From NCBI GenBank assembly GCA_017307505.1, contig JAFKEE010000027.1, forward strand, positions 124,001 through 188,000: a DNA stretch of 64,000 nt. Reading direction: 5' to 3'. Position numbers and translations under genes: made by a program. The notes under the pieces are model-generated. The model saw only the letters and a list, made by a program, of their open reading frames with translations, did no database searches and was not told the DNA's origin. The number at the start of each line of letters is the position of its first letter. The first letter of the stretch is position 1. Of this stretch, positions 1-64,000 are shown one piece after another. Source of the stretch: Acidobacteriota bacterium. Lineage in GTDB: Bacteria > Acidobacteriota > Terriglobia > Bryobacterales > Bryobacteraceae.

Positions 1-2879
1 TCCTGCGCGACGCTCTCGCCGCCTTGTTCCACGAACGATTCCAGTTCGCTCAGGGTGCCATCCGCCTGAATCTTGCCCCGGTAGGTTCTCTGGTCGGATT
101 CATTTGTCACGTAGAACGGATGTCCGGCCTCCGCCTTGACCAACCCGTAGGCTTGCAGGATGTAGGCCCATTTGTACCCGAGATAAGCCGGGCCCTGCAC
201 GATGACATCATTGGACGGAATGAACAGGGTGCCGTCCGGTGAGACATAGTGGTGCTTCGTGCGCGAGGTCACCACTTTGCGGAACATCTGATCCAGCGTG
301 GTGTACTCCAGCTTCACCGGGTCCAGCGTATTTGTGAAATCGCCGTTGACCCAGTAGTTCACTGGCAGCAAGGCGGTACTGCCTGGACGCTCCTGCGCCG
401 GTTGAGGAGCCAGCACCGTGACCTCATCCTCAGGCCCGTCCGGCTTGAACGCGTAGACGGCCAGGCCGCTGCCGCCGGAGGATGTCACGATGACGTTGCC
501 GGCCTTGTCGATGGCGAGATTGACGGGATCCAGCGGGCTGTCGCGCAGGATTCTGAGCTCGCGCGTATCGGGGGAGTATCGATAGATCCGGTGCCAGTGC
601 GCATCGACGAAATAGAGCCGGCCCTGGGCATCGGCCGTCCCACCCGCGCTGTTGTAGAAGCCGCCGGCGAGTTTTTCCACTTTCGCGCCGGGTGCGATCA
701 CTGTGGCCGGGTATCCTGCCGGCGGCGTGGGCCGGGCAGTATTCCAATCCAGGTGGGCGAACTCCCGGTCGCGCACTTCCGTCTGGAAGGTCGGATCCCA
801 GATCGCTGTGCCGTAGGACACCTTGCCCTGCCGCACATACTGCCGGCATCCGTCCTTCTCCGTGCACATCATCAGGGAGCTGTTGTTATCGATATGAATG
901 TTCCGGAATCGGATGCCCGTCGAGTCCGTCACCTTGATCGCGTACGGAAAGGGGCGATAGCTGCGCACCACCCGGTATCCGTGGAAGTTCGCAATCGTCA
1001 GGTTCTTCGAATAACTGATCTCCAGCGCGGAGGCCGATTCGCTCTCGCCCCTCTCGCCTTCGGTTTGCAGGGCGTAGAAGTCCCAGTTCTCCACGTGGTC
1101 GATCTTCGCCTCGGTCCGCACATGGTGTTCGCTGGATACCTGGTATACTTTGCCCGGGGTGGTCGTATCCGAGATGTACAGGCCGGTCTGTGCGAACGTG
1201 CTGGGCGTCCACAGGTTCGAGAACGTACCGCCTCCTCCGTGCGTTACCCAGAGGCTGGGATACTGGCCGTCCCACCGGCGGCGCGGATCGGGGTCGGCGC
1301 TGAGGTTGCTGTTGTAAGGCTGCTCGCGTTTGCCCGCTGGGCCGCGCGTCCCGTGCCCGCCCAGAAAGCGGACATCGTCCATCTGCGAGTCCTTGCCGGC
1401 CAGCCAGAGCGCGGCCACCGCACGGCTATTCGCTCCGCCTGTGTAAAGGCCGATGCCGGTGACCAGGTTGGTCGCGCCGCGCGGTGCCAGCAAAAGCGCC
1501 TTCGCGCTGCCTGGCCCCTGAAAGGCGGGTGTCCCATCCAGGATGTCGAATTGCGTCTCATCCGGGTGAAGTCCGATGAGAATGCTGTCCGGACGGAGCG
1601 TCAGCGTGTCGCTCACTACGTAGCGGCCCATGGGTATGTATAAAACCGGATTCTCGTTGATGGCCTTCTGCAGGGCCACGGTCTCGTCGGTTGTTCCGTC
1701 CCCTTTCAGGCCTAGCGATTTCAAATTCACCCACTTCTCTGTGGGCGGAGGGTCTTTCAAAGCGTTCGGCAGCGCAGGCGGCAGGGTCTTGAGGGGCTCA
1801 GTCAGAAAATCGGTCCGCAGTTCGGCCACCGCGCCCGCGGAACGGAGCGCATAGCCGTGCGACATCGATTTCACAAGATAGGCCGCACCCGGACTCTTCA
1901 ATTGCCTGCCGCTCTCCCGGAGCCGGGCAAAGACAGGAACATTCCGGCAGTGACTGCTCTCCACGTTGATCTGCGTCAGCCGGCTTTTTTCATTGCTGAT
2001 GATCAACGCCGGACCGCTGATGTCCATGAAGCGGGCGTCCTTGACCCAGAGTTGGTCGGAATAGCCGGAGTCGATGGCGACGGCGGTGGGTACGTTTCGA
2101 AACTCGCAATGCACCAGGGTCAACTGCGCCTCGTTTTCTCGGATGGCTGCCTCGCGTTGCCCGTCAAAGGTGGCATCGATGACGGAGAACTGCCAGGCCG
2201 GCGAGGGCTTCTTGGTGAGGATTCCATAACGGCCGCCGTGGAAATGGACATCGTAGGCGATGTTGCCGGCATCGTGGATGCCTGCCAGGCCCGATCCAAT
2301 GTGGAAGTCCATGTGCGCCAGGTAGCCGTGTTGGGCGACGTGGAAACGCACAGCGACGGCCGCCGCGTTATCATTGCCGATCTCGAAATCAATATTGCTC
2401 ATCGCCGAGTAGAACGTGCCGGGGTTGGCATCCCCGATATTGTTGTTCGGCGGCACCGTGCCGGGCGGCGGCGGAGGCAGACGAAAGCCCCGGCCCTGCA
2501 TCGGCCGCATGCCCGCAAAGAAGAACATGGTCGCGATCCCCTGTTGGAAGCCCGGGGTGTGATCGCCCAGCACGAAGACCGGCCGTTTCTCGCCATAGCC
2601 AATCACCCGGATGCCTGGCCATACATAGATGGTCCGCGTCACGCGGTAGCGGCCTTCGGGAACAAAGAGGATTCCTTCCCCTTTCGTCTCCTGGACTTTG
2701 TCGATGGCGGCCTGGAGCCCGGCACTGTCATCTGCCAGTCCGTCGGCCCGCACGGCGAAGCGGTCCTGCGTCAGGTAGACGGCCTGCGCATCCTCCAGCC
2801 TCGTCTTGTAGTAGGAAGCTCCACTGCAGGGCAGCAACACACCGCCCAGAATCATGCCAAAGAGAATAAGTCGCGCCAT
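1..2879 (-). CDS. Secreted pectate-lyase-fold (GH55/GH28-related) protein, 3' end outside window
   Basis: The minus-strand frame is open without a stop from an ATG at 2879 to base 1, giving at least 959 residues; the C-terminus lies beyond the window. Residues 1-21 form a signal peptide (MARLILFGMILGGVLLPCSG). Two right-handed beta-helix modules of the Pectate_lyase_3/GH55 type are marked by the pair 'VRADGLADDSAGLQAAID' near residue 45 and 'LKSLGLKGDGTTDETVALQK' near residue 385, each followed by the typical 'R-Y-x-V' strand. Residues about 745-820 resemble an NHL/SMP-30-like propeller blade set ('GRLYFVDAHWHRIYRYSPDT'). By analogy to such proteins it probably binds or cleaves a polysaccharide outside the cell, but no catalytic residues can be assigned. 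Two large plus-strand frames over the same bases are shadows. Confidence 0.85.
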   Translation of the reverse strand, partial: MARLILFGMILGGVLLPCSGASYYKTRLEDAQAVYLTQDRFAVRADGLADDSAGLQAAIDKVQETKGEGILFVPEGRYRVTRTIYVWPGIRVIGYGEKRPVFVLGDHTPGFQQGIATMFFFAGMRPMQGRGFRLPPPPPGTVPPNNNIGDANPGTFYSAMSNIDFEIGNDNAAAVAVRFHVAQHGYLAHMDFHIGSGLAGIHDAGNIAYDVHFHGGRYGILTKKPSPAWQFSVIDATFDGQREAAIRENEAQLTLVHCEFRNVPTAVAIDSGYSDQLWVKDARFMDISGPALIISNEKSRLTQINVESSHCRNVPVFARLRESGRQLKSPGAAYLVKSMSHGYALRSAGAVAELRTDFLTEPLKTLPPALPNALKDPPPTEKWVNLKSLGLKGDGTTDETVALQKAINENPVLYIPMGRYVVSDTLTLRPDSILIGLHPDETQFDILDGTPAFQGPGSAKALLLAPRGATNLVTGIGLYTGGANSRAVAALWLAGKDSQMDDVRFLGGHGTRGPAGKREQPYNSNLSADPDPRRRWDGQYPSLWVTHGGGGTFSNLWTPSTFAQTGLYISDTTTPGKVYQVSSEHHVRTEAKIDHVENWDFYALQTEGERGESESASALEISYSKNLTIANFHGYRVVRSYRPFPYAIKVTDSTGIRFRNIHIDNNSSLMMCTEKDGCRQYVRQGKVSYGTAIWDPTFQTEVRDREFAHLDWNTARPTPPAGYPATVIAPGAKVEKLAGGFYNSAGGTADAQGRLYFVDAHWHRIYRYSPDTRELRILRDSPLDPVNLAIDKAGNVIVTSSGGSGLAVYAFKPDGPEDEVTVLAPQPAQERPGSTALLPVNYWVNGDFTNTLDPVKLEYTTLDQMFRKVVTSRTKHHYVSPDGTLFIPSNDVIVQGPAYLGYKWAYILQAYGLVKAEAGHPFYVTNESDQRTYRGKIQADGTLSELESFVEQGGESVAQ

Positions 2880-2927
2880 TAATTAACACTCCTGAACTGC
2901 GAGCGTTTTGTCGCGTACTCATCATAT

Positions 2928-2964
2928 GCCCGAGGCCCGGTCCGTGCGAGCCCGGACCTCGGGC
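2928..2964 (-). terminator. Stem-loop downstream of mgtA
   Basis: GCCCGAGGCCCGG (2928-2940) pairs with CCGGACCTCGGGC (2952-2964), 12 of 13 positions, around an 11-nt loop, 14 nt past the mgtA stop. No U-run follows on the minus strand, so it may be a processing or weak termination structure. Confidence 0.45.
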
Positions 2965-2977
2965 GAGGCCGCTTCGC

Positions 2978-5623
2978 TCAGTAGTAGCCGAAGCGGCGCG
3001 CAAACCAGTTCTTCATCCACTGTGTCAGGACGCCATAGGCGCTGAGGATCACCACGAGCCACCCGAAGTAGACGCCAGGCAACGGGCGCAGGCCCAGCGT
3101 CTTCCCGAACGGAGTGAACGGAATCGCCAGCCCTGCGCAGATCACAAGCCCGGTAAGCAGGCTCAACGGCAGTGCGGCGCGGCTCTCCAGAAACGGGATC
3201 CGGCGCGTCCGGATGATGTGGACGATCAGCGTCTGCGAGAGGAGTCCTTCCACAAACCAGCCCGTCTGGAAGAGCGACTGGCCCGCAGGCGTCTTCGCGC
3301 CGAAATAGAACCACATCAGGGCGAATGTGGCATAGTCGAACAGCGATGACACCGGCCCCAGGAACAGCATGAAGCGCCCGATCGCCGCCACGTCCCATCG
3401 CCGCGGCGCCTTCAGGTACTCCTCCTCGACCTCGTCAAACGGGATGGCGGTCTGGGAGAAATCGTACAGCAGGTTCTGCACCAGCAGTTGCACCGGCAGC
3501 ATGGGCAGGAACGGCAGCCAGACACTGGCGCCGAGCACGCTCAGCATGTTGCCGAAGTTCGAACTGGTGCCCATGCGGATGTACTTCACGATATTGCCGA
3601 AGGTCCGCCGGCCCTCCAGAACACCCTCCTCCAGCACCATCAGGCTCTTCTCCAGCAGGATGATATCGGCCGATTCCTTTGCGACGTCCACCGCGGTGTT
3701 GACTGAAATCCCGATGTCCGCCTCCCGCAGGGCCGCCGCATCGTTGATGCCGTCTCCCAGGAAGCCCACCACATGCCCTTGCGCCTTCAGGGCCGAGATA
3801 ACCCGCGCCTTCTCCAGAGGAGACACCTTCGCGAAGACAGCCGTTTCCTCTACTACTTTGCCGAGGGCTTCGTCGTCCATCCTGGCGATCTCGCGGCCCA
3901 GCAGAATCCTGCCTGCTGCGATGCCGACCTCGGTGCAGATTTTGCGGGTCACCACTTCGTTGTCCCCGGTGAGGATCTTCACGGAGACCCCATGCTCTTT
4001 CAGCGCCCGGATCGCCGGCGCAGCCGACTCCTTCGGCGGATCGAGAAAGGCCACGAACCCGGCCAGGATCAGCTCGCATTCGTCCGCAACGGAGTAGACG
4101 GCCTTTCCAAGTGCGAACTTGCGGTAACCGACAGCGATCACCCGGAACCCTTCTTCGTTGAGCGCCCGGGCCATGCGCAGTGCTTTCTCCCGCAACTCGT
4201 CCTTGAGTGGGACCAGTTGCCGGTCCACATCCACCAGGGAGGTGATCCGAAGCATCTCCTCTACCGCGCCTTTGGTGATGAGCAGTTCCTCTGCCTTATC
4301 TGTTTCGACAGCCACCGAAATGCGGCGACGGACAAAGTCGAAAGGGATCTCATCCACCAGCCGGTAGTCGGTCGCCAGATGCAGGCCCTGCTCCAGTTCC
4401 GCATGCTGGAGCACGGCCACATCCAGCAGGTTCTTCAGCCCGGTCTGGTAGTAGCTGTTCAAGTAGGCGAGTTGCAGCACCTTCTCCGAGGCCCGGCCCA
4501 GCACATCCAGGTGCCGCTCCAGCACGACGCGATCCTGCGTCAGCGTGCCGGTCTTGTCGGAACACAGAACGTCCATCGCTCCGAAGTTCTGGATCGAATG
4601 GAGCCGTTTCACAATCACCTTCTTGCGGGACATGCTCACCGCGCCCCGGGCGAGATTAGCCGTCACCACCATGGGCAGCATCTCGGGCGTCAACCCGACA
4701 GCCACGGACAGCGCGAAGAAGAACGCCTGGCCCCAGTCGCCCTTCGTCCAGCCGTTCAGCACGAACACCAGCGGAACCATGACGAGCGTAAACCGGATCA
4801 GCAGGCGGCTCACCCGGCTTACGCCGCGATCGAAGTCCGTCTCCACCCTGCGGCCCGTCACTTCGCGTGCCAGAGCGCCCAGATGCGTGCCGGCGCCTGT
4901 CTGCAGCACAAGCCCGGTGCCCGTGCCGCTGATGACGTTCGTCCCCATGAAGCAGAGCGTAGGTTGCTCAGTCAACTCCGCATGGGGAACTCCATCAACC
5001 TGTGCCGACTTCTCCACTGGCATCGACTCGCCGGTCAAAGCCGCCTGGCTGACGAAGAGATCCTTGGTGGCCAGCAGTCTCAGGTCCGCCGGCACCATGT
5101 CGCCCGCGGAGAGGTGAACGATGTCACCGGGCACCAGTTCATCCACCGCCGTTTCAACCTTCACTCCGCCGCGCGTGACCGTCGCCGTCGTCTGGACCAG
5201 TTCGTTCAACTTCTCTGCCGCTTTGCTCGAGCGGAACTCCTGGGCAAAGCGCAGGATGGCGCTCACCAGCACCATGGTTGCAATGATGGTGGCTGCTTGC
5301 GAATCTCCGCTGATGGCGGCCACGGCGGCCAGAGCCAGCAGCAGCAGGATGAACGCGTTGTTGAAGGCATGCACCAGATGGCGCCACCAGGCGTCCGTCT
5401 CTGCCGCAGCCACCGTGTTGGGCCCATACTTTTGTAGCCTTTCCGCCACCGCCTGTTCGGACAAACCGTCCCAATCCACGGAGTACGCCCGCAGCAGCGC
5501 CTCGGAATCGCTACGTACTGCGTTTGCCAGGACACCCTGCTCCTGGCGCGCGGCAGGCCCGGTTCCGGCCCCGGTGCGCCCGTTCGTCTTCTTGAGCTCG
5601 AGATCCACGAGTGGTTTGAGCAT
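2978..5623 (-). CDS. mgtA: Magnesium-translocating P-type ATPase
   Basis: An 881-residue inner-membrane ATPase of the P3B class that imports Mg2+ at the cost of ATP. Visible motifs in order are a cation-ATPase N-terminal region, the actuator motif LTGES, the phosphorylation motif CSDKTGTLT with the acceptor Asp, and the hinge GDGINDA, followed by a hydrophobic C-terminal membrane domain ending in FARRFGYY. Length fits MgtA/MgtB (about 900). The ATG at 5623 is chosen because AGAGGAG lies 10 nt upstream and the protein then begins MLKPLVDLELKK; the frame stays open a further 51 codons upstream without a better start. It stands alone and is divergent from the SIR2-like gene. Confidence 0.93.
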   Translation of the reverse strand: MLKPLVDLELKKTNGRTGAGTGPAARQEQGVLANAVRSDSEALLRAYSVDWDGLSEQAVAERLQKYGPNTVAAAETDAWWRHLVHAFNNAFILLLLALAAVAAISGDSQAATIIATMVLVSAILRFAQEFRSSKAAEKLNELVQTTATVTRGGVKVETAVDELVPGDIVHLSAGDMVPADLRLLATKDLFVSQAALTGESMPVEKSAQVDGVPHAELTEQPTLCFMGTNVISGTGTGLVLQTGAGTHLGALAREVTGRRVETDFDRGVSRVSRLLIRFTLVMVPLVFVLNGWTKGDWGQAFFFALSVAVGLTPEMLPMVVTANLARGAVSMSRKKVIVKRLHSIQNFGAMDVLCSDKTGTLTQDRVVLERHLDVLGRASEKVLQLAYLNSYYQTGLKNLLDVAVLQHAELEQGLHLATDYRLVDEIPFDFVRRRISVAVETDKAEELLITKGAVEEMLRITSLVDVDRQLVPLKDELREKALRMARALNEEGFRVIAVGYRKFALGKAVYSVADECELILAGFVAFLDPPKESAAPAIRALKEHGVSVKILTGDNEVVTRKICTEVGIAAGRILLGREIARMDDEALGKVVEETAVFAKVSPLEKARVISALKAQGHVVGFLGDGINDAAALREADIGISVNTAVDVAKESADIILLEKSLMVLEEGVLEGRRTFGNIVKYIRMGTSSNFGNMLSVLGASVWLPFLPMLPVQLLVQNLLYDFSQTAIPFDEVEEEYLKAPRRWDVAAIGRFMLFLGPVSSLFDYATFALMWFYFGAKTPAGQSLFQTGWFVEGLLSQTLIVHIIRTRRIPFLESRAALPLSLLTGLVICAGLAIPFTPFGKTLGLRPLPGVYFGWLVVILSAYGVLTQWMKNWFARRFGYY

Positions 5624-6154
5624 GGTGATGCATCTCCTCTCGTGGCTGCAGTTCTGGGTTGTGCCCGTCAGCCAGCCTGTGCAGGCAGACAGCGCCTCTA
5701 CCGGGAACCCCATCAGGACGACGGGGCGTGCCGGCGAATCAGCCTGGCTGCGCACACGGAGAGCGGGTGCGGGCAATCAAACGGGAATGAGTTGGTTGGG
5801 AAGCGGGCCCCCGCGAGGCGTCCTGCTGGCGCCGCGAGGAACCAGCCTGGATGCCCTAGTGGGAAGGGGGCAGGGAAGACCGGTCAAAACTCACGGCAGA
5901 AGAGCAAGCCGTCCGCGGAAAGCCCACCCACAAGGGAGGCTCATTCCGCTTGGCTATTGAACTACTGCCACTATTTGTTTCCATACGTAATTACACGGAG
6001 CCTTTCAGACTCCACCGTCAGGTTAGGCCAATCCGGAACGGTTCGTCAACCCGCGGTCGCTGCGGTTCCTTGCGCCGCTTCGGCCAGCACGCCGGAATCC
6101 GTACATTTGTCTTGCAATCGCCGGAGCCGCGGGAGCATCCTGAGAGGACTCCGC
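5624..6154. other. 531-nt divergent intergenic region
   Basis: It separates divergent mgtA and the SIR2-like gene. It is GC-rich with several short inverted repeats. I could not align it to the M-box Mg2+ riboswitch and see no gene. Its length leaves room for a long mgtA leader. Confidence 0.4.
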
Positions 6155-7246
6155 ATGGACGACACCGTCTTATTCCTGGGCGCCGGCGCCACCAAATCCG
6201 TGAAAGGTCCGATGACCGACGAGATCCTGCCCAGGATGTACGCGGAAAAGTCTCTGCTGGCCGCTGCCGATCCGAAGGGGTTGGTCGCCAGGCTCGTGCA
6301 GTTCCTCGAAACGGAGTTTCACGTTCGTGCCGGTCTTCCAAAGGAAGAGTACCCCGGACTCCCGTTGTTGATGAGCCTCCTGGATATGGCCCTGGACCGC
6401 CGCGAGTTGTTTCACGCGGAATGGGATGTGACGGTGCTGGCCGAACTCCGCCAGGCGATTGAACTGGGCATCTTCGACGTCCTCGAGGAAGCCCTTGTGA
6501 AGTTCCCCACCAACAATCACTACTCGCTGCTGCAGCGCCTTTTTCCTCTGCCGTGTACCCCGCAGGTGATCACTACCAACTACGACCTTGTTGTGGACAC
6601 CAGCATGATGCACCTCAGCCGGCAGTGGCGTCCTGAAGGGGGTCTGCCCAACTACCGCTGCGGCATTGCGAATCTGGCCCCCGTTGGCCCGGAGCAGCGA
6701 TTCGGCTCCCTGCTGAAACTGCACGGATCACTGAACTGGCTGTACTGCCGCACTTGCCAGCGCCTGGAGTTGGGCGCCACCGATTCCACTCGTTTCCTCT
6801 CAATCTATGGGCAGATCATAGGGCCGGACTTGCGGTCGTCGTTTACGACGGATGGGGCGCCGTGCGGAGTGTGTGGGCGGCAGTTGCGCCCGCTGCTGGT
6901 CGCGCCTTCGCATCTCAAGGATTACCGCAATCCCCATCTGGGTCAGGTGTGGTACGAAGCCCAGCGGGTCCTCCGGCAGTCGAAGCGCGCGATCTTTGTC
7001 GGCTACAGCCTTCCGGACGATGATGTCGAAGTCATTTACTTACTCAAGCGGGGGCTCGCTCACATCACGGATCCTAAACAGATCACGGTAGTGGAGTACT
7101 GTGCGGAGAATCCGCTCATCCTGCCGCAACAGCATCCCGTCGGGCGCCGCTATCGCGCCCTTTTCGGAGACATTGACTGGCACGCCGGAGGATTGCAATC
7201 CTGGCTTGACTCGGCGTCGGGCCTGCCAATCGCCCCTGTGCACTAA
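6155..7246 (+). CDS. SIR2-like domain protein
   Basis: A 363-residue predicted cytoplasmic protein of the SIR2_2 group. It starts with a Rossmann-type glycine loop, LFLGAGATKSVKGP (residues 5-18). It then carries TTNYDLVVDTS near 145, LKLHGSLNWLYCRTC near 190, a second cysteine pair CGVCGRQ near 240 that would complete a zinc ribbon, and GYSLPDDD near 285. SIR2 proteins bind NAD+ and either deacylate or hydrolyse it; in bacteria, SIR2-like domains often serve as NADase effectors of anti-phage systems. Here there is no obvious partner gene, so the function is open. The ATG at 6155 has GAGAGGA 7 nt upstream; an upstream in-frame extension to 5642 has no such support. Confidence 0.8.
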   Translation: MDDTVLFLGAGATKSVKGPMTDEILPRMYAEKSLLAAADPKGLVARLVQFLETEFHVRAGLPKEEYPGLPLLMSLLDMALDRRELFHAEWDVTVLAELRQAIELGIFDVLEEALVKFPTNNHYSLLQRLFPLPCTPQVITTNYDLVVDTSMMHLSRQWRPEGGLPNYRCGIANLAPVGPEQRFGSLLKLHGSLNWLYCRTCQRLELGATDSTRFLSIYGQIIGPDLRSSFTTDGAPCGVCGRQLRPLLVAPSHLKDYRNPHLGQVWYEAQRVLRQSKRAIFVGYSLPDDDVEVIYLLKRGLAHITDPKQITVVEYCAENPLILPQQHPVGRRYRALFGDIDWHAGGLQSWLDSASGLPIAPVH

Positions 7247-7440
7247 GTAGCGGCACTGGAAGATGGAGGGAGTGTTCGCGCCAGGCCCCAGGAACACTTG
7301 ATTCTGCTTACACGTCTGACACCTGAATTTCCGTCGATTGTGCGCCATTCTCCATTCCGGCGACGTTGGGAAGTGGCGAAGTTTACGGCGGCAATACGAG
7401 CCGCGGGATGTGGGAGAATCACCCCCAAGGAGTCTCCTCA

Positions 7441-7809
7441 ATGTTCCTGCGATCCTTGATGCTCGCTCTCGTCTGCGCCGCCATGGCACTCGCGGCCGAC
7501 GTGACCGGAAAATGGACGGCCGAGTTCGACACCCAGATCGGTCCGCAAAAGTACACTTACGATTTCAAAGCCGACGGCGCCAAGCTGACCGGCAAACTCA
7601 AAGGCGGCCCCGGCGATATGGCCAATGAGTCCGAGATCAAGGACGGCACGATCAAGGGAGACGAGATCTCTTTTGTAGAGATCTTCAAAATGGAAGGCAA
7701 TGAAATCCGGATCGAGTACAAAGGCAAAGTCTCGGGCGACGAGATCAAATTCACTCGCAAAGTAGCCGACTTCGCAACGGAGGAACTCACGGCCAAACGG
7801 GCTAAGTAG
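7441..7809 (+). CDS. Small secreted protein, unknown function
   Basis: A 122-residue protein with a clear signal peptide (MFLRSLMLALVCAAMALAAD) and a mature part of short alternating polar/hydrophobic strands, 'GKWTAEFDTQ', 'YDFKADGAKLTGKLKG', 'FTRKVADFATEEL', suggesting a small beta-barrel. This pattern recurs in acidobacterial secreted proteins of unknown role. ATG at 7441 has AAGGAG 9 nt upstream. It lies between the SIR2-like gene and the URO-D-like gene and appears to be transcribed on its own. Confidence 0.75.
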   Translation: MFLRSLMLALVCAAMALAADVTGKWTAEFDTQIGPQKYTYDFKADGAKLTGKLKGGPGDMANESEIKDGTIKGDEISFVEIFKMEGNEIRIEYKGKVSGDEIKFTRKVADFATEELTAKRAK

Positions 7810-7905
7810 CCCCTCCGGCAGAGCCGGTCCGTTGCGCCTGGTTCCCTGCCGACTCTGCCTCAAAAATATCGCGTACCGTCGCCTGCGCCCGTGTATTCTT
7901 CATAC

Positions 7906-8937
7906 ATGGACAGACGCAGTTTTCTCCGTCTTGCGCCTCTGGGCGCTGGCGCGTTCATCGCCGGCCGAGCCGCGCAGGCCGCCGGCCCGGTAAATAAGCG
8001 GGAGCGCATGCTTCAGTGGCTGGCAGGTAAGCCGGACCCGAATTACACTCCGGCCGCATTCTTTCTCCACTTCGGACCGCAGTACAAAACCGGATCCGCC
8101 GCCGCCCGGCGCCACATGGAGTACTTCCGCGCCACGGACATGGACTTCGTGAAGATCCAGTTCGAGCAGACCTACGACCGCCAGCCAAACCTCAACACTC
8201 CGGCCGACTGGGCCAATCTGAAGCTCCAGAAACTCGATTTCTACGAAGCCCAACTGCAGACCGTGAGGGATCTCGTCAGGGACGCAAAGAAAGAGGCCCT
8301 GATCCTGATGACCCTCTACTCCCCTTACATGTGCGCCGGCCATTGCGCCACCGCACCTCTCCTTCACAAACATCTGGAAGAGAATCCGGAAGCCGTCAAA
8401 CGGGGCCTGGAGATCCTCACCGAAAGCCAGATGCTGTTCGTGCGCGCCTGTATCAAAGCCGGCGTCGATGGATTCTACATGTCAACGCAGGGGTCTGAAG
8501 CCAAACAGTTCAGCACGCCGAAGATCTTCGCCAACTATGTGAAGCCCTTTGACCTCGTCGCCATGAAGGAGATCAGCACCACCTGCCCCTTCAACATCCT
8601 GCACGTCTGCGACTACAATGCACCCTACTCCGGCTACGAGGCTACGCTCGAATACCCCGGCCAGGTCGTCAACTGCAATCCCAAGCTGATCGGCAAACAG
8701 CTGGCGCTGCCCGAAATCGCGAAGATGTTCAAACGCCCCTTCATGGGCGGTCTCGACCGGCACAACCTGCTGGCCGCGGCAACCCCTCAGCAGCTGAACG
8801 ATGAGGTCCAGCGTGTCGTAAAGAGCGCTCCGCCACAGTTCATCCTAGGAGCCGACTGCACCGTGGCCGGCGACACGGATTGGAAGCGCCTGCGCCAGAT
8901 CATCGACACGGCGCATCGCACCGGTCATAAAGCGTAG
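7906..8937 (+). CDS. Tat-exported uroporphyrinogen decarboxylase / corrinoid methyltransferase-like protein
   Basis: A 343-residue protein beginning MDRRSFLRLAPLGAGAF, a twin-arginine signal, with a body of the URO-D superfamily ('TDMDFVKIQFEQ', 'AGVDGFYMSTQ', 'FMGGLDRHNL'). HVC at residues 233-235 and a Cys at 318 (GADCTV) match the H-x-C-x(n)-C zinc arrangement that MtaA/CmuA-type methyltransferases use to activate thiols. True haem-pathway HemE is cytosolic, so export argues for another role. ATG 7906 is preferred over an in-frame upstream ATG at 7891 because it places the twin arginines correctly. Function is inferred only at superfamily level. Confidence 0.72.
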   Translation: MDRRSFLRLAPLGAGAFIAGRAAQAAGPVNKRERMLQWLAGKPDPNYTPAAFFLHFGPQYKTGSAAARRHMEYFRATDMDFVKIQFEQTYDRQPNLNTPADWANLKLQKLDFYEAQLQTVRDLVRDAKKEALILMTLYSPYMCAGHCATAPLLHKHLEENPEAVKRGLEILTESQMLFVRACIKAGVDGFYMSTQGSEAKQFSTPKIFANYVKPFDLVAMKEISTTCPFNILHVCDYNAPYSGYEATLEYPGQVVNCNPKLIGKQLALPEIAKMFKRPFMGGLDRHNLLAAATPQQLNDEVQRVVKSAPPQFILGADCTVAGDTDWKRLRQIIDTAHRTGHKA

Positions 8938-8943
8938 CCGGAC

Positions 8944-10206
8944 CTACAGTTTCACCGGTTGGTGCTTCTTCACCCAGTCGGGGTCGAGATCTGCGCCAAA
9001 TCCAGGCCCGGTCGGCACCTTGATCTTTCCGTTTACCACTTTCATCGGCGCGGTCTTGCACTCATACTTCACGTGGGTCTTGAACGACTTGAACTCGTGG
9101 TGCTCCCCGGCGTTCGGAGCCGCCGAAACGAACTGGACGTCGTAGAGGAATCCGAGCCCTCCGCCTGACATGTGCGGAACAATCGTCTTGCCAAACGCCG
9201 CGGCCATGCGCGCCACCTTCATGGACCGGATCAGGCCGCCAAAATAATAGTTGTCCGGTTGGACAATATCCAACCCGTCATTCGCCAGCAGCCAGCGGAA
9301 GCCGTAGTAATCGAAATCCTGCTCGCCATTGGCAACCGGGATCTTCAGGGTGTCCGCCACTTGCTTGATCTCTTCGATGTGGTCGAACTTCACGGGTTCC
9401 TCGAAGTACACATATTTGTACTCCTCCAGCAGCCGGCCCACCCGGATCGCTTCCGGCACCGTGTAGAAGCTGTTCGAATCCGCATACAGCGCCATCTTGT
9501 CGCCGAAGGTCTTGCGGACCAGGGGGATCATCCTCTCGGTCCGTCCGGGCGGCCCTTGCGCATACATGTCTTTCGTCATGAACATGAGCCCGCCTATTTT
9601 GATCTTCAGCGCATGGATGTCGTGCTCGGCGACGGCGCCCTTGATCAGCTCAATGGATTCCTCCACCGGCTTCTCACGCCACTCCGTGGCCATGTAGACG
9701 CCCACTTCCTTGTTGTGAATCTCCCCGATCAGTTCGCCCACCGGCTTCTTCGCCATGCGGCCCAGCATCTCGAGGATGGCAAACTCCACGGTCGCCAGAG
9801 GCAACCCGAGCGCCAGCCCGCTGAACCGGAAATTGAAGTTGAAGATGAACACCTTCTCCAGGATCAGATCGAGTTCACGCGCGTCCTTCCCGATGAAGAA
9901 CGGAGCCACATCCTTCAGGAAGATCGGGAACAGCCGGTTCATCGAGCTGTGCGCCACGGAGATGCCTTCCGCTCCGTCCTTGGAGCGCACCCTGCACAGA
10001 TAAGCGCCGTCGAGATGCAGCAGTTCCACCGATTCGATAATCACCGGAGCCGGGAAGTACTGCCTCTTCAGCACCGGCTGATTCAGCACCGCATCCAACT
10101 TGTCGTAGCGAGCCTGCACCGCCGGAGTCGGCGCCGCGCTCGAAGGAATCGCGGCCAGGCCCGCACCGCCCGCAGCGGCTAGAAATCTACGGCGATCGGC
10201 TTGCAT
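8944..10206 (-). CDS. Tat-exported enolase-superfamily (mandelate racemase-type) enzyme
   Basis: A 420-residue protein with a Tat signal ([19 protein letters not shown]) and a complete enolase-superfamily fold. The second-shell and metal ligands are visible: KIKIGG carrying the Lys pair, YADSNS for the first Asp ligand, YFEEPV for the Glu, and NGEQDF for the third acidic ligand, with IVPHMSGGG near the C-terminus. Family members abstract an alpha proton from sugar acids, usually in dehydratases or racemases. Substrate cannot be read from sequence. ATG 10206 has AGGAGAT 8 nt upstream. It is convergent with the URO-D-like gene, 6 nt apart. Confidence 0.82.
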
Positions 10207-10611
10207 GGGTGAGATCTCCTTGTCTCGCGAACCAAAGCCGCGGCGGCTGTCCAAGGAATTAATCCATCCGCCTGTCTCCATGGGTGCCGGCCGAGGCCGC
10301 CCCCAATCTATCACGCTTGCCCGCGTGCAGGAGCCGCCGCAGAGGATCCAACTCTGTTCCCCTAAACCTGCCGCCAAGCGAAGGCCGCGCAAGTGCCTGA
10401 TTCTTCAATCGTCCGCCCGCTGACATTCCAGGAAAAACAGATCGCAAACACCTGCGGCACCGATTTCTGATACAAAAGTTCAGATGCCCGTTTTGGAGTC
10501 AGTGCCGGAAAACGCCAGTGTAAGGAGCCTTTCCTTCCTCGCTATCGCTCAGCTCGCAGGAAGGGCAGGGAATCCCCGCGCCTCAGACAGGCGGCCCGGA
10601 GCAGTTCACGC
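10207..10611. other. 405-nt intergenic region with an inverted repeat
   Basis: Lies between the divergent enolase-superfamily and CBM9 genes. No gene seen. TTCCTTCCT near 10530 and AGGAAGG near 10560 flank CGCTATCGCTCAGCTCGC, which could form a stem-loop ahead of the CBM9 gene. Confidence 0.35.
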
Positions 10612-12903
10612 GTGAAAGTGCAGCGCACCCCACTCCATCCCACAGCGTCTTCGAACTGGTTTCAACGCAGCCGGACCGGATCAGGCCGTTTCGCCGGACT
10701 CCCCTGCCTGGCCTTCTGGGCCTGCCTGTGCCTTTTGGCGCCGCACGCCGCTGGTCAGAAGCAGAACGAATCCTACCAGCTCCACATCCACCGTGCCCCG
10801 TCGCCCGTCGTCATCGACGGCAGCGCCCACGAACCCGCCTGGCAATCCGCTGAAGTCGTCAACAACTTCTGGATGGTCCTGCCCATGGACACCGGCAAAG
10901 CCAACGTCCGCACCGATGTCCGCATGATGTATGACGACCACAACATCTACCTCAGCGCCATCTGCTACCACGGCAATGTCCCGGGACCTTACATGGTCGA
11001 ATCCCTCCGCCGCGACTGGAACTTCGGCAACAACGACAACTTCATCTTCTTCCTCGACACCTTCGACGACCAGACCAACGGCTTCACCTTCGGCGTCAAT
11101 GCCGCCGGAGCCCAGTGGGACGGCCTTCTCTACGAGGGCGGCAAAGCCAATTTAAGCTGGGATAACAAGTGGACGTCCTCCGTCAAAACTTACGACGACC
11201 GCTACGAACTCGAGATCGCCATCCCCTTCCGGAGCATTCGCTACAAGAAGGGCATCAAGCGCTGGGGCGTCAACTTCAGCCGGCTCGACCTCAAGACCAC
11301 CGAAAAATCCTCCTGGACCCCCATTCCGCGCCACTTCCCAACCGCCGCGCTTGCCCTCACCGGTGTCCTCATCTGGGACGAGCCGCCACCCTCCCAGGGA
11401 CCCAACATCTCACTCATCCCCTACGCCCTGGGCGGCATCAGTACTGATCACGAAGCCAACACGCCGCGCGAAACCCGTCACGACATCGGCCTCGATGCCA
11501 AGGTCGCCATCGGTTCGGCCCTCAACCTCGATCTCACGGTCAACCCGGACTTCTCCCAGGTCGATGTCGACCAGCAGGTCACCAACCTCGACCGCTACGA
11601 GCTGTTCTTCCCCGAAAAGCGCCAGTTCTTCCTGGAAAACGGAGACCAGTTCGCCAACTTCGGCTATGCCACCATCCGCCCGTTCTTCAGCCGCCGCATC
11701 GGGCTTGGCGGAGTGCCCATCCGCTTCGGCGCTCGCCTCAGCGGCAAGCTGAACAAGGATTGGCGCCTTGGCGTCATGGATATGCAGACCGGCGCTGAGG
11801 ACGGCCAGGGCTTGCCCCCGCAGAACTTCTCCGTCTTCGCCCTGCAGCGCCGCATGTTCAGCCGTTCCAACCTCGGCATCCTCCTGGTCGACAAGGAATC
11901 CGCCTCCTACCAGTCCGTCACCCGGCCGCCCTCTCCTTCCACCTACAACCGGAACCTTGGGCTGGAGTACAATCTCGCCTCTGCCGACAATCTCTGGACC
12001 GGCAAGCTGCTCTACCTGAAATCCTTCCAGTCCGGCAACCAGAAGAGCGGCGATGTCTACGCCGGCCACCTGCAGTACAACAGCCGCCGCTGGCTGCTGC
12101 TCGGGCAGTCGGAGAACATCGACCCGCACTACACGGCCGAGGTCGGATATGTCCCGCGCAACGGCTATCACCGGACCCTGTCCACGGTCGGCTATACGTT
12201 CCTGCCGGAGGGCGGCCGCATTCTCAGCCACGGCCCCACCGTCAACAGCAGTACTTTCTTCGATTGGCAGGGCAGGCTCAGCGACTACGAGAATACCGTT
12301 GGCTACACGTTCAGCACCCGCGGGCTCAATGTCTTCACCGCGACCGCCGGTACGGATTACGTTCGTCTGCTGCAGCCCTTCGATCCCACCAACTCCGGCC
12401 GCGAGAAACTGGAAACCGGCTCCATCCATCGCTGGAACTTCTGGACCACCAAGTTCGACTCCAAGCCGCAAAGCGTCCTGCGCTACGGCTTCTCCACGCT
12501 CTATGGCGGCTACTACGCGAACGGCACGCGTCTCAACCTCACCAGCACCATCGGCTACCGCATTCAACCCTATGTGAGTCTCACCGGTTCCGTCAGCTAC
12601 AACGACATTCGCTTGAAAGAGCCCTGGGGCCGCAATACCTTCTGGTTGATCGGCCCGCGTTTCGACGTGACCCTGACGAACACCCTCTACTTCACAACGT
12701 TCGTGCAGTACAACGAACAGCAGAAGAATATGAATGTGAACACGCGCATCCAATGGCGCTACAAGCCCGCTTCGGACGTGTTCCTGGTCTGGACCGACAA
12801 CTACATGCCCGAATACCTGCAGCCGGGCCAGAACACCCCGGGTCTCTTCGCCGTCAAGAACCGGGCCCTGGTCCTCAAGTGGACTTACTGGTGGAACCTG
12901 TAA
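10612..12903 (+). CDS. CBM9-like / DUF5916 outer-membrane-associated protein
   Basis: A 763-residue protein with a signal sequence ending at 'LLAPHAAGQ' (about residue 46). Residues about 60-250 form a CBM9-like carbohydrate-binding module ('VVIDGSAHEPAWQSA', 'RTDVRMMYDDHNIYLSA', 'YELEIAIPFRSIRY'). The remainder is a DUF5916 domain ('NPDFSQVDVDQQVTNLDRYE', 'FFPEKRQFFLEN') and then a strand-rich C-terminal part ending 'LKWTYWWNL', consistent with an outer-membrane barrel. Likely a surface glycan-binding protein. The GTG at 10612 follows GGAG by about 11 nt; the exact start is uncertain. Confidence 0.78.
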   Translation: MKVQRTPLHPTASSNWFQRSRTGSGRFAGLPCLAFWACLCLLAPHAAGQKQNESYQLHIHRAPSPVVIDGSAHEPAWQSAEVVNNFWMVLPMDTGKANVRTDVRMMYDDHNIYLSAICYHGNVPGPYMVESLRRDWNFGNNDNFIFFLDTFDDQTNGFTFGVNAAGAQWDGLLYEGGKANLSWDNKWTSSVKTYDDRYELEIAIPFRSIRYKKGIKRWGVNFSRLDLKTTEKSSWTPIPRHFPTAALALTGVLIWDEPPPSQGPNISLIPYALGGISTDHEANTPRETRHDIGLDAKVAIGSALNLDLTVNPDFSQVDVDQQVTNLDRYELFFPEKRQFFLENGDQFANFGYATIRPFFSRRIGLGGVPIRFGARLSGKLNKDWRLGVMDMQTGAEDGQGLPPQNFSVFALQRRMFSRSNLGILLVDKESASYQSVTRPPSPSTYNRNLGLEYNLASADNLWTGKLLYLKSFQSGNQKSGDVYAGHLQYNSRRWLLLGQSENIDPHYTAEVGYVPRNGYHRTLSTVGYTFLPEGGRILSHGPTVNSSTFFDWQGRLSDYENTVGYTFSTRGLNVFTATAGTDYVRLLQPFDPTNSGREKLETGSIHRWNFWTTKFDSKPQSVLRYGFSTLYGGYYANGTRLNLTSTIGYRIQPYVSLTGSVSYNDIRLKEPWGRNTFWLIGPRFDVTLTNTLYFTTFVQYNEQQKNMNVNTRIQWRYKPASDVFLVWTDNYMPEYLQPGQNTPGLFAVKNRALVLKWTYWWNL

Positions 12904-12912
12904 CAGCTCAAT

Positions 12913-12937
12913 GGGGGCACTCCTTTGGAATGCCCCC
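12913..12937. terminator. Bidirectional terminator-like hairpin
   Basis: GGGGGCA(c)TCC pairs with GGA(a)TGCCCCC with one mismatch, between the convergent CBM9/DUF5916 and aldo/keto reductase genes. Confidence 0.65.
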
Positions 12938-12956
12938 GCCCTGATCTGTTCTCCAA

Positions 12957-13988
12957 CTAAGCCAGGATCTGATTACGCAACCCGCCGTGCCGGATCGCCT
13001 GCACTAGATCCCGCTGGAACATCTTCTCCGGGAAGCCGGGTTCAATCCGGGAAGCCTCATCCAGCCTCTTGCTTTGATCTTCGGTAAGCGTCAGGGTGAA
13101 GCTGGCCAGGTTGTCTTGGAACTGCGAGAGCTTCCGTGCGCCCAGGATCGGAATCACCGGCACCGGCCGGGTCTGCAGCCAGGCCAAAGCCACCTGCGCC
13201 ATGCTCCGGCCTGTCTCCTGCGCGACCTGCTTCACCGCTTCGAGCACTTTCCCGACATCCACGCCTTCCGGCTGAAAGTCCTTCATCATGTCGTGATTCA
13301 TGCGGGCATCCGCGGCTCCGCCGCCCTGGTACTTGCCCGTCAGCACGCCGCCGCTCAAAGGCGACCAGGCCGTCACCCCGATATTCAGCGCCTTCGCCAT
13401 CGGGATCAGTTCCCGCTCGACCGTACGCTCCAGCAGGCTGTACTCAATCTGCAGGCCGGCAAACGACGTCCAGCCCCGCAGCTGAGCAAGCGTATTGGCC
13501 TGGGCAATCCACCATGCCGGAGCATCCGAGATGCCCGTATATAGCACTTTTCCCGCGCGCACCAGGTCGTCCAGTCCGCGCATCACCTCGTCCACCGGAG
13601 TCATGCCGTCCCAGATATGCACCCAGTACAGATCGATGTAGTCCGTCTTCAGCCGTTTAAGACTGGCTTCCACCGCCTGCACCAGGTTCTTCCGCTGATT
13701 GCCAGCCGCATTGGGATCCGTGCCCGGAAACGCGTTGGAGTACTTCGTGGCCAGCACGACACTCTCTCTGTGTCCGTCCATGAATTCGCCCAGCCAGCTC
13801 TCACTCGTCCCGTTCGTGTAGATGTTCGCGGTATCGATGAAATTGCCGCCGGCCTCGCGGAACGCATCGTAGACCTTGCGCGCCTCGTCCTTCCCGGAGC
13901 CCCAGCCCCAGTCGTCGCCAAACGTCATCGTGCCCAGAGCCGCTTCAGAAACCCGCAGCCCGCTGTTGCCCAGCAATCTGTATCGCAT
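12957..13988 (-). CDS. Aldo/keto reductase
   Basis: A 343-residue NAD(P)H-dependent carbonyl reductase. Hallmarks are the N-terminal MRYRLLGNSGLRVS strand, NFIDTANIYTNG with the catalytic Asp and Tyr, VLATKYSN with Lys, DLYWVHIWD with His, and the C-terminal VIPILGARKLSQ cofactor site. It resembles the AKR11/AKR12-like subgroup that acts on small aldehydes. ATG 13988 has CAGGAGATC upstream. It lies 62 nt downstream of a TetR gene on the same strand, with a palindrome immediately ahead of its start, so TetR control is likely. Confidence 0.88.
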   Translation of the reverse strand: MRYRLLGNSGLRVSEAALGTMTFGDDWGWGSGKDEARKVYDAFREAGGNFIDTANIYTNGTSESWLGEFMDGHRESVVLATKYSNAFPGTDPNAAGNQRKNLVQAVEASLKRLKTDYIDLYWVHIWDGMTPVDEVMRGLDDLVRAGKVLYTGISDAPAWWIAQANTLAQLRGWTSFAGLQIEYSLLERTVERELIPMAKALNIGVTAWSPLSGGVLTGKYQGGGAADARMNHDMMKDFQPEGVDVGKVLEAVKQVAQETGRSMAQVALAWLQTRPVPVIPILGARKLSQFQDNLASFTLTLTEDQSKRLDEASRIEPGFPEKMFQRDLVQAIRHGGLRNQILA

Positions 13989-14015
13989 CCTGATCTCCTG
14001 TTTCCTGCAGCTATA

Positions 14016-14033
14016 TGAATGCGTACGCACTCA
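14016..14033. promoter_or_regulatory. Palindromic operator candidate ahead of aldo/keto reductase
   Basis: TGAATGCGTACGCACTCA is an 18-bp palindrome with one mismatched pair, 27 nt upstream of the reductase ATG. It shares GTACGC and the TGA...TCA ends with the site before the TetR gene (14641-14654). Confidence 0.6.
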
Positions 14034-14050
14034 CGTAAGATTCAAACAAA

Positions 14051-14623
14051 CTACTTCCGCGCAACGCCGGACCAGAACAGTTCAAACCCCTTCACCCGGT
14101 ACACCCCAGCCTGGTCCGGATACCGCCGCATGAAGTCCATCGTCATGTCCGCCAGAGTGGCCAGTGCGGCCCAGATGTAAGGCATCGGCAGATCCCGGAA
14201 AGCCTTTTGCGCTGCGGCATCCTCCGCGATACGGTCGAACTCTCCGAAGGCGGCGGCCGAGGCCGCTTTCACACTCTCTGTCAGTCCGCCCCAGACCTGG
14301 ATCTGCCTCAACACCTGCTGACCCTCAGGATGCGTGGCTCCCCAATCGACATAGCCGTTCCACACATGTTCCAGCCTGCTCCGCACACCCAGCTTGCGGG
14401 GAAAACCGGACATCATCGCATCGCTGAGCTCCAGTTTGAGCTCCAGGTACAGCGCGTTGATCAGCTCGTCCTTGGTCTTGAAGTAGGTGAAAAGCGAACC
14501 CTCCGCCACCCGTGCCGCGCTCGTAATCGCCGCCGTTGGCGCACTCAATCCCCGCTCCGCGAACACCTTGGTCGCCGATGCCAGAATCGCATTGCGCTTA
14601 TCTTCACTCTTGGGCTTCGCCAT
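14051..14623 (-). CDS. TetR-family transcriptional regulator
   Basis: A 190-residue repressor-type protein. The N-terminal helix-turn-helix is typical ('NAILASATKVFAERGLSAPT', 'AARVAEGSLFTYFKTKDEL'), followed by a divergent ligand-binding domain ending 'FELFWSGVARK'. Start ATG 14623. It precedes the aldo/keto reductase on the same strand; a palindrome lies just upstream of its own start and a second before the reductase, the usual layout for an autoregulated repressor controlling a detoxification enzyme. The inducer cannot be told from sequence. Confidence 0.88.
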   Translation of the reverse strand: MAKPKSEDKRNAILASATKVFAERGLSAPTAAITSAARVAEGSLFTYFKTKDELINALYLELKLELSDAMMSGFPRKLGVRSRLEHVWNGYVDWGATHPEGQQVLRQIQVWGGLTESVKAASAAAFGEFDRIAEDAAAQKAFRDLPMPYIWAALATLADMTMDFMRRYPDQAGVYRVKGFELFWSGVARK

Positions 14624-14640
14624 ACAACAACTTCTATAAA

Positions 14641-14654
14641 TGAGTGTACGCTCA
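14641..14654. promoter_or_regulatory. Palindromic operator candidate ahead of tetR
   Basis: TGAGTGTACGCTCA, 14 bp with one mismatched pair, 17 nt upstream of the TetR start. It is similar to the site at 14016-14033, suggesting autoregulation. Confidence 0.6.
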
Positions 14655-14691
14655 GTGATTCAGCAGGGCAACAGGAAAGGTGACGTGCCGC

Positions 14692-16062
14692 CTATCTGCC
14701 TTCTAGGACCCGCAAAGCCGCCTCCAGCCCCGGATCCCGTCCATTCCGCAAATCTTCCTGCGCGAACCCAATCACCGGAACATCCGGAGGCAACCCCCTC
14801 ACATCGTAAGCCCATCCCTCCGCATCCCGGTACACCGCATTCGGCAATTCGACATCCCACCCATTCGGCAGATGCCGCGCCAGCGGATCGCAGAACACCC
14901 CCTGCGTGCTCTCCCCCACCCGCATCACCCGCGGCGACCGCCCCATCAACGCCTGCGCAAAAGTCTCCGCCGCGCTCATCGTAATGGGGCCTGTCAACAA
15001 AACCACCGGTCCTGCAAACCGGGGAGCCCGCCCCACCTTGACCGGAACCTTCACCCCCGGACTGAACCGGTCCGCGTCCAGCGCATCCGATCGCCCCTGG
15101 ATCTCATAAGCGAGATACTCTCTCTCCGTCAGGCGGCCCGCCATCGCCAGGCCCAGCCGGTCATCCCCGCCAAACGAGAGCCGTAAATCAATCACCAGCC
15201 CGCGCAGCGCAGGATTCACCAGAATCACGTCCAGGGCGCTTTGCAGCGCACGCAGGTCGCCCTCATGCCCGCCACGCCGCGCGTAATCCCCAAATTGGAG
15301 AATCCGCAGATAACCGGCGTGGCCCGCAGTCACGCCGTATTGCCACTGCCCGCGGCAGAAGGGCCGCACTCTTCCCTGGAAGTAGGCCCGGTCTGTCACG
15401 GCCGCCAATGCCTTCCGCCCAGACTTTTCAAACTGCACAATAGCCCCACCCACAAGACGCTCGCTGTCCGGCCGTAGTGAGGCATCAAAGCTCTTCTTCA
15501 GCGAAGGAGCCTCAAGCCCCGTATGAATATCCGCCAGCGGCCGGATGAGCTCAGACAGGACTCGAAACAGTTCGCCAGGCGTAGTCCCGGGCCCAATCCG
15601 GGCTCTTTGTTCAGAAACCCGTCGAGCCCAATCCACGCCTCTCAAGACGAACGCAACGTATTGCTCAGCAAACGTCTGGGTGAAGACATCGAAATTACCA
15701 AGTGGCGTATTGGCAGTAGGAGGAGAGCAGCTGGAGGGCAGGGCGGCAACCCGTTCCATCAGCACACTGTTCAATGCCCCGGCACGCACCAGGCGTTTGA
15801 GGGGACCCGTGCCCTCTTCAACGACTGAGAACGAGTCCCCCTCTTTGGCCCGAAATCGGTCTCCGCGGCCTGCTACGCGTCGAGCCCTAAACCCGGCCAC
15901 ACATGTCGAACCGGTGACCTCAAACGTCTGCCAGTCCTTGCCGTGAACGGCATAGACATCGCCATACCCGACGCTCCGCCAGACTCCGTCCAGAGGCGTG
16001 CCGCCGCCAAACGCAGTGGTGGCAGTCAACGCCGCCCAGACACAGAGCCTTCCAGCAGCCAT
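14692..16062 (-). CDS. Secreted S41-family peptidase
   Basis: A 456-residue protein with a signal peptide (MAAGRLCVWAALTATTAFGG) and a C-terminal tail-specific protease (ClpP/crotonase-fold) domain. The catalytic Ser is seen in GPITMSAAETFAQAL, preceded by GLVIDLRLSFGGDD that forms the oxyanion strand, and GESTQG follows. No PDZ domain is obvious. The N-terminal part ('GVWRSVGYGDVY') is a small beta-rich region of unknown role. Probably acts in the periplasm or outside the cell. It stands alone between TetR and the sigma-54 regulator. Confidence 0.82.
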   Translation of the reverse strand: MAAGRLCVWAALTATTAFGGGTPLDGVWRSVGYGDVYAVHGKDWQTFEVTGSTCVAGFRARRVAGRGDRFRAKEGDSFSVVEEGTGPLKRLVRAGALNSVLMERVAALPSSCSPPTANTPLGNFDVFTQTFAEQYVAFVLRGVDWARRVSEQRARIGPGTTPGELFRVLSELIRPLADIHTGLEAPSLKKSFDASLRPDSERLVGGAIVQFEKSGRKALAAVTDRAYFQGRVRPFCRGQWQYGVTAGHAGYLRILQFGDYARRGGHEGDLRALQSALDVILVNPALRGLVIDLRLSFGGDDRLGLAMAGRLTEREYLAYEIQGRSDALDADRFSPGVKVPVKVGRAPRFAGPVVLLTGPITMSAAETFAQALMGRSPRVMRVGESTQGVFCDPLARHLPNGWDVELPNAVYRDAEGWAYDVRGLPPDVPVIGFAQEDLRNGRDPGLEAALRVLEGR

Positions 16063-16122
16063 AGCAGGTATGGCGATTATAGAGGTCCCGCTGTTTGAGG
16101 CACAATCGCGCTGCGTGCGGGA

Positions 16123-17556
16123 CTACTCGCTATCTCCATCGTCCGGCGGTGGCTCTGCGGCCGGCGGGGCCTCTTCCGTCTCCTTGGGCCGCTGTCGGTA
16201 AGACTTCAACCTTGCATGAATCGTCTTCACGCACAGGCCAGTGATTCGAGCCGTCTCCCTCCGGTCGTCCTTGGTCAACGCCATCGTCGCCAGAATGATC
16301 GATTCCTCCGCGCTTCGGACCGAAGTCGGGAAGGGAATCGTGATGCGGTTGGCCTCCACCTCTGTCCGTTGCAGGGAAGGGGAGTACCCCCGAAGCGCAC
16401 TCTGGAGCAGCGGTGGCAAATGGGCCGGCATTGCCACCTGCCCGTCGCTCAGGATCATCGCTCTCTCCAGCACGTTGCGCAACTCCCTGACATTCCCCGG
16501 CCAGGCGTGCCGGATCAGCAATTCCATGGCATGCTGCCCCACACGAAAAGCTGGATGCCCGTACTCCTCGCCCAGCAGTCTGCACAGACTGTCAGCCAGC
16601 GCCGGAATGTCTTCCTTCCGTGCGCGGAGCGGCGGCAGATGAATCGGAATCACATTCAGCCGGTGGAACAGGTCGTTGCGGAATCCGCCATCCCGGATCG
16701 ACTCCCGCAGATCCCGGTTCGTGGCCGAAATGAGCCGGAAGTCCAGCTCGTCTGTCAGGGCGCCGCCCAGCGGCTGCACCCGTGAATCCTCCAGTACGCG
16801 CAGCAGCTTAGCCTGCGCGGTCAGTGGCATCTCCCCGATCTCGTCAAGGAACAGCGTGCCTTCATTCGCTTGTTCCACCAGGCCGATGTGATCCTCTGCG
16901 GCGCCGGTGAAAGTCCCGCGGCGGTAGCCGAACAGCTCGCTTTCAATCAATCCTTCGGGCAATCCCGCCGAATTGATTGCGACGAATCGGCCCGGCCTCT
17001 GGCTCAGCTTGTGGATCGTCTGGGCAAGCACGTCTTTGCCTGTGCCGCTCTCGCCGGAGATCATGATGCCGGCCCGCGTGGCCGAGACCCGTTCGACCGT
17101 CTGCCGGATGCGAAGCATCTCCTCGCTGGCTCCAAAATGAAACTGCGGCTTCGAAACTTCAGCGGCCGCCGCACTGGTGGCTTTGCCCTCGTCCTGGAGA
17201 CGGGCAAAGAGCCGCCGAAGCTCCAGCGATACCAGGGGCTTCTGCAGCATCCAATAGGCGCCGCGCCTGTGCACTGCCTCGATCGCCAGGTCGATGCTGC
17301 TCTCACTGGACTGCAGCACGACAGGCGTGCGTAAACCGCGCGAGCGGAGGCGGCGAATAAAAGAGAAACCATTGGTATCGGCGATACAGAATTCACACAA
17401 AATCAGGTTCGGCCGAAATTGCCGGCAGCGGGTCAGGCCTTCGTCAAAACCAGTCGATTGAGCGGTTTCGTAGCCCCACTCGGCAATCGTCTCGGCCGCA
17501 TAGCGCCGATCATTGGCGTCTTGATCGATGATGAGAACTCGAGGGGCGGTTTGCAT
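16123..17556 (-). CDS. Sigma-54-dependent NtrC-like regulator with Glu at the receiver phosphoacceptor site
   Basis: A 477-residue enhancer-binding protein: receiver domain (1-120), AAA+ sigma-54 interaction domain (about 140-370), short linker and Fis-type helix-turn-helix ('TARITGLCVKTIHARLKSY'). Walker A is GESGTGKD (168-175), Walker B LFLDEIGE, and the sigma-54-contacting loop reads GTFTGA rather than GAFTGA. In the receiver the acidic pocket (D11, D13) and K106 are kept, but the phosphoacceptor position is E55 (codon GAA at 17394-17392), in PNLILCEF. A Glu can mimic phospho-Asp, so the protein may be always on or respond by another route. Start ATG 17556 is chosen because it begins the receiver domain; the ribosome site is weak and an upstream in-frame ATG exists near 17613. 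No histidine kinase is adjacent. Confidence 0.9.
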   Translation of the reverse strand: MQTAPRVLIIDQDANDRRYAAETIAEWGYETAQSTGFDEGLTRCRQFRPNLILCEFCIADTNGFSFIRRLRSRGLRTPVVLQSSESSIDLAIEAVHRRGAYWMLQKPLVSLELRRLFARLQDEGKATSAAAAEVSKPQFHFGASEEMLRIRQTVERVSATRAGIMISGESGTGKDVLAQTIHKLSQRPGRFVAINSAGLPEGLIESELFGYRRGTFTGAAEDHIGLVEQANEGTLFLDEIGEMPLTAQAKLLRVLEDSRVQPLGGALTDELDFRLISATNRDLRESIRDGGFRNDLFHRLNVIPIHLPPLRARKEDIPALADSLCRLLGEEYGHPAFRVGQHAMELLIRHAWPGNVRELRNVLERAMILSDGQVAMPAHLPPLLQSALRGYSPSLQRTEVEANRITIPFPTSVRSAEESIILATMALTKDDRRETARITGLCVKTIHARLKSYRQRPKETEEAPPAAEPPPDDGDSE

Positions 17557-18079
17557 AATATTGAACCTGCCTGACTTGATACCCCGCAAGTCGTATGCCA
17601 AATCAGTCTGCATTGATACCCTGCAATCAATAGAGTTCCTTTTATTGCCTTCCGGCAATCAGTTCCCGCAAAAAGTACCGTATGTTCAGAGGGCAAGTCC
17701 GTAAAAACTGAGCGTTATGGCGGCTTTATCGCAAAAGCGCCCCTAACAGATTGACGCGTATTTTTCGAGCGGGCATCAAAGCCGCCTGACTTGCATCGGA
17801 TTCCGTGCAGGCCGCTGTCCCGCGGCAACTCCGTGGCACTGTCCAACCTATTGAATCCAATACGAAAGCCATCTCCTCGCCGCTACCTGGCATGTAGGAC
17901 TAATCCTAGAGAATTGAAGCGGGCAATTTGCCCGAGAGCCACTTCCCGGCACTGGCGTCTGGCCAGGACGAACTGAAACAAATGCCGCTCAACATCTTTC
18001 TAACTGTAGACTCGCTCGCTCTTGAATCAGGAACCGGCCCATAAAGCTGGACCGAGAGCTTACGGTCAAGGAGAATCCC
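17557..18079. other. 523-nt intergenic region
   Basis: Between the sigma-54 regulator and the divergent DUF4142 gene. A small stem-loop (ATTGCC-ttcc-GGCAAT, 17644-17659) is present. I see no gene. Confidence 0.4.
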
Positions 18080-18574
18080 ATGAAGCATTGTCTGTTGTTG
18101 TTGCTCACCTTCACAGGAGCTTCTGCGATGTTCGAAACCGACAAGGACTTCATCACCAGTGCAGCCGACGGCGGAAAACTGGAGGTGGAGCTGGGACGCA
18201 AGGCCCAAGAGAAATCGGCCAGTACCGAAGTGAAGAAGTTGGCCGCCATGATCGTCCAGGATCACGTCCGGGCCAATACCGAACTGGCAACCTTGGCCAG
18301 CACCAAGGGGGTGACCCTGGATTCGGGCCTGTCCATGAAAGCCCGGGCCAAGGTAGCCAAACTGAGCCTGCACTCCGGCGATGGTTTTGATAAGGCCTAC
18401 GTCGCCGCGATGGTCGACGACCATAAGGAGGATATCCTGGCCTTCCAGCAGGCCAGCACCTCGGCCCAGGACCCGGCAGTTCGCAAATTTGCCGAACGCA
18501 TGCTGCCCACACTGCGCAACCACCTCGAAAAGGCCATGGCTCTCCAAAAGGAATACGCCAGTGCCGCGCACTGA
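18080..18574 (+). CDS. DUF4142 secreted protein
   Basis: A 164-residue protein with a short signal peptide (MKHCLLLLLTFTGASAM) and an all-helical DUF4142 (ferritin-like fold) domain: 'DKDFITSAADGGKLEVELGR', 'VKKLAAMIVQDHVRANTEL', 'FDKAYVAAMVDDHKEDILAF', 'RKFAERMLPTLRNHLEKA'. The family is periplasmic and frequently linked to stress; its reaction is unknown. ATG 18080 follows AAGGAGAAT. The next gene of similar fold (YciF-like) lies 1 kb away. Confidence 0.85.
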   Translation: MKHCLLLLLTFTGASAMFETDKDFITSAADGGKLEVELGRKAQEKSASTEVKKLAAMIVQDHVRANTELATLASTKGVTLDSGLSMKARAKVAKLSLHSGDGFDKAYVAAMVDDHKEDILAFQQASTSAQDPAVRKFAERMLPTLRNHLEKAMALQKEYASAAH

Positions 18575-18744
18575 GCTCAACCAGCCGCACAGGCCGAGAT
18601 GGTTCCGGATTGAGCCTGATCCCACCGGCGCACTTTGAAGCTGATCAGGCCAATGCGTAGAGCGGCGGCGATGCTTACCTCTCCTGGCGACGCCGCCGCA
18701 CTACGACCCATCCTGAAAGACCGTGCTCCATGGAAGACAGCCGG

Positions 18745-19296
18745 TCAGGCTTCAACCAGTTCTTTGACGCCGAAGAGCTCACGCAGGCGCCTGCGCACTC
18801 GGCACAGCCGGATCCGCACGGCCACAGCGCTTACACCCAACCGTGCGGCAATCTCCTCGGTGGCATAGCCTTCCTCGTAAAACAGACGAAGAATCAGGCT
18901 GTCGCGCTCGTTCCCGCCGCGAAGCACTCGCCGCAGATCGACCTGCGATTCGAGTTGCAGCGCCTGATGACCGCGGCTGCCATTCGTACACGGGCCGCAG
19001 CCGGTACTCAACGGAACCGTGCGATAAATCGTTCGCGCGATGTTCCGGAACATGTTTTTGGCGATCCCGTTCACCCAGCACACGATCGAGTCCGAACGCT
19101 GCAGTTGGTCTCGTCGCTCCCAGCCTCTCGCCCACGCGGCCTGCGCTATCTCTTCCGCCAGGTCGCCTCTGGCGCCTCGCGAATGCAGGAATCGCACAGT
19201 CCTTCCGAACCCTTCCTGGAATTCGTCTTCGAAGCTTGCCTCGTCTGCTGGACGGGGATTCCACTGCCCGGTTGGAACTCCTGGCTTGTCACACAT
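18745..19296 (-). CDS. ECF-type RNA polymerase sigma factor
   Basis: A 183-residue sigma-70-family factor. Region 2 is recognisable ('DLAEEIAQAAWARGWERRDQ', 'VCWVNGIAKNMFRNIAR') and region 4 is a clear helix-turn-helix ('ILRLFYEEGYATEEIAARLG', 'AVRIRLCRVRRRLRELF'). Start ATG 19296 is chosen for GAAGAAGG upstream; the frame remains open to 19509 but that part has no sigma-like features. No anti-sigma gene adjoins it, unlike the second ECF factor in this window. Confidence 0.78.
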   Translation of the reverse strand: MCDKPGVPTGQWNPRPADEASFEDEFQEGFGRTVRFLHSRGARGDLAEEIAQAAWARGWERRDQLQRSDSIVCWVNGIAKNMFRNIARTIYRTVPLSTGCGPCTNGSRGHQALQLESQVDLRRVLRGGNERDSLILRLFYEEGYATEEIAARLGVSAVAVRIRLCRVRRRLRELFGVKELVEA

Positions 19297-19545
19297 GCCC
19301 TTCTTCTTGCACTCCGCCTTCCAGAATCGCTGTTGACTGGAGACCCGGCCTTTCTTCCATCGGAATAATCGGGTTTCGAAGACAACGGCAACCCTTCGCA
19401 ACTTGCCCGCATGCCATCGCCCAGGCGCACCGAACGAAAGAGCGAAGACGGCTCGTCCTGTAGAACGCTGTGCGGCCTTCATCGAATTCCGTTGCCGCCG
19501 CTGAAACACATCCTTGGCCGCACGAGTCTACGCCCCGGAGGCCCA

Positions 19546-20043
19546 ATGCAACAGAGCGTTCTGCACACTTGTCTGATTGAAAACATCCGCGACATCTACG
19601 ATGCCGAGAAACAACTCACCAAGGCCATTCCCAGGCTCGCCAAAGCCGCAAGCTCAGAGGAACTGGCTCAGGCCCTGAACAAACATCTGAAGGAAACCGA
19701 GAATCAGGTGGACCGCATTGAGGAAGTCTTCAAACTCCTTCAGGTGCCGGCCCGCGGCAAAACCTGCAAGGGCATGAAAGGCCTGATCGAGGAAGGCAGC
19801 GAAGCCCTGAGTGAGCACGACGAGGGGCTCCAGCGCGATCTGGCCATCATCGCCGCGGCCCAGCGCGTCGAACACTATGAAATATCCGCTTATGGCACCG
19901 CTCGCGCTCTGGCCGAGCAACTGGATCAGACCGAGGTCGCCAAGCTCCTGCACCAGACCATGAAGGAGGAATCCACAGCCGATAGCAAGCTCACCGAGTG
20001 CGCGATGAGCCTTTACGACACGCAGGGCGCCATTCAGAATTAA
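19546..20043 (+). CDS. YciE/YciF-like ferritin-fold (DUF892) protein
   Basis: A 165-residue cytoplasmic four-helix protein of the DUF892 family. It has the expected start 'CLIENIRDIYDAEKQLTKAI', helices with 'LNKHLKETENQVDRIEEVF', then 'GLIEEGSEAL', 'AAAQRVEHYEISAYGTARAL' and 'HQTMKEESTADSKL', with the Glu/His pattern that can bind two metal ions. The family is induced by osmotic and oxidative stress. ATG 19546 follows CCGGAGG by 6 nt. It is transcribed alone. Confidence 0.88.
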   Translation: MQQSVLHTCLIENIRDIYDAEKQLTKAIPRLAKAASSEELAQALNKHLKETENQVDRIEEVFKLLQVPARGKTCKGMKGLIEEGSEALSEHDEGLQRDLAIIAAAQRVEHYEISAYGTARALAEQLDQTEVAKLLHQTMKEESTADSKLTECAMSLYDTQGAIQN

Positions 20044-20154
20044 GCACGGAAACAGGCAGTCCAGCGACCCGCGAAACCTTCGGGACCCTTGGCGGCCCGG
20101 CGCTCCGGCCCTCGGCCACAAGCGCCGCGCCGCCAGGCATCATTCCCTCTCGCG

Positions 20155-22851
20155 TCACTGCAATTCCGCCGGCGCCTGCTTACCCCCCTTCGCCTGAATC
20201 GTCACACTCGCCTCCGTCAATCCGGGCGCCGTCGCCTTCAGCCGGATCGCACCGCTTTGCTTCGAGCTCCGGATCACCACCAGCGCTCGTCCCTGGTACA
20301 GCCTGCGCCGGTTGCCCTGGTAGGACTCGGAATCCCGCCCGTCCGCATTGCCCACCGCCGCGATCAAACCCGGACCTTCCACTGCGAACTCAGCCTCCTG
20401 GTCTGCGCTCGTCTGCAGCCGCCCCTCCGCATCCACTGCTTCCACGGTCACGAAGGAAAGATCCTGGCCGTCTGCCTGCACAGCTGCACGATCCGCCGAC
20501 AACTTCAGCCGCGCCGGACGGCCCGTGGTCGTAAGGACGCTCTCCGCGACAACACGGTCGCCGCGCACGCCAACCGCCCTCAACTGGCCCGCCGAGTACG
20601 GCACATCGAACATCGCCTTGAACTCCTGCTCGCGGCCCGCCGGCTTCTCCCCGATCAACTGGCCGTTCAGGTACAGCCGGACCTTCTCCACCCCCGAGTA
20701 CACCTCCACCTGCAGCGTCTTTCCTTCCTGCCCGGGCCAGGTCCAACTGGGCATCGTGGGGAAAACCGCCCAGCCCGCCACCACCGTCTTCTTGCCCTCC
20801 GGCTCAGGCAGCCTGACCGTCGCATACACCCGGTCGCCACCGTTCCACAGAATGTCCCGATAATAGGACTGCGGCTTTCGATACCCCGTCAGGTCGATAT
20901 CTCCACACTGCGCCGCATGCCAGGGAAAGCCCGGAAACAGCGCACTCAGCGGAGACTCGCCGCCCTGCGCCGCACCCTGCGTCATCAGGGCGCTCATGTC
21001 CATCCCATTCGCCATCGCCAGGAACATCTTGTCGACCATCGACTGCATGCCCGACATCGCCTTGCTGGCCATCGCCGCCAGCTGAGGCGACCCGTAGCTC
21101 CACGACCCGATGCCCGACTCGCCCAGGTAGTCCATGGCGGTCCACACAAATTCCCCCAGGATGTACGGGTTGTCCTTCGACAGCCGCCACTCCGTGAACG
21201 CCGCCCCCGGGAACGATTCCGTAGTCATCATCAGCCGGCCAGGCAGCCGCCGGTGGTCCTCCTCGTGATGAGCCGCCAGATTGTAGTTGTACCCCGTCAC
21301 ATCGAGATTGGCGATCACCGCGTCCGGGTATTCGCCCGACGTGCTGGTCGGGAATGCCTGGCTCACCGGACGGCTGCTGTCGAGCGACCGCACCTGGGCC
21401 GCCAGCTTCTTCGCAATCCCTGGCCCTCGCTCCACCAGTACTTCGGGGATCTCGTTTCCGATGCTCCAGAAAATCACCGACGGATGATTGCGATCCCGCA
21501 GCACCATCGCCGAAAGATCGCGCTGCCACCACTCTTCAAAGTCGCGTCCATAGTCGAACTTCGCCTTGTTCGCCTTCCACGTGTCGAAGGCCTCATCAAA
21601 CACCAGCAGGCCCAACCGGTCGCACGCGTCCAGAAAGGCCGGGGATGGCGGGTTGTGAGATGTTCGCACCGCATTGAAGCCGGCCGCTTTCAGGATCTGC
21701 ACCCTCCGCTCTTCCGCACGGTCGAACGCCATCGCCCCCAACGGACCGTTGTCGTGATGCACACTCCCGCCCGCCAGTTTAATCGGCTTCCCATTCAGCA
21801 GCAGCCCCTTCTCCGCCGACCAGGTGATGGTCCGAATGCCAAAAGGCGTCTCGACCTCGTCCACCACCGTCCCACCCTGCAGAACTCGGGTCACCACACG
21901 GTACAGCGTGGGATCCTCCATCGACCAGAGCCTCGCTCGCGCCACCACGACTTCCTGATTCGCTTCGGCGGCGCCGCTTGCCGGCACCTCCAGACTCGAC
22001 TTGGCCGAGCCCGCCGGTTTCCCATTCCGGTCGAGGATCCTCGTCTCGACCGTGAATCCTGTCCGCGCGCTGCCCTCATTGGCCACGCGGGTTCGCACCG
22101 CAAGCGTGGCCCGATCACCCGCAACCGCTTTCGTCGTCACGAATACACCCCAGTCCGCCACGTGCGCCGGATGGATCACCACCACCCGAACATGCCGGTA
22201 GATGCCGGACCCGCTATACCACCGGCTGTTCGGCTGCTGCGAGTTGTCCACGCGCACCGCCAGGACATTCGGCTGCGTGAAGTCCAGGTCCGGAGTGAGA
22301 TCAAAGCGAAAGCTGGTGTACCCGTAAGGCTGATTGCCCAACTTATGGCCGTTCAGGTAGACCGTGGCATCCCGGTACACCCCGTCGAACACCACATGGA
22401 CGCGTTGCCCCTTCCATTCCGCGGGAGCCCGGAAGCTCCGGCGATACCACCCCGTGCCCGCCGGATAGAACCCGCCGCCGGAACCTGTCGGGTTGTCCTT
22501 CGCCGGTTTGCCCTCAATGCTCCAGTCGTGCGGCAAATCCACCTTGCGCCAACTCGTGTCGTCATACGATCTTGCTTCGGCACCGCTCGGATCGCCCAAC
22601 AGGAAGCGCCAGTTCGAATCCGCCGCGAGTTCCAACCGCGGCGAATTCGCAGGAGCGGCCGCCATCACCGTAAAGACGGCTGGCATCGACAACAGCGCCA
22701 GCATCACCGCCCAACAGCGGCAAGGCCGCAGCCCCACGCCTCCACGAACTATGCGTGTCAGCTGTCGAACACCCGGCACCCGGGCATCGCTCTCAAACCG
22801 AACCAGGGACCTCAGCGTGTCCGGAAAACTACGGTGGGCACTCTGTCTCAC
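20155..22851 (-). CDS. Glycoside hydrolase family 2 (beta-galactosidase-like)
   Basis: An 898-residue secreted GH2 enzyme. Domain order: jelly-roll sugar-binding domain ('DLPHDWSIEGKPAKDN'), immunoglobulin-like domain, TIM barrel with the family signature 'AVRTSHNPPSPAFLDACDR' and acid/base Glu in 'VIFWSIGNE', nucleophile Glu in 'YILGEFVWTAMDY', then C-terminal beta domains ('VEAVDAEGRLQTSADQEAEF', DUF4982-like and invasin-like). Start GTG 22851 lies 2 nt after the TetR stop with GAGG 5 nt upstream; a hydrophobic signal stretch follows at 'AVMLALLSMPAVFTVMAAAPA'. Likely exo-acting on beta-linked sugars, specificity unknown. Co-transcribed with and probably controlled by the TetR gene. Confidence 0.9.
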   Translation of the reverse strand: MRQSAHRSFPDTLRSLVRFESDARVPGVRQLTRIVRGGVGLRPCRCWAVMLALLSMPAVFTVMAAAPANSPRLELAADSNWRFLLGDPSGAEARSYDDTSWRKVDLPHDWSIEGKPAKDNPTGSGGGFYPAGTGWYRRSFRAPAEWKGQRVHVVFDGVYRDATVYLNGHKLGNQPYGYTSFRFDLTPDLDFTQPNVLAVRVDNSQQPNSRWYSGSGIYRHVRVVVIHPAHVADWGVFVTTKAVAGDRATLAVRTRVANEGSARTGFTVETRILDRNGKPAGSAKSSLEVPASGAAEANQEVVVARARLWSMEDPTLYRVVTRVLQGGTVVDEVETPFGIRTITWSAEKGLLLNGKPIKLAGGSVHHDNGPLGAMAFDRAEERRVQILKAAGFNAVRTSHNPPSPAFLDACDRLGLLVFDEAFDTWKANKAKFDYGRDFEEWWQRDLSAMVLRDRNHPSVIFWSIGNEIPEVLVERGPGIAKKLAAQVRSLDSSRPVSQAFPTSTSGEYPDAVIANLDVTGYNYNLAAHHEEDHRRLPGRLMMTTESFPGAAFTEWRLSKDNPYILGEFVWTAMDYLGESGIGSWSYGSPQLAAMASKAMSGMQSMVDKMFLAMANGMDMSALMTQGAAQGGESPLSALFPGFPWHAAQCGDIDLTGYRKPQSYYRDILWNGGDRVYATVRLPEPEGKKTVVAGWAVFPTMPSWTWPGQEGKTLQVEVYSGVEKVRLYLNGQLIGEKPAGREQEFKAMFDVPYSAGQLRAVGVRGDRVVAESVLTTTGRPARLKLSADRAAVQADGQDLSFVTVEAVDAEGRLQTSADQEAEFAVEGPGLIAAVGNADGRDSESYQGNRRRLYQGRALVVIRSSKQSGAIRLKATAPGLTEASVTIQAKGGKQAPAELQ

Positions 22852-22853
22852 AA

Positions 22854-23561
22854 CTACCTCTTCTTCCGCTTGCCCGAACTCGGGCTGTTCTTTCGTTTCA
22901 CTTCACTCGGCGGAGCGGGCGCCCGCATCCCGAGCAGGAGAATTCGAATCGTCTCGCGGAACAGCCGGTCCACCGGTTGTCCGTACTCCATTTCCACCCG
23001 CCGCCCCAGAGACGCCAGCCGCCGTTGCGCCCCAATCACGGCATTGATCACCGCGTGCATTGTGAGTTCCGGATCCAGATCCGGCCGGAGCGTGCCATCC
23101 GCAATCCCTGCCCGAACCAGAGTGCTGAAGTATTCCAATCCTCCAGGACTGACCTGTGCTTCCAGCGACAGCAGCCGTTCCGGCGACCATTGCCGCGCGT
23201 ACATCGAATCGAACTGAGCCATGAACCGGATCTTCGAAGGACTCTGAGTGAACCCCTCGGCCATGAACTCGAGCAGGGCAGTGATCTTGTCCAACGCCGT
23301 AGCCGCGGCATCCATCGCCTTCTTGGCTCGTTCCGCCCCGTCCGCAAACACATCCGCGACAATCGCCCAGACGATATCGTCTTTGTTCGAAAAGTACTCG
23401 TACAGCGTAGACGGCCGGATGCCGGCGCCATTGACAATCTCGGCGATGCTCACCCGGTCGATCCCGTGTTCGTCGAACAGCTTCTCCGCCGCATCCAGGA
23501 TGCGCTGGCGCTGCCGGACTCGATGCGAGCTATACGTTCCTCGTTTTGCGGCTTCGTTCAT
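22854..23561 (-). CDS. TetR-family regulator of the GH2 operon
   Basis: A 235-residue TetR-like protein with a standard N-terminal helix-turn-helix ('RILDAAEKLFDEHGIDRVS', 'IVNGAGIRPSTLYEYFSNKD') and a variable C-terminal sensor domain ending in a basic Lys/Arg-rich tail (KRKNSPSSGKRKKR). It is the first gene of a two-gene unit with the GH2 enzyme, 2 nt apart. An inverted repeat 40 nt upstream is a good operator candidate, so a sugar-responsive autorepressor is a reasonable guess. Confidence 0.88.
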   Translation of the reverse strand: MNEAAKRGTYSSHRVRQRQRILDAAEKLFDEHGIDRVSIAEIVNGAGIRPSTLYEYFSNKDDIVWAIVADVFADGAERAKKAMDAAATALDKITALLEFMAEGFTQSPSKIRFMAQFDSMYARQWSPERLLSLEAQVSPGGLEYFSTLVRAGIADGTLRPDLDPELTMHAVINAVIGAQRRLASLGRRVEMEYGQPVDRLFRETIRILLLGMRAPAPPSEVKRKNSPSSGKRKKR

Positions 23562-23600
23562 AGCGCTTCCGGCCAGCGGACGATTCCGAAGCTCAGTCCA

Positions 23601-23623
23601 AATTCGAATAGCACTTTCGAATT
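23601..23623. promoter_or_regulatory. Inverted-repeat operator candidate before tetR-GH2
   Basis: AATTCGAA (23601-23608) and TTCGAATT (23616-23623) are exact inverted copies 7 nt apart, located 40 nt upstream of the TetR start. Confidence 0.6.
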
Positions 23624-24031
23624 AGCCTATCCCTCGACCCGGAGACTGTCAACAGGAAACAGGCCGCACGAGCAAAGTGCACCCTGCGAATCCCAGGGAG
23701 ACCGCGGCCTGGCAGAGGACCTTTCCCAAACCCGCCACGAGGACGAAATGCTGCAAATTGGAGTCACACGCACGGTAAGTGCCGGCAGAGATTCTCCGCT
23801 CACACGGTCAGCCGGAAGGAATTCTAATTTCAAAAGTTGTCCGGCCAACTGTTTTCCGTAAACGGAGAATTCTGTCTTAATTGACTTATGATGGGGTGGT
23901 AGTGAGTGGAAGATCCTTGAAGCGTCCGGCAGACATATCCACTCCTGTCCTCAAGGAAGGACGGGCCCACCAGCCAAACGCAACGATGCGATCGCGGATC
24001 TCCTGGTGCAGGCCGCCGTCGCCGGTGAACT
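23624..24031. other. Intergenic region, nothing recognised
   Basis: 408 nt of lower coding character with short open frames only; no RNA or repeat identified. Confidence 0.3.
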
Positions 24032-24277
24032 TCACTTCGTCACGGTCGGATTTCGTTTCTGAAGCTTCTGTAGGAAGCGTACCGCATGTTCGCCGGCCAG
24101 TACGCCGACCAATCCAAACAACATCAGCAGCACATATACTGTGCCTCTGCTATAAGTCAGTCTCTGAACTCCGAAGACTGAAAACAGAACCACAGCTGCA
24201 AGTAATCCTATGATCCGCGCCGCTAGAATCACGTGTCCTCTCTGTAGCAATGTCGGTCTACGGAAGAACTCCACCAC
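24032..24277 (-). CDS. Possible small two-helix membrane protein
   Basis: An 81-residue frame with two convincing membrane helices ('VILAARIIGLLAAVVLFSVF' and 'VYVLLMLFGLVGVLAGEHAV') and basic ends. It starts with GTG and has no clear ribosome site, so it could be chance or a remnant. It sits at the edge of the gene-poor island. Confidence 0.4.
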   Translation of the reverse strand: MVEFFRRPTLLQRGHVILAARIIGLLAAVVLFSVFGVQRLTYSRGTVYVLLMLFGLVGVLAGEHAVRFLQKLQKRNPTVTK

Positions 24278-24435
24278 ATACTGTCAGGGTGGTGATTGCA
24301 CAATAAGCGCCGGACGGGCGTCTGGACGGGGCACAGCCTGGTTCGGCCCAGCCTCTTCTCGCCTCCTGGATCCATGCCCTTGCCGTACGATTTACAGCGC
24401 AATGATGAACAGCATAGTCGGTGATTCCCTGGTAA

Positions 24436-24898
24436 TCAACCGGCGTCCAGAGCCTTCTCCTCTTGGGTTCTGTCGCTCGCCCCGTGGACTCCTGGTTGCT
24501 TGCTTGACTTTCGAAGGCGTCGATACTCTTCTTGCTGCTCCGGTGTTTCAAACAGTTGACGCCAGTTCTCGACTCCGCCAGATCTTCGTAAGAACTCCAT
24601 GTAGAGGACCCGGCGACGGTCATGGCCACTGAAACGCACCTCAGCACTCGACCATTCGTAATCGACCGGCTGCTCCGCCAGCCCTGTTCGAATCGGATTT
24701 GGTTCGACGTAGCGACTTGCTGTCCAAAGGTGGGCGGGCCCATCGGGCAGGAGTAGAATCGGTTCTGCCAGAGATGCCCGCAACGCGAGCGTTGAAATCC
24801 TGTGCGATTCGTCCATCAACGCGCCGCAGGAAGACTGCCAGCGAGTTCTCTTCCGGATGGACGGGAATCAGATGTATGCGATTGCGCATCACGCAGTT
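24436..24898 (-). pseudogene. Decayed REP-associated tyrosine transposase (RAYT / IS200-like)
   Basis: Two overlapping minus-strand frames together match a RAYT. The upstream frame gives 'NCVMRNRIHLIPVHPEENSL' and 'FLRRVDGRIAQDFNARVAG', equivalent to the HUH-type motif normally read as YCLMPNHVHLI. The downstream frame continues with 'AHLWTASRYVEPNPIRTGLA', 'DYEWSSAEVRFSGHD' and 'GGVENWRQLF'. A frameshift near 24770 splits them, the first His of the HxH motif is lost (NRIH for NHVH) and the N-terminal third is not recognisable. The gene is therefore dead. RAYTs normally mobilise REP palindromes. Confidence 0.75.
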
Positions 24899-25837
24899 AC
24901 TCGCTGTTCTACAAAGCTCCGATCGCGCCGCCTGGTAAGCAGCGGCACGTCAAGGTCGACTTGACCGAGGCCGCAAAGCAACGGCTAGTGGGGGCACGAG
25001 TGCGCGCCCGGAAAGGATATGTGACTCCAACTGCTCAGAATCACTGAGGCAACGTTCCGCCGGAACCATATCAAGGAGACGGCTACAATCCGGCAACCGT
25101 GAAGCCACGAAATCAATCCCGAACTACAGCATCTGGCTTGACTCCATTCCACTGGCGGCCACTGCGGCCCCCCGTGCATGAATTACACTCAGTCAACCTG
25201 CCTGTGCTTTGGCGAGCGCCAGTAGGAGGCGCAGAGTCGAACTGCTGCGTGGCATAATGCATTTGGTCCATCAGGTTTGGCAAATGCAAATCATGACAAA
25301 TTGATCAACGAGGCATCGAACGCGGAACCAGTTGAAAGGTGGCGGGAATGGCCTGTGTGAATTCATTGACCTCTGCTCGAAGGGCCAACCAGATGCCCTC
25401 GTTGTGAACTCCATGGCTACAATGGCTTAAGCTTGAATCGACGGCAGTGCTGCATGGAGCGCGTTTCCAGGACAGAGGAAGTCCAGGCGGAGTCCACCTC
25501 GCGAGCGGCGGTGAGGCGAGCGCCCCTGAAATCTTCGCCGCTGTAGTCCGGTCTGGCACGCTCTATCATTTTGGGGGCGGCCCTGCGCGAGTCACCGCGG
25601 AACCCAGAATATCTTCCATTTCAATTCAGCAACTTACCACCAGCCTCTTCGAAAACTCCCACCCTCTCATGCCATAATCCCGCTTCGACTGGCACGAAAC
25701 CCAGTCAATGAGATTCGGCCGCCCGCCCAGGCGCCCCGTCTCCAGTTCTTTGACATCCGCACCGCCCCACAACCCACGCCCGCGCTCCCGTTCATCTTCC
25801 AGCCGGAACCGGAGCGCGCACACGCGGGCATCACCAC
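24899..25837. other. Gene-poor stretch, nothing recognised
   Basis: About 940 nt without a credible gene on either strand. Open frames here are short and have no family resemblance. Probably decayed sequence between the RAYT remnant and the repeat array. Confidence 0.4.
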
Positions 25838-25842
25838 AATTT

Positions 25843-26348
25843 TGAGGGATCAAACCCATTCCACCGCCCACCAGCCCAAACGGCAGGTGTCGGCACGATC
25901 CATACGCCAACCCGTACACCAGCTCATTTTTGAGGGAACAAAGCCATTCCTCCGACCAGTGCCCTCAGACAATCCCTTCCAAACGCACCCGGCCCGCTCC
26001 AATCCGCTCGTACCGAGCGATCAAACCCAATCCGGTTCGCTCAGAAGAACGCGTATAGATTCACCAGCCAGGCCGCAATTCCATCCGCCGTGAGGGAACA
26101 AAGCCATTCTCCCTGCGTCGACCGAAAGGCCCGCCGGTCCCACCCGGAGCTCCCAATCCAACCGCCACGAGGGAACAAACCCATTCCGGACGTCATTACT
26201 CCCGACGCCTCCGTCAGCATTCAAACCAGCAAACAACCGCGTTTTTGAGGGAACAAACCCATCCGCGCGACGCAATCCAGCCCAAGGAGCTGGCCCGACA
26301 CCTCCGCCCACCCCGAAACCCCACGATTTTGAGGTAACAAACCCATTC
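25843..26348 (-). repeat. Seven interspersed 19-bp repeats, spacing 77-88 bp
   Basis: Copies of TGAGGGAACAAACCCATTC (plus strand) start at 25843, 25931, 26014, 26091, 26168, 26246 and 26330. Spacings are 88, 83, 77, 77, 78 and 84 bp. Copies 2 and 4 read AAAGCC, copy 3 is the most diverged, copies 1, 2, 6 and 7 are preceded by a T-run. Intervening sequences are unique, C-rich on the plus strand. Read on the minus strand each copy starts with ATG-GGT-TTG-TTC-CCT (M-G/A-L-F-P). Period variation and the short core exclude an ordinary CRISPR. Function unknown. Confidence 0.85.
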
Positions 26349-26450
26349 GTCCACCCGGTTCTTCCGCCCCACAAACACAAACAGCCGCCACGCACTCTCA
26401 TGCATGGCGGCTGCTCTCTCCGGCCCGGTCCAAACCCGGCCCGGCCCGTC

Positions 26451-27866
26451 CTACTTCTTCCGCAACACCCCGCCCTTCGGCGTCTTCGGTGTCGGAGCAG
26501 GGAAGGGATACACATCCGGCATCACCTTCACGCCCGTGGTGAACTTCCATTCACTTCCGCCCGGCGTCGGGAACGTCAGCTCCAGAAACGAAGCCGAATA
26601 CCCATGCTCCGGCTTCGCCAGCTTCACCACCCACTTGTTCGGGCTCTCCTCCGCCACATCTTTACTCTGATACGCCGGCCCAATCTGCTCCAGCCGGAAA
26701 TCGCGCGCCTCCGGGTTCGTCGCGCTCCACAGTTTCACCGCGCTCGGCTTGTCCTTGCACGTCACCGTGATAATGCCGTCTTTCGAAATCGACCAGTCGA
26801 ACTCCGGCCGCTTCCAGCTCTTCACGATCGACTCGTAATAGGACGCCAGGCTCTGCGCCGCATCCGATCGCCGCGTCACCCCATGGTCTGTGTTCGGCAC
26901 ATACCGCAGGTACTTCTCGCCCTTCAGGTCGTTCCAGTAGAACTGCGACGAGTCCACCACGAAGAACTGGTCGCCCGCCGAGTTCACAATGTACTTCGGC
27001 ATCGTCATCCGGTCCCGGTACTCGTACGGCTCTTCAATCTCCAGCAGCTTCTTGTACTGCTCCGTACCCTGCCACTCCATGATTCCGTGCTCGACGTAAT
27101 CCTTCACCGCCGGCGCCCAGAACCCATACACCCGCCAGTGATGCGTGAACGACGCTTCCATGTTCAACATATCGATCACCACCGGCATCACCGCGATCAC
27201 GCGCTTGTCCACCGCGCCCACCGTCCACGTCGTCCAGCCGCGCTTGCTGCCGCCCGTCACCACCCACCGCGCCACCTTCACTTTGCCGCCCGCCTCGCTC
27301 GCCAGAAACTCCTGCGTTGCGTCCATCGACTTCACCGCGCCCTTCGTCATCGGCAGCCGCAGCGGCCACTTCTCGTCGCCCGTCTCCAGGAACTTCTGCC
27401 ACGTGAACGCGATGATCGCGTCTTCCGTCCGCTGCCGCGATTCGCCATAAAAACTCAGCGGCTGGTTCGGGATCATCTTCAGATCCACCGTCACACTCTG
27501 CGTCTTCGCCGCCATCCCCGCCAGGAACACATCCTGCTTGTCCGGAGCCGCATTGTTATTGCTCCCGCCGCCAATCGCCAGCAGCGCAATGTCGCTTTCC
27601 ACCTTCTCCGGCTTGTACACCGTCACCCAGTGCTTCCATTCCGTCCTGTTCACTTCGGCAGTCGTAAGATAGTTCTGAGAAGTGACATTTAGGACGTAGG
27701 CGGTCACGCCCTGGCCCGGAATCGTCTTCACCAGTTCCCACTTGTAAGCGGGATCCGGCTTGGCGACATAACGGTCGAGAGCCGTTTCTTTCTTGGTCTG
27801 CGCGCACACAGACAGGCCTACAACGGCAAGCAGGGCTAGGGAATGAGTGATTCGGTTGTGATACAT
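26451..27866 (-). CDS. PhoPQ-activated pathogenicity-related (PqaA-like) secreted protein
   Basis: A 471-residue protein with a signal peptide (MYHNRITHSLALLAVVGLSVCAQ) and an alpha/beta-hydrolase-like body of the PhoPQ_related family. Visible blocks are 'DIALLAIGGGSNNN', 'RTEDAIIAFTWQKFL', the nucleophile-elbow-like 'VVTGGSKRGWTTW', 'MPVVIDMLNM', 'NSAGDQFFVVDSSQFYW' and 'YVPNTDHGV' with the late Asp/His. The name derives from Salmonella PqaA; members occur in free-living bacteria and their substrate is unknown. Start 27866 is chosen to give a standard signal peptide; an in-frame ATG also lies at 27884. Divergent from tdh with a 38-nt gap. Confidence 0.85.
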   Translation of the reverse strand: MYHNRITHSLALLAVVGLSVCAQTKKETALDRYVAKPDPAYKWELVKTIPGQGVTAYVLNVTSQNYLTTAEVNRTEWKHWVTVYKPEKVESDIALLAIGGGSNNNAAPDKQDVFLAGMAAKTQSVTVDLKMIPNQPLSFYGESRQRTEDAIIAFTWQKFLETGDEKWPLRLPMTKGAVKSMDATQEFLASEAGGKVKVARWVVTGGSKRGWTTWTVGAVDKRVIAVMPVVIDMLNMEASFTHHWRVYGFWAPAVKDYVEHGIMEWQGTEQYKKLLEIEEPYEYRDRMTMPKYIVNSAGDQFFVVDSSQFYWNDLKGEKYLRYVPNTDHGVTRRSDAAQSLASYYESIVKSWKRPEFDWSISKDGIITVTCKDKPSAVKLWSATNPEARDFRLEQIGPAYQSKDVAEESPNKWVVKLAKPEHGYSASFLELTFPTPGGSEWKFTTGVKVMPDVYPFPAPTPKTPKGGVLRKK

Positions 27867-27904
27867 GGAACCCGCATAAATCATAACCGATATACTAGGT
27901 TCAA

Positions 27905-28966
27905 ATGGCTGTTTCGTCGTCCGTTCTGATGCCCGCTCTCGTCAAGTCTCAAGCCGAGCGGGGAATGATTCTAAAGGATGTTCCGGTCCCCGAGATCGGC
28001 AAAAATGACGTCTTGATACGGGTTCTCAAGACGGGCATTTGTGGCACCGATGTCCACATCTACCAGTGGGACGAATGGGCCCAGCGCCGCATTCATCCGC
28101 CCCTCGTCGTCGGCCACGAATTCATGGGTATGGTCGAGCGCGTCGGCGAAGCCGTCGACGAATTCAAGCCCGGCGACCTCGTCTCCGGCGAAGGCCACAT
28201 CGGCTGCGGCCACTGCTTCTTCTGCCGCACCGGCCTCGGCCACATCTGCCGCACCATGAGGATCATCGGCGTCGACCGCGACGGCTGCTTCGCCCGCTTC
28301 ATCTCCATGCCGCAGTCCAATGTCTGGCGCCTCAAGCCCGGCATCCCCCATGAAGTCGCCGCGATCTTCGACCCCTATGGCAACGCCATGCACACCGTCA
28401 TGGCCCAGCCCGTCAACGGCCGTACCGTCGCCGTCATCGGAGCCGGAGCCATCGGCCTCATGGCCTGCGCCATCGCCCAGGCCGCCGGAGCCCTCAACGT
28501 CCTCGTCGTGGAACCCCACGCCAACAAGCGCGAAATGGCCAACAAGCTAGGTCTCCGCTTCACCTACGACCCGAAGGTCGAAGGCTGGGAAAAGGGACTA
28601 CTCGAGCGCACGCCCGATGGCATCGGCGTCGACGTAGCCCTGGAAATGTCCGGCAGCGCCCCCGGCATCCACACGGCATTCAAGATCGTCCGTGCCGGCG
28701 GCGATGTCGCCATGCTGGGCATCCCGCCCACCGAAGTCGGCATCAACCTGGCCGAAGAGATCATCTTCAAGTCCGTCACCGTGCGAGGCATCAACGGCCG
28801 CCTGATGTACCAGACCTGGTACCAGTGCGAGCGCTTCCTCCTCGACCAGAAGCTGGACCTGATGCCGCTGATCACCCACCAGTGCGGCTACCGCGACTTC
28901 CAGGACGCCTTCGGCATGTTAGAGCGAGGCGAAGCCGTCAAGATTGTAATGAGCTGGGAAGACTAG
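27905..28966 (+). CDS. tdh: L-threonine 3-dehydrogenase
   Basis: A 353-residue zinc-dependent medium-chain dehydrogenase that oxidises L-threonine to 2-amino-3-ketobutyrate with NAD+. The catalytic zinc site is seen in GICGTDVHIY and GHEFMG, the structural zinc loop in CGHCFFCRTGLGHIC, and the Rossmann motif in GAGAIGLMAC. Length slightly exceeds the usual 340-345 because of a short N-terminal extension; an internal start at 27929 (MPALVKSQAERG) would give the usual size. The partner enzyme Kbl is encoded 363 nt downstream on the same strand, so the two make the threonine-to-glycine pathway. Confidence 0.92.
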   Translation: MAVSSSVLMPALVKSQAERGMILKDVPVPEIGKNDVLIRVLKTGICGTDVHIYQWDEWAQRRIHPPLVVGHEFMGMVERVGEAVDEFKPGDLVSGEGHIGCGHCFFCRTGLGHICRTMRIIGVDRDGCFARFISMPQSNVWRLKPGIPHEVAAIFDPYGNAMHTVMAQPVNGRTVAVIGAGAIGLMACAIAQAAGALNVLVVEPHANKREMANKLGLRFTYDPKVEGWEKGLLERTPDGIGVDVALEMSGSAPGIHTAFKIVRAGGDVAMLGIPPTEVGINLAEEIIFKSVTVRGINGRLMYQTWYQCERFLLDQKLDLMPLITHQCGYRDFQDAFGMLERGEAVKIVMSWED

Positions 28967-28997
28967 CCGAATGGCCACCCCGCGGCAACCAGCGCCA

Positions 28998-29180
28998 CGA
29001 ACCACCCCCGCCCCGGCGTGGCCACCCACCGCGCTGCGAACCGCGACTGGTAAGGAGCGGGCCCACGCCGCGCCACGAACCACGACCGTAAGGGAGTGGT
29101 CCCCCACCACGCCACGAACCGCGACCGTAAGGGAGTGGCCCCCCACCGCGCTGCGAACCGCGACCGTAAGGGAGCGGGCC
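28998..29180 (+). repeat. 39-bp tandem repeat, five units, between tdh and kbl
   Basis: Units start at 28998, 29037, 29076, 29115 and 29154, exactly 39 bp apart. The conserved half is CGAACCGCGACCGTAAGGGA followed by G(T/C)GG; the other half is C-rich (CCCCCCACCGCGCTG-like). Unit 1 is diverged in its core. The conserved half read on the other strand (CCCTTACGGTCGCGGTTCG) resembles a dispersed element I associate with Solibacter-type genomes. It lies in an untranslated gap. Confidence 0.9.
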
Positions 29181-29329
29181 ACGGACAACGGCCTCTCCTC
29201 CAAAGCGATCACCAAATCCAACCAGCCCCCGCAATCACCCCCATCCGCCTTCTCCAGGAAGGCGGCCCCCCTGGTCCGCGCGGGGTCCCCAGACCCCGCC
29301 TCCTCCGCCCGCCAACGAGGCTTAGCCTA

Positions 29330-30517
29330 ATGCCAACAAATCCCCTGGCCTATCTCGGCCAACAACTCGACGAATTGAAAGCCGCCGGATCCTACTTCCG
29401 ACTCCGCGAACTCGAAAGCGCCTGCGAGGCCGTGAGCCACGCCGACGGCCGCGAGGTCATCAACCTCGCCTCCAACAACTACCTCGGCCTGGCCAACCAC
29501 CCCAAGCTTAAGGAAGCCGCCCTCGAGGCCGTCCGCAAGTACGGAGCCGGCACCGGAGCCGTCCGCACCATCACCGGCACCCTCGACATGCACATGGCCC
29601 TGGAACGCAAGATCGCCGCGTTCAAGCACACCGAGGCCTGCGTCGTCTTCCAGAGCGGCTTTGCCGCCAACGCCGGCACGGTCAGCGCCATCCTCAGCCC
29701 CGAGGATCACATCATCAGCGACGAACTGAACCACGCCTCCATCATCGACGGCTGCCGTCTCTCCCGCGCCAAGATCCACGTCTTCCGCCATCGCGACGTC
29801 GCCCACGCCATCGAGAAACTGGAGGCTCTCAAGGACGAACCCGGCCGCAAGCTGCTCATCACCGACGGCGTCTTCTCCATGGACGGCGACATCGGCCCGC
29901 TCGACCACCTCACGGAAGCCGCCGAAGCCCACGGAGCCATCATGATGGTCGACGACGCCCACTCCTCCGGAGTCCTCGGCCGCAACGGCCGCGGTACCGT
30001 CGATCACTTCAATCTGCACGGCCGAGTCCACATCCAGGTTGGCACGCTCTCCAAGGCCATCGGAGTCCTCGGCGGCTACGTCTGCGGCAGCAAGGACCTC
30101 ATCGAGTTCCTCTATCACCGCGCCCGGCCGTTCCTTTTCTCCACCTCGCATCCGCCGGCCGTCACCGCCGCCTGCAGCGCGGCCTTCGACCTCCTGGTGG
30201 AAGAGCCTGAACGCATCGAGAAGCTCTGGGACAACACCCGCTACTTCAAAGCCGCCCTCAAGGACAAAGGCTTCGACACCGGCGTCAGCGAGACGCCCAT
30301 CACCCCCATCCAGGTCGGCGAAGCGAAGATGGCCCACGCCTTCTCCGCCGCGCTCTTCGAGGAAGGCCTCTGGGCCACCGGCATTGGTTTCCCGACAGTG
30401 CCAAAAGGGAAGGCCCGCATCCGGGCCATCGTCACCGCCGGCCATACGAAGGCGCACCTCGACCAGGCGGTCGAGATTCTCGACAGGGTCGCCCGCCGCA
30501 TGGGCATCCTCGCTTAG
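29330..30517 (+). CDS. kbl: Glycine C-acetyltransferase (2-amino-3-ketobutyrate CoA ligase)
   Basis: A 395-residue PLP enzyme of the alpha-oxoamine synthase family. It cleaves 2-amino-3-ketobutyrate with CoA to glycine and acetyl-CoA, completing the Tdh reaction. Motifs include 'NLASNNYLGLANHPK', 'YGAGTGAVRTITGT', 'DELNHASIIDG', 'VDDAHSSGVLGRNGRGT' and the PLP lysine in 'GTLSKAIGVLGGYV'. Length matches the E. coli enzyme (398). ATG 29330 follows GAGG by 11 nt; the frame is open upstream through the repeat array but that part is not protein-like. Its last 4 nt overlap the convergent transglycosylase gene. Confidence 0.94.
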   Translation: MPTNPLAYLGQQLDELKAAGSYFRLRELESACEAVSHADGREVINLASNNYLGLANHPKLKEAALEAVRKYGAGTGAVRTITGTLDMHMALERKIAAFKHTEACVVFQSGFAANAGTVSAILSPEDHIISDELNHASIIDGCRLSRAKIHVFRHRDVAHAIEKLEALKDEPGRKLLITDGVFSMDGDIGPLDHLTEAAEAHGAIMMVDDAHSSGVLGRNGRGTVDHFNLHGRVHIQVGTLSKAIGVLGGYVCGSKDLIEFLYHRARPFLFSTSHPPAVTAACSAAFDLLVEEPERIEKLWDNTRYFKAALKDKGFDTGVSETPITPIQVGEAKMAHAFSAALFEEGLWATGIGFPTVPKGKARIRAIVTAGHTKAHLDQAVEILDRVARRMGILA

Positions 30518-31083
30518 TGCATGAACAGCCGGTAGCGCCCGTTCTTATAGGTGCTCCACGGTGAAAACCCTCCATGCTCTTTATAGAGCTGGTAGGCGAA
30601 GTCGATATTGGCCTGGCAGTCCAGCAGGTCGCGCAGGTTCAGCCCCGGCCGCTGCAGATGCACGGTGTTGATCTGGAAGTAGCCCCAGTCCAAGGACCCG
30701 TCCGTGTTGTAGTGGTAGATCTCGCACTTGCCCTGCGGGTTTTCCGCCCGCTGGATCGCCAGGGCCAGACGGCAATCGGAGCCGAACTTGCGGCAGGCGT
30801 ACTCCTGCCAGGCCGTAAGGCCCTTTCCATTCTGGTCGGCCTGCGCCTCGATCGCTCCGCCGGACGTGATTCGTTCGGCCACCACGATCGGCGACTGCCA
30901 GTGCAGCCTCACCGGGCTCTGCAGTGTCACCGTATAGTTCCGCCAGAACCACCATCCGGCCAGGGTCAGCACAAGGGCCAGCAGGATCACGGCCCGAAAG
31001 TCCGGCAGGGAAGGCATGTGCGTCTCGATCCTGACAGGTCGAGCCCGTTTGCGCTTACGGGGAGCAGTACGTTGAGCGGCCAA
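30514..31083 (-). CDS. Lytic transglycosylase-like (SLT domain) membrane protein
   Basis: A 189-residue protein with a basic N-terminus, one membrane helix ('AVILLALVLTLAGWWFW') and a compact lysozyme-like domain. The catalytic Glu is likely that in 'LALAIQRAENPQGKCEIYH', followed by 'SLDWGYFQINTVHL' and 'ANIDFAYQLYKEHGGFSPWSTYK', as in lysozyme-like proteins that cut peptidoglycan. Two cysteine pairs could form disulphides. The TTG at 31083 gives the full basic N-terminus; ATG 31017 is the alternative. It follows the GT-C glycosyltransferase by 18 nt and may be co-transcribed. Confidence 0.7.
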   Translation of the reverse strand: MAAQRTAPRKRKRARPVRIETHMPSLPDFRAVILLALVLTLAGWWFWRNYTVTLQSPVRLHWQSPIVVAERITSGGAIEAQADQNGKGLTAWQEYACRKFGSDCRLALAIQRAENPQGKCEIYHYNTDGSLDWGYFQINTVHLQRPGLNLRDLLDCQANIDFAYQLYKEHGGFSPWSTYKNGRYRLFMH

Positions 31084-31101
31084 TCAACCAGCTTCGCAAA
31101 C

Positions 31102-32535
31102 TTAAGGCCGCCGCTCAAAGACCTGGATCCGGTTGAAGTAGTGCTTCCCGGCCGACTCGCACGCGGCGCACGCCGGCTCCTCCGGACGGAAGTCGCGCTC
31201 GAGCGCTCGCAGCAGAACCTGGGAGGCCGGACTGGCCGAGTCCACCACCGCGACGATCCGCCCCGGCGCTCCGGCCAGCAACCGCGCCGCCTCAGCTTCC
31301 AGCTCAGGTGTTCTAGGTGTTCCTTCGTAGCCGGGGTGTTGATCGATCGAGGCAGGGAAGCTGGTCCGGCTTCCCGGCCCGCGGCCCCAGTACCACTCGA
31401 TGGGCTGCCGGGATAGCCGGCAATAGACCACCGTATCCGTCGGTTGAACGCGCTGAGCCAGGATCTCCGCGGCCGACCGGCTATTGCACGGAGACACATT
31501 CCGCGCATCAAAGGTAGCCCAAAGACACGCCGCCACCGTCAGCACCGGGATGGTGGCCGTCCCGGCGCGCCATACGAAGCCCGCCAGGGCCCATGCCAGG
31601 AACGGCGCGGCCACCACCGTAAAGCGCGAATTATAAAGGGGTTTCCACTGCGATATCACCCAGGGAACTAGGATACAGATCAGGGCCCCCAGCGCCGGTT
31701 GCCACCAGGCGCCCGTTGGACGGGGTCTCGCGCCCCGCAGGGCCACGATGATAAGGAGAACCGGCGCCACGGCCGCCAGCAGCCAGAGATGCGCCGCCAG
31801 AACCTCGAGCCCGGCCGTCCAACCCGGCCGTTTCAACCAGGCCAGTTGCTCCCCCGTAGACCCGATCTGGGCCAGCGCCGCGTCGCCCCACAGGGCCATA
31901 TAGAGAAAACCGCCGCCCACGACAGGCACGGCAAGCCGGAAGGCCGAGGAACCGAATCGCGCCAGCATCGTCACGCCCAGCCCCAGCAGGAAGAAAACAA
32001 ACCAGTTGTGAGTCAGAAGGCCGGCCGTGGTGGCCAGCATCAAGGCAAGCCCGGCAGACCGGGAGGCCTTCGGCCCGTTGAGCAGCCGCCAGCTGCACCA
32101 TAAGGACGCCGCACACACCGCGGTCTCCAGGGTATACATTCGGCCATACCCTGCCATCAGCAGGAGCAGTGGATTGGCCAGCAGGAGAGCCGCTCCGGTC
32201 CAGGCGATTCCAGGTTCCTCGGCCTCCGCCAGAAAACGCCAGAAAAACCACCCCGCCAGGCCCAGTCCCAGCGCCGAAAAGACCCGCAAACTCAGCTCGT
32301 TCGCGGGAGCCACCGTAAACCATAGATGGAGAAGGAGATAGTAAAGCGGCGGATGAACGTCGGCGCGCAGAGCGGCCAGCAGATCCGGCAGCCGCAGTAC
32401 CGAAGTACTCAAACTGAAGACCTCATCGGATAAAATCGGAGCCCCCAAACCTGCCGTTCCACAGTACAAGTACCCGGCCAGCAGGAGGTACCGCCAAAGA
32501 TTTTGGGAGGGTGACAAGGGATTCGCCTGAGTCAT
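31102..32535 (-). CDS. GT-C (GT39/ArnT-like) membrane glycosyltransferase
   Basis: A 477-residue polytopic membrane protein with about ten hydrophobic helices and a soluble C-terminal part. The first loop carries the acidic motif 'LSDEVFSLS' and then 'DVHPPLYYLLLHLWF', the pattern of lipid-phosphate-sugar dependent glycosyltransferases. It would transfer a sugar from a polyprenyl carrier on the periplasmic side; acceptor unknown. The neighbouring peptidoglycan-lytic protein and Flp pilins are suggestive but do not prove a link. Confidence 0.8.
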   Translation of the reverse strand: MTQANPLSPSQNLWRYLLLAGYLYCGTAGLGAPILSDEVFSLSTSVLRLPDLLAALRADVHPPLYYLLLHLWFTVAPANELSLRVFSALGLGLAGWFFWRFLAEAEEPGIAWTGAALLLANPLLLLMAGYGRMYTLETAVCAASLWCSWRLLNGPKASRSAGLALMLATTAGLLTHNWFVFFLLGLGVTMLARFGSSAFRLAVPVVGGGFLYMALWGDAALAQIGSTGEQLAWLKRPGWTAGLEVLAAHLWLLAAVAPVLLIIVALRGARPRPTGAWWQPALGALICILVPWVISQWKPLYNSRFTVVAAPFLAWALAGFVWRAGTATIPVLTVAACLWATFDARNVSPCNSRSAAEILAQRVQPTDTVVYCRLSRQPIEWYWGRGPGSRTSFPASIDQHPGYEGTPRTPELEAEAARLLAGAPGRIVAVVDSASPASQVLLRALERDFRPEEPACAACESAGKHYFNRIQVFERRP

Positions 32536-32756
32536 CTATCGGAAGGAAAAGATTGGACCTACAGATTCTGAAGAGGGTTTATTCGCCCCGCGCCCCGGCC
32601 TTCGGACTCCTCAGGATTACTGCTTCACCTAAGGAATCCTTGGTTGAATCTAAGTTGAGAATTAGGTGCTTCGTTGGATTTGTGTAGCCGAGAGGTACTG
32701 TTACTGTGGGTCTAGCAACGACAAGACAAATCGTTTGCAAGGGAGAGGAGATCACA

Positions 32757-32954
32757 ATGAAGAAACTCAACACGCTCATCTGGAAGCTGCGGATCATGAA
32801 GGACACCCGTGGCCAGGACCTCATTGAATACGCTTTGATGGCCGGCTTCGTAGCCGTCGCCGCCGGCGCCATCGTTCCCGGTGTGGCCAGCAGCATCAAG
32901 ACCATCTTCGGTAAGGTCAACAACGTGATGACCAGTTCCTCGAGCCAGGGCTAA
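32757..32954 (+). CDS. Flp-family type IVb pilin (copy 1)
   Basis: A 65-residue prepilin. The Flp signature is intact: 'RGQDLIEYALMAGFVAVAAG' with the cleavage Gly before Q-D-L-I-E-Y. The conserved Glu and Tyr needed for assembly and methylation are present, then a hydrophobic helix and a Ser-rich tail. Cleaved by a TadV-type peptidase, it would form thin pili for adhesion. ATG 32757 follows GAGGAG. Copy 2 lies 269 nt downstream. No other tad genes adjoin, apart from a CpaE-like ATPase 8.4 kb away. Confidence 0.9.
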   Translation: MKKLNTLIWKLRIMKDTRGQDLIEYALMAGFVAVAAGAIVPGVASSIKTIFGKVNNVMTSSSSQG

Positions 32955-32991
32955 GCCCTCTCGCGTGCCTGCAACATCTTATCATCCCATG

Positions 32992-33012
32992 GAGGGCGGC
33001 TCTGCTGCCCTC
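32992..33012 (+). terminator. Terminator-like hairpin after pilin copy 1
   Basis: GAGGGCGGC pairs with GCTGCCCTC (one G-U) around TCT, followed by TTTGGCTTTA. It separates the two pilin genes. Confidence 0.65.
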
Positions 33013-33223
33013 TTTGGCTTTATCAGTATCGGTCCTAGTTTAGTGTTCGTTTTCGGTATGTCGGCCTAATGCTTTTGTAAGACAGCGCGGTGAAGCGATC
33101 AGTAATTCCCGCCTCCTGAACTGAGTAGGTAAACTTATTTTAAGGTCTAGTAATGGCTGTTATTGTAAGGCTATCCAAGAACGTGCGAAAGCATGGAGAT
33201 GGACAAAGGAGAGGATAAGAGAA

Positions 33224-33421
33224 ATGAATCGCTTGCAACAAATCGTGCTTCGGCTTCGGGTCTGGAAAGATACTCGCGGTCAAGACCTCATTGAATACGC
33301 GCTGATGGCCGGCTTCGTTGCCGTCGCCGCGGGGGCTATCGTCCCTGGCGTCGCCGACAGCATCAAGACCATCTTCGGCAAAGTGAACAACGTGATGACC
33401 AGTTCTTCGAGCCAGGGCTAA
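33224..33421 (+). CDS. Flp-family type IVb pilin (copy 2)
   Basis: A 65-residue prepilin almost identical to copy 1 from residue 16 on; differences are confined to the leader (MNRLQQIVLRLRVWKD) and one Asp for Ser in 'GVADSIK'. It arose by a recent duplication. GAGAGGA precedes ATG 33224. A terminator follows, and its own upstream region is unlike that of copy 1, so the two may be expressed separately. Confidence 0.9.
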   Translation: MNRLQQIVLRLRVWKDTRGQDLIEYALMAGFVAVAAGAIVPGVADSIKTIFGKVNNVMTSSSSQG

Positions 33422-33453
33422 CCAGCTCCTCGTCGCAGGAAACAACAATATTG

Positions 33454-33479
33454 AGAGGGCGCCCGTTGCGGCGCCCTCT
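33454..33479 (+). terminator. Strong terminator after pilin copy 2
   Basis: AGAGGGCGCC (33454-33463) pairs perfectly with GGCGCCCTCT (33470-33479) around a 6-nt loop, followed by GCTTATTTA; it also serves the convergent DUF2088 gene. Confidence 0.8.
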
Positions 33480-33498
33480 GCTTATTTATGGGCATGTT

Positions 33499-34761
33499 TC
33501 AGGCCAGCCAGTTGATGAGGTTGCCCTTTCCGTCATACTCCAGCTCCTTCGCCGGCCCCAAAATCTCTACCATTGGGTTTTGTTCGAGCTCCGTGCGAAG
33601 ATTCTCTGAAAAAGCCATCAGGGTCAAATCCTGCGAGTTGCGAATCCAACCGATCTTCAACTGCCGCGGTTCCAGGATGCCCACCGTACGCCAGATCTGG
33701 TTCAGGCACTCCCTGTCTGTCGAAAAATGGACTGGAATGCGGATGGACGCCATCGCGCCCGAGGTCAGGCCGTTCACGTACGTCGGCTTCTTCTTCATCC
33801 CCTTCACCACACGGCTGTTGACGATGTCGCTCATGCCCACCCCGACTGCGTTGCCGTAGCTCATCGGATGGATGTCCCTCAGGAACACCCGGCCCACCCG
33901 CGGAGCATACGGCCATGGGTTGTAATCCCCATAGACGGTTCGGTTGATCACCTTAGGGTCCATGCCGGCGCCTGAGATGTTCTTCCCCAGTTGATTGACG
34001 ACCAACAGGTCGAGGTCGCGCAACGGAATGCGGGGCATCCAGCTCTTTACCTGCACCAGGAGCTCCTCTTCCCGCGTCTCCATGGTCTCGGCGGGCACGG
34101 CCTCGATATGTCCGGTTTCGTGGTTTCCGTCCTCGAGGATCGCCAGGCCGCCCAGGATCCGGCCGGACGCCAGCACCTGGCGGCCCACACTGCGGATCAC
34201 CGTCTCCAGCCCCAGGCGATAGCCGTGGGTGTGGTAGCGCTGGGCGCCCGCGAACTTGCCCAGCCCGATCGCCATCATCTTGAACAGCCCGCTCTCGATT
34301 TTGCCCTCGAAGTCGGTGTGCCATTTCACCCGGCTGCACATCATGACGGCGCCGGACTGATAGGCGAGTTTGTCCATGACGACTTCGATCCCCTCGGGCG
34401 TGGTTCCGAGATCGACGACGTTCAGGGCGCTGCGCACGGGACAACCCATGTTCGCTTCGGTGATGCCGTACTTGGCGAGCACCTCGGACTGGCCCTTGGC
34501 GGTCGCGGCTCCATGGCTGCCCATGGCGGGAAAAATGAAGGGTTTGGCGCCCTGTTCCTTCCACCACTCGACGACCGCACGCACGATGATGTCGATGTTG
34601 GCGATGCCGCGGCTGCCGACTCCGATGGCGACGGAACCGCCTGGCCTCACGCGCTGGGCAAAGCCGGAGTTCTGCAACTCATAGCGGACAGTCCCAGGAA
34701 TGTCGGCGAGAACGTGGCTGGGTAGATTCTGACGGGCCAGCAGGAAAGGCGCAAACCGCAT
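33499..34761 (-). CDS. DUF2088 (LarA-like) protein
   Basis: A 420-residue protein of the nickel-pincer lactate racemase-like superfamily. 'RVRPGGSVAIGVGSRGIANI', 'PFIFPAMGSHGAAT', 'KGQSEVLAKYGI' and 'CSRVKWHTDFEGKIESGLFKM' correspond to LarA N-terminal blocks, and 'GNAVGVGMSDIVNSRV' to the C-terminal half. LarA interconverts D- and L-lactate with a nickel-pincer cofactor; the genes that make that cofactor (larB, larC, larE) are not in the window and this family includes other racemases/epimerases. It is the last gene of the minus-strand run that starts at cydA, 67 nt after the preceding gene. Confidence 0.8.
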   Translation of the reverse strand: MRFAPFLLARQNLPSHVLADIPGTVRYELQNSGFAQRVRPGGSVAIGVGSRGIANIDIIVRAVVEWWKEQGAKPFIFPAMGSHGAATAKGQSEVLAKYGITEANMGCPVRSALNVVDLGTTPEGIEVVMDKLAYQSGAVMMCSRVKWHTDFEGKIESGLFKMMAIGLGKFAGAQRYHTHGYRLGLETVIRSVGRQVLASGRILGGLAILEDGNHETGHIEAVPAETMETREEELLVQVKSWMPRIPLRDLDLLVVNQLGKNISGAGMDPKVINRTVYGDYNPWPYAPRVGRVFLRDIHPMSYGNAVGVGMSDIVNSRVVKGMKKKPTYVNGLTSGAMASIRIPVHFSTDRECLNQIWRTVGILEPRQLKIGWIRNSQDLTLMAFSENLRTELEQNPMVEILGPAKELEYDGKGNLINWLA

Positions 34762-34828
34762 GTAGCCATTCTATCGGCAGGCACGCCGGGTTGGCGCCAT
34801 TTCAGGCGAATTTCAGACGGAGGATGGG

Positions 34829-35446
34829 CTAGATCTCTTCCCACTCGCGTTCGAGCATCCGGGAATACTCTCCCGACGCGAACAGTTCGAAGCGGAAGTT
34901 CCACGGGGCCAGCGTCTTGAAAGGCTCCATGCTCTGACGGCACTGGAACAGCTGGTCGGCGTAGCGGTAGTAATACTGGATGAAGTGCGGGGCCAGCCAA
35001 TCCTGGTCCGGCGCCTTGTTGAAGATGGCGTTGAGCCCAAGCGCCCGGCTGAAGATGGCCTTGTAGTCGGCGACGCCCCACTTGGTGAGCTTTTCGCGGA
35101 CATCACCCGGCGGGTTTTCGATCAGCAGTTGCGTGAAGGCGGCCGCGGTGATGCCGGCTTCGCGCAGAACGGTATCCCTGGCAACGAGTTCCGCGCATTG
35201 CTCCAGCCAGCGTTCGAGGTCCTTGCCGACATAGTAGAGCATGCGCAGTTCGCACAGGCGGCCCGACAGCAGCCGCTCCAGGATCTCTTCCTGAGTCAGT
35301 TCTCCCGTCGGGAGCATGCCTTGCAGCATCAGGTGCGCCCGGGAACTCTCGACGAGCTTGTCCGGTCCGCCCGGATCAGAGAAAGGGTGAAGGATGACGG
35401 GCGGCAGATCCCACACTTGGCCGGCTGGTAGTTTCGCCTCTTCCAT
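34829..35446 (-). CDS. Unrecognised 205-residue protein
   Basis: No family recognised. It is a soluble, mostly helical protein with no signal peptide, rich in aromatics in its last third ('HFIQYYYRYADQLFQ', 'LAPWNFRFELFASGEYSRML'). The C-terminus is acidic (EREWEEI). It lies between the M28 peptidase and DUF2088 genes on the same strand with gaps of 44 and 67 nt, so it is likely part of that transcript. Start ATG 35446 follows AAGAGAAG. Confidence 0.7.
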   Translation of the reverse strand: MEEAKLPAGQVWDLPPVILHPFSDPGGPDKLVESSRAHLMLQGMLPTGELTQEEILERLLSGRLCELRMLYYVGKDLERWLEQCAELVARDTVLREAGITAAAFTQLLIENPPGDVREKLTKWGVADYKAIFSRALGLNAIFNKAPDQDWLAPHFIQYYYRYADQLFQCRQSMEPFKTLAPWNFRFELFASGEYSRMLEREWEEI

Positions 35447-35490
35447 GCGTACTTCTCTTATCGGCAGTAACGTCCAAATTACTTAGGCGG

Positions 35491-37338
35491 TTAACGCATT
35501 TGGCTCCGGGATTTCAGAGTCGCCTTCGTTTCCGCGTCCTTGCCATCGCGCCTGTACTTCAAAGGTACGACATCGCCCGGCTTCTTTGAGCGTAGCGCAT
35601 ATGTGAAGTCCATCAGGTTCGAGATCGGTTTGCCGTCGAATTCGGTGATGAGGTCGCCGCCCTTGAGGCCAGCCAGATCGGCGGGGGACCCCTTGGTCAC
35701 GTCGGACAGCTTGAAGCCGCCCTTGGTCTCGCCCATGTCCGGGACGCTGCCGAACCAGGGAGAGGCGCCTCCCGTGGCCGACGCGCTGGCCATGGCTGCC
35801 GGCGCCGGAGACGACACCTTCACGTAAGCCGGCCGCACAGGCGCGTCCTGCAGTTTCACCGTCACCTCGGCCACCAGGTTCACCAGGTCGGCCGCGCTCT
35901 GATGGTCGATCTTCTCCCAGGTATCGCTGGGCTTGTGGTAGTCCGAGTGCAGGCCGGAGAAGAAGAACAGCACCGGTACCTGCTTGACAGTAAAGGAGAA
36001 ATGATCGCTGGAGCCGTAACCGCCTTGTTCCGACAGGTCCAGGTTGAGCTTCGGGTGCGCGGGTTTGACGGAGTCGAGCACTGCCATCAGCGTTGACCCG
36101 GTGCCCGTGCCGCCCACAAAAACCTTGCCGTCCTTGATCCGCCCGATCATATCCATATTGATCATGGCCACCGCCTTCTCCAGCGGCAGGACGGGGTTGT
36201 TCACGTAGTAGGACGACCCGATCAGACCCAGTTCCTCGGCCGAGAAGGCCAGGAAGAGGATGCCGCGCTTGCGCTTGGGCTGAGCGGCGAAGTAGTCGGC
36301 CAGTTCCAGCAGCCCGGCGGAACCCGAGGCGTTGTCGTCGGCGCCGTGGTGGATGGCTTTCCCTGCCAGGTCGGGCGCCATGGAGCTCTGTTCTCCCATG
36401 CCCAGGTGGTCGAAGTGGGCGCCGAGGATCACGTATTCGTCCGTCTCGCCCTTCAGGTAGGCGACGACGTTCGGGACCTGCCGGACTTCCCGCAGGACGT
36501 TCACCTGCATGTCCACCGTCAAACCAGGGATCTCGAAGGACGCCGGCTTCATGGTCTTGTCGACTGTCTCGATCCACTCCTTGAGGTTCTTGCCCAGGGG
36601 ATGGAGCCATTGGGACGCCACTTCGGCCCGCACCTGGACGAAGGGGATGTCTGGGGAGTTCGGGCCGACGTGACTGGAGAACTTGTCGACTGTGTCGGAG
36701 TCCACCGGGTGGTTCGACATGTCATTCACGAACAGGACCGCCTTCGCGCCGTGGAACTTGGCGTTGACGGCTTTGACCTGCTTCTGCTCGTGGGAAGTGT
36801 AGACCTTGCCGGCGAACTTGCTCTTTTCGTCGAACTCCTGCGGCTCATGGCGCAGGACCAGGACAATCTTGCCCTTTACGTCGAGGCCGGCGTAGTCGTC
36901 GTAATCGTATTCGGGCGCTGTGATGCCATAGCCGGCGAAGACCACAGGACCGGAAACCTTGGCATTGCCCGAGAAGTTGAACGGATTGAAATCCTGGCCG
37001 AGGCCGGCAGGCTGTTTCTTGCCGCTCCCGTTCGTGAACGAGAGCTCATTGCCCTTGCCGAGCTTGGCATTGGTGGTGACCTCGAAGGTCTGGTAGTAGC
37101 TGGAACCGGACGCGGGCGGGATGCCTAGCGCCTTGAACTGCCCCGCGATGTAGGCGGCCGCCTTCTTGAGTTGAGGGGTGCCGGTGCCGCGTCCTTTCAG
37201 CCCGTCGGAGGCGAGATACTTCACCGTCTGCTGGTAGTGATCCGCACTGATCTGGCCCTTAGGGGGTACGGATCCGGCCTGCAGGAGGGTGGCGGCGGAG
37301 GCGGCCAGGCTGAGGAGGGACAGTCGCTGTCTGGTCAT
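35491..37338 (-). CDS. M28-family aminopeptidase with PA and PDZ domains
   Basis: A 615-residue secreted peptidase. After a signal peptide ('LSLLSLAASAATLLQAGS') comes a region with a PA insert ('VVFAGYGITAPEYDYDDYAG'), then the M28 zinc domain: 'VILGAHFDHLG' (His, Asp), 'HHGADDNASGSAGLLE' (bridging Asp), 'AFSAEELGLIGS' (Glu-Glu) and 'VAMINMDMIGR' (Asp). A C-terminal PDZ domain ('KGSPADLAGLKGGDLITEFD') follows. It releases N-terminal amino acids from peptides outside the cytoplasm. It starts 19 nt after the DsbA-like gene. Confidence 0.92.
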   Translation of the reverse strand: MTRQRLSLLSLAASAATLLQAGSVPPKGQISADHYQQTVKYLASDGLKGRGTGTPQLKKAAAYIAGQFKALGIPPASGSSYYQTFEVTTNAKLGKGNELSFTNGSGKKQPAGLGQDFNPFNFSGNAKVSGPVVFAGYGITAPEYDYDDYAGLDVKGKIVLVLRHEPQEFDEKSKFAGKVYTSHEQKQVKAVNAKFHGAKAVLFVNDMSNHPVDSDTVDKFSSHVGPNSPDIPFVQVRAEVASQWLHPLGKNLKEWIETVDKTMKPASFEIPGLTVDMQVNVLREVRQVPNVVAYLKGETDEYVILGAHFDHLGMGEQSSMAPDLAGKAIHHGADDNASGSAGLLELADYFAAQPKRKRGILFLAFSAEELGLIGSSYYVNNPVLPLEKAVAMINMDMIGRIKDGKVFVGGTGTGSTLMAVLDSVKPAHPKLNLDLSEQGGYGSSDHFSFTVKQVPVLFFFSGLHSDYHKPSDTWEKIDHQSAADLVNLVAEVTVKLQDAPVRPAYVKVSSPAPAAMASASATGGASPWFGSVPDMGETKGGFKLSDVTKGSPADLAGLKGGDLITEFDGKPISNLMDFTYALRSKKPGDVVPLKYRRDGKDAETKATLKSRSQMR

Positions 37339-37357
37339 GAATTACAACTTTCGCGGT

Positions 37358-38332
37358 CTATTTCTTGCCGGGGACCGGCAGGGTGAGTTCGCAGCACTTT
37401 TCGCCGCCCTCGCCCGTGGTCTTGGCGTATTCCAACTCGAAATCGATGATGCCTTTCAACTGCTGGAACTGGAGGCTGCCAGGCAGCATGCGGCCATTGA
37501 CGAACATGGTGGGTGTGGAGCTGACCCGCAGGGAGCGCGCTTCGGCCATGCTCGCCTCGACCTCGGGCAGGGTGGCCTTGTTGTCGAAGCAGGCGGAGAA
37601 CTGGGTCGCGTCGAGCTCCTTGCCCTTCATCCACTCAGTGATCTTGGACTTCAGCGTCTCGGGCGCAATTTCGGCCTGCTTGTCGAAGATCCAGTCGTGA
37701 TACTCCCAGAAGGCCGCCGGGTTCTGGCGGAAGATGCAGCGGCCGGCGATGGCGGCGGGTTTGGCCCAGGGGTGGAGCTGCTCGATGGGGAAATCCTTAA
37801 AGTAGAGGCGGACTTCCTTGGGGTAGGTCTTGAGGAGGTTGGCGCGCAACTGCTTGGCTTCGTCCCGGCAGAAGTTGCACTGGAAGTCGCTGAAGAGAAC
37901 GAGGACGACGGGGGCGCCGGGGGTCCCCATGGAGGGCTGGAGGTCGGTTTTCAGCTTGGCGAGTTCGGCGGTGAAGGGGCTTTTGCCGAGCTGATAGACG
38001 GTCCCGCGGACGATCTTCTGCCCGTCCTCACTGATATAGAACATCTCGTCGAGCGACACCTTCTGGTAGCTGCCGGTCACCTTGACCTGGCGGTAGCCGG
38101 GCATGTCGGAGGGCTGGGGATCGGCCACGGCGACGCCGATCTGCGGGCCCCACAGCAGGAGGTGGCGCACGAAGGCTTCGAATTTCGGCTTGTCGAAAGT
38201 GGGCGGCGCCGCAGGTTTCACGGCTGTGGCCGGTTTGACCGGAGCAGTGGATTTCTTCGGTGCCTGGCCAAAACAGGAGGCGGCTGCGAGACCGATCGCC
38301 GCCCAGCGTGAAAATCTGGTCATACCGCCCAT
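37358..38332 (-). CDS. DsbA-like thiol-disulfide protein
   Basis: A 324-residue exported protein with a signal sequence and a Pro/Ala/Lys-rich linker, then a DsbA/Thioredoxin_4 domain. The redox motif CNFC is in 'LFSDFQCNFCRDEAKQL', and the cis-Pro region 'VSSTPTMFVNGRM' follows. The region between ('FIHDWIFDKQ'-like, 'CIFRQ...') is the helical insert of DsbA. It likely forms or isomerises disulphides in the periplasm. It begins 9 nt after cydB, so it probably belongs to the cyd transcript. An in-frame ATG at 38323 is an alternative start. Confidence 0.88.
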   Translation of the reverse strand: MGGMTRFSRWAAIGLAAASCFGQAPKKSTAPVKPATAVKPAAPPTFDKPKFEAFVRHLLLWGPQIGVAVADPQPSDMPGYRQVKVTGSYQKVSLDEMFYISEDGQKIVRGTVYQLGKSPFTAELAKLKTDLQPSMGTPGAPVVLVLFSDFQCNFCRDEAKQLRANLLKTYPKEVRLYFKDFPIEQLHPWAKPAAIAGRCIFRQNPAAFWEYHDWIFDKQAEIAPETLKSKITEWMKGKELDATQFSACFDNKATLPEVEASMAEARSLRVSSTPTMFVNGRMLPGSLQFQQLKGIIDFELEYAKTTGEGGEKCCELTLPVPGKK

Positions 38333-38341
38333 TCTACCGTC

Positions 38342-39385
38342 TCAGTAGCCGCCTTCCTCCAACTGCACCTTGCCCGCGAACTTGCGGTAGAGGAACACGG
38401 AGTAAGAAGCGGCCAGGGCCATGCCCGGGGCGAACCAGAGGAGGCCGATGCGCAGGCCATAGGCCGGGGCGCTGGCGTTATGGATGGTGAGGCTGAGAGC
38501 CGGGTCGGTGTTGGCAGGCAGCACATACGGGAAGACCCCGAACACGACGCTGGTGAGCATGCCAATGACGAACACGGCGGAGCTGACGAAAGCCTTGAGA
38601 TCCTCTTCCCGCTTCCAGAAGAGGAAGGCACCGGCGAGGCCCGCGAGGGCGAGCAGCGGGAAGACGAAACCGGCCGGCAGGGCGGCGAAGCTGCGGCTGA
38701 GCTGGGGCTGGATGCGGAAACTGACCACCGTGACGATGACCGTGAAGGCAGCGACCGCGAACCAGGACGCCCGGGCGATACGGCGCGCCCGTTCGCGCAC
38801 ACCGTTTTCGGTCTTATAGGCGACCCACAGGGCGCCGTGGTGGGTGAGGGTAAAGAAGGCGAAGAGGCCGACGAGGATGGTGTACCAGTCGAGGATGCCG
38901 GGCTGGGCGCCGGGCGTCCAGTCTGTCCACAGGGGCAGGAAGAACTCGCCGGAAGCGTCGAGCGGCACTCCGCGGACCACGTTGCCGAGGGCTACTCCAA
39001 AGAAGACGGCCAGCAGGCCGCTGGAGAAACAGAAGACCACGTCCCAAAGGGGCTTCCAGACGGGGTTGTCGAGGTGATTGCGGAACTCCACCGAGATGCC
39101 GCGCAGGATGAGCAGCCAGAGCACCATCATGAGCGGCAGATAGAAGCCGCTGAAGGACGAGGCGTAGAGGGCGGGGAAGGCGAAGTAGAGGGCTCCGCCG
39201 CCGGCGAGCAGCCAGACTTCATTGCCGTCCCAGACGGGGCCGATGGACTTGATCACCGCGCGGCGTTCGCGGTCTGAGCGGGCGACGCCGAGGTGGACGA
39301 TGCCGGCGCCGAGGTCGAAGCCATCGAGCACGACGTACATGGCGACCATGACGGCAACGATGCAAAACCAGATGACAGGTAGCAT
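38342..39385 (-). CDS. cydB: Cytochrome bd-type quinol oxidase subunit II
   Basis: A 347-residue membrane protein with about eight to nine helices. 'VMYVVLDGFDLGAGIVHL', 'WDGNEVWLLAGGGALYFAFP' and 'RGISVEFRN' are CydB signatures. With CydA it forms the oxidase that reduces O2 to water with quinol electrons at high affinity. It lies 18 nt after cydA. No small CydX/CydH subunit gene was seen. Confidence 0.94.
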   Translation of the reverse strand: MLPVIWFCIVAVMVAMYVVLDGFDLGAGIVHLGVARSDRERRAVIKSIGPVWDGNEVWLLAGGGALYFAFPALYASSFSGFYLPLMMVLWLLILRGISVEFRNHLDNPVWKPLWDVVFCFSSGLLAVFFGVALGNVVRGVPLDASGEFFLPLWTDWTPGAQPGILDWYTILVGLFAFFTLTHHGALWVAYKTENGVRERARRIARASWFAVAAFTVIVTVVSFRIQPQLSRSFAALPAGFVFPLLALAGLAGAFLFWKREEDLKAFVSSAVFVIGMLTSVVFGVFPYVLPANTDPALSLTIHNASAPAYGLRIGLLWFAPGMALAASYSVFLYRKFAGKVQLEEGGY

Positions 39386-39403
39386 GGGTTTCTGAAATCT
39401 CCT

Positions 39404-40738
39404 TTAATGGGCAGCCGGTGCGGAGCCGGGGCCGTGCTCGATTTCCCGCCAGATAAGGAAGAGGCCGAGCATCAGCAGCACCGAATAGATGCCCATGAAG
39501 CCGAACAGAGTGAACATGGCGTTGCCGCTGGAGACGCGGGCCGAGAAGCCGGCGGTGGTCCGCATCAGCCCGTAGATGAGCCAGGGCTGGCGGCCGACTT
39601 CGGCGGTCATCCAACCGGCCGTATTGGCGACGTACGGCAGCGGCATGGCCAGCAGCAGCGCCCAGAGCAGGGGCTTAAACGTGAAGAGCTTGCCGCGCCA
39701 CAACTGCAGGGCCGAGAGGCCCATGATGGCGATGAAGATGGTCCCCAGACCCACCATGATGTGGAACGAGTAGTAGAGCAGCGGAATGTTGTCGGGCCAG
39801 TTCTCCTTGGGGAAGGCATCGAGGCCGCGGACTTCGGCGTCCCAGCGTTTGTGAACGATCATGCTGAGGACACCCGGCAGGACAAAGGGGTTGTCGAGAC
39901 GGCGTTGTTCGACGTCGGGCTGGCCCATGATGGCCATGGGGGCGTTGGGTCCGGTTTCGAAGTGGCCTTCCATGGCGGCGAGCGTGGGTCCCTGATGGCG
40001 GGCGACCAGGGCGCCCTGTTGATCCCCGGTGGGGAACGCGACCAGGACCGTAGCAATGGCTCCGGTGGTGACCGCCACACGGAGGAAGGTGCGGCCGTAG
40101 TCCTTATGTTTGCCGATGAGCAGATAGAACGCGCCCAGGCTGGCCATGGCAAAGCAGCCGGTGACCACGCCGCCGAGGATGGTGTGAACGAACTGCCAGA
40201 AGGCCCATTCGTTAAATAGCAGGGCGCTCCAGCTATTGAGGATGATCTCGCCGTTGGGGCCGAGCTCATAACCGACAGGGCGCTGCATCCAGGCATCGGT
40301 GGCGACGATGAGGTAGCCGGAGAGCCAGCTGCCTACCCAGACGGCCAGGGCGGAGAACCAGTGGCCGACGCGGCCTATCAGCTTCTCGCCAAAGATTAAC
40401 AGGCCCAAAAAACTGCTTTCCAGGAAAAATGAGTACAGTCCCTCCATGCCGAGGGTGTGTCCGATGACGCCACCGGCGGCTTTGGAGAAGCGGGACCAGT
40501 TCGTGCCGAACTGGAATTCCATGGGGATGCCGGTGACGACGCCGAGGGCGAAGTTGACGGCGAAGATCTTGGCCCAGAAGCGGGCGGTATCGTTATAGTG
40601 TTCGTTGCCGGTGCGCAAAGCCAGGGTCTTGAGTATGAAGATGAGAAGAGCCAGGCCGAGCGTGAGCTGGACGAATAGGTAGTGAAAAGTAATCGTAAAC
40701 GCGAAGTGGAAACGATGTAGAGCCAGAGCGGAGTCCAT
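39404..40738 (-). CDS. cydA: Cytochrome bd-type quinol oxidase subunit I
   Basis: A 444-residue membrane protein carrying the haem ligands. The first-helix His is in 'RFHFAFTITFHYLFV', the haem b558 His in 'WQFVHTILGG', and the conserved block 'MTAEVGRQPWLIYG' follows the quinol loop. 'GLDAFPKENWP' marks the Q loop, which is short as in the CIO-type (cyanide-insensitive) subgroup. It is the first gene of a run cydA-cydB-DsbA-like-M28 and is divergent from a zinc-ribbon/TPR gene. Confidence 0.94.
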   Translation of the reverse strand: MDSALALHRFHFAFTITFHYLFVQLTLGLALLIFILKTLALRTGNEHYNDTARFWAKIFAVNFALGVVTGIPMEFQFGTNWSRFSKAAGGVIGHTLGMEGLYSFFLESSFLGLLIFGEKLIGRVGHWFSALAVWVGSWLSGYLIVATDAWMQRPVGYELGPNGEIILNSWSALLFNEWAFWQFVHTILGGVVTGCFAMASLGAFYLLIGKHKDYGRTFLRVAVTTGAIATVLVAFPTGDQQGALVARHQGPTLAAMEGHFETGPNAPMAIMGQPDVEQRRLDNPFVLPGVLSMIVHKRWDAEVRGLDAFPKENWPDNIPLLYYSFHIMVGLGTIFIAIMGLSALQLWRGKLFTFKPLLWALLLAMPLPYVANTAGWMTAEVGRQPWLIYGLMRTTAGFSARVSSGNAMFTLFGFMGIYSVLLMLGLFLIWREIEHGPGSAPAAH

Positions 40739-40846
40739 TAGGTCCTTTGTCCTTACTGAAGCAATTCAGACACCAAAGTCGAGATTCGTTGAATTCTCGG
40801 GGTTTTTACAACTTGCTGATTCTGTTGCCTTTCTTTATTGGGTGAT

Positions 40847-41317
40847 ATGCCCCAAATGAAAATCTGCCTGATGTGCCAGATGCCACGGCCCGAGCCGGAA
40901 GCCGTGTGTTCGCTCTGCTTCGAGACAGGCTTCGAAGCGGCGCCCTGGGAGCTGCCTGAGGATTTCGCGCTGCGCCTGATTGGCGAAAACCGGCTGGATG
41001 TGGCGTACGCGTACCTGGAGGAAGAGGTGGCGCGAGGGAGGGAGTCGGCCGCGGGCGCCCTCCGGCTGGCCTGGTTAGCCTTTGCTTTTAATGACTTCCG
41101 GGCGGTGGAGACGTGGTGCCACGAGGCGGCCAGGCTGGAAGAAGCGTCGCCGGAACCGCATATTCTGCTTGGGTTTGTGCTGCAGCGGGCCGGGCGGTGG
41201 GAGGAAGCGGTCGCGGAGTACGAGATAGCCGGGCGAAGATCGTGCCTATCGAACGAGCGGAAACATCTTGTGTCGGACTTGATTTTTGAGTGTAAGACAC
41301 ACATCTCCGAATTCTGA
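40847..41317 (+). CDS. Zinc-ribbon and TPR-like protein
   Basis: A 156-residue cytoplasmic protein. The N-terminus has two CxxC pairs (CLMC and CSLC, 13 residues apart) that would bind one zinc ion. The rest is helical and TPR-like ('LRLAWLAFAFNDFRAVETWC', 'ILLGFVLQRAGRWEEAVAEYE'). Function unknown; such proteins often serve as adaptors. The ATG at 40847 was chosen; TTG 40838 also fits. It is 65 nt upstream of the CpaE-like gene and may be co-transcribed. Confidence 0.7.
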   Translation: MPQMKICLMCQMPRPEPEAVCSLCFETGFEAAPWELPEDFALRLIGENRLDVAYAYLEEEVARGRESAAGALRLAWLAFAFNDFRAVETWCHEAARLEEASPEPHILLGFVLQRAGRWEEAVAEYEIAGRRSCLSNERKHLVSDLIFECKTHISEF

Positions 41318-41382
41318 CCGCAAGAATCCTGACAAATCAGCCGATATAGGTGTAGAACGGGAGAGTACACCCGGAGCCGCTG

Positions 41383-42525
41383 ATGTTCACCACAATCATT
41401 ATCCAGGCGACCCCTGAGCGTTCGCCCTATGTCAGGGCATTGGCCGCGGATACCGGACTTTTGCAGTTGGTCAAGGAATATCCGAGCGTTCCCAATCCAT
41501 ACGAAATCGCCAGAATGATCAACACTTCCGCGCCGGAAGTGATCCTGATCGACCTGGGCAGCGGGGATCTGGCGCTGCACTGCTGTTCCTCGATCAAATC
41601 GACGGACGCCGGCATGCCGGTGATCGGGGTCGGCTGCCCGCCGGGCATGATGCAGGCGGCGAAGGAGGCCGGGTTCACGGCTGTCCTGAGCGATTCCTTC
41701 GGGACGCAGGATCTTTCCGAAGCGATTCATTCCTCGCTGGTCGCCCTGAAGGGCGGACCGGAAGACTACATGTTCAGCTTCCTGCCTTCCAAGGCGGGCA
41801 GCGGCGCTTCGACCGTGGTGCTGAACACGGCCATGGCGCTGGCCCGCAACCATGGCAAGCGCGTGCTGGTGATTGACGCGGACCTGCGCAGCAGTGTGTT
41901 GAGTATCCTGCTGGATCTCAAGCTGAAGAATTCCATTCAATCCCTGCTTCACTCGATGGAGGAGATTGACCAGTTCAAGCTGCGCAACTGCACGGTGAGT
42001 GTGGAGGGTGTGGATTTCCTGCTGTCCTCGCGCTCGCTGGACACCCGGCAGCCGGGCTGGCCGCAGTATTTCCAGCTGCTGAACTTCGTGCGCAGCAAGT
42101 ACGACACGATCCTGGTGGATCTGCCGGAACTGGTGAATCCCGCATCGATTGAGCTGGTGCGGCGATCGAGAAAGGTCTACCTGGTCTGCACGACAGAGGT
42201 GCCCTCGCTGCGGCTCACGCAGCAGCGGAGCGAAGAGCTGTCGCGGTGGGGCCTGCCGGACAGCCGTTACGGGCTGCTGGTGAATCGCTGGCATCCCACG
42301 GATCCTTCGGGCCCGGAGATCGCGAAGATCCTGGGCATTCAGGTGTTGAAGCAGCTGCCGAACGACTACCCGAGTATTCGCAAGGCCCAGACGGAAGGCC
42401 GGTTTGTGGCGGAGAATACGCGGCTGGGGAAAGCCTACGCCGACTTCGCACGGGTGCTGGCCGGCGAGGCGGAGGCCCCGGTCTCGAAAGCCGGCAGCCT
42501 GTTGTCGAGCCTGTTCAACCGCTGA
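41383..42525 (+). CDS. CpaE-like pilus-assembly ATPase
   Basis: A 380-residue protein with a receiver-like N-terminal domain (residues 1-120) lacking the phosphorylation site context, and a MinD/ParA-type P-loop domain. The deviant Walker A is 'SKAGSGAST', followed by 'KRVLVIDADLRSS' and 'TILVDLPELVNP'. CpaE/TadZ proteins place the Tad (Flp) pilus machine at the cell pole. Other tad genes are absent from the window, but two Flp pilins lie 8.4 kb away. The assignment is by domain architecture. Confidence 0.82.
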   Translation: MFTTIIIQATPERSPYVRALAADTGLLQLVKEYPSVPNPYEIARMINTSAPEVILIDLGSGDLALHCCSSIKSTDAGMPVIGVGCPPGMMQAAKEAGFTAVLSDSFGTQDLSEAIHSSLVALKGGPEDYMFSFLPSKAGSGASTVVLNTAMALARNHGKRVLVIDADLRSSVLSILLDLKLKNSIQSLLHSMEEIDQFKLRNCTVSVEGVDFLLSSRSLDTRQPGWPQYFQLLNFVRSKYDTILVDLPELVNPASIELVRRSRKVYLVCTTEVPSLRLTQQRSEELSRWGLPDSRYGLLVNRWHPTDPSGPEIAKILGIQVLKQLPNDYPSIRKAQTEGRFVAENTRLGKAYADFARVLAGEAEAPVSKAGSLLSSLFNR

Positions 42526-42532
42526 GAGCAAG

Positions 42533-42717
42533 TCAGCCCTTCACCCCGATTTTCCGCAGGATGGTGATCATGGGACACCAGTTGGTGAAGGCGCTCTGGA
42601 ACAGATTGAGCCCCACGAACGCGGTGAAGTAGAACCAGCGCGGGTCGTGCCAGACGCCCAGCGCGACACTGAGCATGACGAAGAAGCCGGCGATCATTCG
42701 CAGGTAGCGGTCGACAG

Positions 42718-42721
<4 letters not shown>
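42533..42721 (-). CDS. DUF2892 small membrane protein
   Basis: A 62-residue protein with two membrane helices ('[16 protein letters not shown]' and '[23 protein letters not shown]'), matching the transmembrane part of YgaP-type (DUF2892) proteins, including the conserved NWCP. It overlaps the RND pump stop by 4 nt (ATGA), so it belongs to the efflux operon, where it may bind the cysteine-linked sulphur or simply accompany the pump. Confidence 0.85.
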
Positions 42722-45887
<3,166 letters not shown>

Positions 45888-45891
<4 letters not shown>

Positions 45892-47060
45892 GGGCGCACC
45901 TCGACCTTGCCGCCATCGGCGAGATTGTTGGGCGCGGGCGAGACGACGGACTCACCGGGCTGCAGTCCGCTGAGGACTTCGACGCGGCCGGCGGTGCGGG
46001 CTCCGGTGGTGATGAGACGGCCGCGGGCGATGCCGTTGTCGACGACGAAGACGCGCTGGACCTGGCCCTGTTCCAGGAGGGCCATGACGGGGATGGTGAG
46101 GGCCTGCTTGGAGCCCTGGGCAAAGCGGGCACGGCCGAACATGCCGCTACGGAGGGGGCCGGCCGCGGCGAGGCCGATCTTGACGGTGAAGGAGCGGGAG
46201 GCGGGATCGAGGGCGGGGACGATCTCCTCGACGCGGGCATCGAGCGGGTGATCCACCGATTCGAGATCGACCTTTACTGCCTGGCCCGGGCGGATGGTGG
46301 CGAGGCGGGCTTCTTCGACGGCGGCTTCCAGGCGGTAGCTGCCGGCCTGTTCCACTACCAGCAGGGGCATGCCGGGCGCAGCGAGCATGCCGGGCTCCGC
46401 TTTGCGTTCGATGACGATGCCGGTGAAGGGGGCGGTCACTTCGGTGTAGCCCCGCATGACGGACGCCTGGGCTACCGCTTCGGTGGCTTGCCGGATCTTC
46501 TGGTCGAGCTGGGTTCGTTTTGCTCTGGCCATTTCGTAGTTGGCCTGGGCCATGCGATGGCGGGCGCTGACTTCGTCGAACTCCTGGGGCGTGATGGATT
46601 TCTGATCGTAGAGGTTCTTCATGCGGCCCAGGGTGGAGGCGGCGAGATCGAGTTGGGCTTTGGCGGCGGCGATGGCGTTGTCGATTTCGGGGATGGCGCC
46701 GCGGGCCTCTTCGCGGGCGGCTTCGGCCTGTCGGACGCTGGTTTCAATCTCTTTGGCTTCGATGACGGCAACGACCTGGCCGGCCTTCACCGTGTCGCCC
46801 GCCTGGGGCTTGAGCTCCCGGATATAGCCCATGACGCGGGCCGAAAGGACGCTGGTGGTGCGGGCCTTCACGGTGCCGGTGGCGACATACTCGTCCGGCA
46901 TGTCTTCCTGGGCGGTCCGGATGACGCTCACCTTGACGGCGGGCCCGTCCTCGGCCTTCTTCGGTGCGGGCTTCTCTCCGCCGCAGCCGGTGAGCCAGAT
47001 CGCGGCCAGACCGAGGGCCGCCAGCTTGGTCGAGTTACTGCAGAACATTCGAGTCTCCAT
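45888..47060 (-). CDS. RND efflux periplasmic adaptor (membrane fusion protein)
   Basis: A 390-residue lipoprotein adaptor. The lipobox is 'LTGC' near residue 26. A biotinyl-lipoyl motif ('[20 protein letters not shown]') precedes a helical hairpin rich in Ala/Glu, then '[18 protein letters not shown]' and a beta-barrel with 'LQPGESVV'. It joins the pump to the outer-membrane channel. ATG 47060 has AAGGA 8 nt upstream and overlaps the TolC-like gene by 26 nt. Confidence 0.92.
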
Positions 47061-48351
47061 TCAGAATTCCTTCGGCCTGCTCCACGGCGACGGCCGCCAG
47101 ACGTTGTTCATAGATCGAACCCAGGCGGCGCATTTTGGCGTCCAGCAGGGCGGTTTGGGCGCGCAGAAGATCAGTGACGGTAGCGAGGCCGTTCGAATAG
47201 CGATTGCGCAGGATGCGGAGGCTCTCCTCGGCCTGGGCGATGGTGGCGTCGGTGACCTGGATGCGCTCAGTGGCGGAGTCGAAGTCGGCCTGGGCGCGGC
47301 GGACCTCCAACTGGACGGCGCTCTGCATCTGACGCTGGCCCGCGGCGGCGGCGCCGGCCATGGACTGGGCTTCGGCCACGGCGTTTCGGGTGCGATTACC
47401 GTCAAAGAGGGTCCACTTCAGGCCGGCGGCAAACATCCAGTTGGCTCCGCCCTTCGTGGCGAAGTTCTGGCGGTCGGCTTCAAAGGATCCGCGCAGGAAG
47501 AACTGGGGCCAGTAGCCGGCCTTCGCGGCGGCCGCCTGGGCGGAGGCGGCTTCCTGGCCTAAGCGGGCCATCTCGAGTTCCGGCCGGCGGGCGGAATCCG
47601 TGGTGACTTTGGCGGCCGGGGCCGGGGTGAGTTCCGTGGTGAGTTTGTGTTGGGTGTCGAGCGGCAGGCCGAGGGCGTCGTTCAGGGCAGCCTGGGCGAT
47701 GCGGAGGTCGGCCTGGCGGCGGATGACCTGTTCGCGCATGGCGGCGACATGCACCTTAATAGAGAGGACGTCGGCGTCGGTAGCCATGCCGGCGGCACGG
47801 ATGGTTTCGGCGCGGGCCTGATCGGCTTCGGCGGTCTTGAGGGCCTCGCGGGCCACAGTAAGACCTTCCGTGGCGAGGGTGACGCCGTGGTAGGCCCGGG
47901 CGGTGCCGGCGGCGAGCATCAGCTCCGCGGACTTCTTTTCTTCTTCCGAGATCTTGCGGCCGATCTCGGCGGCGTGGATGGTCTTGCGGAGGCCGCCGAA
48001 ATCATAAACCAGCTGTTCCGCCGTCACCATGGACTGGAAGTTGTTCAGCGGGTCGGGCCGGTTCAGGGCACCCAGGGCGAAGTTGTTGGCGGTGAACTGG
48101 CGCTGGGTGAGCAGGGCTCCGAAGACGTAGACGGGATTGTTGCCGGACTGGAACATTTCGGTGTAGCGCACCTGGGGCATGAGTCCGCCGCGAGCCTGTT
48201 CGACGCGGGCGCCGGCGGCCTGGACACGAGCCGTGGCGGCCTCGATGGCGGGGTGCTTGGCCAGCGCCATTTTCACGGCTTCGCGAAGGCTCAGGGGATC
48301 CTGTGCCCGGGCGCTGAGGGCGGCCGCGATCGAAAGAAAGATGATTCTCAT
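47035..48351 (-). CDS. TolC-family outer-membrane efflux protein
   Basis: A 438-residue outer-membrane channel with a signal peptide (MRIIFLSIAAALSARA) and the twofold TolC repeat: 'LSLREAVKMALAKHPAIEAA', 'QRQMQSAVQLEVRRAQADF', 'NRYSNGLATVTDLLRAQTAL'. It completes the RND system and is the first gene of the four-gene operon. ATG 48351 gives a normal signal peptide; the ribosome site is not strong. Divergent OsmC gene lies 89 nt away, with a perfect palindrome between them. Confidence 0.9.
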   Translation of the reverse strand: MRIIFLSIAAALSARAQDPLSLREAVKMALAKHPAIEAATARVQAAGARVEQARGGLMPQVRYTEMFQSGNNPVYVFGALLTQRQFTANNFALGALNRPDPLNNFQSMVTAEQLVYDFGGLRKTIHAAEIGRKISEEEKKSAELMLAAGTARAYHGVTLATEGLTVAREALKTAEADQARAETIRAAGMATDADVLSIKVHVAAMREQVIRRQADLRIAQAALNDALGLPLDTQHKLTTELTPAPAAKVTTDSARRPELEMARLGQEAASAQAAAAKAGYWPQFFLRGSFEADRQNFATKGGANWMFAAGLKWTLFDGNRTRNAVAEAQSMAGAAAAGQRQMQSAVQLEVRRAQADFDSATERIQVTDATIAQAEESLRILRNRYSNGLATVTDLLRAQTALLDAKMRRLGSIYEQRLAAVAVEQAEGILNGDSNVLQ

Positions 48352-48385
48352 TCGCACGAAAGAAATGATGCGTTTTTCCGCACAC

Positions 48386-48399
48386 GGTGACATGTCACC
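48386..48399. promoter_or_regulatory. Perfect 14-bp palindrome between efflux operon and osmC
   Basis: GGTGACATGTCACC is an exact palindrome placed 35 nt upstream of the TolC start and 41 nt upstream of the OsmC start. A regulator binding here could act on both. No regulator gene adjoins. Confidence 0.65.
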
Positions 48400-48439
48400 T
48401 CGGCGGTTTGACTGCATCTTTGCAGGTGAAGGCATTTAT

Positions 48440-48880
48440 ATGGAACTTACTGTTAACTATTTGGGCGATGCGCAGTTCGAGGCGGAAGCGCGGGGGCACA
48501 AGCTGATCTGTGACCAGCCCCTGGACAACGGCGGCGCGGACGAGGGGATGACTCCACCGGAACTGCTGCTGGCTTCGCTGGCGACTTGCGCAGGGTATTA
48601 CGCAGTACAGTATCTGAATGTCCGCAAGCTGGAGAGCGCGGGGCTGCGCGTGAAGATCACGGCCGAGAAGGCCAAGGCGCCGGCGCGGCTGGACCAGTTT
48701 GTGATCGGGATTGAGGTGCCGGGTGTGTTTGAAGAGAAGGACATCGAAGGAATCCGCCGTTCGGCGGAGAAGTGCCTGATCAAGAACACCATGCTGGCCA
48801 CGCCGGCGATTGCCGTGGAGATTCGGACCGGAGCCACGGCTTCGCCGGTGGTTGAGGAAATCAGTGCGGCAAGCCGCTGA
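48440..48880 (+). CDS. OsmC-family protein
   Basis: A 146-residue OsmC/Ohr-fold protein. The first redox Cys lies in 'LLLASLATCAGYYAVQYL' and the second in 'SAEKCLIKNTML', with the conserved 'PPEL' before. OsmC proteins reduce organic hydroperoxides with thiols; some sub-families act otherwise. ATG 48440 is preceded by an AGGTGAAGG-like site. It is followed closely by an ECF sigma factor gene on the same strand (21 nt gap), so they may form one transcript. Confidence 0.88.
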   Translation: MELTVNYLGDAQFEAEARGHKLICDQPLDNGGADEGMTPPELLLASLATCAGYYAVQYLNVRKLESAGLRVKITAEKAKAPARLDQFVIGIEVPGVFEEKDIEGIRRSAEKCLIKNTMLATPAIAVEIRTGATASPVVEEISAASR

Positions 48881-48901
48881 ATGAGCAAGTAAGATAGGGG
48901 C

Positions 48902-49504
48902 GTGACAACAGTAAGCCGGGTTGCTCCGGAAGTGGAATGGGCGCGGCGGTTGCTGGCCGGTGACGAGTCTGCCTTCACACCGTTTGTCGAGAGTTTCCAG
49001 AACCGGATTTTCCAGTACACGTGGCTGATGTGCGGCCAGCGGGAAGACGCCGAGGAAGTTGCGCAGGACACACTGCTGAAGATCTTTGAGAGCTTCGACC
49101 AGTTGGAGGATCCGGAGCGCGTCAAGGCCTGGGTGTTCCGGATCGCCAAGAATTACTGCCTGATGAAGCGGCGCAAGAGCGTATTCGCTCCGGACCGAGA
49201 GCTGTCGTTGGACGAGCTTCTGCCGGGGCAGGAAGGCGAGCGTCCTATCCAGGTGGCGGACACGGCTGAACTGCCGGAGGGACGGGTCCTGCGGCAGGAA
49301 TTGAGTGAGGAGTTGGAACGGGCGATGAGGGCATTGCCGGATACATACCGGTCTGTGGTGCTGCTGCGCGACGTGGAGGACCTGTCCACGGCGGACACGG
49401 CGGAAGTTCTGGACCTCACAGAGGATACGGTCAAGCAGAGACTGCACCGCGGGCGGCTTGCCCTGCGCAAGAGCCTGGCGGCGTATGTGGAGAAGGCGCA
49501 ATGA
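48902..49504 (+). CDS. ECF-type sigma factor paired with an anti-sigma factor
   Basis: A 200-residue sigma-70-family factor. Region 2: 'FVESFQNRIFQYTWLMCGQR' and 'EEVAQDTLLKIFESFDQL', with 'KAWVFRIAKNYCLMKRR'. Region 4: 'LPDTYRSVVLLRDVEDLSTA' and 'TEDTVKQRLHRGRLALRK'. Start GTG 48902. The next gene, overlapping by 4 nt, encodes a zinc-binding anti-sigma protein that should keep it inactive until a signal arrives, likely redox stress given the OsmC gene upstream. Confidence 0.9.
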   Translation: MTTVSRVAPEVEWARRLLAGDESAFTPFVESFQNRIFQYTWLMCGQREDAEEVAQDTLLKIFESFDQLEDPERVKAWVFRIAKNYCLMKRRKSVFAPDRELSLDELLPGQEGERPIQVADTAELPEGRVLRQELSEELERAMRALPDTYRSVVLLRDVEDLSTADTAEVLDLTEDTVKQRLHRGRLALRKSLAAYVEKAQ

Positions 49505-49785
49505 CGACGCACCAGCACGACAAGCGAGATCCGGCCTGCCTGGAGGTCTTCGCGAAGCTGTCGGAGTATGTGGACGGCGAGTTGGACGGGGTGGAATGCC
49601 AGGAAGTGGAAGAACACATCGCGGACTGTCCGCCGTGTGTGGAATTCCTGCAGAGTCTGAAGCGCTGCGTGGCGGCGGAGCGGCAGTTCCAGGGCAGGGA
49701 AGAGTGCGGTCCGGTGCCGCCGGAACTCGAGAAGCGGCTGAAGTCGGCGTGGCAGGCGGCGTTGGCGCGGCGCCATCACGCGTAG
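49501..49785 (+). CDS. Zinc-finger anti-sigma factor
   Basis: A 94-residue protein with the ZAS/zf-HC2 motif: Cys15, then 'EEHIADCPPC' giving His-x3-Cys-x2-Cys. It has no membrane helix, so it is a cytoplasmic anti-sigma factor of the RsrA type that can release sigma when the cysteines are oxidised. It overlaps the sigma gene by 4 nt (ATGA). Confidence 0.88.
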   Translation: MTTHQHDKRDPACLEVFAKLSEYVDGELDGVECQEVEEHIADCPPCVEFLQSLKRCVAAERQFQGREECGPVPPELEKRLKSAWQAALARRHHA

Positions 49786-49864
49786 CTTCCCCTCGATAGC
49801 CTGTTTCCATAACCCTCTGATTCCAGGGCAACAGAGTTTACATTTACGCATCTTCCGGTCGAAC

Positions 49865-49892
49865 GTCTAGTGGAGTAAGATCGCCACTAGAC
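49865..49892. promoter_or_regulatory. Inverted repeat operator at the padR start
   Basis: GTCTAGTGG (49865-49873) and CCACTAGAC (49884-49892) are exact inverted copies 10 nt apart, ending 1 nt before the padR ATG. A PadR dimer bound here would block transcription or translation of its own gene and of the ADOP gene. GGAG (49872-49875) lies inside the repeat. Confidence 0.7.
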
Positions 49893-49893
49893 C

Positions 49894-50235
49894 ATGCCGA
49901 AGCGCGATACCCCCGATATGCTCCAGGGCACCCTGGACATGCTGATCCTGCAGACCCTGATGATGGGGCCGGCTCATGGCCATACCATCGCCCATGTGAT
50001 CGAGCACCGGTCCGAGGAGGTTTTGCAGGTGGAGCACGGGTCGCTGTACCCGGCGCTGCACCGGCTGGAAGACCGCGGCTGGATCGCCTCGTTCTGGGGT
50101 ACTTCCGAAAACAATCGCAAAGCCCGCTATTACCGGCTGACCCCGGCCGGCCGCAAGCAACTGGTGGCCGAGACGGATCGCTGGACGCAACTGGCACGCG
50201 CCGTGGAGCGTGTGATCCGGCCCGTCGAGGAGTAA
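49894..50235 (+). CDS. PadR-family regulator
   Basis: A 113-residue winged-helix repressor of the short PadR type ('[20 protein letters not shown]', '[17 protein letters not shown]', '[16 protein letters not shown]'). Its stop overlaps the ADOP start by 1 nt (TAATG). This pairing of a PadR gene directly with an ADOP gene is a trademark of acidobacterial genomes. An inverted repeat abuts its start. Confidence 0.93.
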
Positions 50236-52895
50236 TGGCTATGGGCTGGATGAAGTATTTCCGCAGGGCTCAATGGGAACGGGAGCGGGCGGAGGAGATC
50301 GACTCCTATATCGAGATCGAGACGGCCGAGAACGAGGAGCGCGGAATGGCTCCGGAGGAGGCCCGGGCGGCGGCGCTGCGCAGGTTCGGCAACCGGCAAC
50401 TGGTGCAGGAGGAGATTCGCGAGATGAATACGATCCGGCCGGTGGAGAGCAAGCTGCGCGACCTGCGGTATGCGGCGCGGGCGCTGCGGCGGAGTCCTGG
50501 GTTTTTCTGCACAGCCGTGCTGACGCTGGCTCTGGGGATTGGCGCGAACACGGCCATCTTCAGCATTGTCGACAGCCTGTTATTGCGGCCGCTGCCGTAT
50601 CCGCGGGCGGACCGGCTGGCGCAGATTTCGCTGGAGTTCCTGGGGCAGGGCGGAGGGTTGAATACGGCGGTGAACGGCCGGATCTGGGAGATGGTCCGGG
50701 ATGGAGCGCCGGCGTTGGACAAAGCGGTCTACAGCGCTTCGGTGACTGGGATCAATCTGGCCTTCCCGGGTCAGAACCGGGCGGAGTTCGCGCGGCAGCA
50801 GCGGGTGGGTAGCGGATATTTCCGGGTGCTGGGCGTGGCGCCGATGGTGGGGCGCGAGTTTTCCGCGGACGAGGACCGGGTGGGCGGTCCGCCGGTGGCG
50901 GTGATCAGCCACGCCCTGTGGCAGCGGGTGTTCGCGTCGGATCCGGCGGTGACGGGCAAGGTGATTCACCTGCGCGGGGAACCGCACGAGGTGGTGGGCG
51001 TGATGCCGGCGGAGTTCCGGACCAATTCCGTGGTGGATGTGTGGACGCCGTTGCGGCCCAGTACCACCGGCGAGGGGCAGGGCACGAACTATCACGTCAT
51101 TGCCCGCCTGCCGGACAGCCTGTCGTGGGCGTCGGTCCAGCAGCAACTGGCGGCGCTCTGGGCGGCGCGCCCGAGAACGCGGAGCGCCAACCAGCCGGAG
51201 GAGTACCGTCTGATTGCGTTTCCGCTGCAGGCGAGCTTCACCCTGGAGATCCGGTCTCCGCTGCTGATCCTGTGGAGCGCGGTGGGCATGGTGCTGCTGA
51301 TTGCGTGTGTGAACATTGCCAGTTTGCTGCTGGCGCGGGCGGGCAGCCGGTCGCGGGAGCTGGCGACGCGGCTGGCGTTGGGCTGCGGGCGGGCCGGTGT
51401 CGTGCGGCAGTTGCTGACGGAGAGTGTCCTGGTGTCGATGGCGGGCGGGCTGCTCGGGCTGGCGCTGGGGGCTCTGGCGCTGGGCGGCCTGGGACGGCTG
51501 GCCGGTGACCTGTTCCCGGTATGGCAGCCGGTTCAGGTGGATGGGCGGGTGCTGGCTGTCACGTTGGGCCTCTCGCTGTTGACCAGCCTGGTCTTCGGCC
51601 TGGCGCCGGCGCTGCATTTCAGCCGGATCGACATCCAGGGGAACCTGATCCAGGGCGGCAGCCGTGGCCATGCGGGGCGGGCGAATCACTGGCCGCAGCG
51701 CTTCCTGGTGGTGACGGAGGTTGCGTTGGGGGTGATTCTGCTGGTCTCGGCTGGACTGCTGGTGCGGAGTTTCGCTCATCTGCGCGGGCTGGACCCCGGG
51801 TTCGATCCGAATCGCGTCCTGACGGCCAGCTTCTCCCTGCAGGACGCTCGATATAAGGATTCGCAGGCGGTAGGCCGGCTGTTCCGGGCCGGTTTGGAAC
51901 GGATGAAGCAGATTCCGGGCGTGGAATCGGCGGCGGTGACCTTGAGCCTGCCGTTCGAAGGCGCGCTGAACGTGGGCTTCCACCGGCTGGATGGGCCGGC
52001 TGCGCGGGAGCAGGGCCGCAACGAGATCACGAACATCACCTATGTGACTCCGGGCTATTTCGAGACGATGCGGATCCCGTTGCGGCGAGGCAGGCTGCTG
52101 CAGGATTCGGACTCGGCGTCGACGGGCCTGGTGGCGTTGGTCAACGACGCCTTCGTGGCTGAGTATTTCCGGGAGCAGGAGGCCGTTGGCAGCCACCTTC
52201 AGGTGGGGCGCCAGCAGTTTGAGGTGGTGGGCGTCGTGGGCAATGTGCAGTCGGGCGCGGGTTGGGGCCGATTTGGACCCTACGGCCAGGTGCCGTTCCT
52301 CTATGTTGCCTCGGGGCAGGTGGCTGGTGAGTTGCTGGCCTCCGCGCATACCTGGTTTGCTCCGCACTGGGTGGTGCGGGGGAACGGCAGCGTCGCCGCA
52401 TTGAAGGCGGGGATGCAGCAGGCCGCCGCGGCCGTGGATCCGCTGCTGCCGATTTCCGGTTTCAAAGCAATGGACGAGGTGCGCGCCGGCACGCTGGGGA
52501 TGGAGCGCTTCATGATGTCGCTGCTGGCCGGACTGGCGGGCCTCTCGCTGCTGCTCTCGGGGATTGGTCTCTACGGGCTGATCTCGGGGAGCGTGGTGGA
52601 GCGAACCCGGGAGTTGGGCATTCGCATGGCGCTGGGGGCTACGTTTGGGCGGGCGGTGCGTTCCGTGGTGCTGCCGGGCCTGTGGCTGACGCTGGCGGGT
52701 GTTTCGATTGGCCTGCTGGGCGCGATGGCGGCAACCCGGGTGCTGCGCAGCATGCTGTGGGGGGTGACGACCACGGATCCGCTGACGCTGGGCGGGGTAG
52801 CGGCGGGGCTTTTGCTGGTGGCCGTGCTGGCCAGTCTGGCTCCGGCGCTGAGAATTCTTCGCCTGGATCCGGCAAATACTTTGCGGCATGAGTGA
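50235..52895 (+). CDS. ADOP-type ABC-transporter permease (MacB/FtsX-like)
   Basis: An 886-residue protein of the acidobacterial duplicated orphan permease family. It begins with the permease prefix 'ERERAEEIDSYIEIETAENE', then a membrane helix ('SPGFFCTAVLTLALGIGANT'), a MacB-like periplasmic core, a three-helix FtsX segment, a second core and a final FtsX segment ('RTRELGIRMALGA'). There is no ATP-binding gene nearby, as usual for this family, and its substrate is unknown. Its expression is probably under the adjacent PadR. Confidence 0.93.
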   Translation: MAMGWMKYFRRAQWERERAEEIDSYIEIETAENEERGMAPEEARAAALRRFGNRQLVQEEIREMNTIRPVESKLRDLRYAARALRRSPGFFCTAVLTLALGIGANTAIFSIVDSLLLRPLPYPRADRLAQISLEFLGQGGGLNTAVNGRIWEMVRDGAPALDKAVYSASVTGINLAFPGQNRAEFARQQRVGSGYFRVLGVAPMVGREFSADEDRVGGPPVAVISHALWQRVFASDPAVTGKVIHLRGEPHEVVGVMPAEFRTNSVVDVWTPLRPSTTGEGQGTNYHVIARLPDSLSWASVQQQLAALWAARPRTRSANQPEEYRLIAFPLQASFTLEIRSPLLILWSAVGMVLLIACVNIASLLLARAGSRSRELATRLALGCGRAGVVRQLLTESVLVSMAGGLLGLALGALALGGLGRLAGDLFPVWQPVQVDGRVLAVTLGLSLLTSLVFGLAPALHFSRIDIQGNLIQGGSRGHAGRANHWPQRFLVVTEVALGVILLVSAGLLVRSFAHLRGLDPGFDPNRVLTASFSLQDARYKDSQAVGRLFRAGLERMKQIPGVESAAVTLSLPFEGALNVGFHRLDGPAAREQGRNEITNITYVTPGYFETMRIPLRRGRLLQDSDSASTGLVALVNDAFVAEYFREQEAVGSHLQVGRQQFEVVGVVGNVQSGAGWGRFGPYGQVPFLYVASGQVAGELLASAHTWFAPHWVVRGNGSVAALKAGMQQAAAAVDPLLPISGFKAMDEVRAGTLGMERFMMSLLAGLAGLSLLLSGIGLYGLISGSVVERTRELGIRMALGATFGRAVRSVVLPGLWLTLAGVSIGLLGAMAATRVLRSMLWGVTTTDPLTLGGVAAGLLLVAVLASLAPALRILRLDPANTLRHE

Positions 52896-52937
52896 AATTC
52901 AGGAGTAAACTTATGTCACACAGAGTGGCTGTCCGGC

Positions 52938-53732
52938 ATGATTTCCAACCGTTGCATCGGCCCGTTCCTGATTTGTGCGGCGTGGACGACTGGATTTTGT
53001 GTGGACGCCGGGCAATCGGGATTTCCGGCCAGGATTGAACGGGCGGGTGACCGGATGCGGATCCGGATCGAGAGCGGGCGTCCTCTGGCTGCCGCGGCTG
53101 ATTCGCTGGAGGCCGAGTACGGCTGGCAAATCAACTACGAGGATCCGGAGAGCTTCTGCCCGCGGGAGGTCATTGAGGTCGTGGATACCCGGAAGCCACC
53201 GGCCGGAACCGGAGGGCGGGTGCTGGTCCCGAAACCCGTTCGATTTAATCCGACTTACGCGCAACCGCTCAATCCTCCGACGACCTCGGAACGCAGGGCC
53301 ACGATTGCCCGCGTGCTGGAAGCCGCACGACGCGAAATTGCCCTGAATTACACGTACCTGGAGTCGGACGGAAGCATCGACCTGATCCCCTCGGGATTTT
53401 TCGATGAAGACTGCAAATTTGTGACGCGGGCGTCGCTAATGGACACCCGGATTTACCTGCCGCCGGGTCCTCGAAACTTCGATCGTGCTCTGCACGAATT
53501 CGTTGCAGCTTTGAGCAAAGCGACCAGCCGGCAGGTGGCGCTGGGCGCGATGCCGGCGAACTTTCTCTATCAGACTCAGCTGCCGCTGGGCGCCATGGGC
53601 GGGCCGGCCCGGTCAGTGCTCCGGCGCCTGATCGAGGGCAGCCGGAGGAAACTCGCCTGGCAGTTGCTGGTGGATCCAGGGACGCGGAAGGCGCTTCTGA
53701 ACCTGCATTTCGTGGACCGGGCCGAGCAATAA
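52938..53732 (+). CDS. Secreted protein with STN-like segment, unknown function
   Basis: A 264-residue protein with a signal sequence ('NRCIGPFLICAAWTTGFCVDAGQ'). Residues about 45-75 ('RPLAAAADSLEAEYGWQINYED') resemble a secretin/TonB short N-terminal (STN) type beta-alpha fold, and a second copy of similar character may lie near 180 ('DRALHEFVAALSKATSRQVAL'). It follows the ADOP gene by 42 nt and may be co-transcribed with it. No enzyme motif found. A bidirectional terminator follows. Confidence 0.7.
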   Translation: MISNRCIGPFLICAAWTTGFCVDAGQSGFPARIERAGDRMRIRIESGRPLAAAADSLEAEYGWQINYEDPESFCPREVIEVVDTRKPPAGTGGRVLVPKPVRFNPTYAQPLNPPTTSERRATIARVLEAARREIALNYTYLESDGSIDLIPSGFFDEDCKFVTRASLMDTRIYLPPGPRNFDRALHEFVAALSKATSRQVALGAMPANFLYQTQLPLGAMGGPARSVLRRLIEGSRRKLAWQLLVDPGTRKALLNLHFVDRAEQ

Positions 53733-53747
53733 GGGCAGGCATAGAAA

Positions 53748-53773
53748 AAGGGTGGAACCGAAGCCCCACCCTT
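53748..53773. terminator. Bidirectional terminator
   Basis: AAGGGTGG (53748-53755) pairs with CCACCCTT (53766-53773), with an A-run before and CTTAT after, between two convergent transcripts. Confidence 0.75.
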
Positions 53774-53793
53774 CTTATCGGAGCGTAGAAGAA

Positions 53794-54882
53794 CTACCGG
53801 CGCGTTTTGAGATACGCCAGCAGGTCCGACATGTCGGTATTCTCGAACCTCGGCCACTTGATGCCCTGGCTCGCCATCTGCTTCTGCATCGACGGGCCAT
53901 GACCCCAGAGGACCGAGATCATCTCGTACGAATTGGCGCGGTCGCCCATTGCCAGCTTCGGCGCCTGCCCTTTGTCGTGACAGGTGGCGCAACCCCGGGT
54001 TTCGAAGACCTTCTGGCCGCGGGCAGCCACACCGTCGTCCGTGGTGAACTGCAGCGCCCAGATGTAGCCGACCAGGCGGCGCATCTCCTCGGGCAGCAGT
54101 TCGGACTGCTGTTTCATCTTGGAGGAGTGGTTCCACATCGACGCGGCAAACTCACTGGCCGTGCGCATGGACGACTTCTTGGCCAGGCTGTTGTCGCCGA
54201 CATGGCAGCCGATGCAGCCCTTGGCCTGGAACAGCGCCTCACCCGTGGTGGGCGAGGCGGGGGCAAACTCCGGCTTCAGGTTTTTGGTCTGCGGGAGGTT
54301 CTGGAGGTAGACCGAGATGTCGTTCATCTCCAGGGCGGTGAGGACGGGCATCTTCATGCCCTTGGCATTCATCGTGTCCCGCATCTTGGGCGAGTGGTTC
54401 CACATCTGGCGGGCCAGCTCGATGGGATCGGTGACAGAGGCCCACTTCATGACCGGGGTGCCGCCCAGGCCATTGGCGGAGGTGATGTTGTGGCACTCGG
54501 CGCAGCCCTTGGATACGAAGAGCTGGCGGCCGCGGCCGGCGTCGCCCTTCTTTTCGAAGTAGCGGGCGGCGAAGAAATAAGCGAAGAGATCGGCCGACTG
54601 CTGGCTGTCCAGCTTGGGCTTGGTCAGGTTCGCCTTCTCCATGGCCGACCACATCTGGGGTGCATGATTCCACATCAGCGCCGCGAGGTCGGAGGGAGAG
54701 TAGCCCCGGCTGGAGCGTTTGCCCAGGTCCGGAGCCATCTTGCCGCCTTCGCCGTTGACGCTGTGGCAGGTTTCGCAGTTCTGACTCTTGAAGAGCGCCG
54801 CGCCGCGCGAGGAGTCGCCCACCAGGACTGCTGCCTGGGAGACTACCGCGCCGGCGACCAATGCTAGGAAAATCCGCTTCAT
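53794..54882 (-). CDS. Tetrahaem c-type cytochrome with fourfold internal repeat
   Basis: A 362-residue exported protein (signal MKRIFLALVAGAVVSQA) with four CxxCH haem sites: CETCH, CAECH, CIGCH and CATCH. Each sits in a unit of about 85-100 residues that ends in a matching segment: MWNHAPQM, MWNHSPKM, MWNHSSKM and LWGHGPSM, whose Met probably is the sixth haem ligand. It is thus four fused monohaem cytochrome c domains. It is the last gene of the porin-cytochrome block and starts 16 nt after the barrel gene, so it may be the periplasmic carrier feeding it. Confidence 0.87.
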   Translation of the reverse strand: MKRIFLALVAGAVVSQAAVLVGDSSRGAALFKSQNCETCHSVNGEGGKMAPDLGKRSSRGYSPSDLAALMWNHAPQMWSAMEKANLTKPKLDSQQSADLFAYFFAARYFEKKGDAGRGRQLFVSKGCAECHNITSANGLGGTPVMKWASVTDPIELARQMWNHSPKMRDTMNAKGMKMPVLTALEMNDISVYLQNLPQTKNLKPEFAPASPTTGEALFQAKGCIGCHVGDNSLAKKSSMRTASEFAASMWNHSSKMKQQSELLPEEMRRLVGYIWALQFTTDDGVAARGQKVFETRGCATCHDKGQAPKLAMGDRANSYEMISVLWGHGPSMQKQMASQGIKWPRFENTDMSDLLAYLKTRR

Positions 54883-54898
54883 ATTGCTCCTCCGGCCC

Positions 54899-56896
54899 TT
54901 ACATCAGGAACCGCACGCCGCCGGTGAACATATTCGACCGGAAGCCCTCGTAGTAGTAGTAGGGCTGGTGCAGCCCATAGTACTTCCACTCCGAGAAGAA
55001 CTCCAGCTTGGGTGTCACGGGCAGTTGGATCCTGCCTTGCGGCTGGTAGTAGTTCGACGGGCGGGTGCCCGCCGTTCTCACGAATGAGCCGCCAAAGGAC
55101 AGACGTCCACTGTAGTTCTTGCCGAGGGGCAACCGCAAGTCGGCCATCAGGGTGCCGCTGTGCGCATTGTCCCGGTAGAGCGACTGCACCGGGAAGAGTC
55201 CCAGCGGATAGAGGTAATTGAAGTCGCTCTTGATGGTGGAGCGCGTATAGTCCGCGATGATGCTGATCTTCTTGCCGTCGTTGGGCAGCCACTGCAGGTT
55301 GGCCGAAGTGGACTGGGAGACAGCGTTGAGGTTGATGCCCGTGGTGGGGTTCTTGTTGTCGAACCGGGCGTAGATCAGGTTGAACAACATGCTCTTGGGC
55401 AGAGTGACACGGCTCTGGAGGTTGATGCGCTTGGTGTCCATGAGGCCGCTGCGGTAGTAGGTCTTGATGCCGTTGGCCAGTTCGAAGTCGCCGGTGACAG
55501 TCAACCGGGTAACCGGCCGGGCGAGGAAGCCGAACAGCCCGACGTGGCGCTGCAGTTCGCCGCGCTCCACCGGGTTATCGGTGATGAACTGGTTTGCCTT
55601 GAGGACGACATCGCCCCACTCGTAGCGGTAGCCGCCGCGCACGGTGTACTGCTTGGAGATGTCATAGAGGGCTTCCACCTGCTGCCGGTTGCGGCTGACG
55701 TCGAGACGTTCGCCGTCGGTACCGGTGACCGGCGTGCCGGTGGTGGCCGTAGAGGTCAGGAAGTAAGAGGTGGTGAGGACGCCGCTGCCGCTGGTATGGA
55801 AACGGTCGGTCTCCCAGGTGGTGCGGACGCGCAGGCGTTCCATGGGCCGGAGTTCCGCCGACGCCGTCGCGGCGGTGTGCGGCATGCGCACATTGCCGTA
55901 GTAGGAGTCGGTGATCTGCGGGATGATCAGCAGCGGGTCGTCGCCCGAAACCAGGCTGCCCTTGAGCGTATCGTTATAGGAAGCGAACGTCTTGGGCGAG
56001 GTGCGGACCACTGAGCCGGAGAGATCCAGCCAGTTCCACGGGCTGGCCGTGAGCAGTGCCTTGGTATAGGCGCCGTTGCCGCGGACGCGGTAGTACTGAG
56101 CACCGCTCAACAGGTAAAGGGACTGGCCGAGGTACGGCGAGGTCCGGTTGCCGGTGAGCTTGTCGGTGGAATACACACCCTGATCGTCCTTGAAGTTCGT
56201 GCCGCCCTCTTCGAGGGTGACGTGCCAGCGGTTCATCTCGATGCGAACACCGCCGCGGATTTCGTTCATCCCCCAGGTGATGAGGTTGCGCAGGGGGTAC
56301 TCGTTCATGTCGGCGACGAGCGTGGTGATGCCGTTGCCGCTGTCGGAGTTGCGCGAGTAGCCGAGGTAGGGCATGATGCGGCCGCCCGGGAACAGCGTCA
56401 GCTCGTTGTCGAAATTGCGCCGCGTGGTGTCGTAGGAGCGCTGGTTCAGATAGACGCCTTTATTCGCGGTGACATCGGCGAACGAGGGCAGGTAGTTGTA
56501 GTAGGCGATGTTCGAGTAGCTGCCCACGTAGCGGTAGACGCCACGTTTCTGCAGGTCGAACCGGGCCGTATTATAAGGATCACCGCCCCAGTTGTAGCCT
56601 TGGATGCGCAGGCTGGTGAACAGGCGGTTGGCCGCGGGTTCGTAGCCGACGTCCATGCCCAGCAGGCGGGTGCCCTGGCTGAGGTTGACCAGGCTGCGAT
56701 AGGTGCTGAAGTCGCCGGCGTGACCGACCCAGCGTGCGCCGACGTCGATATACCCGGTGAGTTCCTTCTCTTTTTGAGGCTGCGGCGATTCAGCGGCCGC
56801 CTTCTCTTCCTTCTTTTCGGTCGTCGCTTCCTTTTTCTCGGCAGACTCCTGCGCCAGAAGCGTCAGCGGCAGAAGCAATGCCAGAAAGATTCTCAT
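54899..56896 (-). CDS. MtrB/PioB-like outer-membrane barrel
   Basis: A 665-residue protein: signal peptide (MRIFLALLLPLTLLAQ), a Glu/Lys-rich linker, then a long strand-rich region with alternating aromatic residues ('YIDVGARWVGHAGDFSTYRS', 'VRGGYRYEWGDVVLKANQF') ending 'YYYYEGFRSNMFTGGVRFLM', as expected for a large barrel. Length and context fit the MtrB/PioB family of decahaem-associated porins, through which MtrA-type cytochromes pass. It overlaps the MtrA-like gene by 4 nt. Confidence 0.85.
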   Translation of the reverse strand: MRIFLALLLPLTLLAQESAEKKEATTEKKEEKAAAESPQPQKEKELTGYIDVGARWVGHAGDFSTYRSLVNLSQGTRLLGMDVGYEPAANRLFTSLRIQGYNWGGDPYNTARFDLQKRGVYRYVGSYSNIAYYNYLPSFADVTANKGVYLNQRSYDTTRRNFDNELTLFPGGRIMPYLGYSRNSDSGNGITTLVADMNEYPLRNLITWGMNEIRGGVRIEMNRWHVTLEEGGTNFKDDQGVYSTDKLTGNRTSPYLGQSLYLLSGAQYYRVRGNGAYTKALLTASPWNWLDLSGSVVRTSPKTFASYNDTLKGSLVSGDDPLLIIPQITDSYYGNVRMPHTAATASAELRPMERLRVRTTWETDRFHTSGSGVLTTSYFLTSTATTGTPVTGTDGERLDVSRNRQQVEALYDISKQYTVRGGYRYEWGDVVLKANQFITDNPVERGELQRHVGLFGFLARPVTRLTVTGDFELANGIKTYYRSGLMDTKRINLQSRVTLPKSMLFNLIYARFDNKNPTTGINLNAVSQSTSANLQWLPNDGKKISIIADYTRSTIKSDFNYLYPLGLFPVQSLYRDNAHSGTLMADLRLPLGKNYSGRLSFGGSFVRTAGTRPSNYYQPQGRIQLPVTPKLEFFSEWKYYGLHQPYYYYEGFRSNMFTGGVRFLM

Positions 56897-57861
56897 CGCA
56901 GCAACGCCCCATTCACGTTCGAACCGTGGATCTTCTGATGACAGGTGGTGCAGTTGCGGAACCGCGGGCTGCGCAGGTCGTGCAGCGCCGGAGGAATTCC
57001 GCCCACCGTCGTGGCCGCCGGGGGAGTCTGGATATTGGAGTGGCATTCCAGGCAAAGCGGGGCCACCTCCGCCCGCTTGAGCATGCGCGGGTTGACCGAG
57101 CCATGGGGCTCGTGGCAGGTGGAGCAGGGTTCATTCCGGCTGGGCGCGTGTTCGAAGACGAACGGGCCGCGCTTGTCGGCATGGCAGGCGAAGCAGCCGG
57201 GCTCACTGGCACCCGACATGCGCAGGTTGCGATTGAGGTTGCTGGCGTGGGGATTGTGGCAACCGGTGCAGCTCATGGCGCCTTCCGGGACGCGATGGTG
57301 ATTGGGTTTGACGAAACTCGCGGCCACATCCCGATGGCAGCTGCTGCATTTCTGATTGATGCCGGTGGTGCGCTTGAGCTGGTACTCGCTCGACTCCTCG
57401 CCTTGCTTGTGCATGTTGTGGCAGGAGGTGCAGGGTACGTTGTTGCGCGCATGGCTGCTTTGCAGCCGGCCGACATGGGTCTGTTGATTCTTGTGGCAGC
57501 TGAGGCACATGGCGTCGATCGCCGAGGCCTTCATCTGCTTCGGGCTGCGGATGTCATCGGCCGAATTGGTTTCGGCGTGGACCGAACCCGGTCCGTGACA
57601 CGACTCGCAGGCTTTGGTCTCCCAACCGCGCTTCTTGTTGGTTTCGAGGATGGAATGAGGATTCTTTTTAAAAGCAGTGCTGATGTCCTCGTGGCAACCC
57701 GCGCAGGTTTCCGACCCGATGAATTCTTTTTTCGCTGGCGCTGCAGGTTTAGCGGCCTGCTGCGCCGCGGATTTGTCCGGCGGCTTCTGATCCTGTGACG
57801 CACCCGCCGCCAAAACCGACAGCGCCACCGCCGCGGTCCACGGCAATAACCGGAAAGTCAT
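56893..57861 (-). CDS. MtrA/DmsE-like decahaem c-type cytochrome
   Basis: A 322-residue exported protein with ten CxxCH sites (CAGCH, CESCH, CLSCH, CTSCH, CSSCH, CTGCH, CFACH, CSTCH, CLECH, CTTCH) in a regular series, the hallmark and size of MtrA/DmsE/PioA. It would sit inside the MtrB-like barrel and pass electrons between periplasm and cell surface. Signal: MTFRLLPWTAAVALSVLAAG, then a Lys/Ala/Pro-rich linker. It overlaps the barrel gene by 4 nt. Confidence 0.92.
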   Translation of the reverse strand: MTFRLLPWTAAVALSVLAAGASQDQKPPDKSAAQQAAKPAAPAKKEFIGSETCAGCHEDISTAFKKNPHSILETNKKRGWETKACESCHGPGSVHAETNSADDIRSPKQMKASAIDAMCLSCHKNQQTHVGRLQSSHARNNVPCTSCHNMHKQGEESSEYQLKRTTGINQKCSSCHRDVAASFVKPNHHRVPEGAMSCTGCHNPHASNLNRNLRMSGASEPGCFACHADKRGPFVFEHAPSRNEPCSTCHEPHGSVNPRMLKRAEVAPLCLECHSNIQTPPAATTVGGIPPALHDLRSPRFRNCTTCHQKIHGSNVNGALLR

Positions 57862-57885
57862 GAGTTCTCCCGATCTGAGAAAAAG

Positions 57886-57911
57886 GGGCAGGTCCCTTGC
57901 GGAACCTGCCC
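57886..57911 (-). terminator. Intrinsic terminator or attenuator between omcA/mtrC-like and mtrA-like genes
   Basis: GGGCAGGT (57886-57893) pairs with ACCTGCCC (57904-57911). Read on the minus strand the hairpin is followed by CTTTTTCTC, as in a Rho-independent terminator; it would lower expression of the downstream mtrA-mtrB part relative to the surface cytochrome. Confidence 0.7.
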
Positions 57912-57927
57912 GTAATTGAGATTCAAC

Positions 57928-60057
57928 TTACTTAGCGTGCACCTTGCTGACGGCGAATTCAGCGCTGGGCCCGTGACAGGCGCCGCAGCTCTCGCCGAGC
58001 GTGGTGGTGTTCGCCAGAGCGTGCGACGCAGCATCTTTGCTGGCGTGGCAGCTCAGGCAGGCCGCCGAAGTGGTGCCGGCGGTGGTGAGCCAGCCCCTGG
58101 GATCCGTGACAGGCAGGACGCCGTTTGCCGGCGCATTCTGCGTGTTGGGGGAGTGGCACATATTGCAGTTGGAGACAGAGGCAGGCTCAGGGAACCCGAT
58201 GTCGTTGAAGTTGTTGGCGGAGTTGCCGAAGCCATAGACCGTGAAATCACGCGGCTGTTCCTTGCCGGTGTGGATGCGGTGCACCATCGAGGCCATGCTG
58301 ATGGACTCGTTCGGGGCCTGAGCAGCCGGGCGGCGGGCGGCGTCGGTCATGTTCGGGTTGTGGCAGATCACGCAATTCTGGATTTCATTGCGATTCTCGC
58401 CATGCAGGGTGAGATTGTAGTGGCAGTTGTTGCAGGTGGCGGTCTCGACGATGTGGCGGCGGGTGACGACATCCGTGCCATCGACGGAGAAGTACTTCAT
58501 ATCGTTGGGGATATTGACTTCGTACGTGCGCTGCTTCTGCGTGCCGGCGAGGACTGTCTCGTCGCTACGGCCTTCGACGGCGAGTACCCAGGTACCCTTG
58601 GCGCCGGCCGGGATGGCCTTGCTGAAGGTGTACTTATAGGTGCCCGGTCCACCGGTCATGCTGGTCACAGTAATGTTGTCCTGCACGTAGCCGTTGGTGC
58701 CGGTGGCGCTGATGCCAGTGCCGTAGTCGGTGGTGGGGCCGGCGAGAGTGATGGCCAGACGTCCGCGGCCTGCGCCAGGGATGAGTTCCTTGATATCCAT
58801 GTCGGCGCCGGAACGGTCCTTCAACGAAATGGTCAGAACCGGCTGCTGGCCGGCATTGGTGTTCTCAACGCTGACGATCTTGGCGATGGCGCCGCGGGTG
58901 AGCGAGGAGGCCTGCTCAACGACGTGCGCGCCCTTGATGGAGGCGTCGAAGTCGATTTCGCCCTGCGGGATGTGGCAGGTGGAGCACTGATTGTCGGTAG
59001 CCTGGGGCAGGCCGACGTGGCCTTCACCGGTGGTGAAGTTGGTGGTGTCGTGGCACGAACCGCAGGCGGCGCGACTCGGCTGGGTCAGCCAGGCGTCCTT
59101 CTGCTTGGCGGTGTTGCCCTGATCGTGGCACCACTGGCAGTTATTCGGTTTCGACGGCATGTTGACTTCGGAGAAGTCGCTGACGGCGTTGCCGAAGCCG
59201 ACGATCTGATACTTGCCGCCTGCCTGCACGCTGGCCAGGCTGCTGCCGGCATGGATCTTGTGCACCATCTGGGTCATGTCGATGGTGTTGTCGGTTTCCG
59301 GATTGGTGTTCTGCACGGTGGTGGTGCCGAGGGAATAGCCCGGCGCATGGCACATGATGCAGACTTCCACGCCCTTGCGGGAGCCGCCATGGAACGACAG
59401 GTCGTCGTGGCACTTGTTGCAGGAGGAGGTGCTGATGACGTCGCGAACCTTCTTCACCGCCGTGCCGTCCGGCACGAAGCTGTAGGTGGCGCTGGCGTAA
59501 TTGGTGCCGAGGTCGAACTCGCTCAGGTTCCGGCTGCCATAGACAGCGATCGTGTGGGTCGCCGTCTTGTCGTAGCTGGAAGGCAGCTTCGTCCCGAAGG
59601 TGTAAACGTACTCGCCGTCGGCCACCTTGGCAAACGATCCGCCGGTGTCACCAGACGCCTGGCGGGCCTGCTTGCCGGCCGTCGGGGCGTAGGTGCTGGT
59701 CTTCAGACGTGTTGTGTAAGCCTGATAGAACTTGTTGTTGTTCGGAATCGTGGCCAGGATAAAGCTGGCGCTCACGGCGCCCGGCGTATTGATTCCTTCG
59801 CGTTCCAGGGCAGCGCCTTTGGGATCGGTCATCTTGAACCGAACCTTCACGGTGCCATCGGACGCAATCTCATGACTCACAATCGTGAACACAAGGCCCG
59901 GACGGACGAAGTTGACTAAAGCTTCATCCGCGTAGAATGCCTTGTCGCGCTCAGTAAAGGGCGGTTTGGTGGAGCTGACCAGCGCAGTGGATGCTAACAG
60001 CACCATTACCACGAGAGTCCACTTCATCCAGCCCCTGGAGCGTTGATGCAAGCGCAT
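57928..60057 (-). CDS. OmcA/MtrC-family decahaem c-type cytochrome
   Basis: A 709-residue protein with ten CxxCH sites in two groups of five: CNKCH, CIMCH, CQWCH, CGSCH, CSTCH and CNNCH, CVICH, CNMCH, CLSCH, CGACH, each group preceded by a beta-rich domain. 'DLSFHGGSRKGVEVCIMC' and 'NLTLHGENRNEIQNCVIC' are the diagnostic pattern of OmcA/MtrC proteins, which reach out of the cell and reduce metals or humics. It has a signal peptide without an evident lipobox cysteine, unlike Shewanella MtrC. ATG 60057 follows AAGGAG. First gene of the conduit block. Confidence 0.92.
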   Translation of the reverse strand: MRLHQRSRGWMKWTLVVMVLLASTALVSSTKPPFTERDKAFYADEALVNFVRPGLVFTIVSHEIASDGTVKVRFKMTDPKGAALEREGINTPGAVSASFILATIPNNNKFYQAYTTRLKTSTYAPTAGKQARQASGDTGGSFAKVADGEYVYTFGTKLPSSYDKTATHTIAVYGSRNLSEFDLGTNYASATYSFVPDGTAVKKVRDVISTSSCNKCHDDLSFHGGSRKGVEVCIMCHAPGYSLGTTTVQNTNPETDNTIDMTQMVHKIHAGSSLASVQAGGKYQIVGFGNAVSDFSEVNMPSKPNNCQWCHDQGNTAKQKDAWLTQPSRAACGSCHDTTNFTTGEGHVGLPQATDNQCSTCHIPQGEIDFDASIKGAHVVEQASSLTRGAIAKIVSVENTNAGQQPVLTISLKDRSGADMDIKELIPGAGRGRLAITLAGPTTDYGTGISATGTNGYVQDNITVTSMTGGPGTYKYTFSKAIPAGAKGTWVLAVEGRSDETVLAGTQKQRTYEVNIPNDMKYFSVDGTDVVTRRHIVETATCNNCHYNLTLHGENRNEIQNCVICHNPNMTDAARRPAAQAPNESISMASMVHRIHTGKEQPRDFTVYGFGNSANNFNDIGFPEPASVSNCNMCHSPNTQNAPANGVLPVTDPRGWLTTAGTTSAACLSCHASKDAASHALANTTTLGESCGACHGPSAEFAVSKVHAK

Positions 60058-60787
60058 GTTGCTCTCCTTATCTATAATTTCCACTCAGTACAGCGTGACC
60101 GCCGTCGCCGCAGTACACGGCTCGAGATCTGCAGAGCATGAACCAGACCAAACCAATGCCCATGCTTGAAATACGAGTATCATATCTGAAATCAAGAGGA
60201 TAGGATTTTTTGCGGGAATTCTCCACAACAGGGGATTTCGTTTCGTTTGGGTGAAAGCCACCAGCGCTGGGTGAATCCCCCCAACTTACACATTCCCCAA
60301 AGGAAACTGGCACGAGGATTACAAGGACGTAATCGGGATTGTCGATGTCTGCCTCACTTTCAGCAAATCCGTACGGATTCGGCTTTCGGCCGGCGCATTC
60401 GGGCACCGCTGGACCGCACTTTCGGGTCGAGAATGGGGCCGATTGCTGGTGATGGCGGAAGCCCGGATGATTCTTCACTGAGGCGGCTGGGTGCATTCTC
60501 CAATCGGCCGGATCCGCGCTGCGCATTCTCACCCACCTGTGCGTCTCGTGTGCGCAGTCCGGGTTTCGCCGGAGGGTCAAACGTTCGTACAATGAGCTTC
60601 ATTGGCCGTACGACAGGAGAGCCTCCTTCACTCCCTACGCTGGATGGAAACCCATTGCGAAATCAATGGGTTCGGGAATTGCTGGCGGATCTCTGACCGA
60701 GCCATGCCCGGGCGGTGGGGGCTACCGCTCATACCCTGGGCGGGTGGCGTCCGGCACTGAACAACAACTGTGAGAGAAATCCTTACC
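60058..60787. other. 730-nt upstream region of the cytochrome block with an inverted repeat
   Basis: No gene recognised. AACCCATTG (60649-60657) and CAATGGGTT (60664-60672) form a 9-bp stem with a 6-nt loop, not followed by a U-run. Promoters for the cytochrome block and the divergent glycosyltransferase must lie here. Confidence 0.45.
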
Positions 60788-61912
60788 ATGCCACCGGAGC
60801 TCAACGCTGGAGCGGAAACCAGCTGGGATCCCTATGTCCTGGCGGCGGCCCTGGTGGTGGTCATCCTGATCGCGGTATTTGCGGCGTATTCGAGATACCA
60901 ATACCGGCTGCTGCCGGAATTGCGGCTGCAATCCGATAGCGCGGTGGCGGCCCAGGGGAATCTGGATCACTGCGTGATTATTCCCGCGCGAGACGACGAA
61001 GCAGTCATCGGCCGGGCGGTGCGCAGCTTTCCGGAGTCGCTGCGGGTGGTCATCGACGACCATTCCCGGGACCAGACCGCGGCTCGGGCGGAAGAAGCTG
61101 GCGCTGTGGTGCGTGCGGCGCGGCCCGTGGAGCGCGGCTGGCTGAACAAGTCGAATGCCTGCTGGACCGGCGTGCTTTACACCGATTCCGCCTGGATCCT
61201 GTTCTCCGATCCGGACACCTGGTACGAACCGCGCTTCCTGCCGTCCCTGCTGGCCTACGCCGCCAGCCACAGCCTGCACGCCGCTACGGTGCTGCCGCAC
61301 CAGACGCTGGTTAACTGGTACGAGAAAATGCTGATGCCCTACGCCATGGGACTCGGTTTTGCCGGTGTGAGCGCCAGGAACCTGAACAATCCGAAACATC
61401 CCGAGGCGATGGCGAACGGCCAATGCCTGCTCTTCCGGCGCAGCGCCTACAATTTCATTGGAGGCCATAAGGCGGTCGCCTCCCAACCTTTGGAAGACCT
61501 GGCGCTGGCGCGGCTCATCAAACGGCACCGCATGAGCATCGCGGTACTGCGCTGCGAGAGCATGGCGTACACGCGGAGGTACAACTCCTTCGCTTCCACC
61601 TGGAGAGGGCTGGAAGGGATGTTCCTGCGGTCCGCCAGCGGTTATGGGCGATCGTCGGTGGTGTTCCTGGTAGCCGTGGCGATGAGTTCGTTCTGGCTGC
61701 CTCTGCTGGTGACCCTGACGGTGTGGAAGTACTATCTGCCGGCCGGGTTGCTGCTGCTGACTCCCATCCTGGCGTGGCGCTCCTGGTACGGGTCGCTGTT
61801 GAGGGCGCTGTGGGCTCCGGTTGCCCTGTGCCTGTTCCCGCTGATCGCCTTCACGGCGGTGATGAAAGCGGCGCAGGGGCTGAGTACCGATTCAAGGGGC
61901 AGACGGGTCTGA
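60788..61912 (+). CDS. Family 2 glycosyltransferase, HpnB-like
   Basis: A 374-residue membrane protein: one N-terminal helix ('YVLAAALVVVILIAVFAAYS'), a GT2 domain ('CVIIPARDDEAVIGRAVRSF', 'VVIDDHSRDQT', 'WILFSDPDTWYEP' with the metal-binding DxD, 'PLEDLALARLIKR', 'TWRGLEGMFLRSASG') and C-terminal helices. The layout matches HpnB (hopene-associated) glycosyltransferases but no hopanoid gene adjoins, so the acceptor is open. ATG 60788 was chosen over GTG 60770. Confidence 0.83.
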   Translation: MPPELNAGAETSWDPYVLAAALVVVILIAVFAAYSRYQYRLLPELRLQSDSAVAAQGNLDHCVIIPARDDEAVIGRAVRSFPESLRVVIDDHSRDQTAARAEEAGAVVRAARPVERGWLNKSNACWTGVLYTDSAWILFSDPDTWYEPRFLPSLLAYAASHSLHAATVLPHQTLVNWYEKMLMPYAMGLGFAGVSARNLNNPKHPEAMANGQCLLFRRSAYNFIGGHKAVASQPLEDLALARLIKRHRMSIAVLRCESMAYTRRYNSFASTWRGLEGMFLRSASGYGRSSVVFLVAVAMSSFWLPLLVTLTVWKYYLPAGLLLLTPILAWRSWYGSLLRALWAPVALCLFPLIAFTAVMKAAQGLSTDSRGRRV

Positions 61913-61947
61913 CCTCGCGGGCGTAAACTTGGAGTCGATTCCGAGCC

Positions 61948-64000
61948 ATGCCAACCCGTCGAAGTTTTCTCCAAAGCGCCGCTTCCCTTGCCCTGCCCAC
62001 CGTGAAAGATCCGAATCTCCGGCTATGGTATGACCAGCCGGCCCGCGACTGGAATGAGGCGCTGCCCCTGGGGAATGGGCGTTTGGGGGGCATGATCTTC
62101 GGTTCGGTGCCGGAGGAGTTGATCTCGCTGAATGACGATACGCTCACTTCCAGCGAACCGGGTGTGGACAACCTTCCCCTGGATGTCAGCAAGCGTTTCG
62201 ACGAGGTGGTCGCGCTGCTGAAGCAGCGGCAGTACGCCGAGGCCGCCGACATCATCACGAAAAACTGGACGGGGCGGTCGTGGCCCTGCTACCAGCCTCT
62301 GGGGGATCTGCGGGTGACCTTCGAGCACAGCGCGGCGCCCGGCAGTTACATGCGGGAGTTGGACCTGGTGCAGGCGATCGCCCGGACGGCTTACACCGTG
62401 GGCGGAGTGGAATACACAAGGGAATGTTTCATCTCGCATCCAGGCAAGGTGCTGGTGCTGCGGCTGAAGGCTTCGCAGCCTCGGGCGCTGCGTTTCCAGG
62501 TGACGTTGAAGTCAGTTCATCCCACGGCGGAGACTCTCTCCGTCAACAGGACGGACAGCATCCGGATGCACGGGCAGGCGCCCGGGTTTGCGCTCCGGCG
62601 GCCGCTGGAGTGGGTGGAGAAACGCAAGGAACAGTGGAAGTATCCGGAGATCTGGAATCAGGACGGGTCCCGGAAGCCGATCGCGAAAACCGTGCTGTAC
62701 GGTGCGGAGGCGGGCGGGCTGGGGACCTTCTTTGAGGCACGGGTTCAGGTGCATTCCACCGACGGAACGGCGCGTGTCGAGAATGGCGTTCTGAGCGTCC
62801 GCAACAGTACGGAGACGGTGCTGCTGCTGACCGCGGCCACCAGTTTCAACGGCTTCGACAAGGGCCCCAGCAAGGCGGGGCTGAATCCGCAGGAGATTGC
62901 CGGGCGGCAGATGGCGGCGGCGTCCAACAAAGGCTGGCCGGCCCTGCGCGACGAGCACGTGAACGATCACCAGCGCTTATTCAAGCGAGTGACCATCGAC
63001 CTGGGCGCGGCCACGAAACAGAGTGAATTGCCCACCGATCAACGGATTCCGGCGTTCAAGAACGGCAACGACCCGTCGCTGGCCGCGTTGTATTTCCAGT
63101 ATGGCCGCTACCTGACCATTGCCGGTTCGAGGCCGGGCACCCAGCCGTTGAATCTGCAGGGGATCTGGAATCCGATGGTGATCCCGCCCTGGGCCAGCGG
63201 TTATACGACCAATATCAATACGGAGATGAACTACTGGCCCACGGAGGTGGCGAATCTGGCGGAGTGCGCCGAGCCGCTGCTGCGGATGGTGAGGGAGCTG
63301 GCGGTCACCGGGCGTCAGGTGGCGGCGCGGATGTACCACCGGCGTGGGTGGGTTCTGCACCACAACACGACGCTTTGGCGCGGTGCCCAACCTGTGGACA
63401 ACGACGCGATTCCGTCGTTCTGGCCGGTGGGCGGAGCCTGGATGTGCCAGCACCTGTGGGAGCATTACCAGTTCGGCGGCGACCGGCGATACCTGACGGA
63501 AGCGTATCCGCTGATGAAGGGGGCGGCGGAGTTCCTGTGTGACTGGCTGGTGGATGACGGGCACGGGCATCTGGTGACGGCGGCGGGGAATTCGCCGGAG
63601 AACTCGTTCGTGTATCTCGACGCAAGTGGGAAGAAGCAGACAGCCGGCGTAACAATGGGTCCCACGATGGACCTGGCTATCACGCGCGATCTTTTCCGGA
63701 ACTGCCTGGAGGCAGGGAAGATCCTGAATGTGGACGCTGGCTTCCGGAAAGAGCTGCAAGCCAAGCTGGATCGCCTGCTGCCGTACAAGGTGGGCGCCCG
63801 CGGGCAGTTGCAGGAGTGGCCGGAGGATTTCGAGGAAAAGGAGCGCGAGCACCGGCATGTATCGCATCTGTATGGGCTGCATCCGGGCCGGGAGTTCCAC
63901 CCCCGGACTACGCCCGAGCTGTGCGCCGCGGCCCGCCGGACCCTGGAGCTCCGGGGCGATGGCGGCACGGGCTGGTCGCGAGCCTGGAAGATCAACTTCT
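61948..64000 (+). CDS. GH95 alpha-L-fucosidase-like, 3' end outside window
   Basis: The frame is open from ATG 61948 to the window end (684 codons). It starts with a Tat-type signal (MPTRRSFLQSAASLALP) and shows the GH95 N-terminal domain 'LWYDQPARDWNEALPLGNGR', 'GGMIFGSVPEELISLNDDT', then the helical catalytic domain: 'PLNLQGIWNP', 'YTTNINTEMNYWPTEV' with the Asn pair that stabilises the transition state, and 'GNSPENSF' with the catalytic Glu. The base Asp region falls beyond the window. It removes fucose or related alpha-linked sugars by inversion. 35 nt follow the glycosyltransferase gene. Confidence 0.93.
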   Translation, partial: MPTRRSFLQSAASLALPTVKDPNLRLWYDQPARDWNEALPLGNGRLGGMIFGSVPEELISLNDDTLTSSEPGVDNLPLDVSKRFDEVVALLKQRQYAEAADIITKNWTGRSWPCYQPLGDLRVTFEHSAAPGSYMRELDLVQAIARTAYTVGGVEYTRECFISHPGKVLVLRLKASQPRALRFQVTLKSVHPTAETLSVNRTDSIRMHGQAPGFALRRPLEWVEKRKEQWKYPEIWNQDGSRKPIAKTVLYGAEAGGLGTFFEARVQVHSTDGTARVENGVLSVRNSTETVLLLTAATSFNGFDKGPSKAGLNPQEIAGRQMAAASNKGWPALRDEHVNDHQRLFKRVTIDLGAATKQSELPTDQRIPAFKNGNDPSLAALYFQYGRYLTIAGSRPGTQPLNLQGIWNPMVIPPWASGYTTNINTEMNYWPTEVANLAECAEPLLRMVRELAVTGRQVAARMYHRRGWVLHHNTTLWRGAQPVDNDAIPSFWPVGGAWMCQHLWEHYQFGGDRRYLTEAYPLMKGAAEFLCDWLVDDGHGHLVTAAGNSPENSFVYLDASGKKQTAGVTMGPTMDLAITRDLFRNCLEAGKILNVDAGFRKELQAKLDRLLPYKVGARGQLQEWPEDFEEKEREHRHVSHLYGLHPGREFHPRTTPELCAAARRTLELRGDGGTGWSRAWKINF

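Follow-up and report, generated by a model that had tools for sequence, protein, structure and literature searches.

A probable MtrCAB-type porin-cytochrome conduit in Bryobacterales, with a four-domain cytochrome in the operon and candidate quinol dehydrogenases elsewhere in the genome

The closest described systems are the 'Group 5' MtrCAB clusters of Acidobacteriia/Bryobacterales (Baker et al. 2022, PMC8805035), for which the available part of that paper gives five acidobacterial hits and no genome searches beyond the loci. The locus analysed here belongs to this known kind, as far as the group is described there. In common with it, the locus is from Bryobacterales, mtrC, mtrA and mtrB form one cluster, a tetrahaem cytochrome gene stands right after mtrB, and the cluster itself has no quinone oxidoreductase. 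A first-pass annotation of the same DNA had taken the missing quinol dehydrogenase to distinguish the locus from Shewanella mtrCAB. According to the excerpted text of PMC8805035, Shewanella CymA is not encoded next to mtrCAB either, so a quinol dehydrogenase outside the cluster is no difference between the two.

We analysed a 64-kb stretch of DNA (the window), the minus strand of which carries four contiguous genes between positions 53794 and 60057. The first encodes an OmcA/MtrC-family decahaem cytochrome (57928..60057, minus strand, 709 aa, ATG at 60057), which is expected at the surface end, and the second a DmsE/MtrA-family decahaem cytochrome (56893..57861, minus strand, 322 aa), expected inside the barrel; each has 10 CXXCH motifs. 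They are followed by a putative MtrB-type outer-membrane beta-barrel (54899..56896, minus strand, 665 aa, no cysteine), recognised by its predicted fold and some of its homologues, and by a four-domain cytochrome (53794..54882, minus strand, 362 aa) with 4 CXXCH motifs and an N-terminal hydrophobic stretch. The gaps are 66 bp between mtrC and mtrA and 16 bp between the barrel and the four-haem gene, and mtrA overlaps the barrel gene by 4 bp. The six frames of the window hold 25 CXXCH motifs; since 24 of them lie in the three cytochrome genes of the block, this clustering is not due to chance. The first-pass annotation had read the four genes as one minus-strand block in the order mtrC-mtrA-mtrB, and both the order and the block were borne out, with positions, strand and haem counts in agreement. 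The product of the block is very probably a Bryobacterales-type MtrCAB porin-cytochrome conduit: mtrC, mtrA and mtrB adjoin (mtrB being assigned via homologues and predicted fold), and the earlier idea of such a conduit in an acidobacterium is supported by the family matches and by the named relatives.

The MtrC-like protein scored 516 bits against TIGR03507 (curated cut-off 209.3) and matched the MtrC/MtrF domains of PF22113 in Pfam. Its phmmer matches in the PDB included MtrF (3pmq, E 1.9e-28) and 6r2q_C (E 2.3e-12). The matches to TIGR03507 and 3pmq place it in the OmcA/MtrC family, and it would be located at the cell surface. The protein starts with a hydrophobic stretch, its first cysteine is residue 213, all 20 cysteines are within CXXCH motifs, and no lipobox was found in the N-terminal region of its 709 residues. 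Among 61 MtrC homologues, 25 have no cysteine outside CXXCH and 36 have one to four extra; a lipobox-like string near the N-terminus was seen in 6 of the 61. The MtrA-like protein scored 244.3 bits against TIGR03508 (DmsE; curated cut-off 192.2), and its residues 35-320 matched 6r2q_A, the A chain in the structure of the Mtr complex (E 1.6e-37, phmmer). This MtrA of the solved complex is its best match in the PDB. An HMM search of each cytochrome had been proposed as a check in the first-pass annotation, and both proteins passed the curated cut-offs.

The assignment of the barrel is the weakest of the four. On its own, the window barrel matched no Pfam or NCBIfam model, including PF11854 and TIGR03509. 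In an alignment of the window barrel with 26 homologues (A1, 27 members), PF11854 was matched by 5 members (best E 3.8e-8) and missed by 22, and TIGR03509 was matched by 3 (best 6.9e-4, E up to 1). The A1 profile had no match among PDB sequences up to E 10. Strand prediction for 54899-56896, another check proposed earlier, was made with an AlphaFold2 model (pLDDT 84.8), which has 28 strands of at least 3 residues as counted from the listed elements. A fold search of the PDB with this model ranked MtrB (6r2q_B) first, with E 9.4e-16 and TM 0.65/0.66, and the remaining matches among the top 50 listed had query TM values of 0.36-0.47. The structural alignment to 6r2q_B has 12% identity. The model predicts a large-barrel fold like that of MtrB, and we regard the barrel as MtrB-type on the basis of this fold and some of the homologues. 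A failure of the barrel to match the MtrB/PioB family had been named as grounds for dropping the conduit reading; a profile match of the barrel's own is indeed absent, but a minority of homologues and the predicted fold do match MtrB, and the reading was not refuted.

For conservation we used the best 80 of 120 related loci, whose named sources are mostly Bryobacterales or acidobacterial records. A dmsE gene stands upstream of the barrel in all 74 loci with room for it. Of the 66 loci with room for mtrC upstream, 58 have it there, and a further 3 loci have it downstream. Where there was room for the four-domain cytochrome (74 loci), it directly follows the barrel in 47 and does not adjoin it in the other 27. 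Bryobacterales live in soils, wetlands and groundwater. The barrel has a strong match in 74 of 91 family genomes (the window's own included), so extracellular electron transfer may be common across the family, not confined to a few specialised strains.

The CXXCH motifs of the four-domain cytochrome are at residues 36, 127, 223 and 298, with a spacing of 75-96 residues, and three stretches each match PF00034 and PF13442. Judged by its sequence, the protein consists of four tandem class-I monohaem cytochrome c domains. The predicted model has a pLDDT of 83.9; compared as a whole with the folds in the PDB, the protein had no match at E <= 0.001. By position and haem count it is the 'predicted periplasmic tetraheme cytochrome (c-cyt group 5)' of PMC8805035, as labelled in the accessible part of that source. 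The W-x-His of each domain (His 73, 163, 252 and 328) is invariant in all 48 aligned sequences. A methionine four residues after it is found in 48, 48, 40 and 47 of the 48 sequences for domains 1-4, respectively; Met 267 of domain 3 (47/48) and Met 351 of domain 4 (43/48) lie near the last helices of their domains. The gene was also considered as a NapC/CymA tetrahaem quinol dehydrogenase and rejected, with its class-I PF00034/PF13442 domains, no PF03264 and CXXCH motifs 75-96 residues apart; the match to the NrfH model is weak (20.8 bits, cut-off 134.2). The first-pass annotation saw in the tetrahaem gene a replacement for an inner-membrane quinol dehydrogenase; the four class-I domains and the lack of a NapC/NirT domain contradict this.

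It is conceivable, if rather unlikely, that this cytochrome is a general periplasmic carrier merely placed in the operon and lies off the path of the conduit. Ten other copies, chosen from those away from a barrel, had no conduit or quinol-dehydrogenase homologue in the fetched stretch (for L146 the upstream side ends at the contig edge). The neighbours of four of these copies were scanned, and one copy adjoins a GMC-type oxidoreductase and one a PQQ-type propeller protein. Both observations suit a general carrier, as do the 27 of 74 barrels without an adjoining copy, whereas the position directly after the barrel in the other 47 loci argues for a role in the conduit. The distances of the four-domain cytochrome correlate with those of the barrel (r 0.86) and of MtrA (r 0.84), with 0 of 999 permutations as high, which also speaks against a general carrier, although shared ancestry alone could produce such a correlation.

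The quinol dehydrogenase had been described as missing, with the advice to look for a CymA- or Cbc-type protein elsewhere in the genome. Such candidates are present on another contig of the same genome, where a CbcL-like and a NapC/ImcH-like gene adjoin (G000:C59, about 30.7-33.9 kb). The CbcL-like protein (G000:C59:32165-33886) has 9 CXXCH motifs, hydrophobic segments and a PF01292 match above cut-off, and it matches TIGR01583 (FdnI-type) with E 1.1e-10, below the model's own cut-off. Nine CXXCH motifs with a HydC/FdnI-like b-type membrane domain agree with the description of CbcL. The NapC/ImcH-like protein has 5 CXXCH motifs and matches PF03264, as do homologues, in which membrane helices were observed. 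In the window's own genome its reading frame is broken by a 23-base N run and a frame change; both genes are open and adjacent in three related genomes (G006, G005 and G003). Because it has 5 CXXCH motifs and not 7, this pentahaem protein resembles ImcH but was not classed as ImcH proper, which is defined by three N-terminal membrane helices, a NapC/NirT-like region and seven CXXCH motifs. An NrfHA-like pair on contig C32 of the same genome was considered as a feed for the conduit and dropped, as its members score as NrfH and NrfA-like.

In 25 of the best 80 loci the conduit flank (up to 10 kb fetched) contains an ImcH-like gene, a CbcL-like gene or both, in 22 of the 25 on the conduit strand. 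Among the 41 loci that extend for 8 kb or more to either side, 16 have such a gene. The cut-offs were E 1e-30 for ImcH-like and 1e-80 for CbcL-like genes, and weaker multihaem neighbours (e.g. L061, L069, L083, L097) were kept out of the CbcL-like count. Among the 91 family genomes, 52 have strong matches to both barrel and CbcL-like protein (E < 1e-40 and < 1e-150, respectively), 22 to the barrel only, 1 to CbcL only and 16 to neither; a strong barrel match thus accompanies the strong CbcL-like match in 52 of 53 genomes, and these counts take no account of shared ancestry. Partial or weaker CbcL-like matches were left out (e.g. G008, G041, G043, G066), of which G043 would add a second CbcL-only genome.

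In the chain that we infer, menaquinol would be oxidised at the cytoplasmic membrane by the CbcL-like protein (9 c haems and a b561 domain) and/or the NapC/ImcH-like protein (5 c haems), and the four-domain cytochrome, product of the last gene of the block, would ferry the electrons over the periplasm. They would enter MtrA within the MtrB barrel, traverse the outer membrane through this putative complex and be passed by MtrC to an acceptor outside the cell, Fe(III) or some other. For relatives that ferment, the conduit may be an electron sink and not part of full respiration. Our tentative proposal is that the Bryobacterales periplasm is bridged by four class-I domains in which the usual Met ligand loop has been lost and the W-x-His serves as ligand (low-potential bis-His haems), fed by the CbcL/ImcH-like pair, instead of by a compact multihaem carrier such as STC, FccA or PpcA. 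If true, common soil acidobacteria would have a family-wide chain in which an inner-membrane gate of the Geobacter type is coupled to an outer-membrane conduit of the Shewanella type.

MtrAB-type complexes run either way in different organisms, and MtrC-type surface cytochromes are commoner in reducers. An inward-running version of the same conduit (MtoAB/PioAB-like), in which Fe(II) or some other donor outside the cell supplies the electrons and the inner-membrane proteins reduce quinone, is improbable here. Both directions are suggested for MtrAB-type complexes in the available text of PMC3669403, and the part of PMC6295460 at hand gives no sequence feature separating quinol-oxidising CbcL/MtrH from quinone-reducing MtoC. 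Against inward flow, the block has an MtrC-type surface cytochrome, and the genus-mate genome G006, which carries the same block and quinol-dehydrogenase candidates, is putatively that of Paludibaculum fermentans P105T, which is reported to be a heterotroph that reduces Fe(III). Shewanella DmsEF works with DmsAB on a soluble extracellular acceptor, and a similar use of our conduit through a surface reductase is very improbable, as the MtrA-like protein, although in the DmsE-named subfamily TIGR03508, has MtrA of the solved complex as best PDB match, the block starts with MtrC, and no molybdopterin reductase was found among 10 window proteins scanned on both sides of the block.

The outward-running MtrCAB reading can be compared with three known systems. 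The gene order C-A-B is that of Shewanella. With Shewanella MtrCAB (6R2Q) the block shares a decahaem MtrC and a decahaem MtrA by sequence and a large MtrB barrel by predicted fold. It differs in the barrel, which is without cysteine and 12% identical in the structural alignment, and in MtrC, which has no lipobox and no cysteine beyond CXXCH. The CbcL-like protein has 9 CXXCH motifs, the haem number of Geobacter CbcL. As described in the accessible text of PMC6295460, Geobacter CbcL shares with it a b561/FdnI-type membrane domain, and ImcH shares with the ImcH-like protein N-terminal membrane helices followed by a NapC/NirT-like region, but has 7 CXXCH motifs and not 5. Unlike in Geobacter, the CbcL-like and ImcH-like genes adjoin here. 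The top-ranked literature matches, mostly without subscription papers, included none on MtrCAB together with a CbcL/ImcH-like pair in Bryobacterales and none on how the group-5 cytochrome is built from domains, which does not prove their absence. Compared with Group 5 as presented in the available part of PMC8805035, where the model is a cluster without inner-membrane entry, our analysis adds a candidate CbcL/ImcH-like pair elsewhere in the genome, near the conduit in some relatives, as well as the make-up of the tetrahaem cytochrome from four class-I domains, and a haem-ligand pattern (W-x-His) is now proposed for the periplasmic carrier of this conduit.

All four reading frames that the first-pass annotation had placed on the minus strand at 53794-60057 are present; in transcription order, the first two are 66 bp apart, the second overlaps the third by 4 bp and the fourth follows after 16 bp. 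The first gene encodes an OmcA/MtrC decahaem protein of 709 aa with 10 CXXCH motifs, the second a DmsE decahaem protein of 322 aa, also with 10 CXXCH, the third a 665-aa barrel with no cysteine and the fourth a four-haem protein of 362 aa with 4 CXXCH. As these genes hold 24 of the 25 CXXCH motifs in the six-frame translation of the window, chance is ruled out as an explanation. The identities proposed for the decahaem proteins were confirmed: the 709-aa protein scored 516 bits with TIGR03507 (OmcA/MtrC, cut-off 209.3) and the 322-aa protein 244.3 bits with TIGR03508 (DmsE, cut-off 192.2). Among solved structures, the former matched MtrF 3pmq (E 1.9e-28) and 6r2q_C (E 2.3e-12). The best match of the latter (E 1.6e-37, residues 35-320) was 6R2Q chain A; its molecule is oddly named in that entry, whose title is nevertheless 'Structure of the Mtr complex'.

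Elsewhere in the window, we noticed an ADOP-family duplicated permease (50235-52895, plus strand; TIGR03434, 787 bits), preceded by a small, putatively PadR-like gene (49894-50235). The minus strand at 45888-48435 encodes an RND-type efflux adaptor, above the TIGR01730 cut-off, and a TolC-like outer-membrane protein, below that of TIGR01844; the adjoining 1057-aa frame (42718-45891) may be an efflux pump. Contig C38 of the same genome (locus L031, 7739-10716, plus strand) carries another DmsE-type decahaem gene, scoring 265 bits with TIGR03508, and after it a distant paralogue of the window barrel with 26% identity. No further CXXCH-bearing frame of at least 100 aa was found in the 16.6 kb fetched there, and the pair is possibly a two-gene PioAB/MtoAB-like conduit. 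Many genomes of the class have weak barrel matches like the one on C38.

Membership of the window barrel in the MtrB/PioB family was borne out in part: the 665-aa protein alone matched no Pfam or NCBIfam model, an outcome that the annotation had named as refuting, but a minority of its homologues do. Within an alignment of 27 members, the window protein included, PF11854 (MtrB_PioB) was matched by five (best 3.8e-8), TIGR03509 by three (best 6.9e-4) and a Geobacter GSU2204 model by four (best 0.0071), with hits accepted up to E 1 in each case. No PDB sequence was matched by the profile of this alignment up to E 10. The AlphaFold2 model (66-sequence alignment, pLDDT 84.8) gave the barrel strands that the annotation had proposed to look for, 28 of at least three residues as counted from model elements. 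Its top PDB fold match was MtrB (6r2q_B, E 9.4e-16, TM 0.65/0.66); the remaining rows among the 50 fold matches listed, mostly TonB-dependent receptors, had TM (query) of 0.36-0.47. From these homologues and the predicted fold we conclude that the 665-aa protein is a divergent MtrB.

The four-haem protein had been read as replacing a quinol dehydrogenase, which does not hold, as it is not of the NapC/CymA type; that reading was rejected on its class-I Pfam domains and widely spaced haem motifs. PF00034 and PF13442 each matched three stretches, and the motifs lie 75-96 residues apart. The predicted model (48-sequence alignment, pLDDT 83.9, pTM 0.76) repeats a helix pattern four times. Class-I cytochromes (such as cytochrome c, NorC and cbb3/bc1 c subunits) were the PDB matches of the protein's profile (best 60 of 74), and a fold search of PDB with the whole protein gave no matches at E <= 0.001. 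Each domain has an invariant W-x-His, with His 73, 163, 252 and 328 each present in 48 of 48 aligned sequences; together with the four in CXXCH these are exactly the eight histidines of the window protein. Four residues past this histidine stands a Met in 48, 48, 40 and 47 of the 48 sequences (domains 1-4). Class-I cytochromes c usually have a Met before the last helix. At this site domain 4 has Trp (48/48), domain 2 has Trp in 33 and Met in 3 of 48, and domain 1 shows no conserved Met across the 48 sequences; in domains 3 and 4, respectively, Met 267 (47/48) and Met 351 (43/48) lie within or next to the final helix. Bis-His haem coordination is the reading that we prefer, but Met may serve as a ligand instead.

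Copies of the W-x-His four-domain cytochrome also occur away from the conduit in other genomes (loci L145-L154). The fetched stretches around these 10 copies, picked for distance from a barrel, held no other conduit or quinol-dehydrogenase homologues; in L146 the contig ends on the upstream side. Of four copies whose neighbours were scanned, one adjoins a GMC oxidoreductase (L150), one a PQQ-type propeller protein (L151), and two have neighbours without evident redox role. Such stand-alone homologues count against a role restricted to the conduit, and these copies may act as general periplasmic electron carriers in Acidobacteriota.

The arrangement of the block was compared over 80 named loci, taken as the best of 120 found and including a MAG called Paludibaculum sp. 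(L044). Where there was room, the DmsE gene precedes the barrel in 74/74 loci and MtrC lies upstream in 58/66, with three more downstream; the four-domain cytochrome directly follows the barrel in 47/74 and is absent there in 27/74. Two MAG contigs labelled outside Acidobacteriota (L047 'Arcobacter', L103 'Sumerlaeaceae') are taken as binning errors. In 35 loci with all four genes at >=85% of query length, protein distances of the barrel correlated with those of the cytochrome (r 0.86), MtrA (0.91) and MtrC (0.76), values reached in 0/999 permutations; shared ancestry alone could explain them.

A quinol dehydrogenase, reported as missing by the first-pass annotation, has candidates in the genome (9.39 Mb, 75 contigs), as searches with PF03264 and PF01292 both match contig C59. 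A 574-aa CbcL-like protein carries nine CXXCH and, after them, a membrane domain of the b561 type; both its haem count and this domain agree with those of CbcL. The next gene encodes a pentahaem protein with a NapC/NirT-like region, its frame broken in this assembly by a 23-base N run (L131:9927-9949) with a frame change. ImcH has seven CXXCH according to passages of PMC6295460, and we therefore call this protein, with five, ImcH-like only. Three other genomes (G006, G005, G003) have the two genes side by side with open frames; the CbcL-like search match in G003 spans one TGA, located at the 5' edge of a 550-aa open frame. A few kb from the G003 pair lies a 935-aa frame with 19 CXXCH (L157:10773-13580), and long CbcL-like-related frames (about 930-1010 aa) are common among relatives. 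In the genome of the window, contig C32 (L132:5959-7866, minus strand) encodes NrfH, with 169.6 bits for TIGR03153, together with a pentahaem protein that is NrfA-like but does not reach the NrfA cut-offs; the two probably serve ammonia-forming nitrite reduction.

Of the same best 80 of 120 loci, 24 have an ImcH-like gene and 6 have a CbcL-like gene in the fetched conduit flank; 25 have either and 5 have both, on the conduit strand in 22 of the 25. Where each side spans 8 kb or more, either is present in 16/41 loci. Strong matches in 91 family genomes (E < 1e-40 for the barrel, E < 1e-150 for the CbcL-like protein) comprised both in 52, barrel only in 22, CbcL only in 1 and neither in 16 (Fisher p 1e-6, ancestry not corrected for).

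Judging from protein families, gene neighbourhood and the physiology of a relative, electrons most likely flow outwards: menaquinol would reduce the CbcL-like and/or ImcH-like protein, which would pass electrons to the four-domain cytochrome, then to MtrA, proposed to sit inside MtrB, and through MtrC to Fe(III) or another outside acceptor. Inward flow, a direction that the sequence does not separate from the outward one, is improbable. Paludibaculum fermentans P105T is described as a facultative anaerobe coupling fermentation of sugars and polysaccharides to Fe(III) reduction (PMC8407742). All four block genes recur in the genome presumed to be this strain (G006), the barrel at 92% and the cytochrome at 94% identity, as does the CbcL-like/ImcH-like pair, whose CbcL-like member is 93% identical.

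Our analysis adds the make-up of the tetrahaem protein from separate domains, a candidate inner-membrane entry linked to the conduit, and the spread of the system across the family, points for which no published account was found among the top-ranked literature matches. The conduit belongs to a known kind, given Group 5 of MtrCAB and earlier acidobacterial reports. Passages of PMC3669403 record acidobacterial decahaem cytochromes from Arctic peat, and those of PMC6295460 list 2 CbcL/MtoC/MtrH and 19 ImcH homologues in Acidobacteria. As described in the Group 5 passages of Baker et al. 2022 (PMC8805035), this group is exclusively from Acidobacteriia, unclassified or Bryobacterales, and its loci have no putative inner-membrane quinone oxidoreductase nearby, the genomes outside the loci being unsearched by those authors. 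The same passages place a predicted periplasmic tetrahaem cytochrome directly downstream of mtrB, the position of the four-haem gene in the window block.
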